Shown here: piece by piece, positions 1 to 64,000 of the stretch | Position numbering within the stretch: the first letter of the stretch is position 1 | How the letters are laid out: every line of letters begins with the position of its first letter | Source: an uncultured Ruminococcus sp. | GTDB lineage: Bacteria; Bacillota; Clostridia; Oscillospirales; Ruminococcaceae | DNA: 64,000 nucleotides | Assembly (NCBI GenBank): GCA_900318825.1 | Contig: ONMB01000011.1 | Location: forward strand, 40,743-104,742 | Reading direction: 5' to 3' | The notes under the pieces: generated by a model | Told to the model about the DNA's origin: nothing | The model's input: the letters and a program-made list of their open reading frames with translations, nothing else | Databases searched by the model: none | Made by a program: the position numbers and the translations under genes

Positions 1-40
1 ATGCATTTTAGTACAGTAATTACAGGATTGTCCTTCTTGT

Positions 41-1117
41 TCACTTTAAGATACCCCCTATCAGACCTGTACAGAGTATCATTACAGCAGACAACGCCGC
101 ACCAACAGATGCGCAGAACAGCCTCAGCTTGCGCCTGTCAAGCGGCGGAGTTCCGGCTAATTTACCGGTCTGTCCGTTTATTGCGAACTCATACATATCG
201 CCCTTGTACTTGTATGTCATGAACCACACCGGCAGCATCATATACTGCCAGTCAGTACCGTGTATGTTGTAGCTCTCCACCCCAGGTACGACAGTATTAT
301 AGCCTTGTATGCTCTCCTTGACAGTGTTCTTGCCCGCCTGCTGGGCGCGTATACGGATACGCGGGAACACCTCTGCCTTGTCAACGTCGTACTTGTCAGC
401 GTAGAAACCGCTCAGATAGGACATTGAGAAGTCCTTCAGCTCGGAGTAGTCAAAGGGCTCGATAGACTCCATAAGGAGGTCGTCGATCTTGCTCTCACCG
501 TCGGCAGGTATACCGTCAACGCTTATGATACCCTTTCGCACGATGCGGAACTCATCTGTCTGAGTATAACGGTAATTTCCGGAGGTCCAAGTCTTTATCT
601 TCTTGCCGATAGCGCTGTAATCAGCGTCCACCTTGCAATCAGCTATCCAGAACGGCACATAGAGTCCGGTCATTTTTTCAAGCTGCTGCTGGCTCTTGAA
701 GTCTGAGGGGACGAACATACGCTTTTTAACCCAGTTTTTGAAAATATCAGTAGCCTTATCCTTGGTCAGCTTGAAGCCGATGACCTTATTCGGTCTGTAT
801 GAGCCGGAGAGCTTTCCGGAAAGTATAACGGGATTGTGGCAATAATAGCAGAACAGCGCGGTCTGCTGGTCGTCGCACATAATGTCCGCACCGCAGCTGT
901 TGCAGTGGTACAGCTTGTTGTGGTCTGCGAATTCCTGCTGCTGTCCTACCGCCTCAGCATCAGGGATACTGTTTTCAGCGGCAGCGCAGATCTGCTTGAT
1001 CTCTTCCACAGTAAAGCTGCTGAGGCAGTATTCACAGCTCAGCTTCTGGGTAGTCGGATCAAATTTCAGATCGGCGTTACAATTAGGGCATTTGTATTCA
1101 GCAACGTCCAAGATCAT
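41..1117 (-). CDS. Zinc-ribbon membrane protein, TFIIB-type
   Basis: The product has about 358 residues and opens with a CPNC...CEYC zinc ribbon (about residues 9-33). A second ribbon-like pair, CNSC...CYYC, lies near residues 73-95. The middle is a soluble domain of unknown fold, and the C-terminus has one hydrophobic helix (about residues 335-357) ending in GGILK. This resembles the widespread TFIIB-type zinc ribbon-containing proteins of Clostridia, whose role is not established; the zinc binding is inferred from the cysteines. An AAAGGAG lies just upstream, but only 3 nt from the ATG chosen, so a TTG two codons downstream (at 1111) or one codon upstream (at 1120) could also start it. It is divergent from citrate synthase. 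Confidence 0.65.
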   Translation of the reverse strand: MILDVAEYKCPNCNADLKFDPTTQKLSCEYCLSSFTVEEIKQICAAAENSIPDAEAVGQQQEFADHNKLYHCNSCGADIMCDDQQTALFCYYCHNPVILSGKLSGSYRPNKVIGFKLTKDKATDIFKNWVKKRMFVPSDFKSQQQLEKMTGLYVPFWIADCKVDADYSAIGKKIKTWTSGNYRYTQTDEFRIVRKGIISVDGIPADGESKIDDLLMESIEPFDYSELKDFSMSYLSGFYADKYDVDKAEVFPRIRIRAQQAGKNTVKESIQGYNTVVPGVESYNIHGTDWQYMMLPVWFMTYKYKGDMYEFAINGQTGKLAGTPPLDRRKLRLFCASVGAALSAVMILCTGLIGGILK

Positions 1118-1341
1118 CAACTCCTTTATCCTGACACAGCGGCATCATCACCGCCGGTAACTTATTGTAGGTATGCGGACGCTTCATCAGGCGTCCGGAA
1201 GTCACCAGCCGTTCTTCAAGCGGCTGTGTATACACATTATAATTATAACACATAAGCTGTTTTTTTGCAATAGCAATTTACAAAACGTGTCACAACGGCT
1301 CAGCTTTTTGGGGAATATGTATTTTATTTATCTCATTTCAC

Positions 1342-1370
1342 TTGACAAGTTTGGTGAAATGAATTATAAT
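1342..1370 (+). promoter_or_regulatory. Sigma-A promoter of citrate synthase gene
   Basis: TTGACA (1342-1347) and TATAAT (1365-1370) are separated by exactly 17 bp, a consensus housekeeping promoter. Transcription would begin near 1377, which rules out upstream in-frame starts and supports the ATG at 1439. Confidence 0.8.
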
Positions 1371-1438
1371 ATATGTGTGTGCTGCAAACATATTTTATAG
1401 ATCAGCGTAAAACAATAAAGGAAAGAGATGATGATGTT

Positions 1439-2806
1439 ATGAAGTACGGATTTTCCGAAGTTACTCCCGAAATAGCCCGCCTCGCCGAAAGATCGGTCGA
1501 GGGCTATAAGATCGATCCAGCTCTCTACACACAATACGACGTAAAACGCGGACTGCGCGATATAAACGGAAACGGAGTCGTCGCCGGACTTACTAACATC
1601 AGCACCATAAAGGTCCTCGAAACAGGCGACGGTATGCCCAACCACGGCGACGGTAAACTCTACTACCGCGGTATCGACGTGGAGGATATAGTGAGCGGAT
1701 TTATCAAGGAAAAGCGCTTCGGATTCGAGGAAACTATATATCTTCTGCTCTTCGGCTATATGCCCTCAGAGCACGAGCTAAGCAATTTCAGCAGGATACT
1801 CGCGGATTTCAGGACGCTACCGGCTTCCTTCACAAGAGATGTCATTATGAAAGCGCCAAGCGACAATATGATGAATACTCTCGCAAAGTGCGTTCTTGCA
1901 CTTTACTCATACGACGATAACGCCAACGACATATCCGTTCCCAATGTTCTGCGGCAGTGCATCGGTCTGATAACCCTCTTCCCTGTGCTTGCCGTCTACG
2001 GCTATCAGGCATACAAGTATACTTCTTTCGGCGGAAGTCTCTTTATACACGATCCTCAGCCGGAGCTCTCCATAGCGGAAAATCTGCTGTATATGCTCCG
2101 ACCGAACAAGAATTACACAGAGCTCGAGGCGCGTATCCTCGATCTTGCTCTGGTGCTGCACGCAGAACACGGCGGCGGTAACAACTCTACCTTTACGGTA
2201 CACGTTGTGTCGTCGTCGGGAACGGATACTTACTCGGCTATCGCAGCAGCTCTCGGCTCACTCAAAGGTCCTAAGCACGGCGGTGCGAATATCAAGGTCG
2301 CTATGATGTTCGACGATATGAAGGAAAACGTCGGCGACTGGACCGACGAGGAGGAGGTCAAGAGCTATCTCCGAAATCTCCTGCACAAGAAAGCCTTCGA
2401 CGGCTCCGGTCTCATCTACGGCATGGGACACGCTGTCTACTCGCAGTCCGATCCGCGGGCAAAGGTTTTCAAGAGGTTTGTGGAAAAGCTCTCCGCTGAA
2501 AAGGGCAAGAGCGACGAATTCAGGCTTTATTCGCTGGTCGAGAAGCTCGCCCCCGAGGTCATCGCCGAGGAACGCCGCATCTACAAGGGAGTCTGCGCGA
2601 ATGTGGACTTTTACAGCGGCTTTGTTTACCGTATGCTCGGCATACCGGACGAGCTGTTCACGCCCCTGTTTGCTACCTCGCGTATCGCAGGCTGGTCAGC
2701 TCACCGCATAGAGGAGCTCATAAACTCCAACAAGATAATACGTCCGGCTTACAAGGCGATCTCCCCCATGCGCGAATATACCGATATGGAGAACAGAATG
2801 GACTGA
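1439..2806 (+). CDS. gltA: Citrate synthase
   Basis: Condenses acetyl-CoA and oxaloacetate to citrate, the entry step of the (probably incomplete) TCA branch leading to 2-oxoglutarate and glutamate. The 455-residue product carries the family hallmarks: GPKHGGAN with an active-site His, GMGHAVYSQSDPRA with the second His, and VDFYSGFVYRMLGIP with the catalytic Asp region. An Arg-rich stretch before the C-terminus (SRIAGWSAHRIEE) fits the CoA/citrate site. The chosen ATG is the only in-frame ATG downstream of the predicted transcription start; a purine-rich AAAGGAAAG precedes it, slightly far away. It is monocistronic, followed by the hairpin array. Gram-positive type (CitZ/GltA family); methylcitrate synthase activity cannot be excluded from sequence. 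Confidence 0.93.
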   Translation: MKYGFSEVTPEIARLAERSVEGYKIDPALYTQYDVKRGLRDINGNGVVAGLTNISTIKVLETGDGMPNHGDGKLYYRGIDVEDIVSGFIKEKRFGFEETIYLLLFGYMPSEHELSNFSRILADFRTLPASFTRDVIMKAPSDNMMNTLAKCVLALYSYDDNANDISVPNVLRQCIGLITLFPVLAVYGYQAYKYTSFGGSLFIHDPQPELSIAENLLYMLRPNKNYTELEARILDLALVLHAEHGGGNNSTFTVHVVSSSGTDTYSAIAAALGSLKGPKHGGANIKVAMMFDDMKENVGDWTDEEEVKSYLRNLLHKKAFDGSGLIYGMGHAVYSQSDPRAKVFKRFVEKLSAEKGKSDEFRLYSLVEKLAPEVIAEERRIYKGVCANVDFYSGFVYRMLGIPDELFTPLFATSRIAGWSAHRIEELINSNKIIRPAYKAISPMREYTDMENRMD

Positions 2807-2845
2807 ACGCGGATCTCTCACCTGTACATAGCCAAAGCCAAAAAT

Positions 2846-3013
2846 GAGATCTCAAAGGGATCTTATCCCTTTGGCAGAGTCCAGAGACGGCGTCTCTGGC
2901 GGGTGCAGGGCAGAGCCCTGCAATGCGTCCAAAGCGCTTCGCAAAGGGTAAATCGAAAAACAGTCTGTGAGACTGTTTTTCGAGAGGAAACGCCTTGCAA
3001 GTAAAGGTGTTCC
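2846..3013. repeat. Array of five to six tandem hairpins, intergenic
   Basis: Consecutive inverted repeats fill this stretch: GAGATCTC (2846-2853); CAAAGGGA/TCCCTTTG (2853-2860 with 2866-2873); CCAGAGACG/CGTCTCTGG (2881-2889 with 2891-2899); TGCAGGGC/GCCCTGCA (2904-2911 with 2915-2922); a perfect 13-bp pair TCGAAAAACAGTC/GACTGTTTTTCGA (2953-2965 with 2971-2983); and a weaker GGAA..CCTT/AAGG..TTCC stem (2986-3013). The series is far more than one terminator needs. It could be a structured RNA, a repeat family, or a processed 3' end of the citrate synthase transcript. No coding frame is apparent. Confidence 0.75.
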
Positions 3014-3068
3014 TTAAATAGAACTATATAAACTCAGCAATATGCTTTAAACGAAAGGACTGGTACAT

Positions 3069-4079
3069 ATGAAAAACACCACTCAGCTCATCAACTGGAA
3101 CGGCACTACCTGCGTCAAGCTAAACTCCGGCGGCTACGAAGCTCTCATCGCTTACGAGATAGGCTCAAATGTTATCCGTCTCCGCAACAACCTCATCGGC
3201 ATGGAGTTCTTCCGCTACAAGGACGACAATACTGCCGACGAGATAAGGCAGTCCGCTGAGGTATGGGGACTCCCCACGCTCTACCTGCCCAACCGTTTTG
3301 CTGACGGCGTTCTCAAGACCTCCGACGCTGTATATCACCTCCCCGTGAACGAAAAAGCTCCCTACAACAACCACATTCACGGCTTCCTCCACAGAAGGAC
3401 CTTCGAGGTGATAGAGCACAACGCTGACAACAACTGCGCTTGGCTCAAGACCCGCTACGTTTACGATGAGAACGACGAGTTCTTCCAGTATCTGCCTGTA
3501 CCTTTCATCGCTGAGTACACCTTCACGCTCTCCGAGAACGGTCTCGAGCAGGACATAAAGTTCACGAACACTTCCGGCACTAAGGTGCTCCCGATGTCTC
3601 TCGCTTCACACACAACTATCAACGCACCTTTCGTTGACGGAGCCAAGGAGAGTGATATCCGACTTACCGTCCCGATAGGAAAGAAGTGCGAGCTCAACGA
3701 GCGCTGTCTGCCCACCGAGAACCTCAAGTCCCTCACTATGTGGGACCTCGAATACAAGACCGGCAACAAGTGCCCCGTGCTTCAGGTCTGCGACAATGAT
3801 ATGTACTTCGGCGAGTACGCTGACCTCGACCATGAGAAGTTCCACGGCATCATCGCTGAGGATATCGCAAGCGGCAAAAAGCTCTGCTACGAGGTCTCCG
3901 AGGAGTACAAGTTCTGGATAATCTGGAACGACCGCGGCTTCAACCACTACTTCTGTCCCGAGCCGATGACCGCCATGATAGACGCTCCGAACCTGAGTCT
4001 GCCGGCTGACGTTACAGGCTACCGCGAGGTAAAGCCCGGTGAGACATTTGAGGCTCACGAGAGATTTTTCTCGAAGTAA
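3069..4079 (+). CDS. Aldose 1-epimerase family protein
   Basis: The 336-residue protein has the galactose mutarotase-like fold signature: NNHIHGFLH (about residue 101) and SLASHTTINAPF (about 180), which provide the two active-site histidines, and a C-terminal acidic segment (KPGETFEAHERFF). It would interconvert alpha and beta anomers of a free aldose in the cytoplasm. Together with the cellobiose phosphorylase 1.8 kb downstream, glucose is a reasonable substrate, but this is inference; other members act on hexose 6-phosphates. AAAGGA lies 9 nt before the ATG. No signal peptide is present. Confidence 0.82.
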   Translation: MKNTTQLINWNGTTCVKLNSGGYEALIAYEIGSNVIRLRNNLIGMEFFRYKDDNTADEIRQSAEVWGLPTLYLPNRFADGVLKTSDAVYHLPVNEKAPYNNHIHGFLHRRTFEVIEHNADNNCAWLKTRYVYDENDEFFQYLPVPFIAEYTFTLSENGLEQDIKFTNTSGTKVLPMSLASHTTINAPFVDGAKESDIRLTVPIGKKCELNERCLPTENLKSLTMWDLEYKTGNKCPVLQVCDNDMYFGEYADLDHEKFHGIIAEDIASGKKLCYEVSEEYKFWIIWNDRGFNHYFCPEPMTAMIDAPNLSLPADVTGYREVKPGETFEAHERFFSK

Positions 4080-4111
4080 TATTACGATTTTGTAATATTG
4101 TTAAATATGTG

Positions 4112-4140
4112 TTGACTTATCCCCTGAACAGTGCTATTAT
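4112..4140 (+). promoter_or_regulatory. Promoter of small membrane protein gene
   Basis: TTGACT (4112-4117) and TATTAT (4135-4140) with a 17-bp spacer lie 28 bp upstream of the small gene's ATG. Confidence 0.65.
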
Positions 4141-4168
4141 AGTCTCAGATGATATAGGAGGCGATAAT

Positions 4169-4327
4169 ATGCACTTGAAGGACATAATTATCAAGGGTGC
4201 CATTATCGTTGCCATTGGCGCGATAGTATGGTATGGTCTGGGACTGTTCACCAATACCGCTGAGGATAACAACTCGGCAGCTACGAACAACCGTGTAAGT
4301 CAGCACGAACGGATCGAAAATATGTGA
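4169..4327 (+). CDS. Small single-pass membrane protein, 52 aa
   Basis: A complete small transcription unit: promoter, a perfect AGGAGG (4156-4161) placed 7 nt before the ATG, the coding frame, and an intrinsic terminator right after the stop. The product has one hydrophobic helix (about residues 6-27, IIIKGAIIVAIGAIVWYGLG) with a short basic start and a polar Asn/Ser-rich tail of about 25 residues, probably outside. I do not recognise a family. The signals make it a real gene although it is short. Confidence 0.7.
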   Translation: MHLKDIIIKGAIIVAIGAIVWYGLGLFTNTAEDNNSAATNNRVSQHERIENM

Positions 4328-4328
4328 G

Positions 4329-4356
4329 AAAAGCGCACTTCGGTGCGCTTTTTCTA
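4329..4356 (+). terminator. Intrinsic terminator
   Basis: AAAGCGCAC/GTGCGCTTT stem (4330-4338 with 4343-4351), TTCG tetraloop, then TTTCTATTTT. It closes the small membrane protein unit. Confidence 0.85.
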
Positions 4357-4389
4357 TTTTATGACATCTGTTTTTGTGCAAGTCTACAA

Positions 4390-4470
4390 AAGTGATAAAT
4401 TTATCACTTTGCTATTGACTTCCTGTGCGCCGGGTGATATAATTGTCACATCAAGTGATAAATCTATCAC
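4390..4470 (+). promoter_or_regulatory. Promoter with three phased palindromic operators
   Basis: The promoter is TTGACT (4415-4420), 17 bp, TATAAT (4438-4443). Three related 16-bp palindromes surround it: GTGATAAATTTATCAC (4392-4407, embedded in a perfect 20-bp palindrome 4390-4409), GTGATATAATTGTCAC (4434-4449, overlapping the -10, one arm mismatch) and GTGATAAATCTATCAC (4455-4470, just downstream of +1). Centres are 42 and 21 bp apart, four and two helical turns, so all face the same side of the DNA. The obvious candidate ligand is the XRE protein encoded by the operon's third gene. Confidence 0.8.
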
Positions 4471-4490
4471 ACGCAAAGGAGGAAGCAACT

Positions 4491-4961
4491 ATGAAAAACA
4501 ACACTCAGAAAATCTTAACATTAAAACATCAGGCAATCATCAACCTTGTATTCGGTATGATGCTGGTAGTTGGCGTAGCACTCTTCGACTTCGGAATAAT
4601 CCCTCTAGATAGGCTCTCCGACAAGGCTGCTGATATAATATTCCCGGGCATTATCATAGCAGTTCTTGGATTTATGATATTCACCGCAAAGTACAAAAAT
4701 CAGCCGGAGGACGAACTCTCAAAGGAGCTTATGCTCAAGGCATCAGTTAAATCTGTATACTTTGAATCACTCTCTGTTGGAATTATTGGGCTCTGTGTAT
4801 TGATTTACGAAATTAAAACAAACAAAAGCGGTATAACCGTCAACGGCAACACCATTTTAAATCTTGCAGTTTTCCTCGGGGCTGTCTATGAGGTCGCAAA
4901 GGACGTGATATTCCTCTGGCTCGACAGAACACCTAAAGATTGGAACGAAGAGGAAGAATAA
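4491..4961 (+). CDS. Four-helix membrane protein, first gene of XRE operon
   Basis: The 156-residue product has four predicted hydrophobic helices (about 14-35, 47-64, 90-107, 120-140) with short loops and a charged C-terminus (TPKDWNEEEE). No catalytic motif is visible. It resembles the small membrane proteins of unknown function that sit beside 65-70 aa XRE regulators in Clostridia and Bacilli. An AAAGGAGG (4475-4482) is 8 nt from the ATG. It is transcribed from the three-operator promoter and followed 24 nt later by a second membrane protein. It may be the effector or sensor partner of the repressor; function unknown. Confidence 0.75.
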   Translation: MKNNTQKILTLKHQAIINLVFGMMLVVGVALFDFGIIPLDRLSDKAADIIFPGIIIAVLGFMIFTAKYKNQPEDELSKELMLKASVKSVYFESLSVGIIGLCVLIYEIKTNKSGITVNGNTILNLAVFLGAVYEVAKDVIFLWLDRTPKDWNEEEE

Positions 4962-4985
4962 CCCAACTAAAGAAAGGACGCAATT

Positions 4986-5456
4986 ATGAAAAAACAGATA
5001 AACATAAAAGAAATCTTGAAAAACAAGGTATCGCTCCGTAACGCATATAAATTCAGGTTCTGTGCATGGGCAGCGGTTTTTCTTTGCAGCGAGATACTGC
5101 TTATGCTGCAGAACTTCGGTGCCGGTATCGTTGCTATCAATATAATCAGACTGCTCATATGTATGATAATCATTTCTATGTTCGCATTCAGCATAAAGCT
5201 CAATATAGAAAATAGCGATGAGCTTTCAAATATGAACACTCTCAAAGCAAATATGCTGACTGCAAAAATAATATTCAGTCTGCTGATATGCTCGGCAATA
5301 ATCATATATGTGTTCAATAAGACCATATTCCTGACAATAAGTCCGGATACACTCTTCGGCTGGATAATGCTCATCGTCAGCGTATACTACGCTTTGCAGA
5401 ACGGGCTCTTTCTCGCTATCGACGGCAGTGAAGAAGACGAAGCAGGTGATGAATAA
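4986..5456 (+). CDS. Four-helix membrane protein, second gene of XRE operon
   Basis: The 156-residue product starts with a basic segment ([14 protein letters not shown]) followed by four hydrophobic helices (about 24-43, 47-68, 91-110, 122-144) and an acidic tail ([10 protein letters not shown]). Length and topology parallel the preceding gene, suggesting a heteromeric pair or an old duplication, though the sequences have diverged strongly. AAAGGA lies 8 nt from the ATG. Its TAA stop overlaps the ATG of the XRE gene by one base (TAATG), which implies translational coupling. No known family recognised. Confidence 0.75.
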
Positions 5457-5659
5457 TGCCCGAGCTGAAAACAAAACTCAAGGAATACCGCGCTAAGCTC
5501 GATATGAAACAGGGTGAACTCGCCGATCGCGTCGGAGTCCGCCGCGAGACCATTATCCGCCTTGAAAAGGGACTCTATAACCCTTCGCTCAAGCTCGCTA
5601 TGGACATCGCCGCCGTATTCGGTGTGACCGTTGAGGAACTCTTCTCCTTCGATGACTGA
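5456..5659 (+). CDS. XRE-family transcriptional regulator, 67 aa
   Basis: A minimal one-domain helix-turn-helix protein: [20 protein letters not shown] (helices 1-2), [19 protein letters not shown] (recognition helix region) and a closing helix ending [11 protein letters not shown]. This is the HTH_3 fold alone, with no ligand-binding domain. It is coupled by TAATG overlap to the membrane protein gene, so signal input may come from the membrane partners. It is the likely repressor binding the three operators upstream of its own operon, making an autoregulatory loop; this is inference from position and the palindromes. Confidence 0.9.
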
Positions 5660-5772
5660 CCTCTCAATACGGACATAATTTGTTCACAAACACACGCTGT
5701 TCAGATGATATGTTGGAGAAAATGCACAAAAAATATACCAAAAATAATACACCCTAAATTCTTCAATACCTA

Positions 5773-5801
5773 TTGTAATATTATTCAGAATATGGTATAA
5801 T
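5773..5801 (+). promoter_or_regulatory. Promoter of cellobiose phosphorylase gene
   Basis: TTGTAA (5773-5778) and TATAAT (5796-5801), 17-bp spacer, about 55 bp upstream of the start. The 5' leader is short and shows no riboswitch-like fold. Confidence 0.6.
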
Positions 5802-5856
5802 AAGACAAATGCGGTATACCTATCCGCTTTAAACGTTATTTAAAGGAGAAATTTCT

Positions 5857-6618
5857 ATGAAGTTCGGTTATTTTGACGACGCTAAAAAAGAATACGTCAT
5901 CAACTCACCCAAGACTCCCTATCCGTGGATAAACTACCTCGGTAACCAGGGTTTCTTCTCACTCATCTCAAATACAGCAGGCGGTTACTGCTTCTATAAG
6001 GACGCTCGTCTCCGCCGTATCACTCGTTACCGCTATAACAACGTTCCGATAGATATGGGCGGACGTTATTTCTACATCAACGACAACGGTACAGTATGGA
6101 ACCCCGGCTGGTCACCTGTCAAGACCGAGCTCGACTCCTACGAGTGCCGCCACGGTATGGGCTATACCGTCATCACAGGTAAGAAGAACGACCTCAAGGC
6201 AGAGGTAACTTTCTTCGTTCCCCAGAATTACGACGGTGAAGTTCAGCAGGTAGTTCTCACAAACGAGAGCAAGGAGACAAAGAATTTCTCTATCTTCTCC
6301 ATAGCTGAATGGTGCCTCTGGGACGCTCAGGACGACTGCACAAACTTCCAGAGAAACTTCTCAACCGGCCGTGTTGAGATCGAAGACTCTACTATCTATC
6401 ACGTTACAGAGTACAGAGACAGACGTAACCACTACGCTTTCTATACAGTAAATGATACTATCGACGGCTATGATACAGACCGCGATTCCTTCCTCGGAAG
6501 CATCTACAACGGCTGGAACAACCCTGAAACTGTTATGAAGGACAAGCCTTCAAACTCTTTTGCTGACGGCTGGTCACCCGTTGCTTCTCACTACAAGAAG
6601 GTAACAGTTCGCTGCTGA
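5857..6618 (+). CDS. Cellobiose phosphorylase GH94, N-terminal fragment
   Basis: This frame encodes the first 253 residues of a GH94 phosphorylase (cellobiose + phosphate to glucose 1-phosphate + glucose): [20 protein letters not shown], the N-terminal beta-sandwich, and [21 protein letters not shown]. It runs normally to SHYKKVTV and then stops at 6616-6618. The continuation is found one frame over from about 6605. Family members have about 31 residues between HYKK and the NKEKAYAM region, whereas only 52 nt are present here, so roughly 41 nt are missing. The start has AAAGGAG 8 nt upstream. Summed length of both parts (about 800) fits cellobiose, not cellodextrin, phosphorylase. Confidence 0.85.
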
Positions 6619-6652
6619 AAAGCCCGCTAACCTCCTCACAAGAGAGACATGG

Positions 6653-8275
6653 GTGCTCAACAAGGAGAAGGCTTATGCAATGATCGAGAAGTACAACACT
6701 CCCGAAAAGGTCGCAGCAGGTCTCGAGGAGCTCCGCAACACATGGAACAGCCTCCTTTCTATCTTCAATGTTCATACTCCCGATGATAAGGTCGACAGAA
6801 TGGTAAATATCTGGAACCAGTATCAGTGTATGGTAACATTCAACCTCTCACGTTCCGCTTCATACTTCGAGAGCGGTATCGGTAGAGGTATGGGCTTCCG
6901 TGACTCCAACCAGGATATCCTCGGTTTCGTTCACCAGATCCCCGAGCGCGCAAGAGAGAGACTCATCGACATCGCTTCTACTCAGCTTTCAGACGGCGGC
7001 TGCTACCACCAGTACCAGCCTCTCACAAAGAAGGGTAACGCCGATATCGGCGGTGACTTCTCAGACGATCCGCTCTGGATGATCCTCTCCGTTGCTGCTT
7101 ACATCAAGGAGACCGGCGACTGGAGCATTCTCGATGCTGACGTTCCGTTCGACAACGATCCCAACGGCAAGCACAATATGCTCGAGCACCTCGATGTCTC
7201 CTTCTACCACATCGTTAACAACCTCGGACCTCACGGTCTCCCGCTCGCTATGAGAGCTGACTGGAACGACTGTATCAACCTCTCATGCTTCTCTGACACA
7301 CCCGGTGAGTCCTTCCAGACTTACACAAACCCCAAGTTTGCAGCAGAGGGCGGCTACTCCAAGATAGCTGAGTCTGCATTCGTTGCAACTCTCTTCACCT
7401 ACACAGGTCCTGCTTATGTTGGTATCCTCAAGCACCTCGGCAAGAACGACGAGGCTGCTAAGGCTCAGGCTGAGATCGACAAGATGAAGAAGAACGTTAT
7501 GGAGTCTGCTTTCGACGGCGACTGGTTCATCAGAGCTTACGACGCAAACGGCGAGAAGATGGGCTCAAAGGAGTGCGAGGAAGGCAAGATCTTCATCGAA
7601 CCCCAGGGCTTTGCAGTTATGTCCGAGATCGGTAAGGATCAGGGCGCTGACATCAAGACTCTCAACTCCATCGACAAGTACCTCAACTGCGAGTTCGGTC
7701 TTGTTCTCAACAACCCTGCATTCACAAAGTACTATATCCAGTACGGTGAGATCTCCACATATCCCGGCGGATACAAGGAAAACGCAGGTATCTTCACACA
7801 CAACAACGCTTGGATCATCTGTGCTGAGGCTTACGCAGGCCGCGGCGACAAGGCATTCGAGTATTACAGCAAGATCGCTCCTGCTTTCACTGAGGAGACC
7901 TCTGATATCCACAAGACAGAGCCTTATGTATACGGTCAGATGATCGGCGGTAAGGATGCTAAGAACTTCGGTCAGGGCAAGAACTCATGGCTCACAGGTA
8001 CTGCTGCTTGGAACATGGTCGCTATTTCCCAGTATATCCTCGGTGTTCAGCCTGACTTCGACGGTCTCAGAGTTGATCCTTCTATCCCGGCTGCATGGGA
8101 CGGCTTCACTGCTGTTCGTAAGTTCCGCGGTGCAACATACAACATCACTATCAAGAACCCCAACCACGTTAACAAGGGTGTTAAGTCACTCACTCTCGAC
8201 GGCAAGGCTATCGAGGGCTGCATAGTTCCTGTTTGCGAGGGCGGCGTTCACGAAGTTGAGGTAGTTCTCGGCTGA
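6653..8275 (+). CDS. Cellobiose phosphorylase GH94, C-terminal catalytic fragment
   Basis: This is the remaining 540 residues of the same GH94 enzyme in the +1-shifted frame, containing the (alpha/alpha)6 barrel: [26 protein letters not shown] with the catalytic Asp of the DWND motif, and the phosphate/sugar-binding region WLTGTAAWN. The frame is already open from 6605 and reads [14 protein letters not shown] before the NKEKAYAM motif. No Shine-Dalgarno precedes the GTG at 6653, so it is probably not translated on its own. The gene is either a recent pseudogene or carries an assembly deletion. Codon usage matches the neighbours. Confidence 0.82.
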
Positions 8276-8309
8276 TATCTGAAAACTGCGTATAACTACT
8301 GTAAATGTT

Positions 8310-8350
8310 ATAGCCATAAGGAGACTTCCGGTCTCTTTATGGCTATTTCT
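8310..8350 (+). terminator. Intrinsic terminator
   Basis: ATAGCCATAA pairs with TTATGGCTAT (8310-8319, 8337-8346) with an inner GAGAC/GTCTC stem and TTTCTG after it. It separates the GH94 gene from the lipoprotein gene. Confidence 0.75.
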
Positions 8351-8371
8351 GAATATCAAAGGAGAGTATAT

Positions 8372-8938
8372 ATGAAAAAATACATCGCAGCAGCTCTTTC
8401 GTTCGCGCTCGTAAGCTGCCTTACCGGCTGTGGAAGCAATTCATCTTCATCATCTTCTGCTCCTAAGACAACAGCCGCAGAGACTTCTGCCGCAGCAAGT
8501 GCAGAAAACGAGGATACAACAGCAGCGGAGAACACTTCCGGAGCTGTTACCAAGGACGAAAACGGCTACACACACTATCCCACTCCCGAGGACGTAAATG
8601 ACTTCACCGGCGTAGACTTCTCAGCTCCCGACATCAAAGTCACCTACGGAGACTACGATAAGATGATGGAAACTTCAAAAAGTATCCAGAACTATCAGCT
8701 TGAGGGCGTTGTAGTAGAGATAGACGGCATATTCAAAAATAATATGAGTGCCAGCATACAGATGCCGAATGCGGATAATTCGCAGTCTATCGGCACAACT
8801 ATACAGGTTGTCGGACTTGATGAAAAGGACTTCCCGAAAGACGATACCAAGATACACATCGTCGGCATCGTAAGACCGCTGAACGAGTACGCTCACGGCA
8901 TTTACGTTGCAAAGGAAAATTTCAAGGTCGTTGAATAA
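8372..8938 (+). CDS. Secreted lipoprotein, function unknown
   Basis: The 188-residue precursor has a lipoprotein signal peptide ending in the lipobox LTGC (Cys about residue 20), then a Ser/Thr/Ala-rich linker to about residue 60, then a compact domain of about 120 residues that is probably all-beta (QLEGVVVEIDGIFKNN..., IHIVGIVRPLNEY), reminiscent of OB-fold accessory domains. The role is unknown. AAAGGAG lies 7 nt before the ATG chosen; an upstream in-frame ATG at 8339 falls inside the preceding terminator and is rejected. Confidence 0.75.
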   Translation: MKKYIAAALSFALVSCLTGCGSNSSSSSSAPKTTAAETSAAASAENEDTTAAENTSGAVTKDENGYTHYPTPEDVNDFTGVDFSAPDIKVTYGDYDKMMETSKSIQNYQLEGVVVEIDGIFKNNMSASIQMPNADNSQSIGTTIQVVGLDEKDFPKDDTKIHIVGIVRPLNEYAHGIYVAKENFKVVE

Positions 8939-8942
8939 ATAG

Positions 8943-8976
8943 AACCCCCGGAAGATCGTATCTTCCGGGGGTTTTT
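8943..8976. terminator. Strong terminator between convergent genes
   Basis: A 14-bp perfect stem (8943-8956 with 8960-8973), CGT loop, followed by TTTTT on the plus strand. The minus strand tail is less U-rich, so it mainly stops the lipoprotein transcript but may also serve kor. Confidence 0.9.
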
Positions 8977-9043
8977 GCGTGATATTAGTTTGCATAATAT
9001 CTTTCGTTCAGAACTATACTAAACGAATTATGTCAAGAGGTAC

Positions 9044-9577
9044 TTATGAATTCATACCGATCTCGATAGCCTTGAAGTTATTGGGGATAAGAGCTGCCTT
9101 CTTCGGGGGAACAACCTTCTCGATAGCCTTCTGCATAGTCTCGAGTGAGCAGATGCCTGTCTCCTTGAGGAGCTTGCCGAGGAGGATAATGTTTGAACCG
9201 CCCTTGAGAGCGTTATCGTCAGCGAGCTGCTGTGAGGGGATACCGAAGAGCTGGATATCAGTTCTGTCGGTGTTAGCCTCGATGAGAGTGCTGTCGAAGA
9301 AAACCTTTCCGCCGGGACGTACAGACTTCACGAACTTGTCGAATGAAGGCTGGTTCATAGCGATGAGGAGGTCGGGAGTGAGAACGAGGGGTGAACCGAT
9401 AGGCTCATCGGAAATACAAACTGAACAGTTACAGGTACCGCCTCTCATCTCAGGACCGTATGACGGGAGCCATGAGAGCTCCTTGTTATCCATAAGACCG
9501 CAGTAAGCAAGGATCTTTCCGGCGAAGAGTATTCCCTGTCCGCCAAATCCTGCGAGAAGTATCTCAGTAGTAGCCAT
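9044..9577 (-). CDS. korC: 2-oxoacid:ferredoxin oxidoreductase, gamma subunit
   Basis: The 177-residue protein matches the gamma (PorC/KorC-like) subunit: GFGGQGILFAGKILAY at the N-terminus and SYGPEMRGGTCNC, the conserved loop contacting CoA/TPP in this family. With the alpha, beta and ferredoxin subunits it forms a complex that oxidatively decarboxylates a 2-oxoacid to acyl-CoA and reduces ferredoxin. The start codon overlaps the stop of the beta subunit gene (TAATG). The gene is last in the operon. Substrate (2-oxoglutarate or branched-chain 2-oxoacid) cannot be decided from this subunit. Confidence 0.9.
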   Translation of the reverse strand: MATTEILLAGFGGQGILFAGKILAYCGLMDNKELSWLPSYGPEMRGGTCNCSVCISDEPIGSPLVLTPDLLIAMNQPSFDKFVKSVRPGGKVFFDSTLIEANTDRTDIQLFGIPSQQLADDNALKGGSNIILLGKLLKETGICSLETMQKAIEKVVPPKKAALIPNNFKAIEIGMNS

Positions 9578-10350
9578 TATTCATTACCTCCCTGAACATT
9601 CTCGAATACGCCCTCTGTAACGTCCTTGTAAACGCCGAGAGGATAGTAAGGGATCATTTCGTCCTGAAGTCTCTTGATAGCATCGAGAGGAGCGAGTCCC
9701 CAGTTTGTAGGACAAGTTGAGAGCACCTCTACGATAGAGAAGCCTCTGCCAGCCTTCTGGTTCTCGAAAGCCTTTCTGATAGCCTTCTTAGCTTCACGGA
9801 TATGGGGAACGCTGTCTACTGCAACACGCTGAGCCATAGCAGTACCTGTGAGTGTGGAGAGCATCTCGCATACTCTTACAGGGAAACCTGCAAGCTGAGG
9901 ATCACGTCCGAAGGGAGTGGTCTGTGTTACCTGACCGGGGATAGTAGTAGGAGCCATCTGTCCGCCTGTCATACCGTAGATAGTGTTGTTGATAAAGATA
10001 ACGACGATGTTCTCGCCTCTTGTAGCAGCGTGAACAGTCTCTGCTGTACCGATAGCAGCGAGGTCGCCGTCGCCCTGGTATGTAAATACATACTTATCGG
10101 GGTTTGTACGCTTAACGCCGGTAGCAACAGCCGGAGCACGTCCGTGAGCAGCCTCGATCATATCGCAGCTGAAGTAGTCGTAAGCCATAACAGAACAGCC
10201 TACGGGACATACGCCGATAGTATCGCCCTCGATGCCCATTTCGTCGATAACTTCGCAGAGTATCCTGTGAACTATACCGTGGGTGCAGCCGGGGCAGTAA
10301 TGAGTAGGAATGTCAACGAGTGACTTAGGTCTTTCAAATACAACAGCCAT
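9577..10350 (-). CDS. korB: 2-oxoacid:ferredoxin oxidoreductase, beta (TPP) subunit
   Basis: The 257-residue TPP-binding subunit contains HYCPGCTHG (metal/TPP region), YQGDGDLAAIGTAE followed by NNTIYGMTGGQMAPTT, the GDGD...N motif for Mg-TPP, and a C-terminal lobe with VLSTCPTNWGLAP. It is thiamine diphosphate dependent and works with the alpha subunit at the active site. Its start overlaps the alpha subunit stop by TAATG, so the subunits are translationally coupled. The set KorD-A-B-C with no 2[4Fe-4S] domain fused to it is typical of Clostridia. Confidence 0.93.
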   Translation of the reverse strand: MAVVFERPKSLVDIPTHYCPGCTHGIVHRILCEVIDEMGIEGDTIGVCPVGCSVMAYDYFSCDMIEAAHGRAPAVATGVKRTNPDKYVFTYQGDGDLAAIGTAETVHAATRGENIVVIFINNTIYGMTGGQMAPTTIPGQVTQTTPFGRDPQLAGFPVRVCEMLSTLTGTAMAQRVAVDSVPHIREAKKAIRKAFENQKAGRGFSIVEVLSTCPTNWGLAPLDAIKRLQDEMIPYYPLGVYKDVTEGVFENVQGGNE

Positions 10351-11408
10351 TACTTAGCACCTCCGAGTTTCTTGATCTCCGCCAGCACCTCATCAGGTGT
10401 GGGGATAACGCCGCCTGTTCTTCCGTAGAAGTGAACGGGCTTGGAGCAGTTGATAGCGAGCTTGATGTCGTCAACCATCTGTCCCATTGACATTTCAACG
10501 CTGAGGAGGCACTTGGCAGTCTTAGCAGCCTCGTTGATCTCCTTTACAGGGAAAGGCCAGAGTGTCTTGGGACGGAAGAGACCAGCCTTGATGCCCTGCT
10601 CTCTTGCAGAGTTTACAGCGGACTTTACAACTCTTGCAGTTGCACCGAATGCGCAGAGAAGGATATCGCAGTCGTCTGTGAGGTAGGACTCAGCCTCTGT
10701 CTCCGTCTCCTTGATGATCTCGTACTTCTTGAAACGGTCAACGATCGACTTTTCAAGAGCATCGGGCTGGAGGTAGAGGGAGTTTACGATGTGGTGCTCA
10801 CGAGCGTTCTTATGGCCGTTTGTAGCCCAGCCGCTCTTGTCATAAGCGTCGGGATTGATCTCGGGGAAGGATACAGGCTCCATCATCTGACCGAGAAGAC
10901 CGTCAGCGAGGATCATAGCCGGCATACGGTACTTGTCAGCGCGGTCGAAAGCCTTTACAACGTAGTCTACCATTTCCTGAACGGAAGCGGGAGCGTATAC
11001 GAGAAGCTGGAAGTCACCGTGACCGAGAGCCTTAGTAGCCTGCCAGTAGTCAGCCTGTGAGGGCTGGATACCGCCGAGACCGGGGCCGCCTCTTTCAACG
11101 TTGATGATAACGGCAGGAAGGTCAGAACCTGCGATGTATGAAACACCTTCGCTCTTGAGAGAGATTCCGGGTGAAGATGACGATGTCATTGCACGGACAC
11201 CTGTTGAAGCAGCGCCGAGGACCATATTGATAGCAGCTACTTCAGACTCAGCCTGAAGGAATACGCCGCCTGCCTTATGCATACGCTTTGCCATATAAGC
11301 GGCAAGCTCTGTCTGGGGAGTGATCGGGTAACCGAAGAAGCACTTACAGCCTGCACGGATAGCAGCCTCTGCGAGAGCCTCGTTGCCCTTCATAAGATTT
11401 CTTTCCAA
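10350..11408 (-). CDS. korA: 2-oxoacid:ferredoxin oxidoreductase, alpha subunit (KorA/VorB type)
   Basis: The 352-residue alpha subunit has the pyrimidine-binding domain signature GCKCFFGYPITPQTE and a long transketolase-like C-terminal domain. Genes of this type are usually labelled VorB (2-oxoisovalerate) or KorA (2-oxoglutarate). A 2-oxoglutarate role would fit the citrate synthase in the window, but branched-chain amino acid metabolism in the rumen is equally plausible. The start is decided by the ribosome binding site: AAAGGAG is 10 nt before a TTG codon at 11408, while the next ATG (MKGNEAL) would be 25 nt away. It is downstream of the ferredoxin gene. Confidence 0.9.
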   Translation of the reverse strand: MERNLMKGNEALAEAAIRAGCKCFFGYPITPQTELAAYMAKRMHKAGGVFLQAESEVAAINMVLGAASTGVRAMTSSSSPGISLKSEGVSYIAGSDLPAVIINVERGGPGLGGIQPSQADYWQATKALGHGDFQLLVYAPASVQEMVDYVVKAFDRADKYRMPAMILADGLLGQMMEPVSFPEINPDAYDKSGWATNGHKNAREHHIVNSLYLQPDALEKSIVDRFKKYEIIKETETEAESYLTDDCDILLCAFGATARVVKSAVNSAREQGIKAGLFRPKTLWPFPVKEINEAAKTAKCLLSVEMSMGQMVDDIKLAINCSKPVHFYGRTGGVIPTPDEVLAEIKKLGGAK

Positions 11409-11441
11409 AGCTAAACAGCTCCTTTCAAAACAAATATAAGT

Positions 11442-11648
11442 TTATTTTTCGATCTTGATAGCGCAGTCAGGACACATCGTAGCGCACATTGCGCAGCTGA
11501 TGCAGGCGTCCTGATCGGTACATTCAGCGTAGAAATATCCCTTTTTGTTACGCTTCTCCTTCTGGAGAACGACTATCTTCTTGGGACATACAGCTGTACA
11601 CAGACCGCAGCCCTTGCAGCGCTCTGTAATAACTGTCATCTTTGTCAT
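11442..11648 (-). CDS. korD: 2[4Fe-4S] ferredoxin subunit of oxidoreductase
   Basis: The 68-residue protein carries two cluster motifs: CKGCGLCTAVCP near the N-terminus and CISCAMCATMCP near the C-terminus, each CxxCxxCxxxCP, with a basic insertion (KEKRNKKG) between them. It passes electrons from the korAB active site to soluble ferredoxin. AAAGGAG is 9 nt before the first ATG. It is the first gene of the korDABC operon, 33 nt before korA, and follows a palindromic repeat element. Confidence 0.93.
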   Translation of the reverse strand: MTKMTVITERCKGCGLCTAVCPKKIVVLQKEKRNKKGYFYAECTDQDACISCAMCATMCPDCAIKIEK

Positions 11649-11686
11649 ACACTTTAGCTCCTTTCAAAAGAGTATTATATAAATTA

Positions 11687-11774
11687 GGAATTTGGAATTC
11701 GGAATCCGGAATTATTTGTGTCCTTACAGCGGACATATCGCATGAACAATTCCGCATTCCGCATTCCTAATTCC
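11687..11774. repeat. 88-bp imperfect palindromic element with GGAAT units
   Basis: Two 27-nt arms (11687-11713 and 11748-11774) are inverted copies with four mismatches; each arm itself is built of repeated GGAAT units at 7-bp spacing. The centre holds another small stem, TGTCC/GGACA. It is wholly intergenic, between korD and the upstream ATPase gene, and resembles a palindromic repeat unit or small MITE. It would fold into a long hairpin in RNA and could separate the two genes transcriptionally. Confidence 0.75.
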
Positions 11775-11785
11775 ACATTTGCATA

Positions 11786-12448
11786 TCAGTCAACGTCCCA
11801 CGGAGTTCTGACGTAGGTCTTTACCGGGAAGACGTCCGGTCTGTCTGCGAGCTCTGCGCAGTATTCGGGGTAGACGGTATATTTTATAGGCAGACCTGTC
11901 CTTTGCGAGGTCTCCTCTGCAAACGCGAAGGACTCCTCCACAACAGCGGCGGTAGTTTCTCTGCCGAGGTTGGTATTGTTCACGATAGCGGTGTGCTTCA
12001 TACGCGCGGCAGCCTCTATCTCATACATCAGCCCGATAACTTCGTCGGGTGTATGTGTAAGGTAGCGGCGCTGATTTATCACATAGAGCATATCTATATC
12101 GCCGCTGAAAGCCTCGAGTGCGTCGGCATATCTTCCGAGTGCGACTGCACCTGCGTCGTCTCCGCCCACATCAATGATGAGGCAGTCCTCGCTCACGGCA
12201 AGCTGTTCAACGTCGAACTGTATGGAAGGTATATCGAGGTTGCTTCCGGCGAAATCCGGTGCGATGAGCTTGATGCCCTTCTCCTCGAAGAGCTTGTGCA
12301 TATCGGCGGTCCTGAAATACGGGTTTACGATATCGAGGTCGACGATAGCGGCAGATTTTCCTTCCTCAGCGGCTTTAACGGCAAGGTTTACGGAAAAGGT
12401 AGTCTTTCCGCTGCCGTAGTGGCCGGTGACAATAGTAATTTTCTTCAT
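11786..12448 (-). CDS. ParA/MinD-like P-loop ATPase
   Basis: The 220-residue protein begins with a deviant-free Walker A (GHYGSGKTTFSVNLA), followed by AIVDLDIVNPYFRT and IIDVGGDDAGAVALGRYAD, the switch regions of the SIMIBI class (CobQ/CobB/MinD/ParA). The final third is less conserved and includes IVNNTNLGRETT, like the base-recognition NNT of the family. No membrane-targeting helix is obvious. It sits directly upstream of korDABC on the same strand, which suggests but does not prove a role linked to the iron-sulfur oxidoreductase. AAAGGAT precedes the ATG. Confidence 0.8.
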   Translation of the reverse strand: MKKITIVTGHYGSGKTTFSVNLAVKAAEEGKSAAIVDLDIVNPYFRTADMHKLFEEKGIKLIAPDFAGSNLDIPSIQFDVEQLAVSEDCLIIDVGGDDAGAVALGRYADALEAFSGDIDMLYVINQRRYLTHTPDEVIGLMYEIEAAARMKHTAIVNNTNLGRETTAAVVEESFAFAEETSQRTGLPIKYTVYPEYCAELADRPDVFPVKTYVRTPWDVD

Positions 12449-12499
12449 ACTGATCCTTTCGGTCGTGCGTAAAGCCGCACAAAAAATCCTATACCTTAT

Positions 12500-12528
12500 A
12501 TTATACCACTTTAAATCATCAATTGCAA
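12500..12528 (-). promoter_or_regulatory. Promoter of ATPase gene
   Basis: Minus strand: TTGCAA (12523-12528), 17 bp, TATAAT (12500-12505), about 50 bp before the ATPase start. Confidence 0.65.
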
Positions 12529-12573
12529 GTGCAATTTTTATTGTCCTGCTGGTATGTTTTTGTGAAAGCAGGC

Positions 12574-12601
12574 AAAAGCCCCGGTATCGTACCGGGGCTT
12601 T
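12574..12601 (-). terminator. Intrinsic terminator after anti-sigma gene
   Basis: Perfect 12-bp stem (12575-12586 with 12590-12601) with a CGA loop, ending in a U-run on the minus strand (AAAA at 12574-12577 on plus). It follows the stop of the anti-sigma gene at 12608. Confidence 0.85.
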
Positions 12602-12607
12602 ATCTGT

Positions 12608-14596
12608 TCAGTTAGCTCTTATCCTGTCAGCAAGCTCTTTGTATGTCGGGTAAAATTCGTCATTATTTTCTCCGTGATAGCCGTTATGGTATTCGGTATC
12701 GCTTTCTATGCGCCAGCAATTAGTTTCTTGGGTCCAATTACTGATCTCGGTATCGAGTATGAATTTAACTTCCACGAAATCCACCTTATCCTCAGCTACT
12801 GAATTATTTCCGTCCTGAGTATATTCGCGGTCAAACGGGATAATCGCTCTGAAAGAGTCTGCGGTCTTGTCTGCTATGATAACAGGATATTCCTCGTCAT
12901 ATCTGCGTCCGAGATAGCCTTTTCCCGCAATAGAAAAGAGTTTATACAGCTTTCCTCTGTATCCGATATACAAGCGCCTATCCTTTTCAGCTATCATATC
13001 GCCCTCTTCAAGCTCGTCAAAGCCGGTCGCATATGATTCAAGCAGTCTCTTATACTCATAGCTGCTTGTTGAATACATCTCTCTTGCATACTTCTTGAAG
13101 CCCTCAAAATCGCTGAAACGGCTGTCGTTTACGCGGACGTAATATACCTTGTTGTTAGGTCCATCATGTAAATATTCATTGACAGTCGGATCATATCCGT
13201 AGTATTTCACTGCCGGATCAACGCTGAACATAATATGATCGTCATTATCTGTCTGAACCCCTCCCTCGCATACAGTCGGATCATACTCGGTCTCTTCCTT
13301 CCTGCACATTTCAAGAGCGAGCCTGCCCAGCTCAGGATCAAACGACATATTCTCAGGCTCAGGGGTTACAAAAACCGGTTTGGTATAAGCCGTCTGTTCG
13401 GGCGTTGCGGTAGTTTCAGACTCTGTTGCTGTTTCATCAGCGGTCACTGCGGGAGCAGTTGTTGCCTCAGCGGTTGATGTCTGCTGTTCCTGCGGCATAT
13501 CGAGGAAGCTGAGGTCGAGCTGCTTATCAGTCTCAATTGAAGCCATTCCGTCCGCTTCGTATTTATTTCTCAGTGTATAACCGCCGTCCTCTATGAACTT
13601 TTTGAACTCAGAAGGAGTAACAAATTCGCCGGCTTCGTTGTTATACTTTATATCCTTTACCTCAAATATATGATCATCGCCAGATGTATTTCCCAGTTCT
13701 TCAAATGAAGACTTCAGGACGACTCCGGTCTCTAGATCTATATATTCATAATCCCTGTTGAATTCGTTTTCAGTGAGGAGGACTGCACATTCTCTGCCGC
13801 AGACCTCATCTGTACCGGCGATCGACCATTGATCCTTTTCCCTTTCAAGATCTTCGCTCAGAATATCTCCGCCTAAGAATGATACTGTTTCATACCGGTA
13901 GAAAAACCTCGGATTTTCCGATGTATCTGCTATATCATAGACCTTAGCATCCGGGAATGCAGATATATGCCTGTTGTTATAATAATACCCGATAAGCTGA
14001 TGTGTATTATTTGATTTTCCATCAGACATCTGGCTGCTGGTTTTGTATTCTTCCCTGACAGTTTTGTTCCTTGTGTCATACTGAAGCGTACCTTCTTCGA
14101 TGAAACGATCGCCGGTCTGCTTGCTTACAATTTCTCTGCTGTATGATACAAGAGCCCTGTCAAATCGGCTCGCAGAATTCTTACAAAGGTCAATGATCTG
14201 ATCCTTGTCAATATTCTTAACGTCTGCCGTGGTAGTCTGTGTCGTTGCAGCTGCCTCGGATTTTGTATTCTTATCGGGCTTGGCATTCTTCATAAGTGCA
14301 ACGCTTCCAACTACTGTTCCTGCTATCAGCACTACTGATGCTGCCATCGCAAGCGGTCTTACCCATACAGGTCTCTTGACGCGGTCAACTCCGCTGACGC
14401 TTTCCTCATTATATTCCGCATTTGTGGTTTCCTTGGCTTTTTCTATCTCTTTCTTTTTCATAGTATACCTCCTCTCGCTCTCAGAAAGCAGCTTTTCGAG
14501 CTGCTCATCGCTTATATCGGGACAATTATCTGTAAGCATCTCCATTAAATTATCCTCTGCGTTTTCAAGCGTATCAAATAAATTTTTCTTATTCAC
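12608..14596 (-). CDS. Transmembrane anti-sigma factor with large extracytoplasmic domain
   Basis: The 662-residue protein has a cytoplasmic N-terminus of about 80 residues with a zinc-less anti-sigma-like helical segment (NCPDISDEQLEKLLSESERR), one transmembrane helix (about 82-103, PLAMAASVVLIAGTVVGSVALM), and an outside part of about 550 residues. The outside part has a domain with MucB/LolA-like character (YDTRNKTVREEYKTSS, ETGVVLKSSFEE), a Thr/Ala/Pro linker (about 375-405) and a C-terminal module with no match I recognise. It is encoded 13 nt after the ECF sigma gene, the usual sigma/anti-sigma order. Start is GTG with AAAGGAGG 8 nt upstream. What it senses is unknown. Confidence 0.75.
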   Translation of the reverse strand: MNKKNLFDTLENAEDNLMEMLTDNCPDISDEQLEKLLSESERRYTMKKKEIEKAKETTNAEYNEESVSGVDRVKRPVWVRPLAMAASVVLIAGTVVGSVALMKNAKPDKNTKSEAAATTQTTTADVKNIDKDQIIDLCKNSASRFDRALVSYSREIVSKQTGDRFIEEGTLQYDTRNKTVREEYKTSSQMSDGKSNNTHQLIGYYYNNRHISAFPDAKVYDIADTSENPRFFYRYETVSFLGGDILSEDLEREKDQWSIAGTDEVCGRECAVLLTENEFNRDYEYIDLETGVVLKSSFEELGNTSGDDHIFEVKDIKYNNEAGEFVTPSEFKKFIEDGGYTLRNKYEADGMASIETDKQLDLSFLDMPQEQQTSTAEATTAPAVTADETATESETTATPEQTAYTKPVFVTPEPENMSFDPELGRLALEMCRKEETEYDPTVCEGGVQTDNDDHIMFSVDPAVKYYGYDPTVNEYLHDGPNNKVYYVRVNDSRFSDFEGFKKYAREMYSTSSYEYKRLLESYATGFDELEEGDMIAEKDRRLYIGYRGKLYKLFSIAGKGYLGRRYDEEYPVIIADKTADSFRAIIPFDREYTQDGNNSVAEDKVDFVEVKFILDTEISNWTQETNCWRIESDTEYHNGYHGENNDEFYPTYKELADRIRAN

Positions 14597-14609
14597 AGCC
14601 GCTCCTCCT

Positions 14610-15176
14610 TTACATAAGTATATCCGCTTCGATCAGCTTTTGTCTGAGTTTTTCGACAGCCCTCGTGCATCTCGAACGTACAGACGATGCTGTCATCGAA
14701 GTGCTCTGGGCTATCTCTGAAGATTTTCTGTTGTAGTAGAATTTCTGTATAAGTATGGTCGAATCCGGCTCACCGAGCTCTTTTATCTTCTGAAGGAGCA
14801 GTCTGCGGAGTTCTGAACTGTCAACGCGTTCGTCAACGCTGAAATCAGAAACAAGCTGACTGAGATCGTCTTCATCAACATATGCGATACGGCTGTTCAA
14901 TGCCGAAAGCCTCCTGAAATGGTCTATCGCAGTACGCTTGGCGATCGTGCCGATATAACCCTTGATATCACTCACATACTTTTCGTTATACTCAAATTTT
15001 ATGAATACATCTGCGAACACGTCACAGACACACTCTTCTATGTCCTCCTGAGTGCCGCAGCTCCGGAGCTTGTTGAAGACTATTGAATAGACATATCTGC
15101 CGTACTCCTTCATAAGAGCTCTGTGGCATTCAGAAGGCGAAGTGCTGAGAAGCTCTCTCAGCTCATTTCCAGTCAT
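14610..15176 (-). CDS. ECF-type RNA polymerase sigma factor
   Basis: The 188-residue protein has sigma region 2 (YGRYVYSIVFNKLRSCG ... IKGYIGTIAKRTAIDHFRR) and region 4 (LGEPDSTILIQKFYYNRKSSEIAQSTSMTASSVRSRCTRAVEKLRQKL) and nothing else, the layout of extracytoplasmic function sigma factors. It would direct polymerase to a small regulon and be held inactive by the adjacent membrane anti-sigma factor. The start chosen is the ATG with AAAGGAGGGG 6 nt upstream; an in-frame ATG nine codons earlier lacks one. I could not find a convincing copy of its own promoter by eye. Confidence 0.92.
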   Translation of the reverse strand: MTGNELRELLSTSPSECHRALMKEYGRYVYSIVFNKLRSCGTQEDIEECVCDVFADVFIKFEYNEKYVSDIKGYIGTIAKRTAIDHFRRLSALNSRIAYVDEDDLSQLVSDFSVDERVDSSELRRLLLQKIKELGEPDSTILIQKFYYNRKSSEIAQSTSMTASSVRSRCTRAVEKLRQKLIEADILM

Positions 15177-15314
15177 GTTCACCCCTCCTTTTTGTATGAT
15201 CAAGATCGACCTTTCATAAATAACATTCGGAACTAAAAACGAAAGTGCTGCACGGTCCCGGAAAATTTTTCTCTTTTATATTCTATCATATTTCACGCAC
15301 AAAGCCAATAGTGC

Positions 15315-15344
15315 AAAAAAATCCCCCGACATAATGTCGGGGGA
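15315..15344 (-). terminator. Terminator of the fatty acid operon
   Basis: 11-bp stem (15322-15332 with 15334-15344) followed on the minus strand by seven U (plus A-run 15315-15321). It lies 14 bp after the acpP stop. Confidence 0.9.
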
Positions 15345-15357
15345 AGTTCTGATATGA

Positions 15358-15603
15358 TTATTCAGCGTCTTCTGCGTCAGCGTTCTTCTCGATGTAGTTT
15401 ACGATATCGCCGACTGTCTTGATCTCCTCAACAGCCTCATCAGGGATAGAAAGATCGAATTCATCCTCAATAGTAGTGATAAGATCAACAACGTCCAGAG
15501 AATCTGCACCGAGATCGTCCTGAATATTAGCTTCAGCGGTAACCTCGTCAGCTTCAACTCCGAGCTGTTCTGCAATAATATCCTTGAGCTTTTCTAATAC
15601 CAT
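15358..15603 (-). CDS. acpP: Acyl carrier protein
   Basis: The 81-residue acidic protein has the phosphopantetheine attachment motif [11 protein letters not shown] with the modified Ser at about residue 38. It carries growing acyl chains as thioesters for the FabH/F/G/Z/K enzymes encoded upstream. GGAGG lies 8 nt before the ATG; the longer in-frame start inside the accA end lacks one. In many Firmicutes acpP is second in the operon, after fabH or fabK; here it is last, 41 nt after accA. Confidence 0.96.
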
Positions 15604-15644
15604 TATTATTTCCTCCTTTGGTCTGTATGTTAGCGAAAACGGAG

Positions 15645-16451
15645 TCATTCTGTGAACGCACCGATTTTTCTAAATTTAGTATAACGTTCTTTTAGCAAAA
15701 CGTCAATATCTTTTTTGCATTTTTCCGGAATTTTTTGTGACAAATATTCTTTAATATTCTCTGAAATTTTGTCTAAATCGTTATGTGCTCCGCCGAGAGG
15801 CTCCTCGATTATCGCTTCTGCGACTCCGAGCTGTACCATATCTTCGGCTGTAATACGCATAATTCCGCTTGCTTCTTCCTCACGGGAGGCGTCCTTCCAG
15901 AGAATACTTGCAAAGCCTCTGGGTGACAGAACGGAGTATTCTGCATTTTCGAGCATAGCCAGCTCGTCGCAGACTCCGAGCGCAAGTGCGCCGCCGCTTC
16001 CGCCCTCACCGAGGACGATAGAGATTATCGGAGTACGCAGAGTCATAAACTCAGCGATGTTCTTGGCGATAGCCTCACCCTGTCCCCTCTCCTCAGCGGC
16101 AACTCCGCAGAAGGCACCGGGGGTATCAATGAAGCATATCACAGGTCTGTGGAACTTCTCTGCCTGTTTTGCGAGCCTGAGAGCCTTACGGTAGCCCTCG
16201 GGGTGCGGCATAGCGAAGTTGCACGACTTATTCTCGTTGATGTCCCTGCCCTTCACCTCAGCGATTATGGTCACCGGACGGTTGTCAAGACGTGCGATAC
16301 CGCCTATTATAGCCTTGTCGTCACCGAAGAGCCTGTCTCCGTGCATCTCATAGAAATCAGTAAAAACAAGCGGGATATAGTCCCTGATAGTAGGTCTGCC
16401 CTTGGTATGGATGATCTGAAGGCGTTCCCACGCAGTTTTTTTCTCTTCCAT
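15645..16451 (-). CDS. accA: Acetyl-CoA carboxylase, carboxyltransferase alpha subunit
   Basis: The 268-residue alpha subunit shows [20 protein letters not shown], the CoA/biotin-binding crotonase-like loop, and [20 protein letters not shown]. It transfers the carboxyl group from biotin to acetyl-CoA, making malonyl-CoA, as a heterotetramer with AccD. It is shorter at the N-terminus than the E. coli protein (about 319), which is usual for Clostridia. It follows accD by 3 nt, so the two subunits are probably coupled. Confidence 0.95.
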
Positions 16452-16454
16452 ATC

Positions 16455-17300
16455 TCAGACCTCCTTCCTGTCAAAGCCATGGAGCTTGAGCAGATGTGAG
16501 AGAACGCTTCTCATCTTGCGGCGTTCCACGATCATATCAACAAAGCCCTTTTCGTGCATAAACTCAGCAAGCTGGAAGTCCTCGGGAAGTCTCTGCTTGA
16601 TAGTTCCCTCGATGACTCTTCTTCCGGCAAAGCCGATGAGCACCTTGGGTTCAGCGATGATTATATCACCGAGCGAAGCAAAGCTGGCGGTAACTCCGCC
16701 TGTGGTGGGATCGGTCATAACTGCGATATACAGTCCGCCCGCATCGCTGTGGAGCTTTACCGCACCGGAGGTTTTAGCCATCTGCATAAGGGATACTATG
16801 CCCTCCTGCATACGCGCTCCGCCGGAAGCCGTGAACATTACGACCGGCAGACCGTTCTCAGTAGCATACTCGAAGGCTCTGGCGATCTTCTCGCCGACAA
16901 CGCTTCCCATGCTTCCCATCATATATCTTGAATCCATAACGCCGATAACTACCGGCGAGCCCTTGATAGTTGCAGTACCGGTAACGACCGCATCATTGAG
17001 ACCTGTGCTCTCGCGGAGTTCCTCCTGCTTCTCGTTATACTCCGGGAAATCGAGAGGATCGAGGCTCTTCATACTGCTGTCGAACTCCCTGAAGCTCTCC
17101 TTATCCACGGTTATAGCGATACGCTCCTGAGCAGAGAGTCTTCCGTGGTAATTACACTTCGGGCATACTCTGTGCAGCTCCTCATATCTTGAGAGCGGGC
17201 TCGTATCCTGGCATCTCGGGCATTTGAACATCGGCGGCTTGTAATCATCGTCGCTGCCGTTGAAACGCTTTTTTACAACGTCAAAGAAATCTTCAAACAC
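16455..17300 (-). CDS. accD: Acetyl-CoA carboxylase, carboxyltransferase beta subunit
   Basis: The 281-residue beta subunit starts with a four-cysteine zinc ribbon (FKCPRCQDTS ... RVCPKCNYHGR), diagnostic of AccD, followed by the crotonase-fold domain with VMDSRYMMGSMGSVVGEKI and FTASGGARMQEGIVSLMQMA. It partners with AccA in the carboxyltransferase. In E. coli the zinc ribbon also binds the subunit's own mRNA; whether that occurs here is unknown. Confidence 0.96.
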   Translation of the reverse strand: MFEDFFDVVKKRFNGSDDDYKPPMFKCPRCQDTSPLSRYEELHRVCPKCNYHGRLSAQERIAITVDKESFREFDSSMKSLDPLDFPEYNEKQEELRESTGLNDAVVTGTATIKGSPVVIGVMDSRYMMGSMGSVVGEKIARAFEYATENGLPVVMFTASGGARMQEGIVSLMQMAKTSGAVKLHSDAGGLYIAVMTDPTTGGVTASFASLGDIIIAEPKVLIGFAGRRVIEGTIKQRLPEDFQLAEFMHEKGFVDMIVERRKMRSVLSHLLKLHGFDRKEV

Positions 17301-17363
17301 TTTTTTTCACCATTACCTGTTATCAATGTTGTCTTCCGCCGCTGTATGCGGCTTAACCTGTCC

Positions 17364-18719
17364 TTAATTCTTCTTGCGTTTTTCCATATACCTGTTCAGG
17401 AAGCCTATGTCGTAGGAACCGTTCCTGAATTCGGGGCGGGTTATCATCTCGAGCTGGAACTCGATATTGGTGTCAACACCTTCAACGATAAACTCAGCAA
17501 GAGCCCATTTCATCTTGTTTATAGCGTCCTCGCGGTCAGAGCCGTGAGCGATGAGCTTGCTTATCATAGAGTCGTAGTAAGGCGTGATCGTGTAGCCCTG
17601 ATATACTGCGCCGTCTATTCTTATTCCGGGACCGCCGGGCATATAGAGTGCTGTGATAGTACCGGGGGACGGTCTGAAGTCGAGCTCGGGGTTCTCAGCG
17701 TTGATACGGCACTCGATAGCGTGACCGCGGAGCTTTATATCGTCCTGAGTTACCTTCAGCGGGAGACCAGCTGCGATCTCTATCTGAGCCTTTACAAGAT
17801 CAAAGCCGGTCACCTCCTCGGTTATCGGGTGCTCAACCTGTATACGGGTATTCATCTCCATGAAGTAGAAGCCGTGCGACTCGTCAACGAGAAACTCTAT
17901 CGTGCCGGCGTTGCAGTAATTGCACTGCTTTGCGGCTGTAACGGCTGCCTCGCCCATTTTCTTTCTGAGCTCTGCGTCAACGATAGGGCTCGGGCACTCC
18001 TCAATGATCTTCTGGTTGCGGCGCTGCATAGAGCAGTCGCGCTCGCCGAGGTAGATATAGTGTCCCTGCTGGTCAGCGATGATCTGTATCTCAACGTGGT
18101 GGGGATTTATGAGGAATTTCTCGATATATACCGAGCTGTCACCGAAGAACTTTTCAGCCTCCTGCTGAGCGGCAGTCATCTGTGCTTCAAGCTCTGAGGG
18201 AAGGTCCACTCTTCTGATGCCTCTTCCGCCGCCGCCTGCCGAAGCCTTTACGAGGATCGGGTAGCCTGCCTTTTCAGCGATAGCCTTTGCCTCCTCCAGC
18301 GAATGTACAGCGCCCTTTGAGCCGGGTATTACCGGAACTCCGGCTTCTGCCATAGTCTCCTTAGCAGCAGCCTTGTTTCCGAGCATCTCGATAGCCTCCG
18401 GGGAAGGTCCGATGAACACGAGACCGTTCTCCGCGCATTTTCTTGCAAACTCTGCGTTCTCTGAAAGGAATCCGAAGCCGGGGTGTATCGCTTCCGCGCC
18501 GGTATTCAGAGCCGCCTGTATAACAGCGTCCATATTGAGGTAGCTGTCCTTGGTGACGGGCGGTCCTATGCAGACAGCCTCGTCGGCTATCTGTGCGTGG
18601 AGCGACCTTTTGTCTGCTGTGGAATACACGGCAACGCACCTTACTCCAAGCTCACGGCACGCTCTGATGATACGCACAGCTATCTCGCCTCTGTTGGCGA
18701 TAAGGATTTTCTTGAACAT
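17364..18719 (-). CDS. accC: Acetyl-CoA carboxylase, biotin carboxylase subunit
   Basis: The 451-residue ATP-grasp enzyme carboxylates biotin on AccB using ATP and bicarbonate. It shows ILIANRGEIAVRIIRACREL at the N-terminus, the glycine-rich ATP lid KASAGGGGRGIRRV, ERDCSMQRRNQKIIEE and MEMNTRIQVEHPITEEVTG with metal-binding Glu residues. Length equals the family norm. It lies between fabZ (27 nt) and accD (63 nt). Confidence 0.97.
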   Translation of the reverse strand: MFKKILIANRGEIAVRIIRACRELGVRCVAVYSTADKRSLHAQIADEAVCIGPPVTKDSYLNMDAVIQAALNTGAEAIHPGFGFLSENAEFARKCAENGLVFIGPSPEAIEMLGNKAAAKETMAEAGVPVIPGSKGAVHSLEEAKAIAEKAGYPILVKASAGGGGRGIRRVDLPSELEAQMTAAQQEAEKFFGDSSVYIEKFLINPHHVEIQIIADQQGHYIYLGERDCSMQRRNQKIIEECPSPIVDAELRKKMGEAAVTAAKQCNYCNAGTIEFLVDESHGFYFMEMNTRIQVEHPITEEVTGFDLVKAQIEIAAGLPLKVTQDDIKLRGHAIECRINAENPELDFRPSPGTITALYMPGGPGIRIDGAVYQGYTITPYYDSMISKLIAHGSDREDAINKMKWALAEFIVEGVDTNIEFQLEMITRPEFRNGSYDIGFLNRYMEKRKKN

Positions 18720-18746
18720 TTATCGTATTCTCCTTGAAAAGAAGTA

Positions 18747-19199
18747 TTACTCTGATTTTTCGCCGTCAGTCACAACAAAGGTTATCTCGCAGGAAACAGC
18801 CTTTTCGCCGCCTACTGACGCAAGAGCCTTGCCTGTGCCGACAGGACCGCGCTGACGGATTATCTCGACCTCAAGATCGAGAACGTCGCCGGGGACTACC
18901 TGTCTGCGGAACTTAGCCTTGTCTATGCCGCCGAAGAGTCCCAGCTTGCCCTTGAATTCAGGCTTTGAGAGCATACATACAGCCCCCGCCTGAGCGAGCA
19001 TCTCTACCATAAGTACGCCGGGAGTAACGGGATAGCCCGGAAAGTGTCCCTTGAACCAGAAATCGTCCTCCTTGATGTACTTTCTTGCGTGTACCTTTAC
19101 GCCGACCTCCATATCAACGATCTCGTCGATAAGAAGGAAGGGATCGCGGTGAGGGATTATTTCCATGATCTGTTCTTTATTCATCAGTATATCAGCCAT
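18747..19199 (-). CDS. fabZ: 3-hydroxyacyl-ACP dehydratase FabZ
   Basis: The 150-residue hot-dog-fold enzyme has the helix motif IMEIIPHRDPFLLIDEI and FKGHFPGYPVTPGVLMVEMLAQ, which give the catalytic His and Glu. It removes water from 3-hydroxyacyl-ACP to give trans-2-enoyl-ACP, the substrate of FabK. No FabA or FabM is present in the window, so the source of cis-unsaturation is not visible here. Confidence 0.95.
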   Translation of the reverse strand: MADILMNKEQIMEIIPHRDPFLLIDEIVDMEVGVKVHARKYIKEDDFWFKGHFPGYPVTPGVLMVEMLAQAGAVCMLSKPEFKGKLGLFGGIDKAKFRRQVVPGDVLDLEVEIIRQRGPVGTGKALASVGGEKAVSCEITFVVTDGEKSE

Positions 19200-19239
19200 A
19201 TTGACCTCCGCAGTGATATTTTCAGCAAAAACTATCTTC

Positions 19240-19722
19240 TTATTTTATTACCATTACAGGCTGGTCGTATTCGACTGCCTGACCATCCGAAACGAGTATC
19301 TTGTCAACGATGCCATCGTACTCCGACTGTATCTCGTTCATCAGTTTCATAGATTCGATTATCATGATAACGTCACCCTTCTTGACCTCGTCGCCGACTC
19401 TTACGAAAGGCGGCTTGTCAGGTGAGGGAGCAGCATAGAAAGTTCCCACGATAGGCGATTTAACGAGCTTTCCGCTTATCTCTCCGGCTGCGGCAGCCTC
19501 AGAGGGAGCGAGCTCGTCAGAAGCAGCAGGTGCAGCTGCCTGAACAGGGGGTGCCATGAACGGGACAGGCGGTGCCGGAATGCACTTCTTGCCCTTGAGA
19601 GTGATAGTTTTGTCGCCGTCAGTCAGTGTGAGCTCAGAAAGCTCCTTGGAATTGACAATATCAGCGAGCTTTTCGATAGTCTCAATGTCAAACTGGTCAT
19701 AGATCTTATCCATATCAGCCAT
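19240..19722 (-). CDS. accB: Biotin carboxyl carrier protein
   Basis: The 160-residue carrier has a divergent N-terminal segment, a Pro/Ala-rich linker (about residues 50-85, PAPPVPFMAPPVQAAAPAA) and the C-terminal biotinyl domain with ESMKLMNEI, the Lys of which is biotinylated. It shuttles the carboxyl group between AccC and AccDA. It starts 5 nt after the fabF stop, implying coupling. Confidence 0.95.
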   Translation of the reverse strand: MADMDKIYDQFDIETIEKLADIVNSKELSELTLTDGDKTITLKGKKCIPAPPVPFMAPPVQAAAPAASDELAPSEAAAAGEISGKLVKSPIVGTFYAAPSPDKPPFVRVGDEVKKGDVIMIIESMKLMNEIQSEYDGIVDKILVSDGQAVEYDQPVMVIK

Positions 19723-19727
19723 TCTCC

Positions 19728-20984
19728 TTAATCTGTTACTTTTTTGAAGCAGAGCGTAGCGTTATGGCCGCCGAAGCCAAGTGAATTGGACAGTGCAGCG
19801 CGTACTTCCTGCTCGATATTGCCGTCCACACAGTAGTCGAGATCGCAATCCTCATCGGGCACCTGATAACCGACGGTCCTGTGGATAAAGCCTTCCTGTA
19901 TGGACTTGGCACAGACGATAGCCTCAACTGCGCCTGCTGCACCGAGAAGGTGTCCTATCATAGATTTTGTGGAGTTTATCTTTACGCTCTTTGCACAGTC
20001 GCCGAATGCGAGCTTTACGGCAGCGGTCTCGTACTTGTCGTTGAGACCTGTTGAAGTACCGTGAGCGTTGATGTAGTCTATATCTGCAGGAGTGAGTCCT
20101 GCTTCCTGCATTGCGAGAGTCATGCCCATTCCGGCAGCCTCACCGGTAGGCATAGGTGAAGTCATATGGTAGCCGTCGCAGGTAGCACCGTAGCCGGCTA
20201 TCTCAGCGTAGATCTTTGCGCCTCTTGCCTTGGCGTGTTCGTATTCCTCAAGAACAACGACACCGCTGCCCTCTCCGAGAACGAAGCCGCTTCTCTCCTT
20301 GTCAAAGGGGACGGAAGCCCTGCTGAGGTCTCCGGACTTTGTGAGAGCCTTCATATTGGCAAATCCTGCATAGGTGAACTCAATGCTCGTGCTCTCGGTA
20401 CCGCCTGCCAAAGCAGCGTCAAGGTAACCGTCCTTGATCTTTCTGAAAGCCTCGCCGATGGAGTGCGTACCTGTTGCGCAGGCGGTGGATATATCAAAAT
20501 TAGCTCCGCGGAAGCCTGTTTTCATGGAAATAGTTCCGGCAGCCATATTGCTTATCATCATAGGGATATAGAATACTGAAACTCTTGAAGAACCCTTCTG
20601 GAGAAACTTTTCATACTCAGAAAGTGTAAGGTCGATGCCGCCTATACCACTTCCGACGATAACGCCGGCTCTGTAAGGATCGAGATCCGAGAAATCTGTT
20701 CCTGCGTCAACGAGAGCCTCGTGAGCGGCTACAAGTGCGTACTTTGTGAATGTATCCATGCGCTTTGACTCCTTCTTGTCGAAGCAGCCCTTAACGTCGA
20801 AGTACGCCGACTCGTCGAAATCACGGACAATGCCTGCGATCTTGACGCCTGTCGCCTCTGTATCGAACATATCAATATACGAAAAACCTATCCTGTTTTC
20901 CTTTATTCCCTTCCAGAATTTATCAACGCCTGTACCAAGCGGTGTTACGGCACCAAGGCCTGTAATGACAACTCTTCTGCTCAT
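19728..20984 (-). CDS. fabF: 3-oxoacyl-ACP synthase II (FabF)
   Basis: The 418-residue condensing enzyme has the active-site Cys in ISTACATGTHSIGEA and the two His in INAHGTSTGLND and SMIGHLLGAAGAVEA. It elongates acyl-ACP with malonyl-ACP. The start at MSRRVVITG is preceded by an AAAGGAAA motif; a longer in-frame frame upstream lacks support. It lies 68 nt after fabG. Confidence 0.96.
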   Translation of the reverse strand: MSRRVVITGLGAVTPLGTGVDKFWKGIKENRIGFSYIDMFDTEATGVKIAGIVRDFDESAYFDVKGCFDKKESKRMDTFTKYALVAAHEALVDAGTDFSDLDPYRAGVIVGSGIGGIDLTLSEYEKFLQKGSSRVSVFYIPMMISNMAAGTISMKTGFRGANFDISTACATGTHSIGEAFRKIKDGYLDAALAGGTESTSIEFTYAGFANMKALTKSGDLSRASVPFDKERSGFVLGEGSGVVVLEEYEHAKARGAKIYAEIAGYGATCDGYHMTSPMPTGEAAGMGMTLAMQEAGLTPADIDYINAHGTSTGLNDKYETAAVKLAFGDCAKSVKINSTKSMIGHLLGAAGAVEAIVCAKSIQEGFIHRTVGYQVPDEDCDLDYCVDGNIEQEVRAALSNSLGFGGHNATLCFKKVTD

Positions 20985-21052
20985 ATTTTTTCCTTTCCTG
21001 CTTGTAAAATATAAAGATATATGAGATACCACATTTTTTCTGGATATAATTA

Positions 21053-21793
21053 TTACATCTCAAGTCCGCCGGAGATCTCTATGACCTGTCCGGTAACGTA
21101 AGAAGCGTTATCTGACACGAGGAATGATACTACTGAAGCTATTTCCTCAGGCTCGCCGTAGCGTCTGAGCGAAACGGCTGCGAGCATCTTCTGCTTGAGC
21201 TCATCAGAGAGACCGTCAGTCATAGGTGTGTGGATAAAACCTGGCGCTACTGCATTGCAGGTGATATTGCGCGAACCGAATTCCTTGGCGGTAGTCTTTG
21301 TCATACCGATAATAGCAGCCTTTGAAGCTGAATAGTTCATCTGACCGGGATTTCCGTAGAGTCCGGCAACTGAGGATACATTTACTATCCTGCCATGTCT
21401 CTGCTTCATCATAACTGATGTTACGAACTTGGTCATATTGTAGACGCTCTTCTGGTTAACAGCGATAACTGCGTCATAATCGTCCTCGCCCATTCTTGCA
21501 AGGAGCTTATCCTTGGTGATGCCTGCATTGTTTACGAGTGCGTCGATAGTGCCGAAGTCAGCCTTTACCTGCTTTACCATGGCCTCGCACTGGTCGAATT
21601 TTGAAACATCTGCCGCATAGCACTCAGCCTTTACACCGAATGCGCGGCACTCCTCTGCGACTGCAAGAGCCTTTTCCTTGTCAGAGTCGCTGGGATAATG
21701 ATTGATAACTACGTCGAAGCCGTCTTTTGCGAGTCTTTTTGCGATACAAGCGCCTATTCCCTGAGACGCTCCTGTGATGATTGCTGTTGCCAT
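21053..21793 (-). CDS. fabG: 3-oxoacyl-ACP reductase FabG
   Basis: The 246-residue short-chain dehydrogenase has the NAD(P)-binding TGASQGIGACIA, NNAGI and the catalytic pair Ser (NVSSVAG) and YSASKAA. It reduces 3-oxoacyl-ACP with NADPH. The C-terminal GQVIEISGGLEM is typical of FabG. It is 20 nt downstream of fabK. Confidence 0.95.
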   Translation of the reverse strand: MATAIITGASQGIGACIAKRLAKDGFDVVINHYPSDSDKEKALAVAEECRAFGVKAECYAADVSKFDQCEAMVKQVKADFGTIDALVNNAGITKDKLLARMGEDDYDAVIAVNQKSVYNMTKFVTSVMMKQRHGRIVNVSSVAGLYGNPGQMNYSASKAAIIGMTKTTAKEFGSRNITCNAVAPGFIHTPMTDGLSDELKQKMLAAVSLRRYGEPEEIASVVSFLVSDNASYVTGQVIEISGGLEM

Positions 21794-21813
21794 AATGAAT
21801 ACCTCCGATGAGT

Positions 21814-22740
21814 TTATTTACTGAGGAGCTTTTCAGCTCCTGCCATTATTTCCTCGATTATGTCCTTACAGGGCTTGATCTCGTTCACCATACCTGAGAT
21901 AGCTCCGCAGAGGAATGAACCGCTGTCAACGTTGCCGTCAACAACTGCTCTTCTGAGTGCTCCGAGTGTGAGCTCCTCGAACTTCTCGGGAGTGAGGGTG
22001 CCGTCCTTTTCGCCGTTAGCAAGCTGCTTTGCGAACTTGGTCTTGATGCTGCGGCACGGGTGACCTGTATATCTGCCTGTAACTATATTGTCTGTATCCT
22101 TAGCCTTGATGACAAGGTCCTTGAAGGTCGGGTGTATCTGACACTCCTCAGAAGCGAGGAACCTCGTTCCTATCTGAACGCCCTCTGCGCCCAGCATGAA
22201 TGAAGCCGCCATACCTCTGCCGTCTGCGATACCGCCTGCGGCGATAACGGGTATCTCAAGTGCGTCAACTACCTGCGGCACAAGGCACATAGTGGTATTG
22301 TCGCCGATATGTCCGCCGGACTCGGTTCCCTCAGCAACAACAGCGTCTGCTCCTGCCTTTTCCATTCTTCTTGCAAGAGCTACTGAAGGGATAACGGGAA
22401 TGACCTTGATGCCGGCTTCCTTCCACGCGGGAATGAACTTTCCGGGGTTGCCTGCTCCTGTTGTTACAACAGCTACCTTCTCGTCGATAACGAGCTGAGC
22501 GAGGTCCTCGGCATTGGGGCTCATGAGCATGATGTTAACGCCGAAGGGCTTGTCGGTCTTTTCCTTGCAGAGTCTGATCTGCTCGCGGAGGTAGTCTATC
22601 GGAGCGCTTCCGCCTGCGATGAGTCCGACGCCGCCGGCATTGGAGACTGCCGAAGCAAGAGTATGCTCGGCTACCCAAGCCATACCGCCCTGTATAATGG
22701 GGTATTTGCATCCTAAGAGTTCTGTGATCCTTGTTTTCAT
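21814..22740 (-). CDS. fabK: Enoyl-ACP reductase FabK (FMN)
   Basis: The 308-residue TIM-barrel flavoenzyme shows CKYPIIQGGMAWVAEHTLAS, the FMN-binding GTESGGHIGDN and VIAAGGIADGRGMAASFMLG, the nitronate monooxygenase/FabK family pattern. In this operon context it is the enoyl reductase, in place of FabI; no FabI is present in the window. It reduces enoyl-ACP, the last step of each cycle. FabK enzymes are not inhibited by triclosan, known from the family. Confidence 0.93.
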   Translation of the reverse strand: MKTRITELLGCKYPIIQGGMAWVAEHTLASAVSNAGGVGLIAGGSAPIDYLREQIRLCKEKTDKPFGVNIMLMSPNAEDLAQLVIDEKVAVVTTGAGNPGKFIPAWKEAGIKVIPVIPSVALARRMEKAGADAVVAEGTESGGHIGDNTTMCLVPQVVDALEIPVIAAGGIADGRGMAASFMLGAEGVQIGTRFLASEECQIHPTFKDLVIKAKDTDNIVTGRYTGHPCRSIKTKFAKQLANGEKDGTLTPEKFEELTLGALRRAVVDGNVDSGSFLCGAISGMVNEIKPCKDIIEEIMAGAEKLLSK

Positions 22741-22782
22741 AGTTATCTCCTTTTTCAGATAATTGCTGTATTCAGCAGAGCG

Positions 22783-23775
22783 TTAGTATTCCAGTATGAT
22801 ACCGCCGTAGGTGAGACCTGCGCCAAAGCCGATGAGTGCGAGCTTCTGACCGCGCTTTATAAGTCCCTTTTCGATGCCCTCGTTGAGTGCGAGCGGTATA
22901 GATGCGCTTGAAGTATTTCCGTAATGATCGAGTGTCACTATAAATCTGTCCATTGAGACGCCGAGCTTTTTGGCAGCGGTCTCGATGATCCTTATATTAG
23001 CCTGATGAGGTATGAACCAGTCGATATCGTCCTTTGTTATGCCTTTCTTTTCAGCGGCAAGCTCGAACGACTTAGGCAGAGCCTGTGTTGCGAACTTGTA
23101 TACCTCCTTGCCGTTCTGGAAGAGCTTGTGCAGCCTGAGCTCAGGGAAGCTGTCCTTAAAATCAGCAGGAGCCTCGGTCCTGATCTCTTCAGCCGTATTG
23201 AGTGCTCTTGCACAGAGAAGCCCTGCGCCGCTTCCGTCAGAGCGGAGAGCAGACGAGAACAGCTTGTCGCTCTTCTCAACTATTGCAGCAGCCGCGCCGT
23301 CTCCGAAGAGTATGCACGAGCCGCGGTCTGTGAAATCGAGGAACTTTGAAAGCGACTCATTGGCAACGATGAGGGTATACTTCATCTCATCGTCAGTCTC
23401 GAGAAAGCGTCTTGCTGTATCGAGGGCATAGACAAATCCTGTGCAGGCTGCATTCAGGTCAAACGCACCGGCATTTGCAGCACCGACATCGTTCTGGATA
23501 ATGCTTGCCATACTCGGGGTATGAAAATCAGCGGTCGCACAGCATGAGATCACAAGACCTATATCGGCAGGATCAATGCCTGCGGCTGATATAGCCTTTT
23601 TTGCTGCCTGACAGCCCATATACCATGTAGGCTCCCAACCTGCCATAGGGCGTTCAACTATGCCTGTGCGTGTTCTTATCCATTCATCGTTAGTCTCGAC
23701 AAACCGGATAAAATCATCATTTTTGAGTTTCTGTTCAGGCACATAGCTGCCCATACCCAGGATATTTATACCCAT
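22783..23775 (-). CDS. fabH: 3-oxoacyl-ACP synthase III (FabH)
   Basis: The 330-residue initiating condensing enzyme has the active-site Cys in LNAACTGFVYALD and His/Asn in WFIPHQANIRI and HYGNTSSASIP, the FabH triad. It joins an acyl-CoA primer with malonyl-ACP; branched-chain preference, common in Firmicutes, cannot be read directly. It is the first gene of the minus-strand operon; AAAGGAG lies 9 nt upstream of ATG. Its promoter region is shared with divergent fabD. Confidence 0.95.
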   Translation of the reverse strand: MGINILGMGSYVPEQKLKNDDFIRFVETNDEWIRTRTGIVERPMAGWEPTWYMGCQAAKKAISAAGIDPADIGLVISCCATADFHTPSMASIIQNDVGAANAGAFDLNAACTGFVYALDTARRFLETDDEMKYTLIVANESLSKFLDFTDRGSCILFGDGAAAAIVEKSDKLFSSALRSDGSGAGLLCARALNTAEEIRTEAPADFKDSFPELRLHKLFQNGKEVYKFATQALPKSFELAAEKKGITKDDIDWFIPHQANIRIIETAAKKLGVSMDRFIVTLDHYGNTSSASIPLALNEGIEKGLIKRGQKLALIGFGAGLTYGGIILEY

Positions 23776-23824
23776 TTAAAGAGCTCCTTTAAAAAAATAA
23801 TTATAAAATATAGTTGTAAAAAAC

Positions 23825-23862
23825 GGATTTTTATGGTATGATATTAAAGGACATAAAAATCC
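23825..23862. promoter_or_regulatory. Inverted repeat in the fabH-fabD divergent region
   Basis: Perfect 11-bp arms GGATTTTTATG (23825-23835) and CATAAAAATCC (23852-23862) separated by 16 bp, just upstream of a possible fabH -10 (TATAAT on the minus strand at 23800-23805). It is a candidate operator for control of fatty acid synthesis. It does not resemble the known FapR or FabT consensus. Confidence 0.5.
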
Positions 23863-23953
23863 ACTTATAATATATTGTAAATCATTTCCGTTTTTTTTGC
23901 AATGATATTTTTCCACTTTGACTCGGCAAAAATAAAATATCGTCTATTCTCAC

Positions 23954-24000
23954 AAAATACTCCATGTATTTTGGCGGTTTTTACTAACATTTTGTATATA
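23954..24000 (+). promoter_or_regulatory. Possible fabD promoter with small palindrome
   Basis: AAAATAC/GTATTTT (23954-23960 with 23966-23972) immediately precedes and touches TTGGCG (23971-23976), 18 bp, TATATA (23995-24000). The -35 match is weak, so the promoter assignment is tentative. Confidence 0.4.
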
Positions 24001-24025
24001 TCAAACAGAAAGGAAGTAATCCATT

Positions 24026-24928
24026 ATGACAATTTCACTATTTTCCGGACAGGGTTCACAGTCCAGCGGAATGGGTGCAGACCTCGTTGAGGCTATGCCA
24101 GAGCTCGCTAAGATCTACGACACCGGTTCAGAGATACTCGGCAGGGATCTCAGGGAAATATGCCACTCTGCTCCCATCGAGGAGCTCTCCCGCACCATCA
24201 ACGCTCAGCCCGCTATCATGGCAAATTCCATCATCTGCCTTGAAGCTGCCCGTTCAAAGGGCTTCACATTCAGCGGCGTTGCAGGACACTCACTCGGCGA
24301 ATATGCCGCTATGTACGCTTCCGGAATGGTAAATCTTTCTGATGCCTTCACCCTCATCAAAGCCCGTGCCGAGGCTATGGAGGAGGCTACAAAGCAGAGC
24401 GTCGGAACTATGGCTGCTATAATGAAAATAGCTCCCGAAAAGGTCGAGGAGATATGCTCTTCGGCAAAGAATTACGTTGCCGCAGTAAACTTCAACTCCC
24501 CCGTCCAGACCGTGATCGCCGGAACTCCTGAGGGCGTTGCAGAGGTAAGTGAAATATTTGCAGGACTCAAGGCAAGAGTAGCTCCGCTGAAAGTTGCAGG
24601 TGCTTTCCATTCAAAACTTATGCAGTCTGCCGCAGACAAATTCTACGAGACTGCAAAAAATATCAAGTTCTCAGCACCCGATGTGAAGTATTACTCAAAC
24701 GTGACCGGCGGCGAGCTCACTGATTTCTCAGATATGGCTTCGCTCCTCGCAAAGCACATCGTATCACCTGTCCGCTTCACCTCGGAGCTCGCAGCTATGC
24801 AGGCTGACGGTGCTGATACATTCGTTGAATTCGGTCCCGGAAAGGTCCTCACAGGTCTCGTGAAGAAGACTCTCTCGGACGTTACCGCCAAGAACGTGAG
24901 CGACTGCTCAACGCTTGAGGCACTCTGA
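24026..24928 (+). CDS. fabD: Malonyl-CoA:ACP transacylase FabD
   Basis: The 300-residue enzyme has LFSGQGSQSSGMGADL, the nucleophile motif GHSLGEYAAM (Ser about residue 91) and the catalytic His in VAGAFHSKLM. It loads malonate on ACP. In Firmicutes it usually sits inside the fab operon between fabK and fabG; here it has been moved to the divergent side and heads a separate operon with shikimate genes. AAAGGAAG lies 8 nt before ATG. Confidence 0.95.
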   Translation: MTISLFSGQGSQSSGMGADLVEAMPELAKIYDTGSEILGRDLREICHSAPIEELSRTINAQPAIMANSIICLEAARSKGFTFSGVAGHSLGEYAAMYASGMVNLSDAFTLIKARAEAMEEATKQSVGTMAAIMKIAPEKVEEICSSAKNYVAAVNFNSPVQTVIAGTPEGVAEVSEIFAGLKARVAPLKVAGAFHSKLMQSAADKFYETAKNIKFSAPDVKYYSNVTGGELTDFSDMASLLAKHIVSPVRFTSELAAMQADGADTFVEFGPGKVLTGLVKKTLSDVTAKNVSDCSTLEAL

Positions 24929-24949
24929 TAAAGAAAAGGAGCAGCAGAA

Positions 24950-25786
24950 ATGAACAGATATGCACTTATAGGTCACCCGCTCGGACACTCCATGTCTCCG
25001 CTCATACACGAAAAGCTCTTTGCTCTCAGCGGAAAGTCCGACTGCTCGTATGAGCTCATCGACATTGCGCCTGAGGAAATCGCAAACAGCCGTGAACTCA
25101 TCAGCTCGCTCTGCGGTCTGAACGTAACTATCCCCCACAAACAGGCGGTCATCGGTCTCGTGGACAAGCTCGCAGAAAGCGCTCAGCGCTACAACTCCGT
25201 AAACTGCATCGACTGCAAGAACGGTGTCCTCACCGGCTACAATACCGACTGTGACGGCTTCCTCCGTTCAGCGGAGCAGCTCCCCCTCGGCGGAAATGTC
25301 GCTATACTCGGCTGCGGCGGAGTCGGCAGAATGATAGCCATTGAAACGGCTCTGCACGGCGGAAATATCACTCTCGCCGTTATCCCGCAGGATATAAAGA
25401 ACGCCCAGCTCCTTATGGCCGAGATACTCCAGAAATGCTCCGGAGCTTCCGTTCGTATCGTGGAGATAACACAGCTCAGCGGCAGCTTCGACCTCCTCAT
25501 AAACGCTACCCCTGTGGGGATGTACCCCAAGATAGACGCCTGCGCCGTCAGTGACGAGATAATCAAGAACAGCGGCAGCGTTTTCGACGTTATCTACAAC
25601 CCCACCGAGACTCTCCTTATGAAAAAAGCCCGCGCTATGGGCAAGACCGCTGTCGGCGGTGCTGCAATGCTGGTATATCAGGCTGTAAAGGCTCACGAGA
25701 TATGGTACGGCGGCAGCTTCTCCGCAGCCGACATAAACGGCATCATCAAGGAAGTTGAAAAAGCCGTTGACGGTATGAACAAGTAA
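24950..25786 (+). CDS. aroE: Shikimate dehydrogenase
   Basis: The 278-residue enzyme reduces 3-dehydroshikimate with NADPH. Motifs: IGHPLGHSMSPLIH (shikimate binding), NVTIPHKQAV with the catalytic Lys, the nucleotide fold GCGGVGRMIA and INATPVGMYP. It starts 21 nt after fabD, and its TAA overlaps the next ATG (TAATG). Confidence 0.94.
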   Translation: MNRYALIGHPLGHSMSPLIHEKLFALSGKSDCSYELIDIAPEEIANSRELISSLCGLNVTIPHKQAVIGLVDKLAESAQRYNSVNCIDCKNGVLTGYNTDCDGFLRSAEQLPLGGNVAILGCGGVGRMIAIETALHGGNITLAVIPQDIKNAQLLMAEILQKCSGASVRIVEITQLSGSFDLLINATPVGMYPKIDACAVSDEIIKNSGSVFDVIYNPTETLLMKKARAMGKTAVGGAAMLVYQAVKAHEIWYGGSFSAADINGIIKEVEKAVDGMNK

Positions 25787-26277
25787 TGCTAAGACCTGCT
25801 GTACCGGCAGATGCCTCGCGTATCGCCGAGATGATCGTCACCAATTACCGCGTGAACTTCTACCCGTTCTTCAAAAATGATCCCTTTTATTTCGGTGAGC
25901 TGAACGTTCTCGATGTCGCTAAAGATTACGCCGAGGGTTCCGAGGCTCTGAACTGCACCTACGTCTATGAGGACAGCGGCGTGGTAAAGGGATTTATCCG
26001 TGTCAGCGGCAAAGAGATCGAAAAGCTCTACGTCGAGCCGCACTTCCAGAGCAGCGGCATTGGTGCGGAGCTTCTGCACTTCGCCGTGAACGAGCTCGGT
26101 GCAGACTGGCTGTGGGCGCTTGAGTACAACTCGCGCGGCATAGCCTTCTACAAGCGGAACGGTTTTGAACTCACCGGCGAAAAAATGATAGAGGACGAAT
26201 GGGTACCGCTGGTAAAAATGGCTTTGAACAGCGGCAGACTTGATGTACATAATAACAGCAAGGAGGATAATATATGA
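25786..26277 (+). CDS. GNAT family N-acetyltransferase
   Basis: The 163-residue protein has GNAT motif A (IEKLYVEPHFQSSGIGAELLHFAV, with QxxGIG for acetyl-CoA pyrophosphate binding) and motif B (YNSRGIAFYKRNGFELTGE). Substrate unknown. It is coupled at both ends: start overlaps aroE and the stop overlaps aroK (ATATGACA), so it is co-expressed with the shikimate genes, though a biochemical link is not implied. Confidence 0.88.
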   Translation: MLRPAVPADASRIAEMIVTNYRVNFYPFFKNDPFYFGELNVLDVAKDYAEGSEALNCTYVYEDSGVVKGFIRVSGKEIEKLYVEPHFQSSGIGAELLHFAVNELGADWLWALEYNSRGIAFYKRNGFELTGEKMIEDEWVPLVKMALNSGRLDVHNNSKEDNI

Positions 26278-26771
26278 CAGTATTTTTATGCGGCTTTATG
26301 GGCTGCGGAAAGTCAACAGCCGGCAAGCTCGCTGCGAAAAAGCTCGGCTGCGGCTTCACTGATACCGACGACCTCATCGTCCGCACTCTAGATATGGAGA
26401 TACCGCAGATATTCGAGGAAAAGGGCGAAGCCTTCTTCCGCCAGACCGAAAAGGAGATAGTAAAGTCTCTCTGCGGCAAGAAGATCGTTGCAGCCTGCGG
26501 CGGCGGCGCAATGATAAATCCCGAGACCGCAAAGGCGGCGGCTGATTCCGGAAGTGCCGTTGTGTTCCTCGATGTGCCGTTCGACATATGCTACGAACGC
26601 ATAAGCGGAGACGAGAACCGTCCCATCGTTATGAGATCTACAAAGGAAGAGCTCGAAGCCCTCTACAACGAGCGCCGCGAGATCTATCTTAAACATTCCA
26701 CGATACAGCTCCTCTGCACCGGCAACCCCATGGAAACTGCCGATATGATCGCAGAAGCCGTAAAGAAATAA
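26274..26771 (+). CDS. aroK: Shikimate kinase
   Basis: The 165-residue kinase has Walker A GFMGCGKSTAGKLAA, the shikimate-binding DTDDLI and EKGEAFFRQTEKEIV, and AACGGGAMI. It phosphorylates shikimate at O3. The lid region (DENRPIVMRS) is present and length is normal. Confidence 0.94.
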   Translation: MTVFLCGFMGCGKSTAGKLAAKKLGCGFTDTDDLIVRTLDMEIPQIFEEKGEAFFRQTEKEIVKSLCGKKIVAACGGGAMINPETAKAAADSGSAVVFLDVPFDICYERISGDENRPIVMRSTKEELEALYNERREIYLKHSTIQLLCTGNPMETADMIAEAVKK

Positions 26772-26811
26772 CCCAACAGAAAAGACACGAATTATCTGAA
26801 CGGAGACGAAT

Positions 26812-27981
26812 ATGCTTATTTACAATACTGAGATCCACACAATGTCCGCAAAGGGCGTTATCCCCCATGGCTGGCTGACCGTCGAGGACGGTAAGATCGC
26901 CCTGATAGGCGAGGGTACGCCCGATCTTATCCCCGAGGACAGCATCAACGCCGGCGGAGGTATTCTCCTGCCCGGCTTCATCGACGCTCACACCCATCTC
27001 GGTATCATCGAGGACAGCCTCGATTTCGAGGGCGACGACTGCAACGAATCGACTGATCCGTTCACACCGCAGATGAGGGCGATAGACGGCATAAACCCAT
27101 TCGACCGCTGCTTCGAGGAAGCGCGTATGCGCGGGATAACCGCAGCGGCTTCCAGTCCCGGAAGCGCTAATCCCTGCGGCGGAGAGATATGTGCCATAAA
27201 GACGAACGGCAGACGTATCGACGATATGCTCATACGCACCTGCGGCGTAAAGTTTGCTCTCGGCGAGAACCCCAAAAACGTCTACAACGGCAAGGACGAA
27301 GCGCCCATAACCCGTATGGCTGTGGCTGCGACTATCCGCGAGGGACTCTACAAGGCGCGCCGCTACGTTCACGATATGGACAGTTACTATTCCGACAGCG
27401 AGAACTACGATCCGCCGGAATACGACATAAAGTGTGAAGCTCTTATGGAGCTCCTCGACCGTAAGCAGAAGGCTTTCTTCCACTGTCACCGTGCCGACGA
27501 TATCTGCACGGCTATGCGTCTTGCAAAGGAATTCTCTCTCGACGCCGTCATAATCCACGGCACCGAAGGACACAAGATCGCCGATATCATCGCCAAAGAA
27601 GAGCTTCCGGTGATCTGCGGACCTGTCATCTGCGACCGCTGCAAGCCAGAGATGCGCGGACTTGAGCTCAAGAACGCTGCCGTTATGCACGAAAACGGCG
27701 TCAAGATAGCTATATGCACCGACCATACGGTCATTCCGATACAGTACCTCCCCCTCTCCGCACAGGCTGCGGTCAAGGGCGGACTCAGCTTTGACGAGGC
27801 TGTCAGAGCTATCACTATCGCACCTGCTGAGATACTCGGCATCGACGAGCAGACAGGCTCCCTTGAGCCCGAAAAGGACGCCGACCTCCAGCTCTACCGC
27901 AAGGGCGAGAACCCTCTCGACCTTATGAGCGAACCGGTACTCGTTATGGTAAACGGCGAGATATGCCGCCGCGAGGTGTGA
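26812..27981 (+). CDS. Amidohydrolase (imidazolonepropionase-like)
   Basis: The 389-residue metal-dependent hydrolase shows GFIDAHTHLG (metal HxH, about residue 54), HCHRADDI and HGTEGHK for further metal ligands, and CTDHTVIP with the catalytic Asp, followed by the PAEILGIDEQTGSLEPEKDADL end common to the superfamily. It is cytoplasmic, about 40 nt after aroK. Substrate unknown; homologues of this kind are often filed as amidohydrolases near N-acetylglucosamine deacetylases or imidazolonepropionases, but the operon gives no hint. Confidence 0.85.
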   Translation: MLIYNTEIHTMSAKGVIPHGWLTVEDGKIALIGEGTPDLIPEDSINAGGGILLPGFIDAHTHLGIIEDSLDFEGDDCNESTDPFTPQMRAIDGINPFDRCFEEARMRGITAAASSPGSANPCGGEICAIKTNGRRIDDMLIRTCGVKFALGENPKNVYNGKDEAPITRMAVAATIREGLYKARRYVHDMDSYYSDSENYDPPEYDIKCEALMELLDRKQKAFFHCHRADDICTAMRLAKEFSLDAVIIHGTEGHKIADIIAKEELPVICGPVICDRCKPEMRGLELKNAAVMHENGVKIAICTDHTVIPIQYLPLSAQAAVKGGLSFDEAVRAITIAPAEILGIDEQTGSLEPEKDADLQLYRKGENPLDLMSEPVLVMVNGEICRREV

Positions 27982-27982
27982 T

Positions 27983-28924
27983 ATGAAGCGCTTTGTCTCC
28001 ATTTTCACTGCACTGACCACGGCTGCCGCTGTGATGCCGCTGACCGTTTCCGCAGAGGACTCCACCGCACCGTCTGAAACGTCTCCGCCCGGACCGATAT
28101 ATCACTATGAGGTGACCGACTCCGCTGCAAAGACCGCCCGTATCACCGGTTCGGAGAATATTTCCGGCAACGTCACTCTCCCTGCTGAGATAGCAGGCTG
28201 CAAGGTAACCGCCATAGCTGACAGAGCCTTCCTCGGCAACTGTGACATCACGACTGTGACAGTTCCCGACACTGTTGAGGAGATAGGCAGCTTTGCATTT
28301 TCAGGCTGTCTTAATCTCACTGATGTGAAGCTCCCTGCCGGAGTAAAAAAGCTCGGCAATTCGTGCTTTCTGAGCTGCACCTCCCTCGTGGAAGCCGACC
28401 TCGGTGACTCGCTCACTGCTATCCCGGAACGCTGCTTCTATTCCTGCTCATCTCTGCTTTGGGCTGATATCCCCGAGACCGTCGAGCTCATCGGCAAGGA
28501 AGCATATTACAGCTGCCCGGACGTCTCCGGCATACGCATACCGCCCTCGGTAAAGACCATAGGCGCGGACGCTGTCGGGGTACACTATGATATCAAGACA
28601 TCGTCTGCCAAAAATATCTCCGGCTTCTGTATAACAGGCTCTGCCGGTTCCTACGCTCAGCTCTACTCGGCAGACAAGGGCTTCTCATTCAGGGAGGACC
28701 ACGGTCATATGCTCGGCGATGCAGACCTCGACGGTATGGTGCTTGCTTTCGATGCGTCCGCAACTCTCCGCGAATACACTATCCTGTCAAGCGGCAAGCG
28801 TCCGACGTTATCGCGTCTCCAGAGGGAAAACGCCGACTACGACAAGGACGGCAGGCTCAGCGCTTTTGACGCTTCTTCCATACTCAAAGCCTACACTATC
28901 GCAAGCTCCAAGGTCGAGCACTGA
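27983..28924 (+). CDS. Secreted LRR_5 protein with C-terminal dockerin
   Basis: The 313-residue precursor has a signal peptide (cut near VSA-ED, about residue 24), a BspA-type leucine-rich repeat region (about 55-200: ADRAFLGNCDITTVTVPDTV and following copies), and a C-terminal dockerin with two calcium loops, GDADLDGMVLAFDAS (about 244) and DYDKDGRLSAFDAS (about 288). It should dock on a cell-surface or cellulosomal cohesin. The dockerin belongs to a class unlike those of the xylanase and cellulase here but like the N-terminal dockerin of the protein at 56 kb. Its start lies one base after the amidohydrolase stop. Confidence 0.9.
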   Translation: MKRFVSIFTALTTAAAVMPLTVSAEDSTAPSETSPPGPIYHYEVTDSAAKTARITGSENISGNVTLPAEIAGCKVTAIADRAFLGNCDITTVTVPDTVEEIGSFAFSGCLNLTDVKLPAGVKKLGNSCFLSCTSLVEADLGDSLTAIPERCFYSCSSLLWADIPETVELIGKEAYYSCPDVSGIRIPPSVKTIGADAVGVHYDIKTSSAKNISGFCITGSAGSYAQLYSADKGFSFREDHGHMLGDADLDGMVLAFDASATLREYTILSSGKRPTLSRLQRENADYDKDGRLSAFDASSILKAYTIASSKVEH

Positions 28925-29025
28925 AGCCGACCGCTGTAAAGCATTAGCACGAAAAACTGCTTTTTCGCCAAAAAGAGACATAGATTAAACAGCAAATTTC
29001 TATATACCGCCCCCCTCGCAGGGGC

Positions 29026-29054
29026 TTGACATTTCTGCAATAAAATAGTATGAT
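29026..29054 (+). promoter_or_regulatory. Promoter of guaB
   Basis: TTGACA (29026-29031), 17 bp, TATGAT (29049-29054). The leader of about 30 nt is too short for a purine riboswitch. Confidence 0.8.
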
Positions 29055-29080
29055 TAAAGGTAATAATTTTCGATTTGTAA

Positions 29081-30565
<1,485 letters not shown>

Positions 30566-30574
30566 CAAATATAG

Positions 30575-30606
30575 AAAGGGCAGTCCGCATGGACTGCCCT
30601 TTTGTT
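30575..30606 (+). terminator. Intrinsic terminator of guaB
   Basis: 12-bp stem (30575-30586 with 30591-30602), GCAT loop, then TTTTGTTTATTTAT. Confidence 0.92.
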
Positions 30607-30659
30607 TATTTATCGCCCAAAGGACGTATGGGACGGCAAGTCTCGGCCGTCCTTTCGCT

Positions 30660-31307
30660 TTATACCAGAACGCAGGGGGTTCCGTTGATCGTAAAGATGT
30701 ACACGGGGAGGTAATCTCCCATTCTTACATTGAGCGACTTTGAACCGTTGTCGATGTCGATAGCGTCGATGTAAAGGCACTTTCGGTCCTTTATCTCGGC
30801 ATCGGGAATCAGCTTTTCAACGATCTCATCAAATGCTGAGAAGTCCTTTGCGTCCTCGCCGTCCATTTTCTCGGCAACAACATATGTAAAGTCATAATCC
30901 GGCTCTGTCTCGCCGTCTTTTATCATATATGTCTTGTACTGCTCGTGGAGCTTCTTTGCGTATTCATCAGCGCTCTTGCAGCCGGCATTCTCAATAACAT
31001 AATCGAGAATTCTCTTATCGGTACATTTTTCAAATACCTCGCCCTTGCCCTGACCGATGCCTGCTATATAAAACGACAGCGCCTTTGACTCTTCAAGTGT
31101 TACACAGTTTATATCGACCTCGGTCTGGATAGCAACGCCCTCTTCGACCTGATGCTTTGTCATACTGGCGCCGTAGGGAATGTCAGATGACTTGATCTTT
31201 GATGTCGATGAAGAACCCGAACTGCTGTCCTTACTGCATGATACGGGCGATGTTATCATAGCTGCTGCGAGTAAGGCAGCGGCTGCCATTCTGAAATACT
31301 TGTTCAT
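30660..31307 (-). CDS. Secreted lipoprotein, function unknown
   Basis: The 215-residue precursor has a lipoprotein signal peptide with lipobox SPVSC (Cys about residue 24) and a Ser-rich linker (SKDSSSGSSSTS). The body is mixed alpha/beta, about 170 residues, including LDYVIENAGCKSADEYAKKL and a C-terminal GDYLPVYIFTINGTPCVLV. No family recognised. The start chosen has AAGGAG 8 nt upstream; a GTG three codons earlier overlaps that site. It lies 12 nt after another lipoprotein gene, and both follow typA. Confidence 0.75.
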   Translation of the reverse strand: MNKYFRMAAAALLAAAMITSPVSCSKDSSSGSSSTSKIKSSDIPYGASMTKHQVEEGVAIQTEVDINCVTLEESKALSFYIAGIGQGKGEVFEKCTDKRILDYVIENAGCKSADEYAKKLHEQYKTYMIKDGETEPDYDFTYVVAEKMDGEDAKDFSAFDEIVEKLIPDAEIKDRKCLYIDAIDIDNGSKSLNVRMGDYLPVYIFTINGTPCVLV

Positions 31308-31319
31308 AGTGGTCACTCC

Positions 31320-32189
31320 TTATCCAAAAGTGTAAAATCTGCCGTCTTTTTCGGCAAAGATTATCTCATAACTGCCAAGAATGAGCTTTTCACTGTCATC
31401 GCCGACCTTTACCATGATGTAGAAGTCCATATCGTAGAGCTTATCCGTCTCCTTGCGGACCTTGTCGGCGTAGTCTTTTCCGAGAGCGTCCTCGTAATTA
31501 GCGAAGAAATTGGCTATATTCTTCTCAGGATCATTCTCGGTAACATTTTGCTGCTGTTCTTCTGGCATAGCAGCCATTTCCTCTTTCTTAGCTGTGCCGT
31601 GAGGCTCGATCTTTACGCGGGTGATAGTGTAGTCGCCCTCAGCCATTTTCAGAAGGTTAACGCACTGCTTCGAGAATGATCTCTTTATATCGTATTTGTA
31701 CTCCTTCTGGAGATAAGCGTCCATACCGGTGATGTATGAGGGATAGACACATTTGGTATAATCGGTAAAGCTGCCTGCTGCAAAAGACTTGAAATACTCC
31801 TTGAGCGTGAGTGCAAGCTCTTTCGGATAGACGGACTCGTCGTAGTAGAGCTTTACGCCGTCGTCACAAACGCAGTAATTACCGAGCTTCGCCTCTTCGT
31901 CGTCCTCATCGGGAGCAACAACTTCACCGGCTGTTCCGAGAAAAGGGGCGTCGGTAGATATCTGGGCGTCCTTGACCGACTCGTATATCCTGTTTTCCTT
32001 TTCCTCATCGCTCTCCTGAGAAGCAGCTTCTGAGCCTGCAGCGTCAGTCTGAGCTTCTCCGGAAGCAGTTGTTTCTCCGGCAGGAGCATCGTCCGCCTTA
32101 GAGCTGCTGCCGTTGGTATGTCCGCACGAAGCGGCTGATATAAGGCACATCATTGCTGCAATAATAGCAGTATACCGTAAAGATCTCAT
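31320..32189 (-). CDS. Secreted lipoprotein, function unknown
   Basis: The 289-residue precursor has a lipobox SAASC (Cys about residue 22), a long Ser/Glu/Ala linker (to about residue 95), and a C-terminal domain (about 110-289) with YYDESVYPKELALTLKEYFKSFAAGSFTDYTKCVYPSY, a pattern also seen in the lipoprotein at 53 kb (DCLNNKDFTAYIKYMYPKEF). The two look like diverged members of one secreted family. It begins 20 nt after the typA stop. Confidence 0.78.
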   Translation of the reverse strand: MRSLRYTAIIAAMMCLISAASCGHTNGSSSKADDAPAGETTASGEAQTDAAGSEAASQESDEEKENRIYESVKDAQISTDAPFLGTAGEVVAPDEDDEEAKLGNYCVCDDGVKLYYDESVYPKELALTLKEYFKSFAAGSFTDYTKCVYPSYITGMDAYLQKEYKYDIKRSFSKQCVNLLKMAEGDYTITRVKIEPHGTAKKEEMAAMPEEQQQNVTENDPEKNIANFFANYEDALGKDYADKVRKETDKLYDMDFYIMVKVGDDSEKLILGSYEIIFAEKDGRFYTFG

Positions 32190-32209
32190 AATTCACCTCT
32201 TGCTGTGGA

Positions 32210-34048
32210 TCAGACAGAAGCCTTTGCAGCGTTTCCTCTTATCTTAGCGCGCTGAGTGTTGCTGAGGATACGCTTTCTGATACGGAGAGACTCGGGAGTT
32301 ACCTCAAGGAGCTCGTCATCTGCGAGGAACTCAAGGCAGTCCTCAAGGCTGAGAATTCTCGGAGGAACGAGTCTGAGTGCATCGTCGCTTCCGCTTGCAC
32401 GGGTATTTGTAAGGTGCTTCTTCTTGCACACATTAACTACAAGGTCCTCTGCCTTAGGTGAGGAACCTACGATCATTCCCTCATATACGGGAACGCCTGA
32501 GCCGATGAAGAGCTGTCCGCGCTCCTGAGCGTTATAGAGACCGTATGTAACAGCCTCGCCGGTCTCGAAGGAAACGAGAGAGCCTGTGTTTCTGCGCTCG
32601 ATATCGCCCTTATAAGGCTGGTAGTCCTCAAAGACATGGCTCATGATGCCCTCGCCCTTGGTATCTGTGAGGAATTCGCTCTTGTAGCCGAAGAGACCTC
32701 TTGCAGGTACAAGGAACTCGATACGCATACGGCTTCCCTGCGGGTGCATTGAAACGAGCTCGCCCTTACGGCTGCCCATTTTCTCCATAACGGAACCTAC
32801 ACAGTCCTCGGGAACGTCGATAACAAGGCGCTCGATAGGCTCAAGAGTCTGACCTGTTGCCTCGTCCTTCTTGAAGAGAACTCTCGGTGTGGATACTGAG
32901 AGCTCATAGCCCTCGCGGCGCATATTCTCGATGAGGATAGAGAGGTGCATCTCACCTCTGCCGGCAACTCTGAAAGCGTCGGTATTCTCTGTCTCCTGAA
33001 CTCTGAGTGAAACGTCCTTGAGAAGCTCGCGGAAGAGTCTCTCGCGGAGCTGACGTGATGTGACGTACTTACCCTCTCTGCCGGCAAACGGGCTGTCATT
33101 TACGGCAAAGGTCATCTCAACGGTAGGCTCGCTGATCTTTACGAACGGGAGCGGCTCGGGAGCATCGGTAGCGCAGATAGTGTCACCGATAGTGATATTC
33201 TCGATACCTGAGATCCACACGATATCGCCCATTTTAGCTTCCTGTACCGGAACACGGTTGAGGCCCTCGATCTGGAGGAGTGAAACTATCTTTGCATTGT
33301 AGTTCTTCTTGGACTCGGTATAGTCACAGACAGTCACCTGCTGGTTTACCTTGATATTTCCGCGAACGATACGTCCGATACCGATACGTCCGACATACTC
33401 GTTGTAGTCGATAGAGGAGATGAGCATCTGGAGCGGCTCTTCTTCCTCGCCCTTGGGGGGCTCTATGTAGTTGATGATAGTATCGAAAAGGGGCTTGAGG
33501 TCAGTACCTGCCTCATACTGGCTGAGTGAAGCTGTACCGCTTCTTCCTGAGCAGAAGAGGAGCGGAGACTCAAGCTGTTCGTCGTTTGCATCGAGGTCGA
33601 GGAGGAGCTCGAGCACTTCATCGCCGATCTCGTCAAGACGTGCATCGGGACGGTCTATCTTGTTAACGACAACGATGATCTTGTGTCCCATTTCGAGAGC
33701 CTTTGAGAGAACAAATCTTGTCTGGGGCATAGGACCTTCAGCAGCATCAACGAGGAGCAGTACGCCGTCTACCATTTCGAGAACACGCTCAACCTCGCCG
33801 CCGAAATCAGCGTGTCCGGGGGTGTCGATGATGTTTATCTTCGTGCCGTTGTACATAACGGAAGTGTTTTTAGCGAGGATAGTGATACCTCTTTCGCGCT
33901 CGATGTCGTTGGAGTCCATAACTCTCTCGGCAACGTTCTGGTTCTCACGGAACACACCGCCCTGCTTGAGCATTTCGTCAACGAGGGTAGTCTTACCGTG
34001 GTCAACGTGAGCGATGATCGCAATGTTTCTTAAATCTTCTCTTACCAT
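32210..34048 (-). CDS. typA: Translational GTPase TypA/BipA
   Basis: The 612-residue GTPase has G1 AHVDHGKTT, G2 RERGITI, G3 DTPGHADFGG and G4 NKIDRPDAR, followed by EF-G-like domains and the BipA-specific C-terminal domain. It acts in ribosome assembly and stress adaptation on the ribosome. Length and layout are those of the family. It is followed closely by two lipoprotein genes, so these may be partly co-transcribed. Confidence 0.97.
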   Translation of the reverse strand: MVREDLRNIAIIAHVDHGKTTLVDEMLKQGGVFRENQNVAERVMDSNDIERERGITILAKNTSVMYNGTKINIIDTPGHADFGGEVERVLEMVDGVLLLVDAAEGPMPQTRFVLSKALEMGHKIIVVVNKIDRPDARLDEIGDEVLELLLDLDANDEQLESPLLFCSGRSGTASLSQYEAGTDLKPLFDTIINYIEPPKGEEEEPLQMLISSIDYNEYVGRIGIGRIVRGNIKVNQQVTVCDYTESKKNYNAKIVSLLQIEGLNRVPVQEAKMGDIVWISGIENITIGDTICATDAPEPLPFVKISEPTVEMTFAVNDSPFAGREGKYVTSRQLRERLFRELLKDVSLRVQETENTDAFRVAGRGEMHLSILIENMRREGYELSVSTPRVLFKKDEATGQTLEPIERLVIDVPEDCVGSVMEKMGSRKGELVSMHPQGSRMRIEFLVPARGLFGYKSEFLTDTKGEGIMSHVFEDYQPYKGDIERRNTGSLVSFETGEAVTYGLYNAQERGQLFIGSGVPVYEGMIVGSSPKAEDLVVNVCKKKHLTNTRASGSDDALRLVPPRILSLEDCLEFLADDELLEVTPESLRIRKRILSNTQRAKIRGNAAKASV

Positions 34049-34142
34049 ACTTTCTTTCCTCCGATGGATTTCTTTTCTTTTCCTTTTCTTTCTATATCAG
34101 CGGCTCAAAGCCGTAATATCCCTGTTTCAGACCGTACAGGTC

Positions 34143-34697
34143 TCACTTTTTGATGTTGAACTTACTTCCGAGAGCGTCATAGAGGAGCTTTCGCAGCTCT
34201 TCCGGTGAGCCCTCCGTGATCTCTTGCTTGCCGATAATGCAGTAATTCTTCTCATACAGGAATAAAATGAAGAATTCCCTGAGCTCAACGGCACTGTGCA
34301 GACCGCTCAGGATAAACCTGCGCTCGGTATGTTCTATCTCGCCGTCAACTGTGAGCAGCAGGTTTTCGGGCGTGATCTCGAAATTTCTTATCTGTTTAGC
34401 GGGTTCCATTTTATCGTAGGCAGCATTTGTGAAAACGCTTTTAGCAAGAGCTACCGTAATACGCAGCAGCATAAACAGCGCCGCGCCCCATATAACAGCA
34501 ATGAGGATATTAAACTCAATATCCTGTGAATTTTTCAGAAAGCCGTACAGAACGCTCTTGAATTTATAAACGAACCAGCCTGTAACAGCAGAAAGGAGCA
34601 GTACCAGATAGCCGCCGGTAATAAACCGACTTTTTCTTGAGAGCGAAGCAACCGCTTTGAAATGCTCGCCAGTATAGCGCACAGTAGCTTTTACCAC
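34143..34697 (-). CDS. YcxB-like two-helix membrane protein
   Basis: The 184-residue protein has two transmembrane helices (about 27-47 and 63-85) and a cytoplasmic C-terminal domain, beta-rich, ending with LFLYEKNYCIIGKQEITEGS, like the YcxB-like C-terminal domain family. Function unknown. Start is GTG, 7 nt after GGAGG. It has its own consensus promoter. Confidence 0.65.
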   Translation of the reverse strand: MVKATVRYTGEHFKAVASLSRKSRFITGGYLVLLLSAVTGWFVYKFKSVLYGFLKNSQDIEFNILIAVIWGAALFMLLRITVALAKSVFTNAAYDKMEPAKQIRNFEITPENLLLTVDGEIEHTERRFILSGLHSAVELREFFILFLYEKNYCIIGKQEITEGSPEELRKLLYDALGSKFNIKK

Positions 34698-34732
34698 AAG
34701 ACTGCCTCCATTCTATAAAACTGCCACATTTC

Positions 34733-34762
34733 ATTATAGCACGATAATACGCCGATTGTCAA
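34733..34762 (-). promoter_or_regulatory. Promoter of YcxB-like gene
   Basis: Minus strand: TTGACA (34757-34762), 18 bp, TATAAT (34733-34738), 36 bp before the GTG. Confidence 0.75.
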
Positions 34763-34774
34763 TAGTTTGCAGCA

Positions 34775-34811
34775 CAAAAACAACGCCCTTCAACTATTGC
34801 TGAAAGGCGTT
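34775..34811 (-). terminator. Terminator of the tRNA operon
   Basis: Minus strand stem formed by 34801-34811 with 34782-34792 (one G-U pair), then a run of five U (plus A at 34776-34780). Confidence 0.75.
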
Positions 34812-34813
34812 GG

Positions 34814-34899
34814 TGGTGGGAGAGGGTGGATTCGGACCACCGAAGCTGAAAAGCAACAGATTTACAGTCTGCCCCCTTTGGCCACTCGGGAACTCTCCC
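34814..34899 (-). tRNA. tRNA-Tyr (GTA)
   Basis: Class II tRNA of 86 nt including an encoded CCA: acceptor GGGAGAG/CTCTCCC, anticodon loop CTGTAAA with GTA (plus 34863-34865), a long variable arm, and TPsiC GGTCCGAATCC. Last of three tRNAs. Confidence 0.95.
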
Positions 34900-34908
34900 A
34901 TATTAAAT

Positions 34909-34984
34909 TGGAGCTGGTGGACGGACTCGAACCCCCGACCTGCTGATTACAAATCAGCTGCTCTACCAACTGAGCTACACCAGC
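34909..34984 (-). tRNA. tRNA-Thr (TGT)
   Basis: 76 nt with CCA: acceptor GCTGGTG/CACCAGC, D-arm TAGCTCAGTTGGTAGAGCA, anticodon TGT in the CTGAT/ATCAG stem, GGTTCGAGTCC TPsiC loop. Confidence 0.95.
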
Positions 34985-35071
34985 TTCACTGACTTAAATA
35001 TTATATCACATTTCCGTGCTCTTGTCAAGAGGTTTTTTGAAGTTTTTCAAAAAACTTTTCGGAAATGAAAT

Positions 35072-35148
35072 TGGTCGAGGCGACAGGACTCGAACCTGCG
35101 GCATCTTGGTCCCAAACCAAGCACTCTACCAAACTGAGCTACGCCTCG
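35072..35148 (-). tRNA. tRNA-Pro (TGG)
   Basis: 77 nt with CCA: acceptor CGAGGCG/CGCCTCG, anticodon TGG between TTGGT and ACCAA, GGTTCGAGTCC TPsiC loop. First of the three tRNAs. Confidence 0.95.
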
Positions 35149-35186
35149 GAGCTGCCTATTTGGCGTCCACGACGGACAGCTTTTAA

Positions 35187-35215
35187 ATTATACCAAAAAC
35201 AAGGCTGTCTGTCAA
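35187..35215 (-). promoter_or_regulatory. Promoter of the tRNA-Pro/Thr/Tyr operon
   Basis: Minus strand: TTGACA (35210-35215), 17 bp, TATAAT (35187-35192), a full consensus 38 bp before tRNA-Pro. Confidence 0.85.
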
Positions 35216-35286
35216 TAGCCAAAGCTGTATTTTGTATATATGCACAAATCAGTAACTCAATAGCATCTCATTTTTGTGACGCTGAA

Positions 35287-35313
35287 GAAAAGAGGGGGCT
35301 TTCGCCCCCCCTC
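35287..35313 (-). terminator. Intrinsic terminator
   Basis: Minus strand GAGGGGG...GCGAAAGCCCCCTC stem-loop (35292-35313) followed by TTTTCTTC. It follows the small acidic membrane protein gene. Confidence 0.85.
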
Positions 35314-35324
35314 AGTAATGTCCA

Positions 35325-35615
35325 TCAATCCTTGTCGATTGCGTCTTCAACAGCTTCCTTGACGTCCTCAACAGCGTCCTCTGCTGCTTCCTTACCGTCC
35401 TCAGCTGCCTCTTCGATACCCTCAGCAGCTTCCTTTGCTGTGTCTTCGTCTATCTCAAAATCGACGTTCTCATCATCGCCGAAATCATAAGCGTCATCAT
35501 AGATGTCGTCATCGTAATCGTCATCTGTATTCTTGCCCTTGAGATAATGTGATGCAACATAACCTGCAGCAGCTGCAGCTCCGGCAGCTAATACAGCAAC
35601 TAATAATTTGCTCAT
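35325..35615 (-). CDS. Small membrane-anchored acidic protein (YtxH-like)
   Basis: The 96-residue product has an N-terminal helix (about 3-22, KLLVAVLAAGAAAAAGYVAS), a stretch very rich in Asp (NTDDDYDDDIYDDAYDFGDD) and a C-terminal amphipathic repeat of Glu/Ala (EAAEGIEEAAEDGKEAAEDA). This resembles YtxH-like proteins, whose function is unclear. The ATG is 8 nt after GAGGA; a TTG two codons upstream is also possible. Confidence 0.7.
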   Translation of the reverse strand: MSKLLVAVLAAGAAAAAGYVASHYLKGKNTDDDYDDDIYDDAYDFGDDENVDFEIDEDTAKEAAEGIEEAAEDGKEAAEDAVEDVKEAVEDAIDKD

Positions 35616-35694
35616 TTTCAAATTCCTCTTTTCTTCGCAAGTATTTTTGTTTTATCGTGCCTCTTGCGATCGGCATACGATAAACTACATATAT

Positions 35695-35723
35695 ATTATA
35701 ACATACTCTTTTCAAAATTTCAA
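35695..35723 (-). promoter_or_regulatory. Promoter of the acidic membrane protein gene
   Basis: Minus strand: TTGAAA (35718-35723), 17 bp, TATAAT (35695-35700). The 75-nt leader contains an inverted repeat TTTATCGT/ACGATAAA that may form a 5' hairpin. Confidence 0.7.
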
Positions 35724-35727
35724 CTGT

Positions 35728-36450
35728 CTACATATTATTTGTTAAAAACATCAAAATTGACATAGCAGTTATTGGTGCAGTTTCACAACGAAGTATGCGT
35801 TTGCCGAGCCAGACCTGAACAGCTCCGGCTTCAACAGCAGCCTGGGCTTCCTCTTTGTCAAAGCCGCCCTCGCTGCCTATGACGAGCCCGACGGTTTTGG
35901 CACCTTTCAGACCGGCTTCGCCGAACGAAACTCCGCCCTCCTCCTCGTAAAGGATAACGGTGCGGTCGAGAGCCTTCATCATTTCGAGAGCCTGCTTGTA
36001 GCTCACCATAGGCTCGACTGTCGGGATTATTCCCCTGCCGGACTGCTTTGCGGCTTCCGCCGCTATCTTGTTCAGACGGACCAGCTTTTTCGTGAAATCC
36101 TTACTGTCCGGACGAGATATACAGCGTCTCGTCAGCACCGGAACTATCCTCGTCACGCCCAGCTCAACGCTCTTCTGAATGATGTACTCGAGCTTGTCGA
36201 GCTTCGGAACAGCCTGAAACAGCGTTACTTCTATATCCGGCTCGGCAGCGCACCTGTGCTTTTCGACAAGGTCAAGAGTGACGCTCTCGCCTGTTATTCC
36301 GCGGATAGTGCAGTTGTAGTCCACGCCGCGGCAGCAGACCGTCACCGGCTCGCCGACCTTCATTCTCAGGGAAAAGCCGATGTGATGAGCATCGCTGCCG
36401 GTCAGGCAGATGTTCCCCTCGTCTATATCGTCAACAAAAAATCTTGGCAT
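35728..36450 (-). CDS. rsmE: 16S rRNA m3U1498 methyltransferase RsmE
   Basis: The 240-residue SPOUT methyltransferase has the N-terminal PUA-like domain (HHIGFSLRMKVGEPVTV) and the SAM-binding knot GLVIGSEGGFDKEEAQ ... VWLGKRILRCETAPITAM. It methylates N3 of U1498 in 16S rRNA. It lies 15 nt after polA and is probably co-transcribed. Confidence 0.95.
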   Translation of the reverse strand: MPRFFVDDIDEGNICLTGSDAHHIGFSLRMKVGEPVTVCCRGVDYNCTIRGITGESVTLDLVEKHRCAAEPDIEVTLFQAVPKLDKLEYIIQKSVELGVTRIVPVLTRRCISRPDSKDFTKKLVRLNKIAAEAAKQSGRGIIPTVEPMVSYKQALEMMKALDRTVILYEEEGGVSFGEAGLKGAKTVGLVIGSEGGFDKEEAQAAVEAGAVQVWLGKRILRCETAPITAMSILMFLTNNM

Positions 36451-36465
36451 AGTTCCTCCTGTATT

Positions 36466-39006
36466 TTACTGCTTCGCTTCGTACCACGAATGTCCGCAGT
36501 GAACGTCCACGGACAGCGGCACCTTCATATCGTACACGCCCTGCATTTCCTCTTTCAGTATCTCCGAAGCGCGTTCCGAACAGCTCTCGTCCGCCTCGAG
36601 AATGAGCTCATCGTGTACCTGCAATATCAGCTTTGCAGCGATATTCTCGGCTTTGAGCCTCCTGTAAACGTTTATCATCGCTATTTTGATAAGATCGGCA
36701 GCCGTTCCCTGAACGGGCGTGTTCATCGCTATCCTCCTGCCGGCAGCCTGAAGCATCTTGTTTGACGAAGCGAGTTCCGGTATACGGCGTTTTCTGCCGA
36801 ACATCGTCGTCACGCAGCCGTCACGCTCTGCACCGTCAACGGTCGAGTCCATGAACTCCTTGACCTTCGGGAAACGCTCAAGGTAGTCGGCGATGTACTT
36901 CTTCGCCTGAGCGACAGAAGTTCCGATGTCCTTGGAGAGCGAAAAAGCTCCGATGCCGTAGATAATGCCGAAATTTACGGCTTTTGCGGCACTTCTCATC
37001 TCGGGAGTCACCATGAATACCGGCATATCAAAGACCTGTGCCGCCGTCGAGGTGTGGAAGTCCTCGCCCGATGTGAAGGCAGCCGCCATATTCTCATCGC
37101 CGCAGAGGTGCGCCATAACTCGCAGCTCGATCTGGCTGTAATCGGCGTCCACGAGCACCTTTCCCTCCGGCGCAGTGAAAAACTTCCTCATACGCGATCC
37201 GAGCTCGGTGCGGACGGGGATATTCTGCATATTCGGCTCAGTCGAGGATATACGTCCGGTGCGAGTCTCGGTCTGCCTGAACCATGTGTGTATCCTGCCG
37301 TCGGGAGCTATCTTGTCGAGGAGTCCTGCGACGTAGGTCGAATTCAGCTTGGTGTACTGGCGGTATTTCAGCACGTTATCGACTATCGGGGAGTGGTTTC
37401 TCAGCTCCTCGAGCACCTCCGCGTTGGTGGAGTAGCCGCTCTTGGTCTTTTTCTTCGCCGGAAGTCCAAGCTCTTCAAAGAGGACCGTTCCGAGCTGTTT
37501 AGGCGAAGCTATGTTGAACTCATGACCTGCCTCGTCGAATATCATCTGCTGTGTTTCCTCTATCATCTCCGAGAGGTATGTGCCGAACTCCTCAACGCCC
37601 TTGCGGTCGATGCAGATGCCGGAGTCCTCCATAGAAGCCAGAACCTCGGTCAGCGGGAGCTCGATATTCTCCATAAGCTCTGTCATGCCCTCGGACTCTA
37701 TCTCACCGCGGAGCTTCTCAACGAGTCCTCCGAGCGAAAGCAGGTCGGCAAGCCCACCGTTCTCCGAATAATAGTGAACGCCGTACTCCGCGCAGAGCTT
37801 GTCCACAGCGTAGTCAGAAGCCGAGGAATTGAGCAGATAACCGCATATTGCTGCATCGCTGCGAAGATTTTTCAGCTCGCCGCCGTGAGCCATTGCGAAA
37901 CGGTAGTGTGCCTTTGCGTCGTCAGTGGACTTTTCGCAGTCCGAGGCAAAAAAACGCAGTATCATGGCTTCATCGTTCGATGTGCAGACCTTGTTGCCGC
38001 TGCGTACCGTGAGAATGCCGTCCCTGAACAGGTAGTCGCACTTCTCCAGACCGTCAATAACGTCCTCTGTGAGCGGAGCTTCTTCCGGCTCTATCGGCTG
38101 AATTTCCGCCGGTGCCTCCGCCTGAACGGAAGCGTTGCTGCCCTCAGTCGCACTGACTCCGAGCTTGTCGAGCAGCTTGAACATCTCCAGCTCGGTCAGC
38201 AGTGTGCTTATACCGGCACTGTCGGGCTCTGCAAGGCGGTAATTCTCCGGAACAGAGTCGATAGGCGCATCGCGGACGATAGTTGCAAGCCACTTGCTCT
38301 CCTTTGCGGACTCCGCACCGGCTGCCAGCTTCGCCTTAACGCCCTTTGTCAGTCCGGAGTCCTCATAGCCGGCGTAGAGTGCTTCAAGGCTGCCGAACTC
38401 CTTGATAAGAGAGGAAGCCGTCTTTTCACCTATACCGGCAACGCCCGGTATATTGTCCGAGCTGTCGCCCATAAGAGCTTTCAGGTCGATGAGCTTTATT
38501 GGCTCGAAGCCGTAGTCCTCGCGGAAACGCTCCGGTGTGTAGCGGATAGTCTCCTTGTTGGTCGCAAGGAGTACGGTGACGTTATCGTCAATGAGCTGGA
38601 GGCTGTCGCGGTCACCGGTGAGCACGAAGCACTCGTCGCCCTTTGCAGAACAGGCTGCCGCGAGGGTTCCGAGGATATCGTCAGCCTCATAGCCCTCACA
38701 TTCCACGACCTTAACGCCCATAAGTCCGAGGAGCTCCTTTACTCTCGGGAGCTGCTGCGCGAGCTCCGGCGGCATACCCTTGCGGTTAGCCTTGTAGTAG
38801 TCGGCAGCCTTATGGCGGAAGGTCGGTGAGCGCAGGTCAAACGCAACTGCGACCGCGTCCGGCGAAATATCGGCGGTATTCCGCAGATAAATATTCATAA
38901 AACCGAATATCGCATTGGTGAATTCGCCCTTCTTATTGGAAAGCAGCTTTATACCGTAGAAAGCGCGGTTGAGAATGCTGTTTCCGTCTATCGCAAGAAA
39001 TCTCAT
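36466..39006 (-). CDS. polA: DNA polymerase I
   Basis: The 846-residue protein has the 5'-nuclease domain (about 1-290: FLAIDGNSILNRAFYG, GVAGIGEKTASSLIKEFG) and a family A polymerase domain (about 470-846) with VDADYSQIELRVMAHL (motif A), RSAAKAVNFGIIYGIGAFSL (motif B) and ILQVHDELILEAD (motif C). The 3'-5' exonuclease region (about 300-460) is present but the DxE and other acidic metal ligands are absent, so it should not proofread, as in many Clostridia. The start at MRFLAIDGN has AAGGAG 6 nt upstream; a longer frame of 30 codons is rejected. Confidence 0.96.
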   Translation of the reverse strand: MRFLAIDGNSILNRAFYGIKLLSNKKGEFTNAIFGFMNIYLRNTADISPDAVAVAFDLRSPTFRHKAADYYKANRKGMPPELAQQLPRVKELLGLMGVKVVECEGYEADDILGTLAAACSAKGDECFVLTGDRDSLQLIDDNVTVLLATNKETIRYTPERFREDYGFEPIKLIDLKALMGDSSDNIPGVAGIGEKTASSLIKEFGSLEALYAGYEDSGLTKGVKAKLAAGAESAKESKWLATIVRDAPIDSVPENYRLAEPDSAGISTLLTELEMFKLLDKLGVSATEGSNASVQAEAPAEIQPIEPEEAPLTEDVIDGLEKCDYLFRDGILTVRSGNKVCTSNDEAMILRFFASDCEKSTDDAKAHYRFAMAHGGELKNLRSDAAICGYLLNSSASDYAVDKLCAEYGVHYYSENGGLADLLSLGGLVEKLRGEIESEGMTELMENIELPLTEVLASMEDSGICIDRKGVEEFGTYLSEMIEETQQMIFDEAGHEFNIASPKQLGTVLFEELGLPAKKKTKSGYSTNAEVLEELRNHSPIVDNVLKYRQYTKLNSTYVAGLLDKIAPDGRIHTWFRQTETRTGRISSTEPNMQNIPVRTELGSRMRKFFTAPEGKVLVDADYSQIELRVMAHLCGDENMAAAFTSGEDFHTSTAAQVFDMPVFMVTPEMRSAAKAVNFGIIYGIGAFSLSKDIGTSVAQAKKYIADYLERFPKVKEFMDSTVDGAERDGCVTTMFGRKRRIPELASSNKMLQAAGRRIAMNTPVQGTAADLIKIAMINVYRRLKAENIAAKLILQVHDELILEADESCSERASEILKEEMQGVYDMKVPLSVDVHCGHSWYEAKQ

Positions 39007-39055
39007 TCTTTTCTCCTTAATGATTATTGCGCACGGGTTTCCCTCATACAATTTA

Positions 39056-39084
39056 ATTATACGACATTCTGCCTGATTTTGCAA
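39056..39084 (-). promoter_or_regulatory. Promoter of polA-rsmE
   Basis: Minus strand: TTGCAA (39079-39084), 17 bp, TATAAT (39056-39061). Confidence 0.7.
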
Positions 39085-39103
39085 TAGCCGCCGCACAAAA
39101 GCA

Positions 39104-39132
39104 TTGACAAGATGAACGGCAGGTCGTATAAT
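39104..39132 (+). promoter_or_regulatory. Promoter of the GDPD gene
   Basis: TTGACA (39104-39109), 17 bp, TATAAT (39127-39132). It is back to back with the polA promoter. Confidence 0.8.
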
Positions 39133-39192
39133 TAGTAGAGTGATAAGTCAGCACATTCGGCTGTCTTAAAAATGTATTCCGGGGATATTTCT

Positions 39193-41013
39193 ATGAAAAA
39201 CTTTTTCAGATCAATGTGGACCTTCGTTCGTGCTCTGCCCCATTTTCTGCTGTTTGAAGCCATATTCAAGCTGATGCTCCTTGCGATAGGCGCTCCGATA
39301 ATGACGCTGCTGCTCAAGCTCACGATGAAGCTCGCCGGAGTCTCCTACCTCGACGACGAACACCTTCTCGTCTATCTGCACAGTCCGGCAACTATCTTCG
39401 TTATCACGATATTGCTCTTCGTTTCGGGATTTTTCACGTTCGTGGAGCTGTCGGGACTCATCGCCTGTTTCAGCTGTGCCGCAAAAAACGAAAAAATAAC
39501 CGTCGGCGGTATGCTCCTGACCGGCTTCAAGAGCTTCAAAAAGGCGTTCCGCGGCTCTGGCATACTGCGTTTCGCGCTGTTCACGGTCATTATGATGCTG
39601 GCGGAATCCACTATCTCGTCCGGTATCCTGCTCGCACCGCTGCTCCCTCTGCTGAGAACAGTATTCGCCGGGATCAGCAGTTTTGCCGCAATATGGGCAT
39701 ATGTACTCATCGAAGCCCTCTTTGCCTTCATCATCATCGACCGCATATACAGCCTTCATTACCTCATACTCACGGATAAATCCTTCCCGGACTGCGTCCG
39801 TGCGAGCTGCGAAAAGATCAGCCGCAAGAGGATAAAAACGGCTCTCTCATTCCTGCTGTGGGCACTCGCTATAACCGGCGTGATACTGTTAGTGACCTTC
39901 GGTCTCAGCCTTATCGCAGTAATGTTCATCAAGGGCTTCTCAAAGCCTGATTCGGCATTCCGCAGCGCCCTAAGGATATTCACCTACGCTGTAAAGGTAT
40001 TCACGGCAGTTTCGTCTTTCTTTGCCGCACCCGCAATGATATGCTGGATAACCGGACGCTTCTTCGCAGACGCCGGAGATGACGAGCAGTTCACTCTCCC
40101 AGACCGCAACCGCAAGAAAATGGAAAAGTCCCACAAGGCTGTCCTCATCATAACCGTGCTCGTATCTTCGGCTATGATAAATTTCAGTTACTTCCGGGCG
40201 CTCTACAAGGGCAATATCATACTCAACGCCGGCATATTCACAAGGACTCAGGTGACTGCTCACCGCGGATTTTCCTCAGTCGCTCCCGAAAACACGCTCT
40301 ACGCCTTTGAAGCGGCTATGGACAGCTACACCGATTACATAGAGCTCGACGTTCAGCTCACTAAGGACAACGTCCTCGTCGTATTCCACGACGACAAGAT
40401 AGACCGCGTCACCGACGGCAGAGGCAGACTCACCGACTACACCTACGAGGAGCTCCAGCAGTTCTCAGCCGGCAAGCGCTTCGGGCACAAAGGTCAGTTC
40501 GACGATGCAAAGATACCAACTCTCGAGGAAGTCTTACAGCTCGTCGGCAAGGATAAGATGTTCAACATCGAGATAAAGGACGTGGGCGACTCCGTCCGCG
40601 CGACCGAAAAGACCGTTGAACTCATCGAGAAATACGGCTTGACTACCTCCTGCTATGTGACCTCGTTCTCCTATCCGCTGCTGAAGATAGTGAAGCGCCT
40701 CCAGCCTAAGATAAAGACCGCACTCATCGCAAACGTCGCTATATCGACTTCCTATTCGCAGCTCCGCTCGATAGACGCCGTGAGCCTTAACTACATTTTC
40801 GTCAATCAGAACGTCGTCAACAGCGCTCATCAGAACGGCAAGCGCGTTTTCGTCTGGACCGTTGACCGCCGCGAGGATATGGAACAGATGATGATACTCG
40901 GCGTTGACAACATAATCACCAACAAACCCGATCTTGCTGCCGAGGTCGTATACTCAAACAGCGTCGGCGACACGATATTAAAGCTGCTCGAGGTCGTATT
41001 CGGCAGACAATAA
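39193..41013 (+). CDS. Membrane glycerophosphodiester phosphodiesterase
   Basis: The 606-residue protein combines an N-terminal membrane domain of about 330 residues with some six to eight helices (GPDPase_memb-like) and a C-terminal GDPD barrel. The barrel has VTAHRGFSSVAPENTLYAF (catalytic His and metal Glu region), DYIELDVQLTKD (metal Glu-x-Asp), VVFHDDKIDR (second His) and VWTVDR near the end. It hydrolyses glycerophosphodiesters, and such membrane forms have been linked to lipid or lipoteichoic acid turnover. The start is the ATG after GGGGA; a start seven codons upstream is possible. Confidence 0.88.
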   Translation: MKNFFRSMWTFVRALPHFLLFEAIFKLMLLAIGAPIMTLLLKLTMKLAGVSYLDDEHLLVYLHSPATIFVITILLFVSGFFTFVELSGLIACFSCAAKNEKITVGGMLLTGFKSFKKAFRGSGILRFALFTVIMMLAESTISSGILLAPLLPLLRTVFAGISSFAAIWAYVLIEALFAFIIIDRIYSLHYLILTDKSFPDCVRASCEKISRKRIKTALSFLLWALAITGVILLVTFGLSLIAVMFIKGFSKPDSAFRSALRIFTYAVKVFTAVSSFFAAPAMICWITGRFFADAGDDEQFTLPDRNRKKMEKSHKAVLIITVLVSSAMINFSYFRALYKGNIILNAGIFTRTQVTAHRGFSSVAPENTLYAFEAAMDSYTDYIELDVQLTKDNVLVVFHDDKIDRVTDGRGRLTDYTYEELQQFSAGKRFGHKGQFDDAKIPTLEEVLQLVGKDKMFNIEIKDVGDSVRATEKTVELIEKYGLTTSCYVTSFSYPLLKIVKRLQPKIKTALIANVAISTSYSQLRSIDAVSLNYIFVNQNVVNSAHQNGKRVFVWTVDRREDMEQMMILGVDNIITNKPDLAAEVVYSNSVGDTILKLLEVVFGRQ

Positions 41014-41046
41014 CAGAACATACAAAGCTAACAGGAATATACACAA

Positions 41047-41081
41047 AAAGGACGTACCCTCTTGGATACGTCCTTTGTTTT
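41047..41081. terminator. Bidirectional terminator
   Basis: AAAGGACGTA/TACGTCCTTT stem (41047-41056 with 41067-41076) with U-runs on both strands, between the GDPD gene and the convergent xylanase gene. Confidence 0.88.
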
Positions 41082-41085
41082 TGAT

Positions 41086-43062
41086 TTAGTCCTCGCGGTA
41101 GGGGAGCTCAGTAATAAGTCTGAGCTTATACTTCTGGATAATAAGCGCGTCCTTATTGTTTACGCTGCCGTCACTGTTGACGTCAGCCTGCTGTTTTCCG
41201 AGTTTCTTGATACTGAGAGAGCTCTTGCCCACGTCGTACTTGTCAGGGTTTGTGGAAACCTGCATAACGAGTACAGCGTCTGCGATATTTATGAAACTGT
41301 CACAGTTTGCATCGCCGCATAAGAGAGCGCCGGTAGCGTGTGAGCTGCTCTCACTCGCAGTCTGTGACTCAGTCTCCGGCTCTGTGGGAGGAGCTGAGGT
41401 AGTGTACTCTATGCCGTCAACGATGGACTCGAAGCAGGGCTTTACGGAGTAGTCCTTGTTGAAGAGGAGCGGATCGCGGTCAGCTCTCCAGCTGAGGTCA
41501 TCGGTGGTTCCCCAAACGACAACAGCGGAAATATAATCCTTATAATCAACGAGAGCGTCCATGATATCGCTGTAATACTTAGCCTGAAGGTCAAATTTCT
41601 TGCCGTTTACAGTAGCGTCGAGCTCTGTTACCTGAATGTCGAGACCGGTCTTGCTGAACTTCTCAAGAGCCTGTCTGTACATAGCAACGTTCGGGAAAGG
41701 ATCAGGCTCGCCGTTGTTTGTAACGTTGAGGTGAGACTGCATACCGATGCCGTCGATGAAATGACCGTCAGAGTTTATATCCTTGCAGAGCTTTACGATA
41801 GCGTCGCTCTTCTGCATATACTCGTTGAAGTCGTTGTAGTAGAGCTTGCAGCCCTCGGGAGCGTACTTCTTGGCAAATTCAAAAGCAGGCTTGATGAATG
41901 AATTGTCGCCGAATATCTTTACCCACGGTGAGGACTCATAGTTGTTGTCGTCAGCCGGGAAGCCTGCTTTTCTGGGCTCACCGTAGTCGCTGAAGCACTC
42001 GTTAACAACGTCCCATGCGTAGAAGTCGATGTCGGAGTAATCCTTCTTTACGGCTGCGAAAACGTTCTTGATGTAGTTTTCCATACGCTTGAGCATCTTT
42101 TCCTTTGATACCCAATCGCCTTCGGGATCGTAGTTCTCCTTGAAGAACCACATAGGAGTCTGCTGGTGCCATACAAGAACGTGACCTCTCATCGGGATCT
42201 TATACTTGCGGGCAAATTCAAGGATAGGCTTAGCAGTTTCGAGCGATACCTGCGGATCTGTATCATTGCCGTCCTCAGCGAGTGCAAGGCAGGCAGCTCT
42301 GTCGAGAACGTTCTCGGGCTTGAGCTCATTGCCGGCGGTAAGGCTGTTGAAGTGCTTACGGATAAGGTCCTGAGTGGACTTAGGAGCTATCTCTGAAACG
42401 GTAGTTGCAGTACCGAACTTGAACATATCGCCGTAAACGTCCTTAAGTGAGGGAGCATCGGGATCCATATTGTTAGGTGAGAGCGAGATAGTGAAATCAT
42501 CTACACAGAGGTCGTTTGCGTCGCCCCATGTCTCGATGTATATGGAAACGTCCTTCTCCTCTGCACCGTATGCGAAGCTGGCATTCAGCTCAACATATTC
42601 GCCCTGTGAAGTACCCTTCACGAGGTTTGTGTACTGAGGCTGGTCAGAACCGCCGGGAGTATGCTGGAGCGAGATGCAGACTGTGTTATACCATGCAGCC
42701 TTTACCTTGACTGAGATATCGTACTTTACGCCCGGCTCAAGAACGCCGTCAACTGAGAGCGAAGGACCGTTCCAGCTCTCCTTGCGTCCTGTAACGGACA
42801 TTACCTTGCTTCCGCTCGGAGCCTTTGCGTCCTCGATAGCCTCGATAACAGAGGTATCGCTGTCGCCGCGCTTTGAGAATTTTGAAACGTCGCCGTCCTC
42901 GAAATCGGTCGAGAAAACTACCTGTGAGTCAGCAGCATATGCTGTTGTGAGGTTCCCTGAATTTACAGCAGGGACCGCAGCTATCGGATTGGCAGTCGCT
43001 GTACAGAGCAGTGCCGCACTGAGAGCGCTTGCAGTAAACGCTCTGAATTTTTTATTGTTCAT
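41086..43062 (-). CDS. GH10 endo-xylanase with CBM and dockerin
   Basis: The 658-residue secreted enzyme has a signal peptide (about 1-45, cut after AYA-AD), a CBM22-like module (about 48-195: VFSTDFEDGDVSKFSKRG ... DVSIYIETWGDANDLCVDDF), a GH10 barrel (about 205-550) with the acid/base Glu in WDVVNECF and the nucleophile Glu in VTELDAT, a Glu/Ser/Thr linker, and a type I dockerin (GDANCDSFINIADAVLVMQ and ADVNSDGSVNNKDALIIQKY). It cleaves beta-1,4-xylan as a cellulosome component. The start at MNNKKFR has GGGAGGG 6 nt upstream. It has its own promoter. Confidence 0.95.
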   Translation of the reverse strand: MNNKKFRAFTASALSAALLCTATANPIAAVPAVNSGNLTTAYAADSQVVFSTDFEDGDVSKFSKRGDSDTSVIEAIEDAKAPSGSKVMSVTGRKESWNGPSLSVDGVLEPGVKYDISVKVKAAWYNTVCISLQHTPGGSDQPQYTNLVKGTSQGEYVELNASFAYGAEEKDVSIYIETWGDANDLCVDDFTISLSPNNMDPDAPSLKDVYGDMFKFGTATTVSEIAPKSTQDLIRKHFNSLTAGNELKPENVLDRAACLALAEDGNDTDPQVSLETAKPILEFARKYKIPMRGHVLVWHQQTPMWFFKENYDPEGDWVSKEKMLKRMENYIKNVFAAVKKDYSDIDFYAWDVVNECFSDYGEPRKAGFPADDNNYESSPWVKIFGDNSFIKPAFEFAKKYAPEGCKLYYNDFNEYMQKSDAIVKLCKDINSDGHFIDGIGMQSHLNVTNNGEPDPFPNVAMYRQALEKFSKTGLDIQVTELDATVNGKKFDLQAKYYSDIMDALVDYKDYISAVVVWGTTDDLSWRADRDPLLFNKDYSVKPCFESIVDGIEYTTSAPPTEPETESQTASESSSHATGALLCGDANCDSFINIADAVLVMQVSTNPDKYDVGKSSLSIKKLGKQQADVNSDGSVNNKDALIIQKYKLRLITELPYRED

Positions 43063-43094
43063 TAAGAACCCTCCCAAAATATCTTTGTAATATA

Positions 43095-43123
43095 ATTTTA
43101 ACACAGCAAAACCCTACTGTCAA
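43095..43123 (-). promoter_or_regulatory. Promoter of the xylanase gene
   Basis: Minus strand: TTGACA (43118-43123), 17 bp, TAAAAT (43095-43100). No phased repeats like those at the GH9 gene are seen here. Confidence 0.7.
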
Positions 43124-43174
43124 TGAGTGGAAAACCAATTCCGCAAGATATGGTCAGATTATGGCAATAGCTAT

Positions 43175-43206
43175 AAAAAAGGACAGCCTCCCGAAGGAGA
43201 CTGTCC
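43175..43206 (-). terminator. Terminator of the GH9 gene
   Basis: Minus strand GGACAG.CTCC/GGAG.CTGTCC stem (43181-43206), UUCG loop, then six U. It lies 15 bp after the dockerin stop at 43222, not after the premature stop, which supports the longer original gene. Confidence 0.9.
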
Positions 43207-43221
43207 GTCGTCAGTTCTGAA

Positions 43222-43622
43222 TTAGAAAGACTTGATGAGACCGAGCTTGAACTTCTGGATAAGAAGTGCATCCTGGTTTGTTAATGAGCCGGACTCATTT
43301 ACGTCGCCGTTTGCCCAACCGATAGCAGTGATGCTCTTGGAGGACTTGCCTATGTCGTACTTGTCAGGGTTTGTAGCAACCTGCATTACGAGTACAGCGT
43401 CAGCGATATTTACGATACCGTCGCAGTTAGCGTCACCGAGCTTTGTGGGTGAAATGATGTTTGTTGTAGGCTTCTGAGTTGTAGTTGTTGTCTGAGTTGT
43501 TGTCTGTGATGAAGAGCCGTCTGTATAAACTCTGATAGCGTCGATTGTGAACTCGCCGCAGTCGATCCACCATACACCGAACTTGAGCTCGCCGTGGTAC
43601 TGTGTCTGGATTATGCTTGAAG
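43222..43622 (-). pseudogene. Out-of-frame end of GH9 gene: CBM end and dockerin
   Basis: In the frame shifted from the cellulase, this part reads TSSIIQTQYHGELKFGVWW (the rest of the carbohydrate-binding module), IDCGEFTIDAIRVYTDGSSS, a Thr-rich linker, and a complete dockerin (LGDANCDGIVNIADAVLVMQ; GDVNESGSLTNQDALLIQKF) ending at a TAA. It has no start of its own. Removing one A from the AAA run at 43623-43625 (TTT on plus) would join it to the cellulase frame. Confidence 0.85.
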
Positions 43623-45370
43623 TTTGTGATAGTACCCTTGTTGCCGGAGAATGTCTCCTGCATATCCTTTGTCATTGTCCAGTATTTGTCAGCAGCAACT
43701 GTTGTAGAAGTACCGAAAGCACCCTGCCACTTGCCGAGGCTGCTCTTGTTTGTGGAGATGTCGATCTCTACCTTGGAGACCTTATCCTTAGCGCCGACAC
43801 CGATATCAGCCCATTCCCAGCCGATCATCTCCATGCCTTCCTTATAAACTACCTTCTGATTGGGCTTGTACTCAACGTAACCGTCGCCTGTGCTGCCGGT
43901 AACTGTGGGCTGTGTTGTTGTAGGATTAGCCTGTGTTACGATCTGAGACTGAGTTGTTGTCTGGTAGATCTTTGTAACACCTGTGATGTTCTTGTCGATC
44001 TCACCGGTCTTGTAGAAGTGGTAGAGACCCGCAGCCGCACCAACGAGACCAGCATTATAGTCGAGAGCTACCTCGTTGCACTTATAATCCTTGATAGAAT
44101 CACTGTATGTACCGTTTGTATCAGCAGGACCGCCGGCGAGTGCGCCTACGAGAACAGGGCTGCCTGACTTAGCAACAGTGCTGTCGCCCATTTCGTCATA
44201 GTTCTGATAGCCGGAAGCTGCTCTGTGGTGAACGTTTACAGGAGATGTTGAATCAAATCCAACAACGAAGCATCTTGCAGGAGCAGAGCCAACGCCCTTC
44301 TTTCCTAAGATGTACTCCATCTGTCCCTTTGCCCAGTCAGCAGTACCCTTGCCGTGCTTAGCAGCAACGAGGGTTGTGAACTGAGCAGAGCAGTTATATC
44401 TTGCGCTGCCCCACTGCCAAGCATCGGGCTCAGCGATGCAGTAACCGTTGCCTGTGAACTTGCCGAGGTAATCTGTACCGCTCCAGTCGCTTGTGAACTC
44501 GCCCTTGAGCATTGAAGCACCGAGCTGAACGCTTTCCCAAGAATGAGCGGAATAAGCAGTAGGAGCCTTCTTCAGGTCATCGAGGTACTTGCTGTTGCCG
44601 GTAGCCTTATAGAGCCAGCCTGCAGCCCATGCGAGCTCATCAGATGTACCTGTCCAGTGAGCGTCGTAGAAAGTCTCTCCGCCGCCCTGAGCTGTATAGA
44701 AGCCGGTGTCCTTCTTGGAGAACTCGTAGAGAGCCTCAGCGTACTTGAGGTCATCAGCGTTCTTGAAGTTTACATAGTTAACTGCGAGAGCAGCTGCATA
44801 TTCAGCTGTTACGTTAGCAGCACCGCCTGTGGACCAGAGCATTCTGCCTCTGTAACCCTGCTTCTCCGGAGGTCCCCAGTAAGCGTGGTCAACGTTACCT
44901 TCACCTTTTTCGATTAGGACCTTTGAAACTGTATTGCCGTTGAGGACAGTAGCATCACGGAAGAACTTACAGAACTTGTCTGTTATCAGCTTGAGGTGAT
45001 CTGCCTGACCTGTATCACTGAAAGCATCAGGGAATTCATAATATGCCCAGCCGAGAGTTGAAGCGGTGTAGCCCTGAGGCTGACCGAACATAGCGTGGTC
45101 ACCTGCATCGTGGAAACCGCCGGGAACTTCGTCGTCCATATGGCAGTTGCTTCTCCATGAGAGACCGCAGCCTGAAACGTCGCCGCACATATTAGCGTCA
45201 TAGAAATAGAGAGAATACTGAAGGAGTCGTGCATAGTTGCTCGAATCCGCAGCATCAGCTGTTGACGGTGAAGTCTTTACAGCTGCTGACATTGAGCCTG
45301 CTACTGCTGTTACAGCGAGAATACCGCTCAGTGCAGCAGACTTAAGTCTGGAAAACTTTGATTTGTACAT
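43433..45370 (-). CDS. GH9 endoglucanase with CBM, frameshifted near the C-terminus
   Basis: The 645-residue reading frame has a signal peptide (about 1-41), a GH9 (alpha/alpha)6 domain (about 44-455) with the catalytic Asp pair in VPGGFHDAGDHAMFGQ (about 88-91) and the acid Glu in KCNEVALDYNAG, a Thr/Gln linker (about 465-490) and the start of a carbohydrate-binding module (DGYVEYKPNQKVVYKEGMEM). After GTITN the frame runs into nonsense (HNPDTVPRRAQV...) and stops at 43433. The true gene should extend to 43222. It hydrolyses cellulose beta-1,4 bonds, probably processively or as an endoglucanase; without the dockerin the product would not join the cellulosome. Confidence 0.88.
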   Translation of the reverse strand: MYKSKFSRLKSAALSGILAVTAVAGSMSAAVKTSPSTADAADSSNYARLLQYSLYFYDANMCGDVSGCGLSWRSNCHMDDEVPGGFHDAGDHAMFGQPQGYTASTLGWAYYEFPDAFSDTGQADHLKLITDKFCKFFRDATVLNGNTVSKVLIEKGEGNVDHAYWGPPEKQGYRGRMLWSTGGAANVTAEYAAALAVNYVNFKNADDLKYAEALYEFSKKDTGFYTAQGGGETFYDAHWTGTSDELAWAAGWLYKATGNSKYLDDLKKAPTAYSAHSWESVQLGASMLKGEFTSDWSGTDYLGKFTGNGYCIAEPDAWQWGSARYNCSAQFTTLVAAKHGKGTADWAKGQMEYILGKKGVGSAPARCFVVGFDSTSPVNVHHRAASGYQNYDEMGDSTVAKSGSPVLVGALAGGPADTNGTYSDSIKDYKCNEVALDYNAGLVGAAAGLYHFYKTGEIDKNITGVTKIYQTTTQSQIVTQANPTTTQPTVTGSTGDGYVEYKPNQKVVYKEGMEMIGWEWADIGVGAKDKVSKVEIDISTNKSSLGKWQGAFGTSTTVAADKYWTMTKDMQETFSGNKGTITNFKHNPDTVPRRAQVRCMVDRLRRVHNRRYQSLYRRLFITDNNSDNNYNSEAYNKHHFTHKAR

Positions 45371-45399
45371 TTTTTCACACTACTTTCTTTTTATTTTTT

Positions 45400-45505
45400 G
45401 GACGGTTCTACCGTCCGGGGCGAAATTATGCTATACCTACATTATACAATCTTTTAAGTGGAAATTAATTACAAATCGGTTACATACCGGTTACGATGTG
45501 GTTAA
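45400..45505 (-). promoter_or_regulatory. GH9 control region: four direct repeats, -10 and 5' hairpin
   Basis: On the minus strand four hexamers of consensus GTAACC (TTAACC, GTAACC, GTAACC, GTAATT) occur at exact 11-bp steps (plus 45500-45505, 45489-45494, 45478-45483, 45467-45472). The last overlaps the expected -35 position of a TATAAT -10 (45441-45446), where no good -35 exists. In the leader, a GGACGGT/ACCGTCC hairpin (45400-45416) lies about 18-34 nt after the start of transcription. The layout suits an OmpR/PhoB-type activator replacing the -35 contact. PhoP of Bacillus uses similar TTAACA-like repeats. Confidence 0.65.
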
Positions 45506-45603
45506 AATTCACATTTTCTTAATATTCTGCATTTTCAGTGAGTTTTCCCCTATCACTATTGTGCAATTTAACGGATAAATTCCAATATTTTCCCTGAGAA
45601 AAG

Positions 45604-45638
45604 AGAAAAAGCGACTGCACATATTGTGCCAGTCGCTC
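45604..45638 (-). terminator. Terminator of the AEC transporter gene
   Basis: Minus strand AGCGACTG/CAGTCGCT stem with an inner CACA/TGTG pair (45610-45637), followed by TTTTCTCTTTTC. Confidence 0.85.
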
Positions 45639-45644
45639 AAAACT

Positions 45645-46595
45645 CTATATATAATTCAATGTTTTTAGTACAAACAGCCACATAGTTAACGTAAAAGCGC
45701 TGCAAAGCGTCGCAAGCATCACCGCAAAGGCAGTTATGCTGCCCTTGTGACCGAAATTCCTTGCCATTACGAAGCAGCTTCCGGTCGTCGCACTGCCGAG
45801 CATCACCAGTATCGCCACCAGTTTTTCATCACGGAACCCGAGTCCCACTGCGACCGGCAGGAATATGCAGCAGTACAGCAGCAGCTTCTGTGCAACTATC
45901 CCGCACACCAGAGCCTTTCTGCCCTTTGACTCGCTGAACTTAAATGATGCGCCAAGAGCTATCAGCGAAAGCGGAGTCGCCATACGTCCGAGGTAAGCGA
46001 TCGACCTCGACATTATCACAGGCTGATGTATGCCGCCGAACGACCATAGTATGCCGGCTATAATTCCCAGTATTATTGGATTTGTAGCGATGCTCTTCGC
46101 CGTACTCAGCCACAGCTTCTTACCGGAGAGCTCTCCGCGGTCCGGCGAGGTAAGTGCGAGAGTCACGACCGCTATCACATTGTACAGCGGGACCGTTCCC
46201 ACTATCATCAGCGCCGAAACAGTCGAGCTGCCGTAGATATTGTTCACAAAGGCTATACCGAGCACAGCCGCGCTGCTGCGGTAGGAAGCCTGTATTATCT
46301 CGCCGCGCTCGCACTTATCCCGGTGCAGCATCGAAAAAGCCGCTGCTATGCCGACGCTCAGCAGAGTCGCGCACATACAGAACAGTACGAAGCCGCCGTC
46401 CCAGACCGAGCGGAAGTCCGCCGTTGAAAGGTCCATGAAAAGCAGCGGCGGCAGCAGAGTCCTGAACACGAATTTGTTTATCTGAGACGTGGAATGTTCA
46501 TCGAGCAGCCCGAGACGTCTCACGAACCAGCCGAATACCATCATCAGAAATACCGGAACTGTGGCATTAAGGCTGAAAATCAAGTCCGAAACCAT
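45645..46595 (-). CDS. AEC family transporter (auxin efflux carrier-like)
   Basis: The 316-residue protein has about ten hydrophobic helices in two five-helix halves, with LGLLDEHSTSQINKFVFRTLLPPLLF at the front and MLGSATTGSCFVMARNFG near the C-terminus, the Mem_trans (PF03547) pattern. Bacterial members export or import organic acids such as malate, but the substrate is unknown. A GGGGG lies just before ATG. Confidence 0.85.
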   Translation of the reverse strand: MVSDLIFSLNATVPVFLMMVFGWFVRRLGLLDEHSTSQINKFVFRTLLPPLLFMDLSTADFRSVWDGGFVLFCMCATLLSVGIAAAFSMLHRDKCERGEIIQASYRSSAAVLGIAFVNNIYGSSTVSALMIVGTVPLYNVIAVVTLALTSPDRGELSGKKLWLSTAKSIATNPIILGIIAGILWSFGGIHQPVIMSRSIAYLGRMATPLSLIALGASFKFSESKGRKALVCGIVAQKLLLYCCIFLPVAVGLGFRDEKLVAILVMLGSATTGSCFVMARNFGHKGSITAFAVMLATLCSAFTLTMWLFVLKTLNYI

Positions 46596-46691
46596 TGTTT
46601 CCCCCTTAACTTTGTATAATTTACCAACATCTCATATATTACCACATTGCCGCGTCAAATGCAAGCATAAACGAAAAGTATGTGAAATCCG

Positions 46692-46720
46692 TTGCAAAGG
46701 CTGTGGTTTTGTGATATAAT
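46692..46720 (+). promoter_or_regulatory. Promoter of the paired LRR genes
   Basis: TTGCAA (46692-46697), 17 bp, TATAAT (46715-46720). Confidence 0.7.
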
Positions 46721-46777
46721 GGACTTGCTATTAATTTTAATGACCTTAGCACGAGGTCAAAAGAGAGGGATAAACCA

Positions 46778-49015
46778 ATGTTTGAATATAAAAAGCTGAC
46801 AGCTTTTGTCTCCGCCCTGCTGATAGGCGCCTGTGCAGCAGCAGCTCCGACCGCAGGAGCTCTTGCTGACGAAGCAGAGTCCACAGCAGTTTCCGAAACG
46901 ACAGCAGAGGCAGAAGCAAGCTCCGAAGATGCTTCCGAGACCACTACCACAGGCTCTCCCGTTGTCGGAGACGAGTGGGGCGGCGAAAAAGCTACCGAGG
47001 ACAAGGAAATAAAGACCGCAGGAGACTTTTCCTATTCTATCACGACCAAGGACACCGTCTGCATCGAGATGTGTACGGCAGAAGGTCCTGACGTCGTTGT
47101 ACCGGCTGAGATCGAAGGAAAAGCCGTTACCGAGCTCGGATCCAACGCTTTCGGCAAGGAGCCCCATAAAAAATACGAGACCATAACTATCCCGGGCTCG
47201 ATAAACTATATCTCGTCTGTAAATCCGTTCATCTTCTGTCAGTCTCTCAAGGAGATAAAGATAGAAGGCAGCTCCAATGACTTCACTGTCAAGGACGGTA
47301 TCCTCTTCTCGAAGGATATGAAGACGCTGGTACACTACCCTATCGCCAAGCCCGGCAAGAGCTATACCATTCCCGACGGCGTGGATACGCTCGGAACATC
47401 TGCTATCGCCGACACCGAGCTCGAAGAGATAAAGTTCCCGTCAACTCTCGAAGTCCTCGGCGACTATGCGGTAAGCACCTCAAAGAACCTCAAGTCAGTT
47501 GACCTCAGCAGCACCAAGCTCTCCTCAACAGGAAACTTCGCTTTCGCAGAGTGCAGCGCACTTACCGAGATAAAATTCCCCGAATCGCTCGTATCTATCG
47601 ACGGCGGTGCTTTCTGGGACTGTACCTCTCTCGCAGAAGTCACTCTCCCGCCCCACCTCGTACACGTCGGTCAGAACGCTTTCCTGAACACTGCGCTCAA
47701 AGAGGTCGAGATACCTGATTCCACTTCATCTATCGACTTCTGTGCGTTCGGCTACTCACTGAGCCAGACCGGCGAATATGTCGCTGACGACAGCTTTACT
47801 ATCGTCGGAAGTCAGGGCAGCGGTGCTCAGAGCTACGCTTCGGATATGGATACAGAATCCGGCTATCAGAATAAATTCAACTTTATGACTCCCGACCAGT
47901 ACGCCCTGAAGAAAGAAATGGCTTCACTCAAGCGAAAGGACGAGGGCGACTACGAATTCACAGAAAAGGACGGCGGTGCTTATATCATAACCTGCACAGC
48001 CTCCGACAGCAAGCTCACAGTCCCCGAAACGCTCGACGGTCTCCCGGTCAGAGGCACATACCCCTCCGCATTCAGCTCCTGCACCGCTGAGGAGATAATC
48101 CTCCCCGACGGAATGGAGTCGCTGAGAGAGATGAGCTTCTACAACTGTACCTATTTAAAAAGCATCACTCTCCCGCAGAGCATGAAAACTATCGGCAACA
48201 ACTGCTTCGACAGCTGTACCTCCCTCGTTACCGCTGATCTCGGCGGTGCGACCGAGATAGGAGAGGGCGTATTCACAAACTGCGACCTGCTTGCGTCGAT
48301 AACCCTCTCCGGAAACTGCACCTCCATTGATAACGGCCATGTGCCTTTCAGCAACTGCTACGGTCTTGAGGAGATAAACGTCACCGACGGCGACGGCAGC
48401 TTTTCATCGAAGGACGGTATACTTTTCAGCGGCGACGGCAAAACTCTCATCAAGTACCCGATAAACCGCTACGGCAAGACCTATGAAGTCCCCAAGGGTA
48501 CAAAGGAGATCGCAAAATACGCCTTTACAGACTCCAAGCTGATCGAGGACGTAGTTCTCCCCGATTCCGTTGAGTCTATCGGCTCGTTCGCATTCTACAA
48601 CTGCCATGAGCTGAAGAAGCTCCGTGCGCACAAGGGCATCGGAAACATCGGCGAATTTGCCTTTGGCTACATCTATAACGAGGAATTCGACACCGACAAC
48701 ACCGCTGACAGAGAGCATCTTGCAGAGGACTTCACGCTCTATGCACCAAAGGGCTCTGAGGCTTATGACTTCGCCAAGAAGAACGACATCAAGGTCGTTA
48801 CCGGAACAGTCCGCATCGGCAGCAAAAACATCAGTCTGGGCTTCATCATCGCTATATGCGGTGCATTGGGAGCAGCTATCATAGGTCTTGTGACCACTAT
48901 AATACTCAAGACCCGCAAAAAGAGAAAGAAAGCAGCCGAACAGGCTGAGCGCAAAAAGAAGTACACAGAGAAAAAAGCCAAGGAGAGCGAGGAAAACAAG
49001 AATGAAGCTGAGTAA
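46778..49015 (+). CDS. Membrane-anchored BspA-type LRR protein
   Basis: The 745-residue protein has a signal peptide (about 1-30), an acidic Ser/Thr/Glu linker, and two blocks of LRR_5 repeats (about 100-340 and 405-660; units such as LKSVDLSSTKLSSTGNFAFA and LPQSMKTIGNNCFDSCTSLV). A C-terminal transmembrane helix (about 687-710) is followed by a very basic, charged tail (KTRKKRKKAAEQAERKKK). So it is an outside repeat domain anchored in the membrane. There is no dockerin, unlike the LRR protein at 28 kb. Role may be adhesion or wall contact; unknown. The stop is overlapped by the next gene. Confidence 0.85.
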   Translation: MFEYKKLTAFVSALLIGACAAAAPTAGALADEAESTAVSETTAEAEASSEDASETTTTGSPVVGDEWGGEKATEDKEIKTAGDFSYSITTKDTVCIEMCTAEGPDVVVPAEIEGKAVTELGSNAFGKEPHKKYETITIPGSINYISSVNPFIFCQSLKEIKIEGSSNDFTVKDGILFSKDMKTLVHYPIAKPGKSYTIPDGVDTLGTSAIADTELEEIKFPSTLEVLGDYAVSTSKNLKSVDLSSTKLSSTGNFAFAECSALTEIKFPESLVSIDGGAFWDCTSLAEVTLPPHLVHVGQNAFLNTALKEVEIPDSTSSIDFCAFGYSLSQTGEYVADDSFTIVGSQGSGAQSYASDMDTESGYQNKFNFMTPDQYALKKEMASLKRKDEGDYEFTEKDGGAYIITCTASDSKLTVPETLDGLPVRGTYPSAFSSCTAEEIILPDGMESLREMSFYNCTYLKSITLPQSMKTIGNNCFDSCTSLVTADLGGATEIGEGVFTNCDLLASITLSGNCTSIDNGHVPFSNCYGLEEINVTDGDGSFSSKDGILFSGDGKTLIKYPINRYGKTYEVPKGTKEIAKYAFTDSKLIEDVVLPDSVESIGSFAFYNCHELKKLRAHKGIGNIGEFAFGYIYNEEFDTDNTADREHLAEDFTLYAPKGSEAYDFAKKNDIKVVTGTVRIGSKNISLGFIIAICGALGAAIIGLVTTIILKTRKKRKKAAEQAERKKKYTEKKAKESEENKNEAE

Positions 49016-50492
49016 GATCTTTGCAGCTGCCGGAGCCGCATTAATGGCATTCACAGCTATCTCGCCGCTTGCCGTATCCGCAGACCAGCTCAAGTCCGCA
49101 GAGAAGACTCTTCAGGACGGTGCTTTTGAGTATGAGTCCGTAAACGGCGGCTATAAGATAACCAAGTGCATCGCCTCGATGATCACAGAGATACCGGCTA
49201 TCAGAAACGGCGTACCGATCATCGAGATAGGCGAAAAAGCCTTTGCCGGATTTACAGGCATAAGCGAACTTGAGATACCGGATTCGGTAACAGCTATCGA
49301 CGATAACGCTTTCTACGGCTGCGCGAGTATAAACAAGCTCGTTCTGCCCAAAAAGCTCAAAACTCTCGGAGAAGGAGCGTTTTCAGGCTGCTCCGGCATC
49401 ACCGAGCTCACGATACCGGACTCCATTACTGAGATACCCAAGAATGCATTCTCAAAGTGCGACCATTTAGAGTCGCTCGACCTCGGAAACAGCGTCACAA
49501 AGATCGACGAGCTGGCTTTCTATGAGTGTACGAGCCTTTCAAAGCTGACTCTGCCGCCGACTCTCACCGAAATAGGCGACTGTGCTTTCGGCGAACTGCT
49601 CTCACTCACCGAGATAGACGCCTCCAAGTGCGATGCTTTCAGCTTCAAGGACGATCTCCTCACGGACAAGTCCGGCAAGGAGATATACTGCGCACTTTCA
49701 ACTATCAAGGGTGCATATTACGTTCCCGAGGGCACTGAAAAGATCAGGGGCGGAGCCTTCTCGGCAGCCGCAGGCATCGAGGAGCTCCATGTACCGGCTA
49801 CCGTCGATGAAATAGGAGACGGCGCATTCAGCTGCCTGTTCACCGGCGAAATGGGCTACTGCTCGCTCCTTAAAACGATAGACCTCGAAAACGGTCTCGA
49901 AAAGCTCGGCAGCAACGCCTTTGCATACACATCAGTCGAAAATCTCTCTCTGCCGGTAACTCTCACCGAGATCGGCGACGGCGCATTTATGGGCAATTTC
50001 GCGCTCAGCAAGGTAATTATCCCCGAGGGCGTGAAGTCTATCGGCGAAAACGCCTTCTACAACTGCAAGAACCTCAGAACGGTAGCCGTCCCCAAGAGCG
50101 TAAAGTCCATAGGCGACCATGCTTTCGGCTTTGTTTCGTCAGACAGCGAGGAATTCACCAAGCTCGACGGCTTCAAGATGAGCGTTTTCTCACGTTCAGA
50201 GGGCAAAAAGTACGCAAAGAGCAACTCCCTGACATATAACGTCAAGGACCGCAGTCTCCTTAAAATGGCCTTCATCGTGATATGTGTCGGCTGCGGACTC
50301 GGTGCGATAATATACAGCTGCGTACTCATGTCAAGGAGCCGCAAGAGAGCTTCAGCGGGCGTCCGCAAGGCGATCAAGGAAGAAAAGGAAAAGGCTGAGG
50401 AAGCAAGCTACCAGAAGATAATCGACAGCGACGCACACACAGACGATACCAATAACGAACAGGACGACAGTGAGGATAACAGCGAAGACTGA
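49002..50492 (+). CDS. Membrane-anchored BspA-type LRR protein, coupled partner
   Basis: The 496-residue protein has a signal peptide (about 1-27), LRR_5 repeats (about 60-400: FAGFTGISELEIPDSVTAID and others), a C-terminal transmembrane helix (about 420-443) and an acidic tail (TDDTNNEQDDSEDNSED), in contrast to the basic tail of its neighbour. The start codon lies 14 nt inside the previous gene, so translation is coupled and a membrane heterodimer is plausible. The opposite tail charges are worth noting. Function unknown. Confidence 0.85.
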   Translation: MKLSKIFAAAGAALMAFTAISPLAVSADQLKSAEKTLQDGAFEYESVNGGYKITKCIASMITEIPAIRNGVPIIEIGEKAFAGFTGISELEIPDSVTAIDDNAFYGCASINKLVLPKKLKTLGEGAFSGCSGITELTIPDSITEIPKNAFSKCDHLESLDLGNSVTKIDELAFYECTSLSKLTLPPTLTEIGDCAFGELLSLTEIDASKCDAFSFKDDLLTDKSGKEIYCALSTIKGAYYVPEGTEKIRGGAFSAAAGIEELHVPATVDEIGDGAFSCLFTGEMGYCSLLKTIDLENGLEKLGSNAFAYTSVENLSLPVTLTEIGDGAFMGNFALSKVIIPEGVKSIGENAFYNCKNLRTVAVPKSVKSIGDHAFGFVSSDSEEFTKLDGFKMSVFSRSEGKKYAKSNSLTYNVKDRSLLKMAFIVICVGCGLGAIIYSCVLMSRSRKRASAGVRKAIKEEKEKAEEASYQKIIDSDAHTDDTNNEQDDSEDNSED

Positions 50493-50549
50493 TCCCCACA
50501 GCACCGGCAAAGGAGGGCGAAAAAAACGGATAAACCAGCAGTTCTGTAT

Positions 50550-51548
50550 ATGGTGATCCCCTGCTATAACGAGGAGGAGGTCCTCAGCGAGACCGCTGCC
50601 CGTATGAGGGATAAATACCTTTCGCTCGAGCAGCAGAAGCTCATCTCCCCGGAAAGCAGGATAGTTTTCGTAAACGACGGCTCCAAGGACTCGACGTGGG
50701 ACATAATCAAAGACCTGCACGCTGCCTCTCCGGAGCTCTTCTCCGGCATAGACCTCGCTCACAACAGCGGTCATCAGAACGCCGTTCTTGCCGGTCTTAT
50801 GACAGTCAAGGACCTCTGCGACATCTCCATAACCATGGACGCCGACCTCCAGGACGACATCAACGCTGTGGACGAAATGGTAAAGAAATACTACGAGGGC
50901 AATCAGGTCGTCTACGGCGTCAGAAGCGCCCGCAAGACCGATACCTTCTTCAAGAAATTCACCGCTGAGAGCTTCTACAAGTTCATGAAGCTCATGGGAG
51001 CGGACGTGGTCTACAATCACGCGGATTTCCGCCTTATGAGCCGCAGAGTTCTCGAGGAACTTTCCGGCTTCAAGGAAGTCAACCTCTTCCTGCGCGGAAT
51101 GGTACCGCTCATCGGTTTCCAGAGCTGCTCCGTATTCTACGAGAGGAGCGAGCGTTTTGCCGGCGAGAGCAAGTATCCGCTGCGGAAAATGATCTCGTTC
51201 GCCGTAAACGGCATAACCTCGTTCAGCACAAAACCGCTGAAATTCATCACAGCGACCGGCTTTATAATGTCGGTGATGAGCGTTTTCGCGTTCATATGGG
51301 CGTTTGTGGCGAAGTTTGCGGGCTTTGCGGAGCTCGGCTGGTCGAGCCTGCTGTGCTCGATATGGCTGATAGGAGGACTCCAGCTCTTCTGTCTCGGCAT
51401 AATCGGCGAGTATGTCGGCAAGATATACGCCGAGGTCAAGCACCGTCCGCGTTTCATCGTTGCGGACTTCCTTAACGACCTCGGAGCGGAGTTTCTCGAT
51501 AAGAATTCAGGAACCACAGAACATAACTCCCAAACAAACGGTCAATAA
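50550..51548 (+). CDS. GT2 family glycosyltransferase (DPM/GtrB-like)
   Basis: The 332-residue frame has the GT-A domain with MVIPCYNEEE, FVNDGSKDST, TMDADLQDD (DxD) and HADFRLMSRRVLEEL. Two transmembrane helices follow near 230-290 (TGFIMSVMSVFAFIWAF, SSLLCSIWLIGGLQLF) and a short tail. This matches undecaprenyl-phosphate or dolichyl-phosphate type sugar transferases. The first usable ATG (50550) would cut into the first strand and has no ribosome binding site. An AGGAGG (50511-50516) lies 9 nt before ACG (50526), giving eight further residues TDKPAVLY, so the native start may have been ATG changed to ACG, or ACG may be used. It sits after the LRR pair. Confidence 0.85.
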   Translation: MVIPCYNEEEVLSETAARMRDKYLSLEQQKLISPESRIVFVNDGSKDSTWDIIKDLHAASPELFSGIDLAHNSGHQNAVLAGLMTVKDLCDISITMDADLQDDINAVDEMVKKYYEGNQVVYGVRSARKTDTFFKKFTAESFYKFMKLMGADVVYNHADFRLMSRRVLEELSGFKEVNLFLRGMVPLIGFQSCSVFYERSERFAGESKYPLRKMISFAVNGITSFSTKPLKFITATGFIMSVMSVFAFIWAFVAKFAGFAELGWSSLLCSIWLIGGLQLFCLGIIGEYVGKIYAEVKHRPRFIVADFLNDLGAEFLDKNSGTTEHNSQTNGQ

Positions 51549-51554
51549 TCAGCA

Positions 51555-51580
51555 GGGCGGCATCAAGCCGCCCGTTTTGC
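51555..51580 (+). terminator. Intrinsic terminator
   Basis: GGGCGGC/GCCGCCC (51555-51561 with 51567-51573) followed by GTTTTG. It ends the LRR-GT2 unit. Confidence 0.8.
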
Positions 51581-51591
51581 GTATATATAGC

Positions 51592-51617
51592 AAAAGAGGC
51601 GGACAATATCCGCCTCT
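51592..51617 (-). terminator. Intrinsic terminator of ugd
   Basis: Minus strand AGAGGCGGA/TCCGCCTCT (51595-51603 with 51609-51617), then TTTTGC. Confidence 0.85.
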
Positions 51618-51632
51618 GCCTGTATTAAAAAA

Positions 51633-52871
51633 TCAGTCTCTTCTGAAAATATCGCGTGTGTAGACCTTGTCCGAAATATCGTCAAGGCAGCTGTCATAGC
51701 GGTTTGCGATAACAGCGTCGCTGCGCTTCTTGAATTCGTCGAGATCGTTCACGACAAGGCTGCCGAAGAATGTCTCACCGTCCTTGAGAGTCGGCTCGTA
51801 GATGATGACCTCTGCACCCTTTGCCTTGATGCGCTTCATAACGCCCTGTATCGAGGACTGACGGAAGTTATCGCTGTTGCACTTCATCGTAAGCCTGTAA
51901 ACGCCGATAACAACGTGGCGCTCGCGGCTGCTGTCGAACTCGCTGTTCTCTGAATAGCCGTAGTATCCGGCTTTTTCGAGGACTCTTCCGGCGATGAAGT
52001 CCTTTCTCGTGCGGTTGGACTGGACGATAGCCGACATCATATCCTGCGGCACGTCCTCATAGTTTGCGAGGAGCTGCTTTGTGTCCTTGGGGAGACAGTA
52101 GCCGCCGTAACCGAACGAGGGATTATTGTAATGGCTGCCGATACGGGGATCGAGGCATACACCGTCGATTATCTGCTTTGTATCGAGACCTTTGAGCTCT
52201 GCATAGGTGTCGAGCTCATTGAAGTAGCTGACTCTGAGTGCGAGGTAGGTGTTCGCGAAGAGCTTAACGGCTTCTGCTTCTGTGAAGCCCATAAACAGCG
52301 TGTCGATATCCTCTTTCAGAGCGCCCTGCTGGAGGAGTCCGGCAAAGGTATGTGCAGCCTTGACAAGTCTCTCGTCGTCCATATCAGTACCGACGATTAT
52401 GCGGCTTGGGTAGAGGTTATCGTAGAGAGCCTTGCTTTCGCGGAGGAATTCGGGGCTGAAAATGATATTTTTGCTGCCGGTCTTTTCTCTTATTGAGCGT
52501 GTAAATCCCACGGGGATAGTGGACTTGATGACCAGTATCGCATCGGGAGCGTACTTCATAGCGAGGTTTATCACTGCCTCGACAGCGCTCGTATCGAAGA
52601 AATTCTTTGTACTGTCGTAATTTGTGGGAGCAGCGATGACGATGAAGTCAGCGTCCTTGTAGGCAGCTTCCGCATCGAGTGTAGCTGTGAGATCAAGCTC
52701 CTTCTCTGCGAGATATTTCTCTATATATTCGTCCTGAATGGGCGACTTTCTGTTATTTATGAGCTCAACCTTTTCAGGGATTATATCAACGGCTTTCACC
52801 TCATTGTGCTGAGCCAGCAGAACTGCTATCGAAAGTCCGACATAGCCGGTACCTGCAACTGCAATCTTCAT
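51633..52871 (-). CDS. ugd: UDP-glucose 6-dehydrogenase
   Basis: The 412-residue NAD-dependent enzyme has [47 protein letters not shown] and the catalytic Cys in [15 protein letters not shown], followed by the C-terminal UDP-binding domain. It oxidises UDP-glucose to UDP-glucuronate for exopolysaccharide or capsule; UDP-N-acetylmannosamine or GDP-mannose as substrate is less likely from the motif set but not excluded. It is convergent with the GT2 gene. Confidence 0.9.
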
Positions 52872-52899
52872 ATTTTAACCTCCTGCGTTCTGTGATAAT

Positions 52900-52962
52900 A
52901 CCGTTTCTGTCAGAAACGGTCCGCTGTATACTATTATACACCTTTTTCCACCTTTTTGTCAA
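52900..52962 (-). promoter_or_regulatory. ugd promoter with 21-bp palindrome after +1
   Basis: Minus strand: TTGACA (52957-52962), 18 bp, TATAAT (52933-52938). Just after the start point lies a palindrome with perfect 10-bp arms, ACCGTTTCTG/CAGAAACGGT (52900-52909 and 52911-52920), which could be an operator or a stabilising 5' hairpin. Confidence 0.7.
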
Positions 52963-52976
52963 CGGTATGCGGAATA

Positions 52977-53005
52977 TTGACATCTCAGCTGCACTGTGAT
53001 ATAAT
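52977..53005 (+). promoter_or_regulatory. Promoter of lipoprotein gene
   Basis: TTGACA (52977-52982), 17 bp, TATAAT (53000-53005), 29 bp before the start. It is divergent from ugd. Confidence 0.85.
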
Positions 53006-53034
53006 TATCTTACCTTTTAAAGGAGGATCTTGAT

Positions 53035-54210
53035 ATGAAAAAAATTATTGCATTTATAATGGCACTTGCAGCACTCAGCTGCACACTCACAGCCTGCGGA
53101 AGTACGGACGACAGCTCCTCATCGGGAAAGTCAGCTTCATCATCAGCAGCTTCCTCGGCTTCTGAAAGCGGAACGTACGAAGAAAACGGCACATCTTCTC
53201 AGGACGGTACAGAGGACGTTACAGCTTCAGGCGAAGAGCAGACCGGTACTTCTATGGGAGCTTCAACAGAACCTGAGGAGCTCTCAGGACACATTGTAGA
53301 CGATGACGCTCCGTATATGGCAGACCTCAAGAATATGATAGACTGCCTTAACAACAAGGATTTTACCGCATATATAAAATATATGTACCCCAAGGAGTTC
53401 TTGGACGCTGCTCTCAAAGCGCAGGGACATTCTCTTGAAGAAATGGCACAGGAAATGGCAAATGGACTTGAAGAAAAAGAAGAAATAAATAATACTTTCC
53501 CGATAAAGCTCGGAAAAGTTGCTGAATATGACACTTCTGATGAAATGGTCAAGCAGATGCGTGCAGGCTTTGAGGAAACTCTGAGCGGCTCTTCAGATGA
53601 TACCAGCAAGATCAGCGAACAGCTCGGCTTTGACATAAAGAAATACATCGAAAAGCTCAAGGACTGCAAGATCATCGACGTTGAAATGATATCTGCCGAC
53701 GGAAAGAGTGAAACAGAGACCTTTATGGCGTATGAAGATGACGGCGAGGGTTGGAAGTTCGATATAACTATGATGTCTATGCTCTCATATATTAAAAAGT
53801 CAAAGAAAGTATCGGCAAACTCCGCTGCAAGCTCTATTGATAAGGCAGCTATCAGCACGATCACAGATATTGACGAAAAAGACGGTTTCCCGGCAGACAA
53901 ATTCGTACTCGGCACTAACAGCTCACTCGATGTGAACGTTCCTGCCAATGTTGATGCAGAAGCGCTCCGCAAAGGCATAAAGAATTACTTTGACAAGGTA
54001 GACGATTACAATTACTTTGTAGTGATACAGAATGCAGATGTAATGAAGGTCGTTTGCGAAAAGAAAGACAGCGACGGAAACGTCGGTATGTACCCTGCCG
54101 ACAACGACAGTACAGAGACCTATGAGGAGCTGTACAAAAAGGCTAAAGCCGGCGAACTCTATGATGAGTATCAGGAAAAGGTCACCGAAAAGCTGAAAGA
54201 CAACGAATAA
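53035..54210 (+). CDS. Secreted lipoprotein, function unknown
   Basis: The 391-residue precursor has a lipoprotein signal with LTAC (Cys about residue 21), a Ser/Thr/Glu linker to about residue 90, and two domains: YMADLKNMIDCLNNKDFTAYIKYMYPKEF ... YDTSDEMVKQMR (about 95-260) and a C-terminal DUF-like part (about 280-391: AEALRKGIKNYFDKVDDYNYFVVIQ). The first resembles the middle of the lipoprotein at 31-32 kb. AAAGGAGG lies 11 nt upstream of ATG. It has its own promoter and terminator, no associated enzyme genes. Confidence 0.78.
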   Translation: MKKIIAFIMALAALSCTLTACGSTDDSSSSGKSASSSAASSASESGTYEENGTSSQDGTEDVTASGEEQTGTSMGASTEPEELSGHIVDDDAPYMADLKNMIDCLNNKDFTAYIKYMYPKEFLDAALKAQGHSLEEMAQEMANGLEEKEEINNTFPIKLGKVAEYDTSDEMVKQMRAGFEETLSGSSDDTSKISEQLGFDIKKYIEKLKDCKIIDVEMISADGKSETETFMAYEDDGEGWKFDITMMSMLSYIKKSKKVSANSAASSIDKAAISTITDIDEKDGFPADKFVLGTNSSLDVNVPANVDAEALRKGIKNYFDKVDDYNYFVVIQNADVMKVVCEKKDSDGNVGMYPADNDSTETYEELYKKAKAGELYDEYQEKVTEKLKDNE

Positions 54211-54215
54211 ACAAT

Positions 54216-54242
54216 AAGGACGCACAGTGTGCGTCCTTTCTG
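54216..54242 (+). terminator. Intrinsic terminator
   Basis: AAGGACGCAC/GTGCGTCCTT (54216-54225 with 54229-54238), AGT loop, then TTCT. Confidence 0.8.
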
Positions 54243-54270
54243 CATTCTGAGCTCTGGCTTCTTTATGTTG

Positions 54271-54386
54271 ACGCCCAAAGGGCGCCCCTGAGTGGGTTTA
54301 CGTTACAGATCCAAATGGCACGGACAGCGGAACACCAGCGTTCCGCGTTACAATACAAATGATAAGGGGCGCACGGAATGCGCCCC
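54271..54386. repeat. Intergenic group of three GC-rich hairpins
   Basis: GGGCGCCC palindrome (54280-54287), GCGGAAC/GTTCCGC (54327-54333 with 54340-54346) and GGGGCGCA/TGCGCCCC (54366-54373 with 54379-54386). The last may serve as the proS terminator. The group resembles in style the array near 2.9 kb but has a different sequence. Confidence 0.6.
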
Positions 54387-54412
54387 TGCAATTATTGCTT
54401 CTGACCTCTCGA

Positions 54413-55852
54413 TCAATATGCCTTGCCCCAGTAAACCATGCACTTTGCAGGCTTTCCGCAGCATACGCACTTGTCGCTGATATTCTCCTGCTCGAACGGG
54501 ATACATCTTGAACCAACACCGGTCTTTTCCTTGACCTCGTCCTCACAAGCCTCATCGCCGCACCACATTGCCTTGATGAAACCGTCGCCGTTTTCGAGGG
54601 ACTTTGTGATCTCATCGAGAGTTGTGCAGGCGTAGGTCCTTCTGTTGCGGTTGTCGAGAGCCTTCTGGAACATACCGTCGTGAGCTTCCTTGAGCTTCTG
54701 AGCGGCAGCAGTTTCGAGCTCATCGAGAGAAACAACAACCTTTTCGCCGTTCCAGCGCGAAGCGATAACGCACTGACCAGCCTCGATGTCCTTAGGACCT
54801 ATCTCAACTCTTATCGGAACGCCCTTCATCTCATACTCAGCAAACTTCCAGCCGGGTGAATTCTCGCTGTCGTCGAGCTTTACGCGGAGACCAGCCTTTG
54901 CAAGTCTGTCCTTGAGCTCGCCAGCCTTTTCGAGAACGCCCTCCTTGTGCTGAGCGATAGGGATTATAACAGCCTGTATCGGAGCGACTGCCGGCGGGAG
55001 TACGAGACCGTTGTCGTCGCCGTGAGTCATGATAACAGCACCGATGAGACGTGTTGTAACGCCCCAGCTTGTCTGATGGGGATTAACGCGCTTGTTTTCC
55101 TTATCGGTGTACTCTATGCCGAAAGCCTTAGCGAAGCCGTCGCCGAAATAGTGAGAAGTTCCAGCCTGAAGAGCCTTGCCGTCGTGCATAAGAGCTTCGA
55201 TAGCGTAGGTAGAAACAGCTCCTGCAAACTTGTCGCTCTCGGTCTTTTTACCCTTTACAACAGGCATAGCGAGGGAATTTTCGCAGAAATCGGCATATAC
55301 GTTGAGCATACGCTCTGTCTCCTCGATAGCCTCCTCAGCAGTAGCGTGGATAGTGTGACCTTCCTGCCAGAGGAACTCTCTTGAGCGGAGGAACGGACGG
55401 GTAGTCTTTTCCCAGCGTACAACGCTTACCCACTGGTTGTAGAGCTTGGGGAGGTCACGGTAGGAATGAACGATATTAGCATAGTGCTCGCAGAAGAGAG
55501 TCTCGGAGGTAGGACGTACACAGAGTCTGTCCTCGAGCTTTTCGTTTCCGCCGTGAGTTACCCATGCGACTTCGGGAGCAAATCCCTCAACGTGGTCCTT
55601 TTCCTTCTGGAGAAGGCTCTCGGGGATAAACATAGGCATACAAACGTTTTCGTGGCCGGTAGCCTTGAATGTTGAATCGAGAATATGCTGGATATTCTCC
55701 CAGATAGCGTAGCCGTAGGGGCGAATGACCATACAGCCCTTAACGCTGGTATATTCTATAAGCTCTGCCTTTTTGCAGATATCGGTGTACCACTGAGCGA
55801 AATCCTCGTCCATTGAGGTTATCGCAGTGACCATTTTTTTATCTTTTGCCAT
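54413..55852 (-). CDS. proS: Prolyl-tRNA synthetase, short archaeal-type
   Basis: The 479-residue class II synthetase has motif 1 ([17 protein letters not shown]), motif 2 ([31 protein letters not shown]) and motif 3 ([22 protein letters not shown]), then the anticodon-binding domain and a C-terminal domain with several cysteines ([26 protein letters not shown]), probably zinc binding. The insertion-type editing domain of classic bacterial ProRS is absent. It charges tRNA-Pro; a tRNA-Pro gene lies 20 kb away. The start is ATG after GAGGA; a longer frame is rejected because the promoter would lie inside. Confidence 0.96.
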
Positions 55853-55891
55853 AGAAACAGTCCTCTTTTCTGTAAGTTCATAGATACGATT

Positions 55892-55920
55892 ATTATACCA
55901 TTTTTGTAAAGACTTGTCAA
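55892..55920 (-). promoter_or_regulatory. Promoter of proS
   Basis: Minus strand: TTGACA (55915-55920), 17 bp, TATAAT (55892-55897). The leader of about 35 nt is too short for a T-box. Confidence 0.85.
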
Positions 55921-55964
55921 TCACGGGAGCGGTTAAATTTTTCGTTTATTTTTCAGGGTAGACC

Positions 55965-55993
55965 TTGATTTGAGAGGAAAAATGTGGTATGAT
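55965..55993 (+). promoter_or_regulatory. Promoter of the cohesin/dockerin gene
   Basis: TTGATT (55965-55970), 17 bp, TATGAT (55988-55993), about 53 bp before the TTG start. Confidence 0.65.
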
Positions 55994-56046
55994 ATATTCA
56001 ACAGGTCATTCAACAACTTGTGCAATCTGCGAAAGGTGGAATTAAT

Positions 56047-57663
56047 TTGAAAAAGTTTATAGCAACAGTAATGGCGCTTGGTATCGTTGGCGGAGCTCTT
56101 CCGGCAGCTTGTCCGTTTGCCGTTGAAACGTCCGCAGCGGACGATATATTCGATCCCCCGGTCATAAACGATCCGCTCAGCTCCATAGGAACGCCCCTCC
56201 CCGATTACCCGGAAAGGCTTCTCGGCGATGCGGACAAGGACGGTTACATATCGCCGTATGACGCTTCAAGAACGCTCAATCACTTAGCTATGCTGTCAAT
56301 TGGTAAAACAGACGCTGTTTCCGATGAGACCGCCGCTGCAATGGACACAGATCCTGACGGCAGGATAGGCGCATCTGATGCAGCACATATCCTGCGCTGG
56401 TGTATCAAGAAGCCCGCTAATGCCGAAAGCGACTATAAAAAGTCTGTCATCAGCGGTCACCAAAACAAGGAGATAGCATATGACGCCTCATCGTTCATAA
56501 ACTCCTCCAGATATGTTGATCCGTCAGACTCTGCCGTAAAGCCTGAAATCACCATTGATAAGGTCGAAAAAGACGCTTCCGATGCTGCCGGCAGGCAGGT
56601 AAAGGTCAACATAAATTTAAGCGGAGCAGATCTGCATTATGCCTCTGCCGGATTTCATCTGATATACGATGACAGACTGACTCTCGATAATCTGAAGCAG
56701 CCCTCTGAATTCTATGATTCGCTTATTTTCTCTCATGGTTCCATAGATAAAGGCAATGAATTCATCGGAATTACGGATTATGAGAATGACAGTCCGGACG
56801 GTATCCTCGCAACTGCGACCTTTACTCTCCCCGAAGACGCTGAATCAGGCGACCTTTACCCGATAGGCATACAATACTGCGAAGACGAAAGAACCTTTGA
56901 CTGCTTCGGCGGAGTGGTAAACAACGCGGAGAGCCAGCTTATGAACTCAGCCCTCTTCACAAACGGCATCTCAAACGGCTATATCAGCTTAGTGGAGTTC
57001 CCCACAGTTCCCATTACAGAGCCCCAGACAGCAGAGTATGATATAATCACCGAGTCGGGCATCACATACTATGTCTATCCGTCCGGATCGGCAAGAGTGG
57101 TCGATTGTGCCGAGGACATAACAGGAGAGGTCGTTATCCCGGACTCAATAAACGATGTTACGGTAACGCACATTGACGAAGCAGCTTTTCAGGGCTGTTC
57201 CGGCATAACATCTGTGAAAATACCTGTTTCAGTTAAAAATATAGCTGAGAACGCATTCAGCGGCTGTCCGCTTGAAAAGGTCACTATCATCAACTACAAC
57301 TGCACAATAACAGGCTCAGACACGTTCGGAGATGCCGAGATACACAGCTATGTCGGCGGATCAGTCGAGCAGTGGGCTAAGGACAACGGCAAGGTATTTG
57401 TTCCGATGTCGGACGTCGCCACTATTCACGATCCTACTCTCAAGGGCGATGCAAACCTCGACGATCAGGTAAACATCGCAGACGCCGTGCTCGTAATGCA
57501 GGTCACTACGAACCCGGACAAGTACGCTCCGGGCAAGTCCGACGTCAGCATAAAGGCGCAGGGCGAGATCAACGCCGATGTTGACGGCAAGGCTGGTCTG
57601 ACCAATTCCGACGCCCTCCTCATACAGAAATTCAAGCTCGGACTCATCAGATCTTTCGACTGA
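56047..57663 (+). CDS. Cohesin-like protein with two dockerins and LRR repeats (adaptor scaffoldin)
   Basis: The 538-residue secreted protein has a signal peptide (about 1-31), dockerin 1 (about 60-121: GDADKDGYISPYDASRTLN and DTDPDGRIGASDAAHILRW), a cohesin-like domain (about 165-317: VKVNINLSG, YASAGFHLIYDDRLTLDN, SPDGILATATFTLPEDAESG, YPIGIQYC), a short LRR_5 region (about 365-425, DEAAFQGCSGITSVKIPVSV) and dockerin 2 (about 467-535: GDANLDDQVNIADAVLVMQ; ADVDGKAGLTNSDALLIQKF). Dockerin 2 is of the same class as those of the xylanase and cellulase here, dockerin 1 of the LRR-protein class. The start is TTG with AAAGGTGG 7 nt upstream; no ATG gives the signal peptide. It could bridge cohesins and carry one client. 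Confidence 0.8.
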   Translation: MKKFIATVMALGIVGGALPAACPFAVETSAADDIFDPPVINDPLSSIGTPLPDYPERLLGDADKDGYISPYDASRTLNHLAMLSIGKTDAVSDETAAAMDTDPDGRIGASDAAHILRWCIKKPANAESDYKKSVISGHQNKEIAYDASSFINSSRYVDPSDSAVKPEITIDKVEKDASDAAGRQVKVNINLSGADLHYASAGFHLIYDDRLTLDNLKQPSEFYDSLIFSHGSIDKGNEFIGITDYENDSPDGILATATFTLPEDAESGDLYPIGIQYCEDERTFDCFGGVVNNAESQLMNSALFTNGISNGYISLVEFPTVPITEPQTAEYDIITESGITYYVYPSGSARVVDCAEDITGEVVIPDSINDVTVTHIDEAAFQGCSGITSVKIPVSVKNIAENAFSGCPLEKVTIINYNCTITGSDTFGDAEIHSYVGGSVEQWAKDNGKVFVPMSDVATIHDPTLKGDANLDDQVNIADAVLVMQVTTNPDKYAPGKSDVSIKAQGEINADVDGKAGLTNSDALLIQKFKLGLIRSFD

Positions 57664-57677
57664 TATAATTATATCTC

Positions 57678-57707
57678 AAAGCTCCCTCTAAAACAGGGAG
57701 CTTTTTG
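57678..57707 (+). terminator. Intrinsic terminator
   Basis: AAAGCTCCCT/AGGGAGCTTT (57678-57687 with 57695-57704) followed by TTG. Confidence 0.85.
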
Positions 57708-57747
57708 TCAGCTTTGTAAAATTACAGTTAAAATCCCAAAAAAGGGA

Positions 57748-57775
57748 TTGACTAAAAAGAGATTTCAGGTATAAT
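57748..57775 (+). promoter_or_regulatory. Promoter of the Na/Pi transporter gene
   Basis: TTGACT (57748-57753), 16 bp, TATAAT (57770-57775). No Pho-box-like repeats recognised by eye. Confidence 0.65.
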
Positions 57776-57830
57776 ATAAAGTGGATATATAGAGAGAGAA
57801 ACAAAAATAAGAATTATTCAGGAGAATAAT

Positions 57831-59627
57831 ATGAACGAAGAATTTTCAATTTTTAACATCTTCACAATGCTCGGCGGACTCGCCTTCTTCCTCTACGGAA
57901 TGAACGTTATGTCCACAGGTCTTGAAAAGCTCACCGGAGGCAAACTCGAGGTGGCTCTCAAGAAAATGACCTCAAACAAGTTTAAAAGTATACTCCTCGG
58001 TATGGGAATAACAGTTGCGATACAATCTTCGTCAGCTATGACGGTAATGCTTGTCGGTCTGGTAAATTCAGGTATTATGCAGCTCGATCAGACAGTTGGT
58101 GTCTGCTTCGGTGCTGATATAGGCACAACTCTCACTGCATGGATACTCAGCCTCGCCGGTGTTGAGGGTGACAATTTCTTCATAAAAATGCTGAAGCCTA
58201 CTTCGTTCTCTCCGCTCGTTGCGCTCATCGGCGTAATGTTCATAATGATAGCGAAGAAGAACAAGAAAAAGGACATAGGCCGTATCCTCATGGGATTTTC
58301 CGTACTTATGACAGGTATGTCACTTATGTCCGGAGCAGCTGAACCTCTCGCAGAATCGCCAAAATTCAGGGAAGCTCTCACAGCATTTGAAAACCCTGTT
58401 CTCGGCGTAGTCGTTGGTGCCGGCTTTACCGGTATAATTCAGAGCTCAGCAGCTTCTATCGGTATATTACAGGCGTTTTCACGTACAGGCGGACTTACAG
58501 TCGGAATGGCACTGCCTATCGTAATGGGACTGAATATCGGAACCTGCGTAACTGCTCTTATTTCCAGTATCGGTGTTAAGAAGAGCGCCAAGCGAGTTGC
58601 CTGCATACATATTTCCATAAAGGTGATCGGTACACTTGTGCTCCTTCCGACAGTAATGATCCTCCAGCACGTTGTTCAGCTCGATGTATTCAACAAAACT
58701 ACAAACGCGCTCGGCATCGCTGTAATGCACACCATTTTCAACCTCGTTATCACATTTATGCTCATTCCTTTCTCTTCATACCTTGTCAAGCTGTCCAACT
58801 TTATCATAAAGGAAACTGATGATGAGGCAGAGGAGATAAAGAGACACGCCGTTCCCGAACTTGACGGTATTCTCCTCAAAACCCCTGCTGTTGCTGTTGA
58901 AGCCTGCAAGGGCGCAAGTATCCAGATGTCTGAGCTCACACGCGAAACGATCATTATGGGACTTGATATATTGAAGGAATACAGCGAAGAATCAGCCCGG
59001 ATCATTATTGAGAACGAGGACATCATCGACAGCTTTGAGGACAAGCTCAACAGCTATCTGCTGAAGATCTCAAAGAGCTCCGTTACCGGCAACGACAGCC
59101 GAAGCGTTTCAAAGATGATGCACTGCGTCGGCAACTTCGAGCGTATTTCCGACCACGCTGTAAACCTCGTGGAGTCCGCTCAGGAAATGCATGATAAGGG
59201 CATCGCCTTCTCGGACGAGTGTATCAGCGAGATACAGGTCATCACGGACGCTATAAGCGAAAATGTTAACCGTGCCTTTGATTCGTACAAGAGCAATGAC
59301 CTTGCAATAGCTCATACGGTCGAGCCGCTCGAGGAAGTCGTGGATAACCTCAGCACAGAGCTCAAAAACCGCCATATACGCCGTCTCCAGAACGACGAGT
59401 GTACAGTTGAGCTTGGATATATCTTCCAGGATATACTCACAAATCTCGAACGTATTTCCGACCACTGTTCAAATATTGCCGGCTGTCTCATCGAAACCGA
59501 CGAAAAGACCAATCTCCACGCTTATCTCCACGATATCAAGGAGAACGACGAGAAGTTCAGAGAGGAATACCGCACTTATGCAGACGAGTATTTCTCACGT
59601 CTCGGCGTCCCCAAGGTCAAAGCGTAA
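57831..59627 (+). CDS. Na/Pi cotransporter family protein with PhoU domain
   Basis: The 598-residue protein has about nine transmembrane helices (1-330) with two Na_Pi_cotrans repeats marked by GMGITVAIQSSSAMTVM and GAGFTGIIQSSAASIGIL (the QSSS motifs), and a cytoplasmic PhoU-like helical domain (about 355-570) with MMHCVGNFERISDHAVNLVE and FQDILTNLERISDHCSNIAG. Sodium-driven phosphate uptake or export; homologous YjbB of E. coli exports phosphate. It has its own promoter and terminator. Confidence 0.93.
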   Translation: MNEEFSIFNIFTMLGGLAFFLYGMNVMSTGLEKLTGGKLEVALKKMTSNKFKSILLGMGITVAIQSSSAMTVMLVGLVNSGIMQLDQTVGVCFGADIGTTLTAWILSLAGVEGDNFFIKMLKPTSFSPLVALIGVMFIMIAKKNKKKDIGRILMGFSVLMTGMSLMSGAAEPLAESPKFREALTAFENPVLGVVVGAGFTGIIQSSAASIGILQAFSRTGGLTVGMALPIVMGLNIGTCVTALISSIGVKKSAKRVACIHISIKVIGTLVLLPTVMILQHVVQLDVFNKTTNALGIAVMHTIFNLVITFMLIPFSSYLVKLSNFIIKETDDEAEEIKRHAVPELDGILLKTPAVAVEACKGASIQMSELTRETIIMGLDILKEYSEESARIIIENEDIIDSFEDKLNSYLLKISKSSVTGNDSRSVSKMMHCVGNFERISDHAVNLVESAQEMHDKGIAFSDECISEIQVITDAISENVNRAFDSYKSNDLAIAHTVEPLEEVVDNLSTELKNRHIRRLQNDECTVELGYIFQDILTNLERISDHCSNIAGCLIETDEKTNLHAYLHDIKENDEKFREEYRTYADEYFSRLGVPKVKA

Positions 59628-59633
59628 TAATAC

Positions 59634-59665
59634 AGGACGTGCCTTTCAGGTACGTCCTTTTGTTT
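59634..59665 (+). terminator. Intrinsic terminator
   Basis: AGGACGT/ACGTCCT stem (59634-59640 with 59652-59658) followed by TTTTGTTTTG. Confidence 0.8.
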
Positions 59666-59686
59666 TGCTCTGCTGTTAATATACGC

Positions 59687-59717
59687 AAAAAGAGCGCACC
59701 ATAAAGGTACGCTCTTT
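59687..59717 (-). terminator. Intrinsic terminator
   Basis: Minus strand AAAGAGCG/CGCTCTTT (59689-59696 with 59710-59717) followed by UUUUU. It ends the lipoprotein gene at 59781. Confidence 0.85.
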
Positions 59718-59780
59718 ATTACATCTTATGCGACTATTGTTCGATGAAACGGTTGAGCTTAATTCAGAAACAATATGTTA

Positions 59781-60254
59781 TCAGTCCTCAGATGCCTCTG
59801 TTGACTCAGCTGCTGCAAGAGTTGTGTACTCGCTTACCTTCTTGAGGTAGATCTTTGAACCGCCCTCGCTCATAATGAAGTCGTCGCCGTCGATCTTGAT
59901 TGTCATAGTATTAGAATCGCTATCTGAATTATCGCCTGAATTGTCTTCGCTGTCATCGGTGAGCTTGATCTCATCGCCGTCAACAGTCCACTTTCCAATG
60001 TCTGCTTCTTCCTTCTGAGACTTAGCGTCCCAACCGATAGCCTTTCCGTCGTCCTTGAGCTCGAACTGTAAGAATGTAGCGATCGGGTTTCCGGAATAAT
60101 CAGTTGTAAACTCAGTGTCGCCGCTTACGATCTTAGTTGCCTCATATTTACCTGCATACTTGCTCTTGCTGCCGCTGCTGTCCTTGCTTCCGCAACCTAC
60201 GAAACAACCAGCTGCGAGAACTGCTGCCATTGATAATACTGCTAACTTTTTCAT
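59781..60254 (-). CDS. Small secreted lipoprotein, function unknown
   Basis: The 157-residue precursor has a signal peptide with lipobox FVGC (Cys about residue 21), a short Ser/Lys/Gly linker, and a small beta-barrel-like domain of about 110 residues (YAGKYEATKIVSG ... FLQFELKDDGKAIGWD ... KWTVDGDEIKLTDD), like lipocalin-type or DUF5640-like domains seen in gut Firmicutes, interrupted by an acidic stretch rich in Asp and Ser. It has a TATAAT (60300-60305, minus) upstream without a good -35. Confidence 0.8.
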   Translation of the reverse strand: MKKLAVLSMAAVLAAGCFVGCGSKDSSGSKSKYAGKYEATKIVSGDTEFTTDYSGNPIATFLQFELKDDGKAIGWDAKSQKEEADIGKWTVDGDEIKLTDDSEDNSGDNSDSDSNTMTIKIDGDDFIMSEGGSKIYLKKVSEYTTLAAAESTEASED

Positions 60255-60443
60255 TTTAATTCTCTCCTAATATCATATTCGGTCTTTGACCTTGTGCTTA
60301 TTATACAATAAAACGAAGCGTTTTTCATCAAAAGTACCAAATTGTAATATTTATTCTGTGTTTACAACAAGTTTTATTAGCGAAGAACTCGATTTTTGTT
60401 TTAATTAGCCGAAAACACGTCGTTCACAGTAAATTTTAGCTAT

Positions 60444-60477
60444 AAAGAAAAGTACCTCCGCAAAAGCAAAGGTACTT
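60444..60477 (-). terminator. Terminator-like hairpin with no adjacent gene
   Basis: 8-bp stem with a 12-nt loop and a U-rich tail on the minus strand. The nearest minus gene end is the KAP gene, 275 bp away, with a 3' remnant between. Confidence 0.55.
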
Positions 60478-60629
60478 GTAATTTCGATAACTCCCAGTAG
60501 GGATAAAATTATCTCTTGCGTAACCAAGGGCACGGATTTTAGCCGATTCAAACGGTGGATTGGGTGCTGTTTGGGTGTTATCCAACGATTCTTATTCAGG
60601 CTTAAATCACTATATATAGATTATTTCTT

Positions 60630-60752
60630 CTAATTCGGATATTTCTCATAGAAGGATTCAACGATTTCTTCGCTGCTTGCGAACCTGATGTACTGCAATT
60701 TTTGATCAGTTCCGCCTGAACCAGTCTTTTGTCTATTATGTGAATGGAAGTA
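60630..60752 (-). pseudogene. In-frame coding remnant after the KAP stop codon
   Basis: Directly after the KAP TAA, the same frame stays open for 40 codons (YFHSHNRQKTGSGG..., QYIRFASSEEIVESFYEKYP) and ends at TAG. The composition looks coding (charged, helical end). There is no start codon or ribosome binding site. It may be a leftover 3' end of a replaced gene, or a C-terminal extension cut by a nonsense change. Origin unknown. Confidence 0.4.
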
Positions 60753-63374
60753 TTATAAGTCGAATATAAATGGTTCTGGTAATACTATTCCATACTTATC
60801 ATGAGAGTTCACTTCTCTGTTCTTAAATTTCTCGTATATTTCTTTTATGCGTTTCTCACTTTCGTTTTTAGGCGGATTATTTTTTAATGATTTATCTATC
60901 GTTTCTTCACCAACATATAGTATATCTGTTGAATTATCAGTCAAAGCATACGAATATCCATCCGAGCCTACTCCGTTTATAATTAAATCAGCAATCAATC
61001 TATATACATATTTTTCTTTAAATACGCTTTTTATGTACGTCTTTAATATCTCATTTTTATTCTCATTTTTATCATAAAATTGAAAGAGTCCGCCAGTAAT
61101 GTTATATTGTCTATAATAACCATCAGAGTATAGGTCGATTTTTTCTTCAATAACCTTATGGCAAATTCCTGAATATAGTGTTTCAAATTTGTCTTTTAAT
61201 AATTGAGGATTATTTAGTTTTGAACTGTTAAGCCAATATACAAGATGATTGATATATATAATTCGGCTGTAATCAGTTTTTATTAATGAAATAATCTTAT
61301 TTAATTCTTTCTCGTTAATTCTAACAAGTAACATTGATATAATTAATATAGTTCGCTCTAATGCACTAAGATTTAAGAATTGTTGAGTATCATCAATAGA
61401 ATTTAGATTCTTCCATAAAGATATGACCGTAAAAACAATACTTTCTTCAGAAATATCATCTAATTTTGATTGTAAAACTTCTATTTTTTCTTTATGAGTT
61501 TCCTTTGATGCAGAATATAACACATTATCAAGTATAAACTGAACTTCTTGATCGGTTTTTGCACAATTCAGCTCATAAACCAATTTGTTTATACCTGTAC
61601 GGTCTTCTAAAAATACATTTGTATAATATGTGAAATACAGTTCAAAAAATTTTAAACTGTATATCGGTGCATCTTGCTTAATGAGTTTAGAAGCATTCGC
61701 ACTTCGCTCATCAATATTCTCTATGTTTTTTTCATTTAGATAAACATAAGGAAAAACAAAAGAAAGAAGCTTTCGACTTGGTAAACGGTTTTTAAACACT
61801 TCATCAAACCATTCCTTCGCATTCTTTTCAAACAATGCTTTGTTTTGATGCATCATACCTAAATCTACATTGTAAATATAATCTTCCGAAATAAAGTATG
61901 CTGCATGGTTTAAAACTAATTCATACAATTCATTATCAAAAAAACGAATAGTTTCGATTATTAGCATTACTGTTCTATCAAGTTTACACGGATTAAGAAA
62001 TACATTTGTGAAAACAGAATTAATATATCTTTTAAAGTTCCTAAGATCAACATTTATTTTACATATATACTCAATAACAGGCAAGTATGAACTTTTCTCA
62101 CTTTGTACTACGCCGTAATGACTTAATATATTATCTACAGATTTCTGATATATATCATTCAGTCTTTCAAAATGAATTGGAGATAAGTATATCTCATGAT
62201 TTATTATTTTTTCAGTATATTTAGGATTGATTTTCTTTGTATCATTTAATATATCATTTACTCGTGTTTTATCATATGATAAGACATACACAATATTAGG
62301 AAGATTAAAAACCGTACTAATTAGTTTAAACATAAGAATAATATTGTCCGCTTCTGCCCTATCAATATTATCAATGAAAAATACAACGGTTTTATCATTT
62401 AATGTAAGATACTTGCTTATTTCATGCATTAGAAAAGATAAATCATTACTATCAGAATTTGTTATTTTATCAACAATTTTATCAATCCCTTTCAAATCTG
62501 TAACAGATTTTGTTGTAATAGTTTTCAAACTATTTATAAAATCACGATTATGTGATAAACTAAACTCAACGCCTGTTTTTTTCATTATCTTATCGAACAT
62601 TTCGGTCAATAAAGCTTCCTGAGTTCCATAAATCCAAGGATCAAAGTCATCTATAAATACTAGGTGTTTATTTTCTTCTGCTTTCTGTTTTTCTTTTAAC
62701 ATCTTTTTAACGTTATTGATAATAGTAGTTTTTCCACTTCCCCATGCCCCGATAAGTCCGATTACATATGATGTATCAGCTTTATAATTTGAAACAAACA
62801 TATACAGTTGGTCAATTACGCTCTTTCTCCCTAATAGATCATAATCTACATCTTTTTCTGATATTCTAATAGGTGCATTTTTTTCAGCACTAAACTTATT
62901 GTCGTAGATTGATTTTAGGTCGTATAATACGTTGTTAGAAGCTACTTTATTAAATTTCTTATAAGCCTCATATACTATTACCAAGCGAGCTACTATAGAA
63001 GTTGACGAACAGATCATAATTATAATTCCAATAATTGTCTTATATGACAAGCCATCTGTTAACGACCATATTATTATAGAAAATGAACTTGTAATAAAGC
63101 AAATGAACGAAAGAGAATCTATAAAACATGGCGAAACGTTTTTATAGATTTGAAAGGTTCTTTTATATATAGCATATATAAATAATAGTATACATGCCCC
63201 AATAATAAGGGTTATTCTCATTTCCTTTGGTATATTATTATAAAATGCAGAAGGTTTATTTATAATGTCTAAACATAACACCACCATAATAAGTAATGTA
63301 GAGTACATAATGATCTTAATGTCTCTACCGCTTTCTTTGATATTATGGAAATAGTTTGATAAAGCAGTTTTCAT
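60753..63374 (-). CDS. KAP family P-loop NTPase, membrane-anchored
   Basis: The 873-residue protein has four N-terminal hydrophobic helices (about 20-36, 54-70, 86-105, 112-133), then a KAP NTPase domain: Walker A LIGAWGSGKTT (about 209-217), the KAP motif DDFDPWIYGTQEALL (about 243-256), Walker B VVFFIDNIDRAE (about 330-338), and an all-helical C-terminal half of unknown fold. KAP NTPases include PifA, which excludes phage T7. The gene is far more AT-rich than the core genes (many AAT, ATA, TTA codons), a sign of transfer. Start chosen at ATG 63374 with GAGGTGG 6 nt upstream; a frame of 17 more codons exists. A role in defence is inference. Confidence 0.85.
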   Translation of the reverse strand: MKTALSNYFHNIKESGRDIKIIMYSTLLIMVVLCLDIINKPSAFYNNIPKEMRITLIIGACILLFIYAIYKRTFQIYKNVSPCFIDSLSFICFITSSFSIIIWSLTDGLSYKTIIGIIIMICSSTSIVARLVIVYEAYKKFNKVASNNVLYDLKSIYDNKFSAEKNAPIRISEKDVDYDLLGRKSVIDQLYMFVSNYKADTSYVIGLIGAWGSGKTTIINNVKKMLKEKQKAEENKHLVFIDDFDPWIYGTQEALLTEMFDKIMKKTGVEFSLSHNRDFINSLKTITTKSVTDLKGIDKIVDKITNSDSNDLSFLMHEISKYLTLNDKTVVFFIDNIDRAEADNIILMFKLISTVFNLPNIVYVLSYDKTRVNDILNDTKKINPKYTEKIINHEIYLSPIHFERLNDIYQKSVDNILSHYGVVQSEKSSYLPVIEYICKINVDLRNFKRYINSVFTNVFLNPCKLDRTVMLIIETIRFFDNELYELVLNHAAYFISEDYIYNVDLGMMHQNKALFEKNAKEWFDEVFKNRLPSRKLLSFVFPYVYLNEKNIENIDERSANASKLIKQDAPIYSLKFFELYFTYYTNVFLEDRTGINKLVYELNCAKTDQEVQFILDNVLYSASKETHKEKIEVLQSKLDDISEESIVFTVISLWKNLNSIDDTQQFLNLSALERTILIISMLLVRINEKELNKIISLIKTDYSRIIYINHLVYWLNSSKLNNPQLLKDKFETLYSGICHKVIEEKIDLYSDGYYRQYNITGGLFQFYDKNENKNEILKTYIKSVFKEKYVYRLIADLIINGVGSDGYSYALTDNSTDILYVGEETIDKSLKNNPPKNESEKRIKEIYEKFKNREVNSHDKYGIVLPEPFIFDL

Positions 63375-63482
63375 ATATCCACCTCGAATGAATAATTTTT
63401 TACCAGCAAAGTTGTATTTCTTCACTTAATAAATATGTATGCATGCTTCGCTAAACGAAAGTTAATAGCATATGTTAATTGT

Positions 63483-63511
63483 ATTATAGCACTTAATTAA
63501 GGAAAAAACAA
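63483..63511 (-). promoter_or_regulatory. Promoter of the KAP gene
   Basis: Minus strand: TTGTTT (63506-63511), 17 bp, TATAAT (63483-63488), giving a leader of about 100 nt. Confidence 0.6.
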
Positions 63512-63592
63512 TATTAATTATCAAGATGATTATTGTAACTATGATATGGCTTCAATAGAAATCCAATGTTATACATAACATTTGTCTACTAC

Positions 63593-63739
63593 TATATCAA
63601 AAATAACGCATACGTGTTTTCTATCAAACTTCTTGACTCTAAACCGTTTATGTGTTATAATAATTATATCAAAAATAAGGTTCGTTAATCTTGATAGAAA
63701 AGTAGGAAACTATATCTTGATACACTTTCCTACGGAAAG
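63593..63739 (+). promoter_or_regulatory. Serine recombinase promoter with repeats and SD hairpin
   Basis: Promoter: TTGACT (63633-63638), 17 bp, TATAAT (63656-63661). Around it: direct repeats TATATCAAAAATAA (63593-63606 and 63665-63678), an inverted pair TTTTCTATCAA (63617-63627) and TTGATAGAAAA (63691-63701), and in the leader two competing stems: GTAGGAAA/TTTCCTAC (63702-63709 with 63726-63733) and CTTTCC/GGAAAG (63725-63730 with 63734-63739), the latter covering the ribosome binding site. This suggests autoregulation or recombination subsites and control of translation. Confidence 0.6.
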
Positions 63740-63748
63740 GGATCAAAA

Positions 63749-64000
63749 ATGCAATATGGATACTGTCGCATAAGCACAAAAAAGCAGTCGATTGATAGGC
63801 AGATACGAAACATATCGTCAGCATTTCCGGATGCACAAATAATAACGGAAGCCTATTCAGGAAGATATGTCAACCGTCCGGAATGGAACAAACTATATCG
63901 TAAACTGAGAGCAGACGATGTGGTCATATTCGATAGCGTGAGCCGCATGAGCAGAAATGCTGCTGATGGCTTTGCACTTTATAAGGATCTGTTTGATAAG
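63749..64000 (+). CDS. Serine recombinase (resolvase/invertase family), 5' part
   Basis: The 84 residues present begin MQYGYCRISTKKQSIDRQI, with the nucleophile Ser in RIST (residue 9), and continue with VVIFDSVSRMSRNAADGFAL, the conserved Arg-Ser catalytic segment of the resolvase N-terminal domain. It runs off the window end, so whether it is a short resolvase/invertase or a large serine integrase cannot be decided; the spacing fits a small one. AAAGGG lies 9 nt before ATG. It is next to the AT-rich KAP gene and divergent from it, and may belong to the same mobile segment. Confidence 0.9.
   Translation, partial: MQYGYCRISTKKQSIDRQIRNISSAFPDAQIITEAYSGRYVNRPEWNKLYRKLRADDVVIFDSVSRMSRNAADGFALYKDLFDK

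Follow-up and report, generated by a model that had tools for sequence, protein, structure and literature searches.

In the window, the whole 64,000-nucleotide stretch of DNA analysed here, a forward-strand gene encodes a 538-residue protein in which a putative signal peptide precedes a first dockerin, a cohesin, a leucine-rich repeat (LRR) stretch and a second dockerin. The features are as follows.

55970..55998, forward strand: promoter-like site TTGAGA-17-TATATT with TG before the −10 element, from a consensus scan
56032..56039, forward strand: ribosome-binding-site-like AAAGGTGG, 7 nt 5' of the TTG start, by eye
56047..57663, forward strand: whole gene, TTG start, stop ending at 57663, 538 aa, signal peptide–dockerin (group-4-like)–cohesin–LRR–dockerin (group 1)
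56047..56139, forward strand: putative signal peptide LKKFIATVMALGIVGGALPAA..., by eye, end approximate
56224..56409, forward strand: dockerin 1, group-4-like (ScaH type), residues 60-121, from Pfam, the 8ajy_B match and class models
56431..57006, forward strand: region that aligns with the ScaE of the same genome, residues 129-320, from BLASTP
56518..56991, forward strand: cohesin, ScaE-like (type III), residues 158-315, from Pfam, PDB matches and a tree
57160..57330, forward strand: short BspA-type LRR_5 stretch, residues 372-428, Pfam E = 3.7e-11
57445..57642, forward strand: dockerin 2, group 1 (ADAVLVMQ), residues 467-532, from PDB matches, class model and residue mapping
57680..57710, forward strand: hairpin AGCTCCCT-7-AGGGAGCT followed by a T-rich tail, possible terminator, by eye

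The consensus scan around the gene returned 10 promoter-like sites where 3.0 were expected, which is no proof of function, and the hairpin was not among the sites that it returned for the region. In a Pfam search up to E = 10 the protein matched seven families, namely Dockerin_1 (E = 1.3e-7, 32.1 bits, two stretches), Cohesin, LRR_5 and four weak EF-hand models; NCBIfam gave no match above its cut-off. A C-terminal wall sorting signal, a trait of the anchoring scaffoldin ScaE, was not seen by eye, and the C-terminus is dockerin 2. At least one cohesin and at least one dockerin thus share a chain that is predicted to be secreted from the signal peptide seen by eye, as in adaptor scaffoldins; the class of one dockerin and one cohesin in the passage of PMC11557425 does not extend to this protein, which has two dockerins. 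A preliminary description of this DNA had reported two dockerins of unlike class with a cohesin between them. Its coordinates and domain order proved correct on reading the open reading frame and from the Pfam and PDB sequence matches, and its two dockerin classes and cohesin are supported by Pfam, the PDB sequence matches and class models.

The same description had proposed an HMM search against cohesin families, and Pfam Cohesin matched residues 172-276 at 25.0 bits, just above the cut-off of 24.1 (E = 2.4e-5). Pfam alone is marginal for this domain, because in a six-frame search of the genome the same cohesin scored 22.5 bits, below the cut-off. Against PDB sequences it lies nearest to ScaE cohesins (E = 5.8e-19 for 8ajy_A, E = 6.7e-19 for 4iu2_A, and E = 1.1e-15 for 2zf9_A), as expected of type III (ScaE-like) cohesins. 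Single-sequence AlphaFold2 produced two models with mean pLDDT of 43.1 and 42.4, too poor for use, and a Foldseek search with the second of them gave no match at E ≤ 0.001, and the 50 matches listed included no cohesin; the sequence match to solved cohesins supports the cohesin fold. A BLASTP alignment of 216 columns (37%, E = 1e-40) pairs residues 129-320 with the ScaE of the same genome, in which the matched span runs from residue 31, directly after the ScaE signal peptide, to residue 246. In a tree of 102 cohesins, the window cohesin pairs with that of an ortholog (SH-aLRT 98) and the genome's own ScaE joins the pair next (96). Judged from this alignment and this grouping, the central part of the protein resembles a ScaE head flanked by two dockerins.

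Dockerin 1 has its best PDB sequence match in the ScaH dockerin 8ajy_B (E = 1.5e-7). None of the other 38 PDB rows, which comprise dockerins, EF-hand proteins and fusions, is better than E = 0.0023, and the second-ranked dockerin is at E = 0.036. With in-house profiles it scored 67 bits against the group-4-like model, of whose 15 seed-alignment rows it is itself one, and did not match the group-1 model. It contains two symmetrical calcium-binding repeats with canonical 12-residue loops (DADKDGYISPYD and DTDPDGRIGASD), and its sequence is nearest to group 4. On these matches dockerin 1 is group-4-like, its nearest solved relative being the ScaH dockerin, which a passage of the review PMC12484212 gives as crystallised with the ScaE cohesin, and it is predicted to bind ScaE.

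In Ruminococcus flavefaciens FD-1, some group-4 dockerins use Gly-Arg dyads for recognition (PMC5301203, section 11), and at these sites dockerin 1 has Pro-Tyr and Ala-Ser. Recognition dyads that differ from those of FD-1 would suit a protein in which a single dockerin works: dockerin 1 would be a drifting leftover, and the cohesin and group-1 dockerin would make an ordinary monovalent adaptor comparable to ScaC or the FD-1 ScaE-like protein. The dyad is perhaps not diagnostic in this lineage, however, because the ScaB and CttA dockerins of the same genome also lack it, and two features speak against drift: the window gene and its ortholog each encode two canonical calcium loops in dockerin 1, and the residues PY-DAS are common to the two proteins.

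Dockerin 2 matches the group-1 dockerins 5m2s_B (E = 8.9e-16) and 5m2o_B (E = 6.9e-10) among PDB sequences. The group-1 model, built from nine dockerins of the genome including dockerin 2, has 32 matches there, two of which (C29:55368 and C29:55527) are parts of one dockerin, and dockerin 2 ranks eighth among them (E = 6.1e-41); the group-4-like model has 14 matches in the genome, 7 of the 14 below E = 1e-15. Both models include this gene's own dockerins, which leaves the PDB matches as independent evidence for class. Group-1 dockerins have been crystallised with ScaA/ScaB cohesins, and the hot spots of Doc1a defined (PMC5429695); mapped through the PDB alignment, dockerin 2 retains the hot-spot residues Ile-39 and Val-43, and Met-46, Gln-47 and Lys-54 are also kept. 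Ser-40 is replaced by Ala, a substitution also seen in 31 of 40 group-1 dockerins picked by pattern from the fetched loci. One calcium loop is canonical, and the second, DVDGKAGLTNSD, deviates at position 5, as it does in other group-1 dockerins of the same genome. By sequence and by both hot spots, dockerin 2 is a group-1 dockerin nearest to the solved ones, and it is predicted to bind ScaA/ScaB cohesins.

The presumed partners are encoded elsewhere in the genome (2.02 Mb, 62 contigs, 84% complete). The window gene stands apart from the sca genes, between genes that we take, from their sequence, to encode a prolyl-tRNA synthetase and a phosphate transporter. The sca gene set appears to be split by contig ends: contig C13 carries a cohesin–dockerin gene like ScaC and a partial two-cohesin frame like ScaA, and contig C38 a partial ScaB-like gene with an X-dockerin, a CttA-like gene and ScaE, all five names being our reading of gene order and similarity. 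Against PDB sequences, the ScaA-type cohesins are nearest to 5aoz, 5m2o and 5m2s, and the ScaB-type X-dockerin to the CttA X-dockerin. The CttA-like gene (L034, 7407-10086, reverse strand) appears as a pair of frames that overlap inside a Thr-rich repeat, possibly an assembly fault.

Other dockerin-bearing genes were noted along the way. At 27983-28924 (forward strand) the window encodes an LRR_5 protein whose group-4-like dockerin makes it a candidate ligand of ScaE-type cohesins, and at 41086-43104 (reverse strand) a CBM4_9-GH10 xylanase-type protein bearing a group-1 dockerin. A GH9 gene (43225-43671 and 43436-45370, reverse strand) is seemingly broken in two where the reading frame changes within DUF5620: GH9 and DUF5620 positions 3-76 lie in the upstream frame, and DUF5620 positions 80-120 and a group-1 dockerin in the overlapping next one; the change within 43225-45370 is either a sequence error or real. 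Outside the window, L041 (5593-7629) has two neighbouring frames, the first with a dockerin shortened by a stop and the second with a dockerin containing an internal duplication of GEVNADVDGKKGLSN.

According to passages of PMC5301203, group-4 dockerins of FD-1 bind ScaE and its group-1 dockerins bind the ScaA and ScaB cohesins. A bridging of two different scaffold cohesins, as the preliminary description proposed, is plausible because the genome encodes both a ScaE anchor and cohesins like the group-1-binding ones of ScaA/ScaB. Our preferred reading, to which we assign a probability of roughly 0.5, is that the protein is a secreted heterobivalent adaptor scaffoldin that ties the ScaE anchor to the ScaA/ScaB enzyme platform and displays a ScaE-type socket anew. 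Dockerin 1 would plug into the wall-linked ScaE cohesin, dockerin 2 would occupy an enzyme slot of ScaA/ScaB-type cohesins, and the central cohesin, derived from a ScaE-like gene, would offer a fresh ScaE-type socket to another group-4 protein. A single molecule could then tie the anchor to the enzyme platform, or extend the anchor, beside the known path from ScaE through ScaB to ScaA. The domains, the dockerin and cohesin classes by sequence, the order conserved in a second species, its recurrence in the genus and the presence of genes for the presumed partner cohesins are observations; the binding events, the secretion and the cross-linking role are our inferences.

The same modules could be arranged differently, with dockerin 1 binding the cohesin of another copy to form chains that end on ScaE, and with dockerin 2 hanging the chain members onto ScaA/ScaB. 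The FD-1 ScaH dockerin recognised its own cohesin in the part of PMC5301203 concerned, ScaH is a variable-length spacer in the account that the review PMC12484212 gives of Duarte 2023, and the window cohesin and dockerin 1 are both of ScaE/ScaH type. Our comparison, made with ScaE cohesin sequences, does not, however, separate a ScaE-like cohesin from a ScaH-like one, and we regard such a self-extending spacer as rather unlikely.

The LRR_5 stretch allows for a third role, in which a leucine-rich surface domain serves adhesion and the cohesin and dockerins merely position the protein. The LRR region of the ortholog (L045) is longer, with three LRR_5 stretches and 169 bits, and dockerin-bearing LRR proteins are common in FD-1 according to a passage of PMC2930009. 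Against adhesion as the main role, the LRR is down to one short stretch in the window gene, and no LRR_5 was found (Pfam, E 0.01) in the other seven proteins that we identified with a group-4-like dockerin, cohesin and group-1 dockerin in this order; we therefore hold it to be very improbable. In the relevant part of PMC5301203, dockerins of LRR proteins mostly failed to bind the cohesins tested, and among the rows listed in its table four LRR–dockerin proteins are given as binders.

The ortholog (L045/L070, genome G109, a second species) is full-length, has the identical domain order (57.5% identity over 412 columns and 66.5% over 158 columns), and likewise starts with TTG behind AAGGAGG as judged by eye. 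The presence of the same order in a different genome led us to reject a chimera in the metagenome-assembled genome (MAG); synteny gives no support, because the downstream neighbours of the ortholog differ. A whole-protein search of 99 relatives, a sample without G109, listed no full-length match outside the own genome. A search of genome contigs found three loci, all in the MAG RUG11186 labelled Ruminococcus flavefaciens; L031 of this MAG, which seemed to cover the whole query, was rejected as an ortholog, being an LRR–dockerin protein without a cohesin. In an order-level sample of 295 genomes (E ≤ 1e-40), the matches listed came from the window's own genome, a result that says little beyond the genus because the cut-off was strict and the rows listed include only two members of the genus.

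Searches of the genus with the dockerin–cohesin stretch as query covered 125 genomes. At least nine genes with the order group-4-like dockerin, cohesin, group-1-like dockerin were found in 9 of the 125, one per genome (G000, G109, G154, G051, G124, G153, G033, G049 and G100), these counts being lower bounds from selected frames among the matches listed and the queries, themselves group-4-like dockerin and cohesin, favouring that order. G033 has two cohesins between the dockerins, G154 has an additional cohesin in front, and three of the nine (G153, G049 and G100) have a GDSL esterase domain in front (Pfam). The esterase fusions (L076, L138 and L139) would be enzymes doubling as two-plug scaffolds.

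The fetched loci contained 121 cohesin-bearing frames; grouped by cohesin sequence, these represent 112 distinct genes. Of these genes, 37 have no dockerin, 61 have one and 14 have two or more, with some frames cut by locus ends. The nine mixed-class genes are among these 14; in the other 5, from four genomes (G043 twice, G121, G107 and G102), both dockerins are group-4-like. These frames (L074, L075, L162, L163 and L164) are 726-1430 aa long with the cohesin between the two dockerins, and L162 additionally has Ig-like (Big_2) domains. A group-1 dockerin in first place occurs in none of the 14. Across the 112 genes, 18 dockerins lie ahead of the first cohesin, and every one of them scores better with the group-4 model than with the group-1 model. 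G122 (L140 and L166) was left out of the two-dockerin set, a stop interrupting its first dockerin and the score falling below threshold. That a single dockerin is usual (61 genes vs. 14) again suits the view that one dockerin works in the window protein and dockerin 1 is a remnant, whereas the dockerin pair in the same order in nine genomes argues against it; we consider that view unlikely.

The hot-spot residue Val-43 is present in six of the nine group-1 dockerins; in the three GDSL proteins it is replaced, twice by Thr and once by Ala. This loss, the missing Gly-Arg in dockerin 1 and the mostly non-binding LRR-borne dockerins count against the bridging adaptor, and they could be lineage differences. 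A single clade for the cohesins of the nine mixed-class proteins, ten in number, was rejected (95.8 log units lost, AU p = 0.000444), with p = 0.0205 when the LRR pair was left out. These tests used 106 rows and a quick tree, the very long-branch row L037 having been dropped, and their p values are optimistic, because they followed a first tree that already showed the cohesins scattered. A single ancestral family for these cohesins is rejected on this evidence, and therefore either the layout has more than one origin or cohesins were swapped within it.

ScaI and ScaH of FD-1 already supply most parts of the layout. ScaH (cohesin–dockerin, group 4a) shares with the window protein a group-4-type dockerin, a cohesin and presumed docking on ScaE, whereas in the window protein this dockerin is N-terminal and a second, group-1 dockerin and an LRR stretch are added. 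ScaI (LRR–cohesin–dockerin, group 4a) has the same three kinds of module but, in the published table rows (PMC5301203), a different order and a single dockerin. The FD-1 ScaE-like protein (group 1b dockerin; PMC2930009, section 15) and ScaC likewise combine a cohesin with a group-1 dockerin, but neither has a second dockerin, and the ScaC cohesin is type-I-like. Outside Ruminococcus, Acetivibrio cellulolyticus ScaK, described in 2012, is a scaffoldin with two dockerins and two cohesins (PMC3413522); it also has an SLH module, whereas the window protein has one cohesin and neither an SLH match nor a sorting signal; the passage in PMC3413522 gives no dockerin classes. Multi-dockerin modules are rare according to a 2025 review, which has R. 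flavefaciens among its examples and assigns no known function to modules of at least three dockerins (PMC12484212, section 11); the double-dockerin proteins of C. thermocellum and the multi-dockerin proteins of R. flavefaciens in that section share more than one dockerin per chain with the window protein and have no partner domain or a protease domain, with no cohesin mentioned there.

Our literature search, which covered openly licensed papers and few subscription ones, turned up no account of a protein whose cohesin is flanked by dockerins of two classes. The layout, which the preliminary description had called unfamiliar, is new against the rows listed in the FD-1 interaction table, with one dockerin per cohesin protein (PMC5301203), but not in having two dockerins, as ScaK shows. 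We accordingly file the protein as a new variant of adaptor scaffoldin.

For designer cellulosomes, it would provide a naturally occurring part with two plugs and one socket. The rows listed in Ruminococcus cellulosome tables show no more than one dockerin for any cohesin protein, which therefore has a single mode of attachment within the tree. Two dockerins of unlike class on one chain could link two tiers of the assembly, and this would alter views on how complex size, rigidity and wall attachment are set. The presence of the layout in nine genomes, whose cohesins differ in origin, is an argument for its being in use. Tentatively, and with more doubt than confidence, we suggest that Ruminococcus may repeatedly have built a cross-linking adaptor from a group-4 dockerin, a ScaE-type cohesin and a group-1 dockerin, in some species with an esterase on the same core, which would close loops between wall anchor and enzyme scaffold and turn the branching cellulosome into a network.
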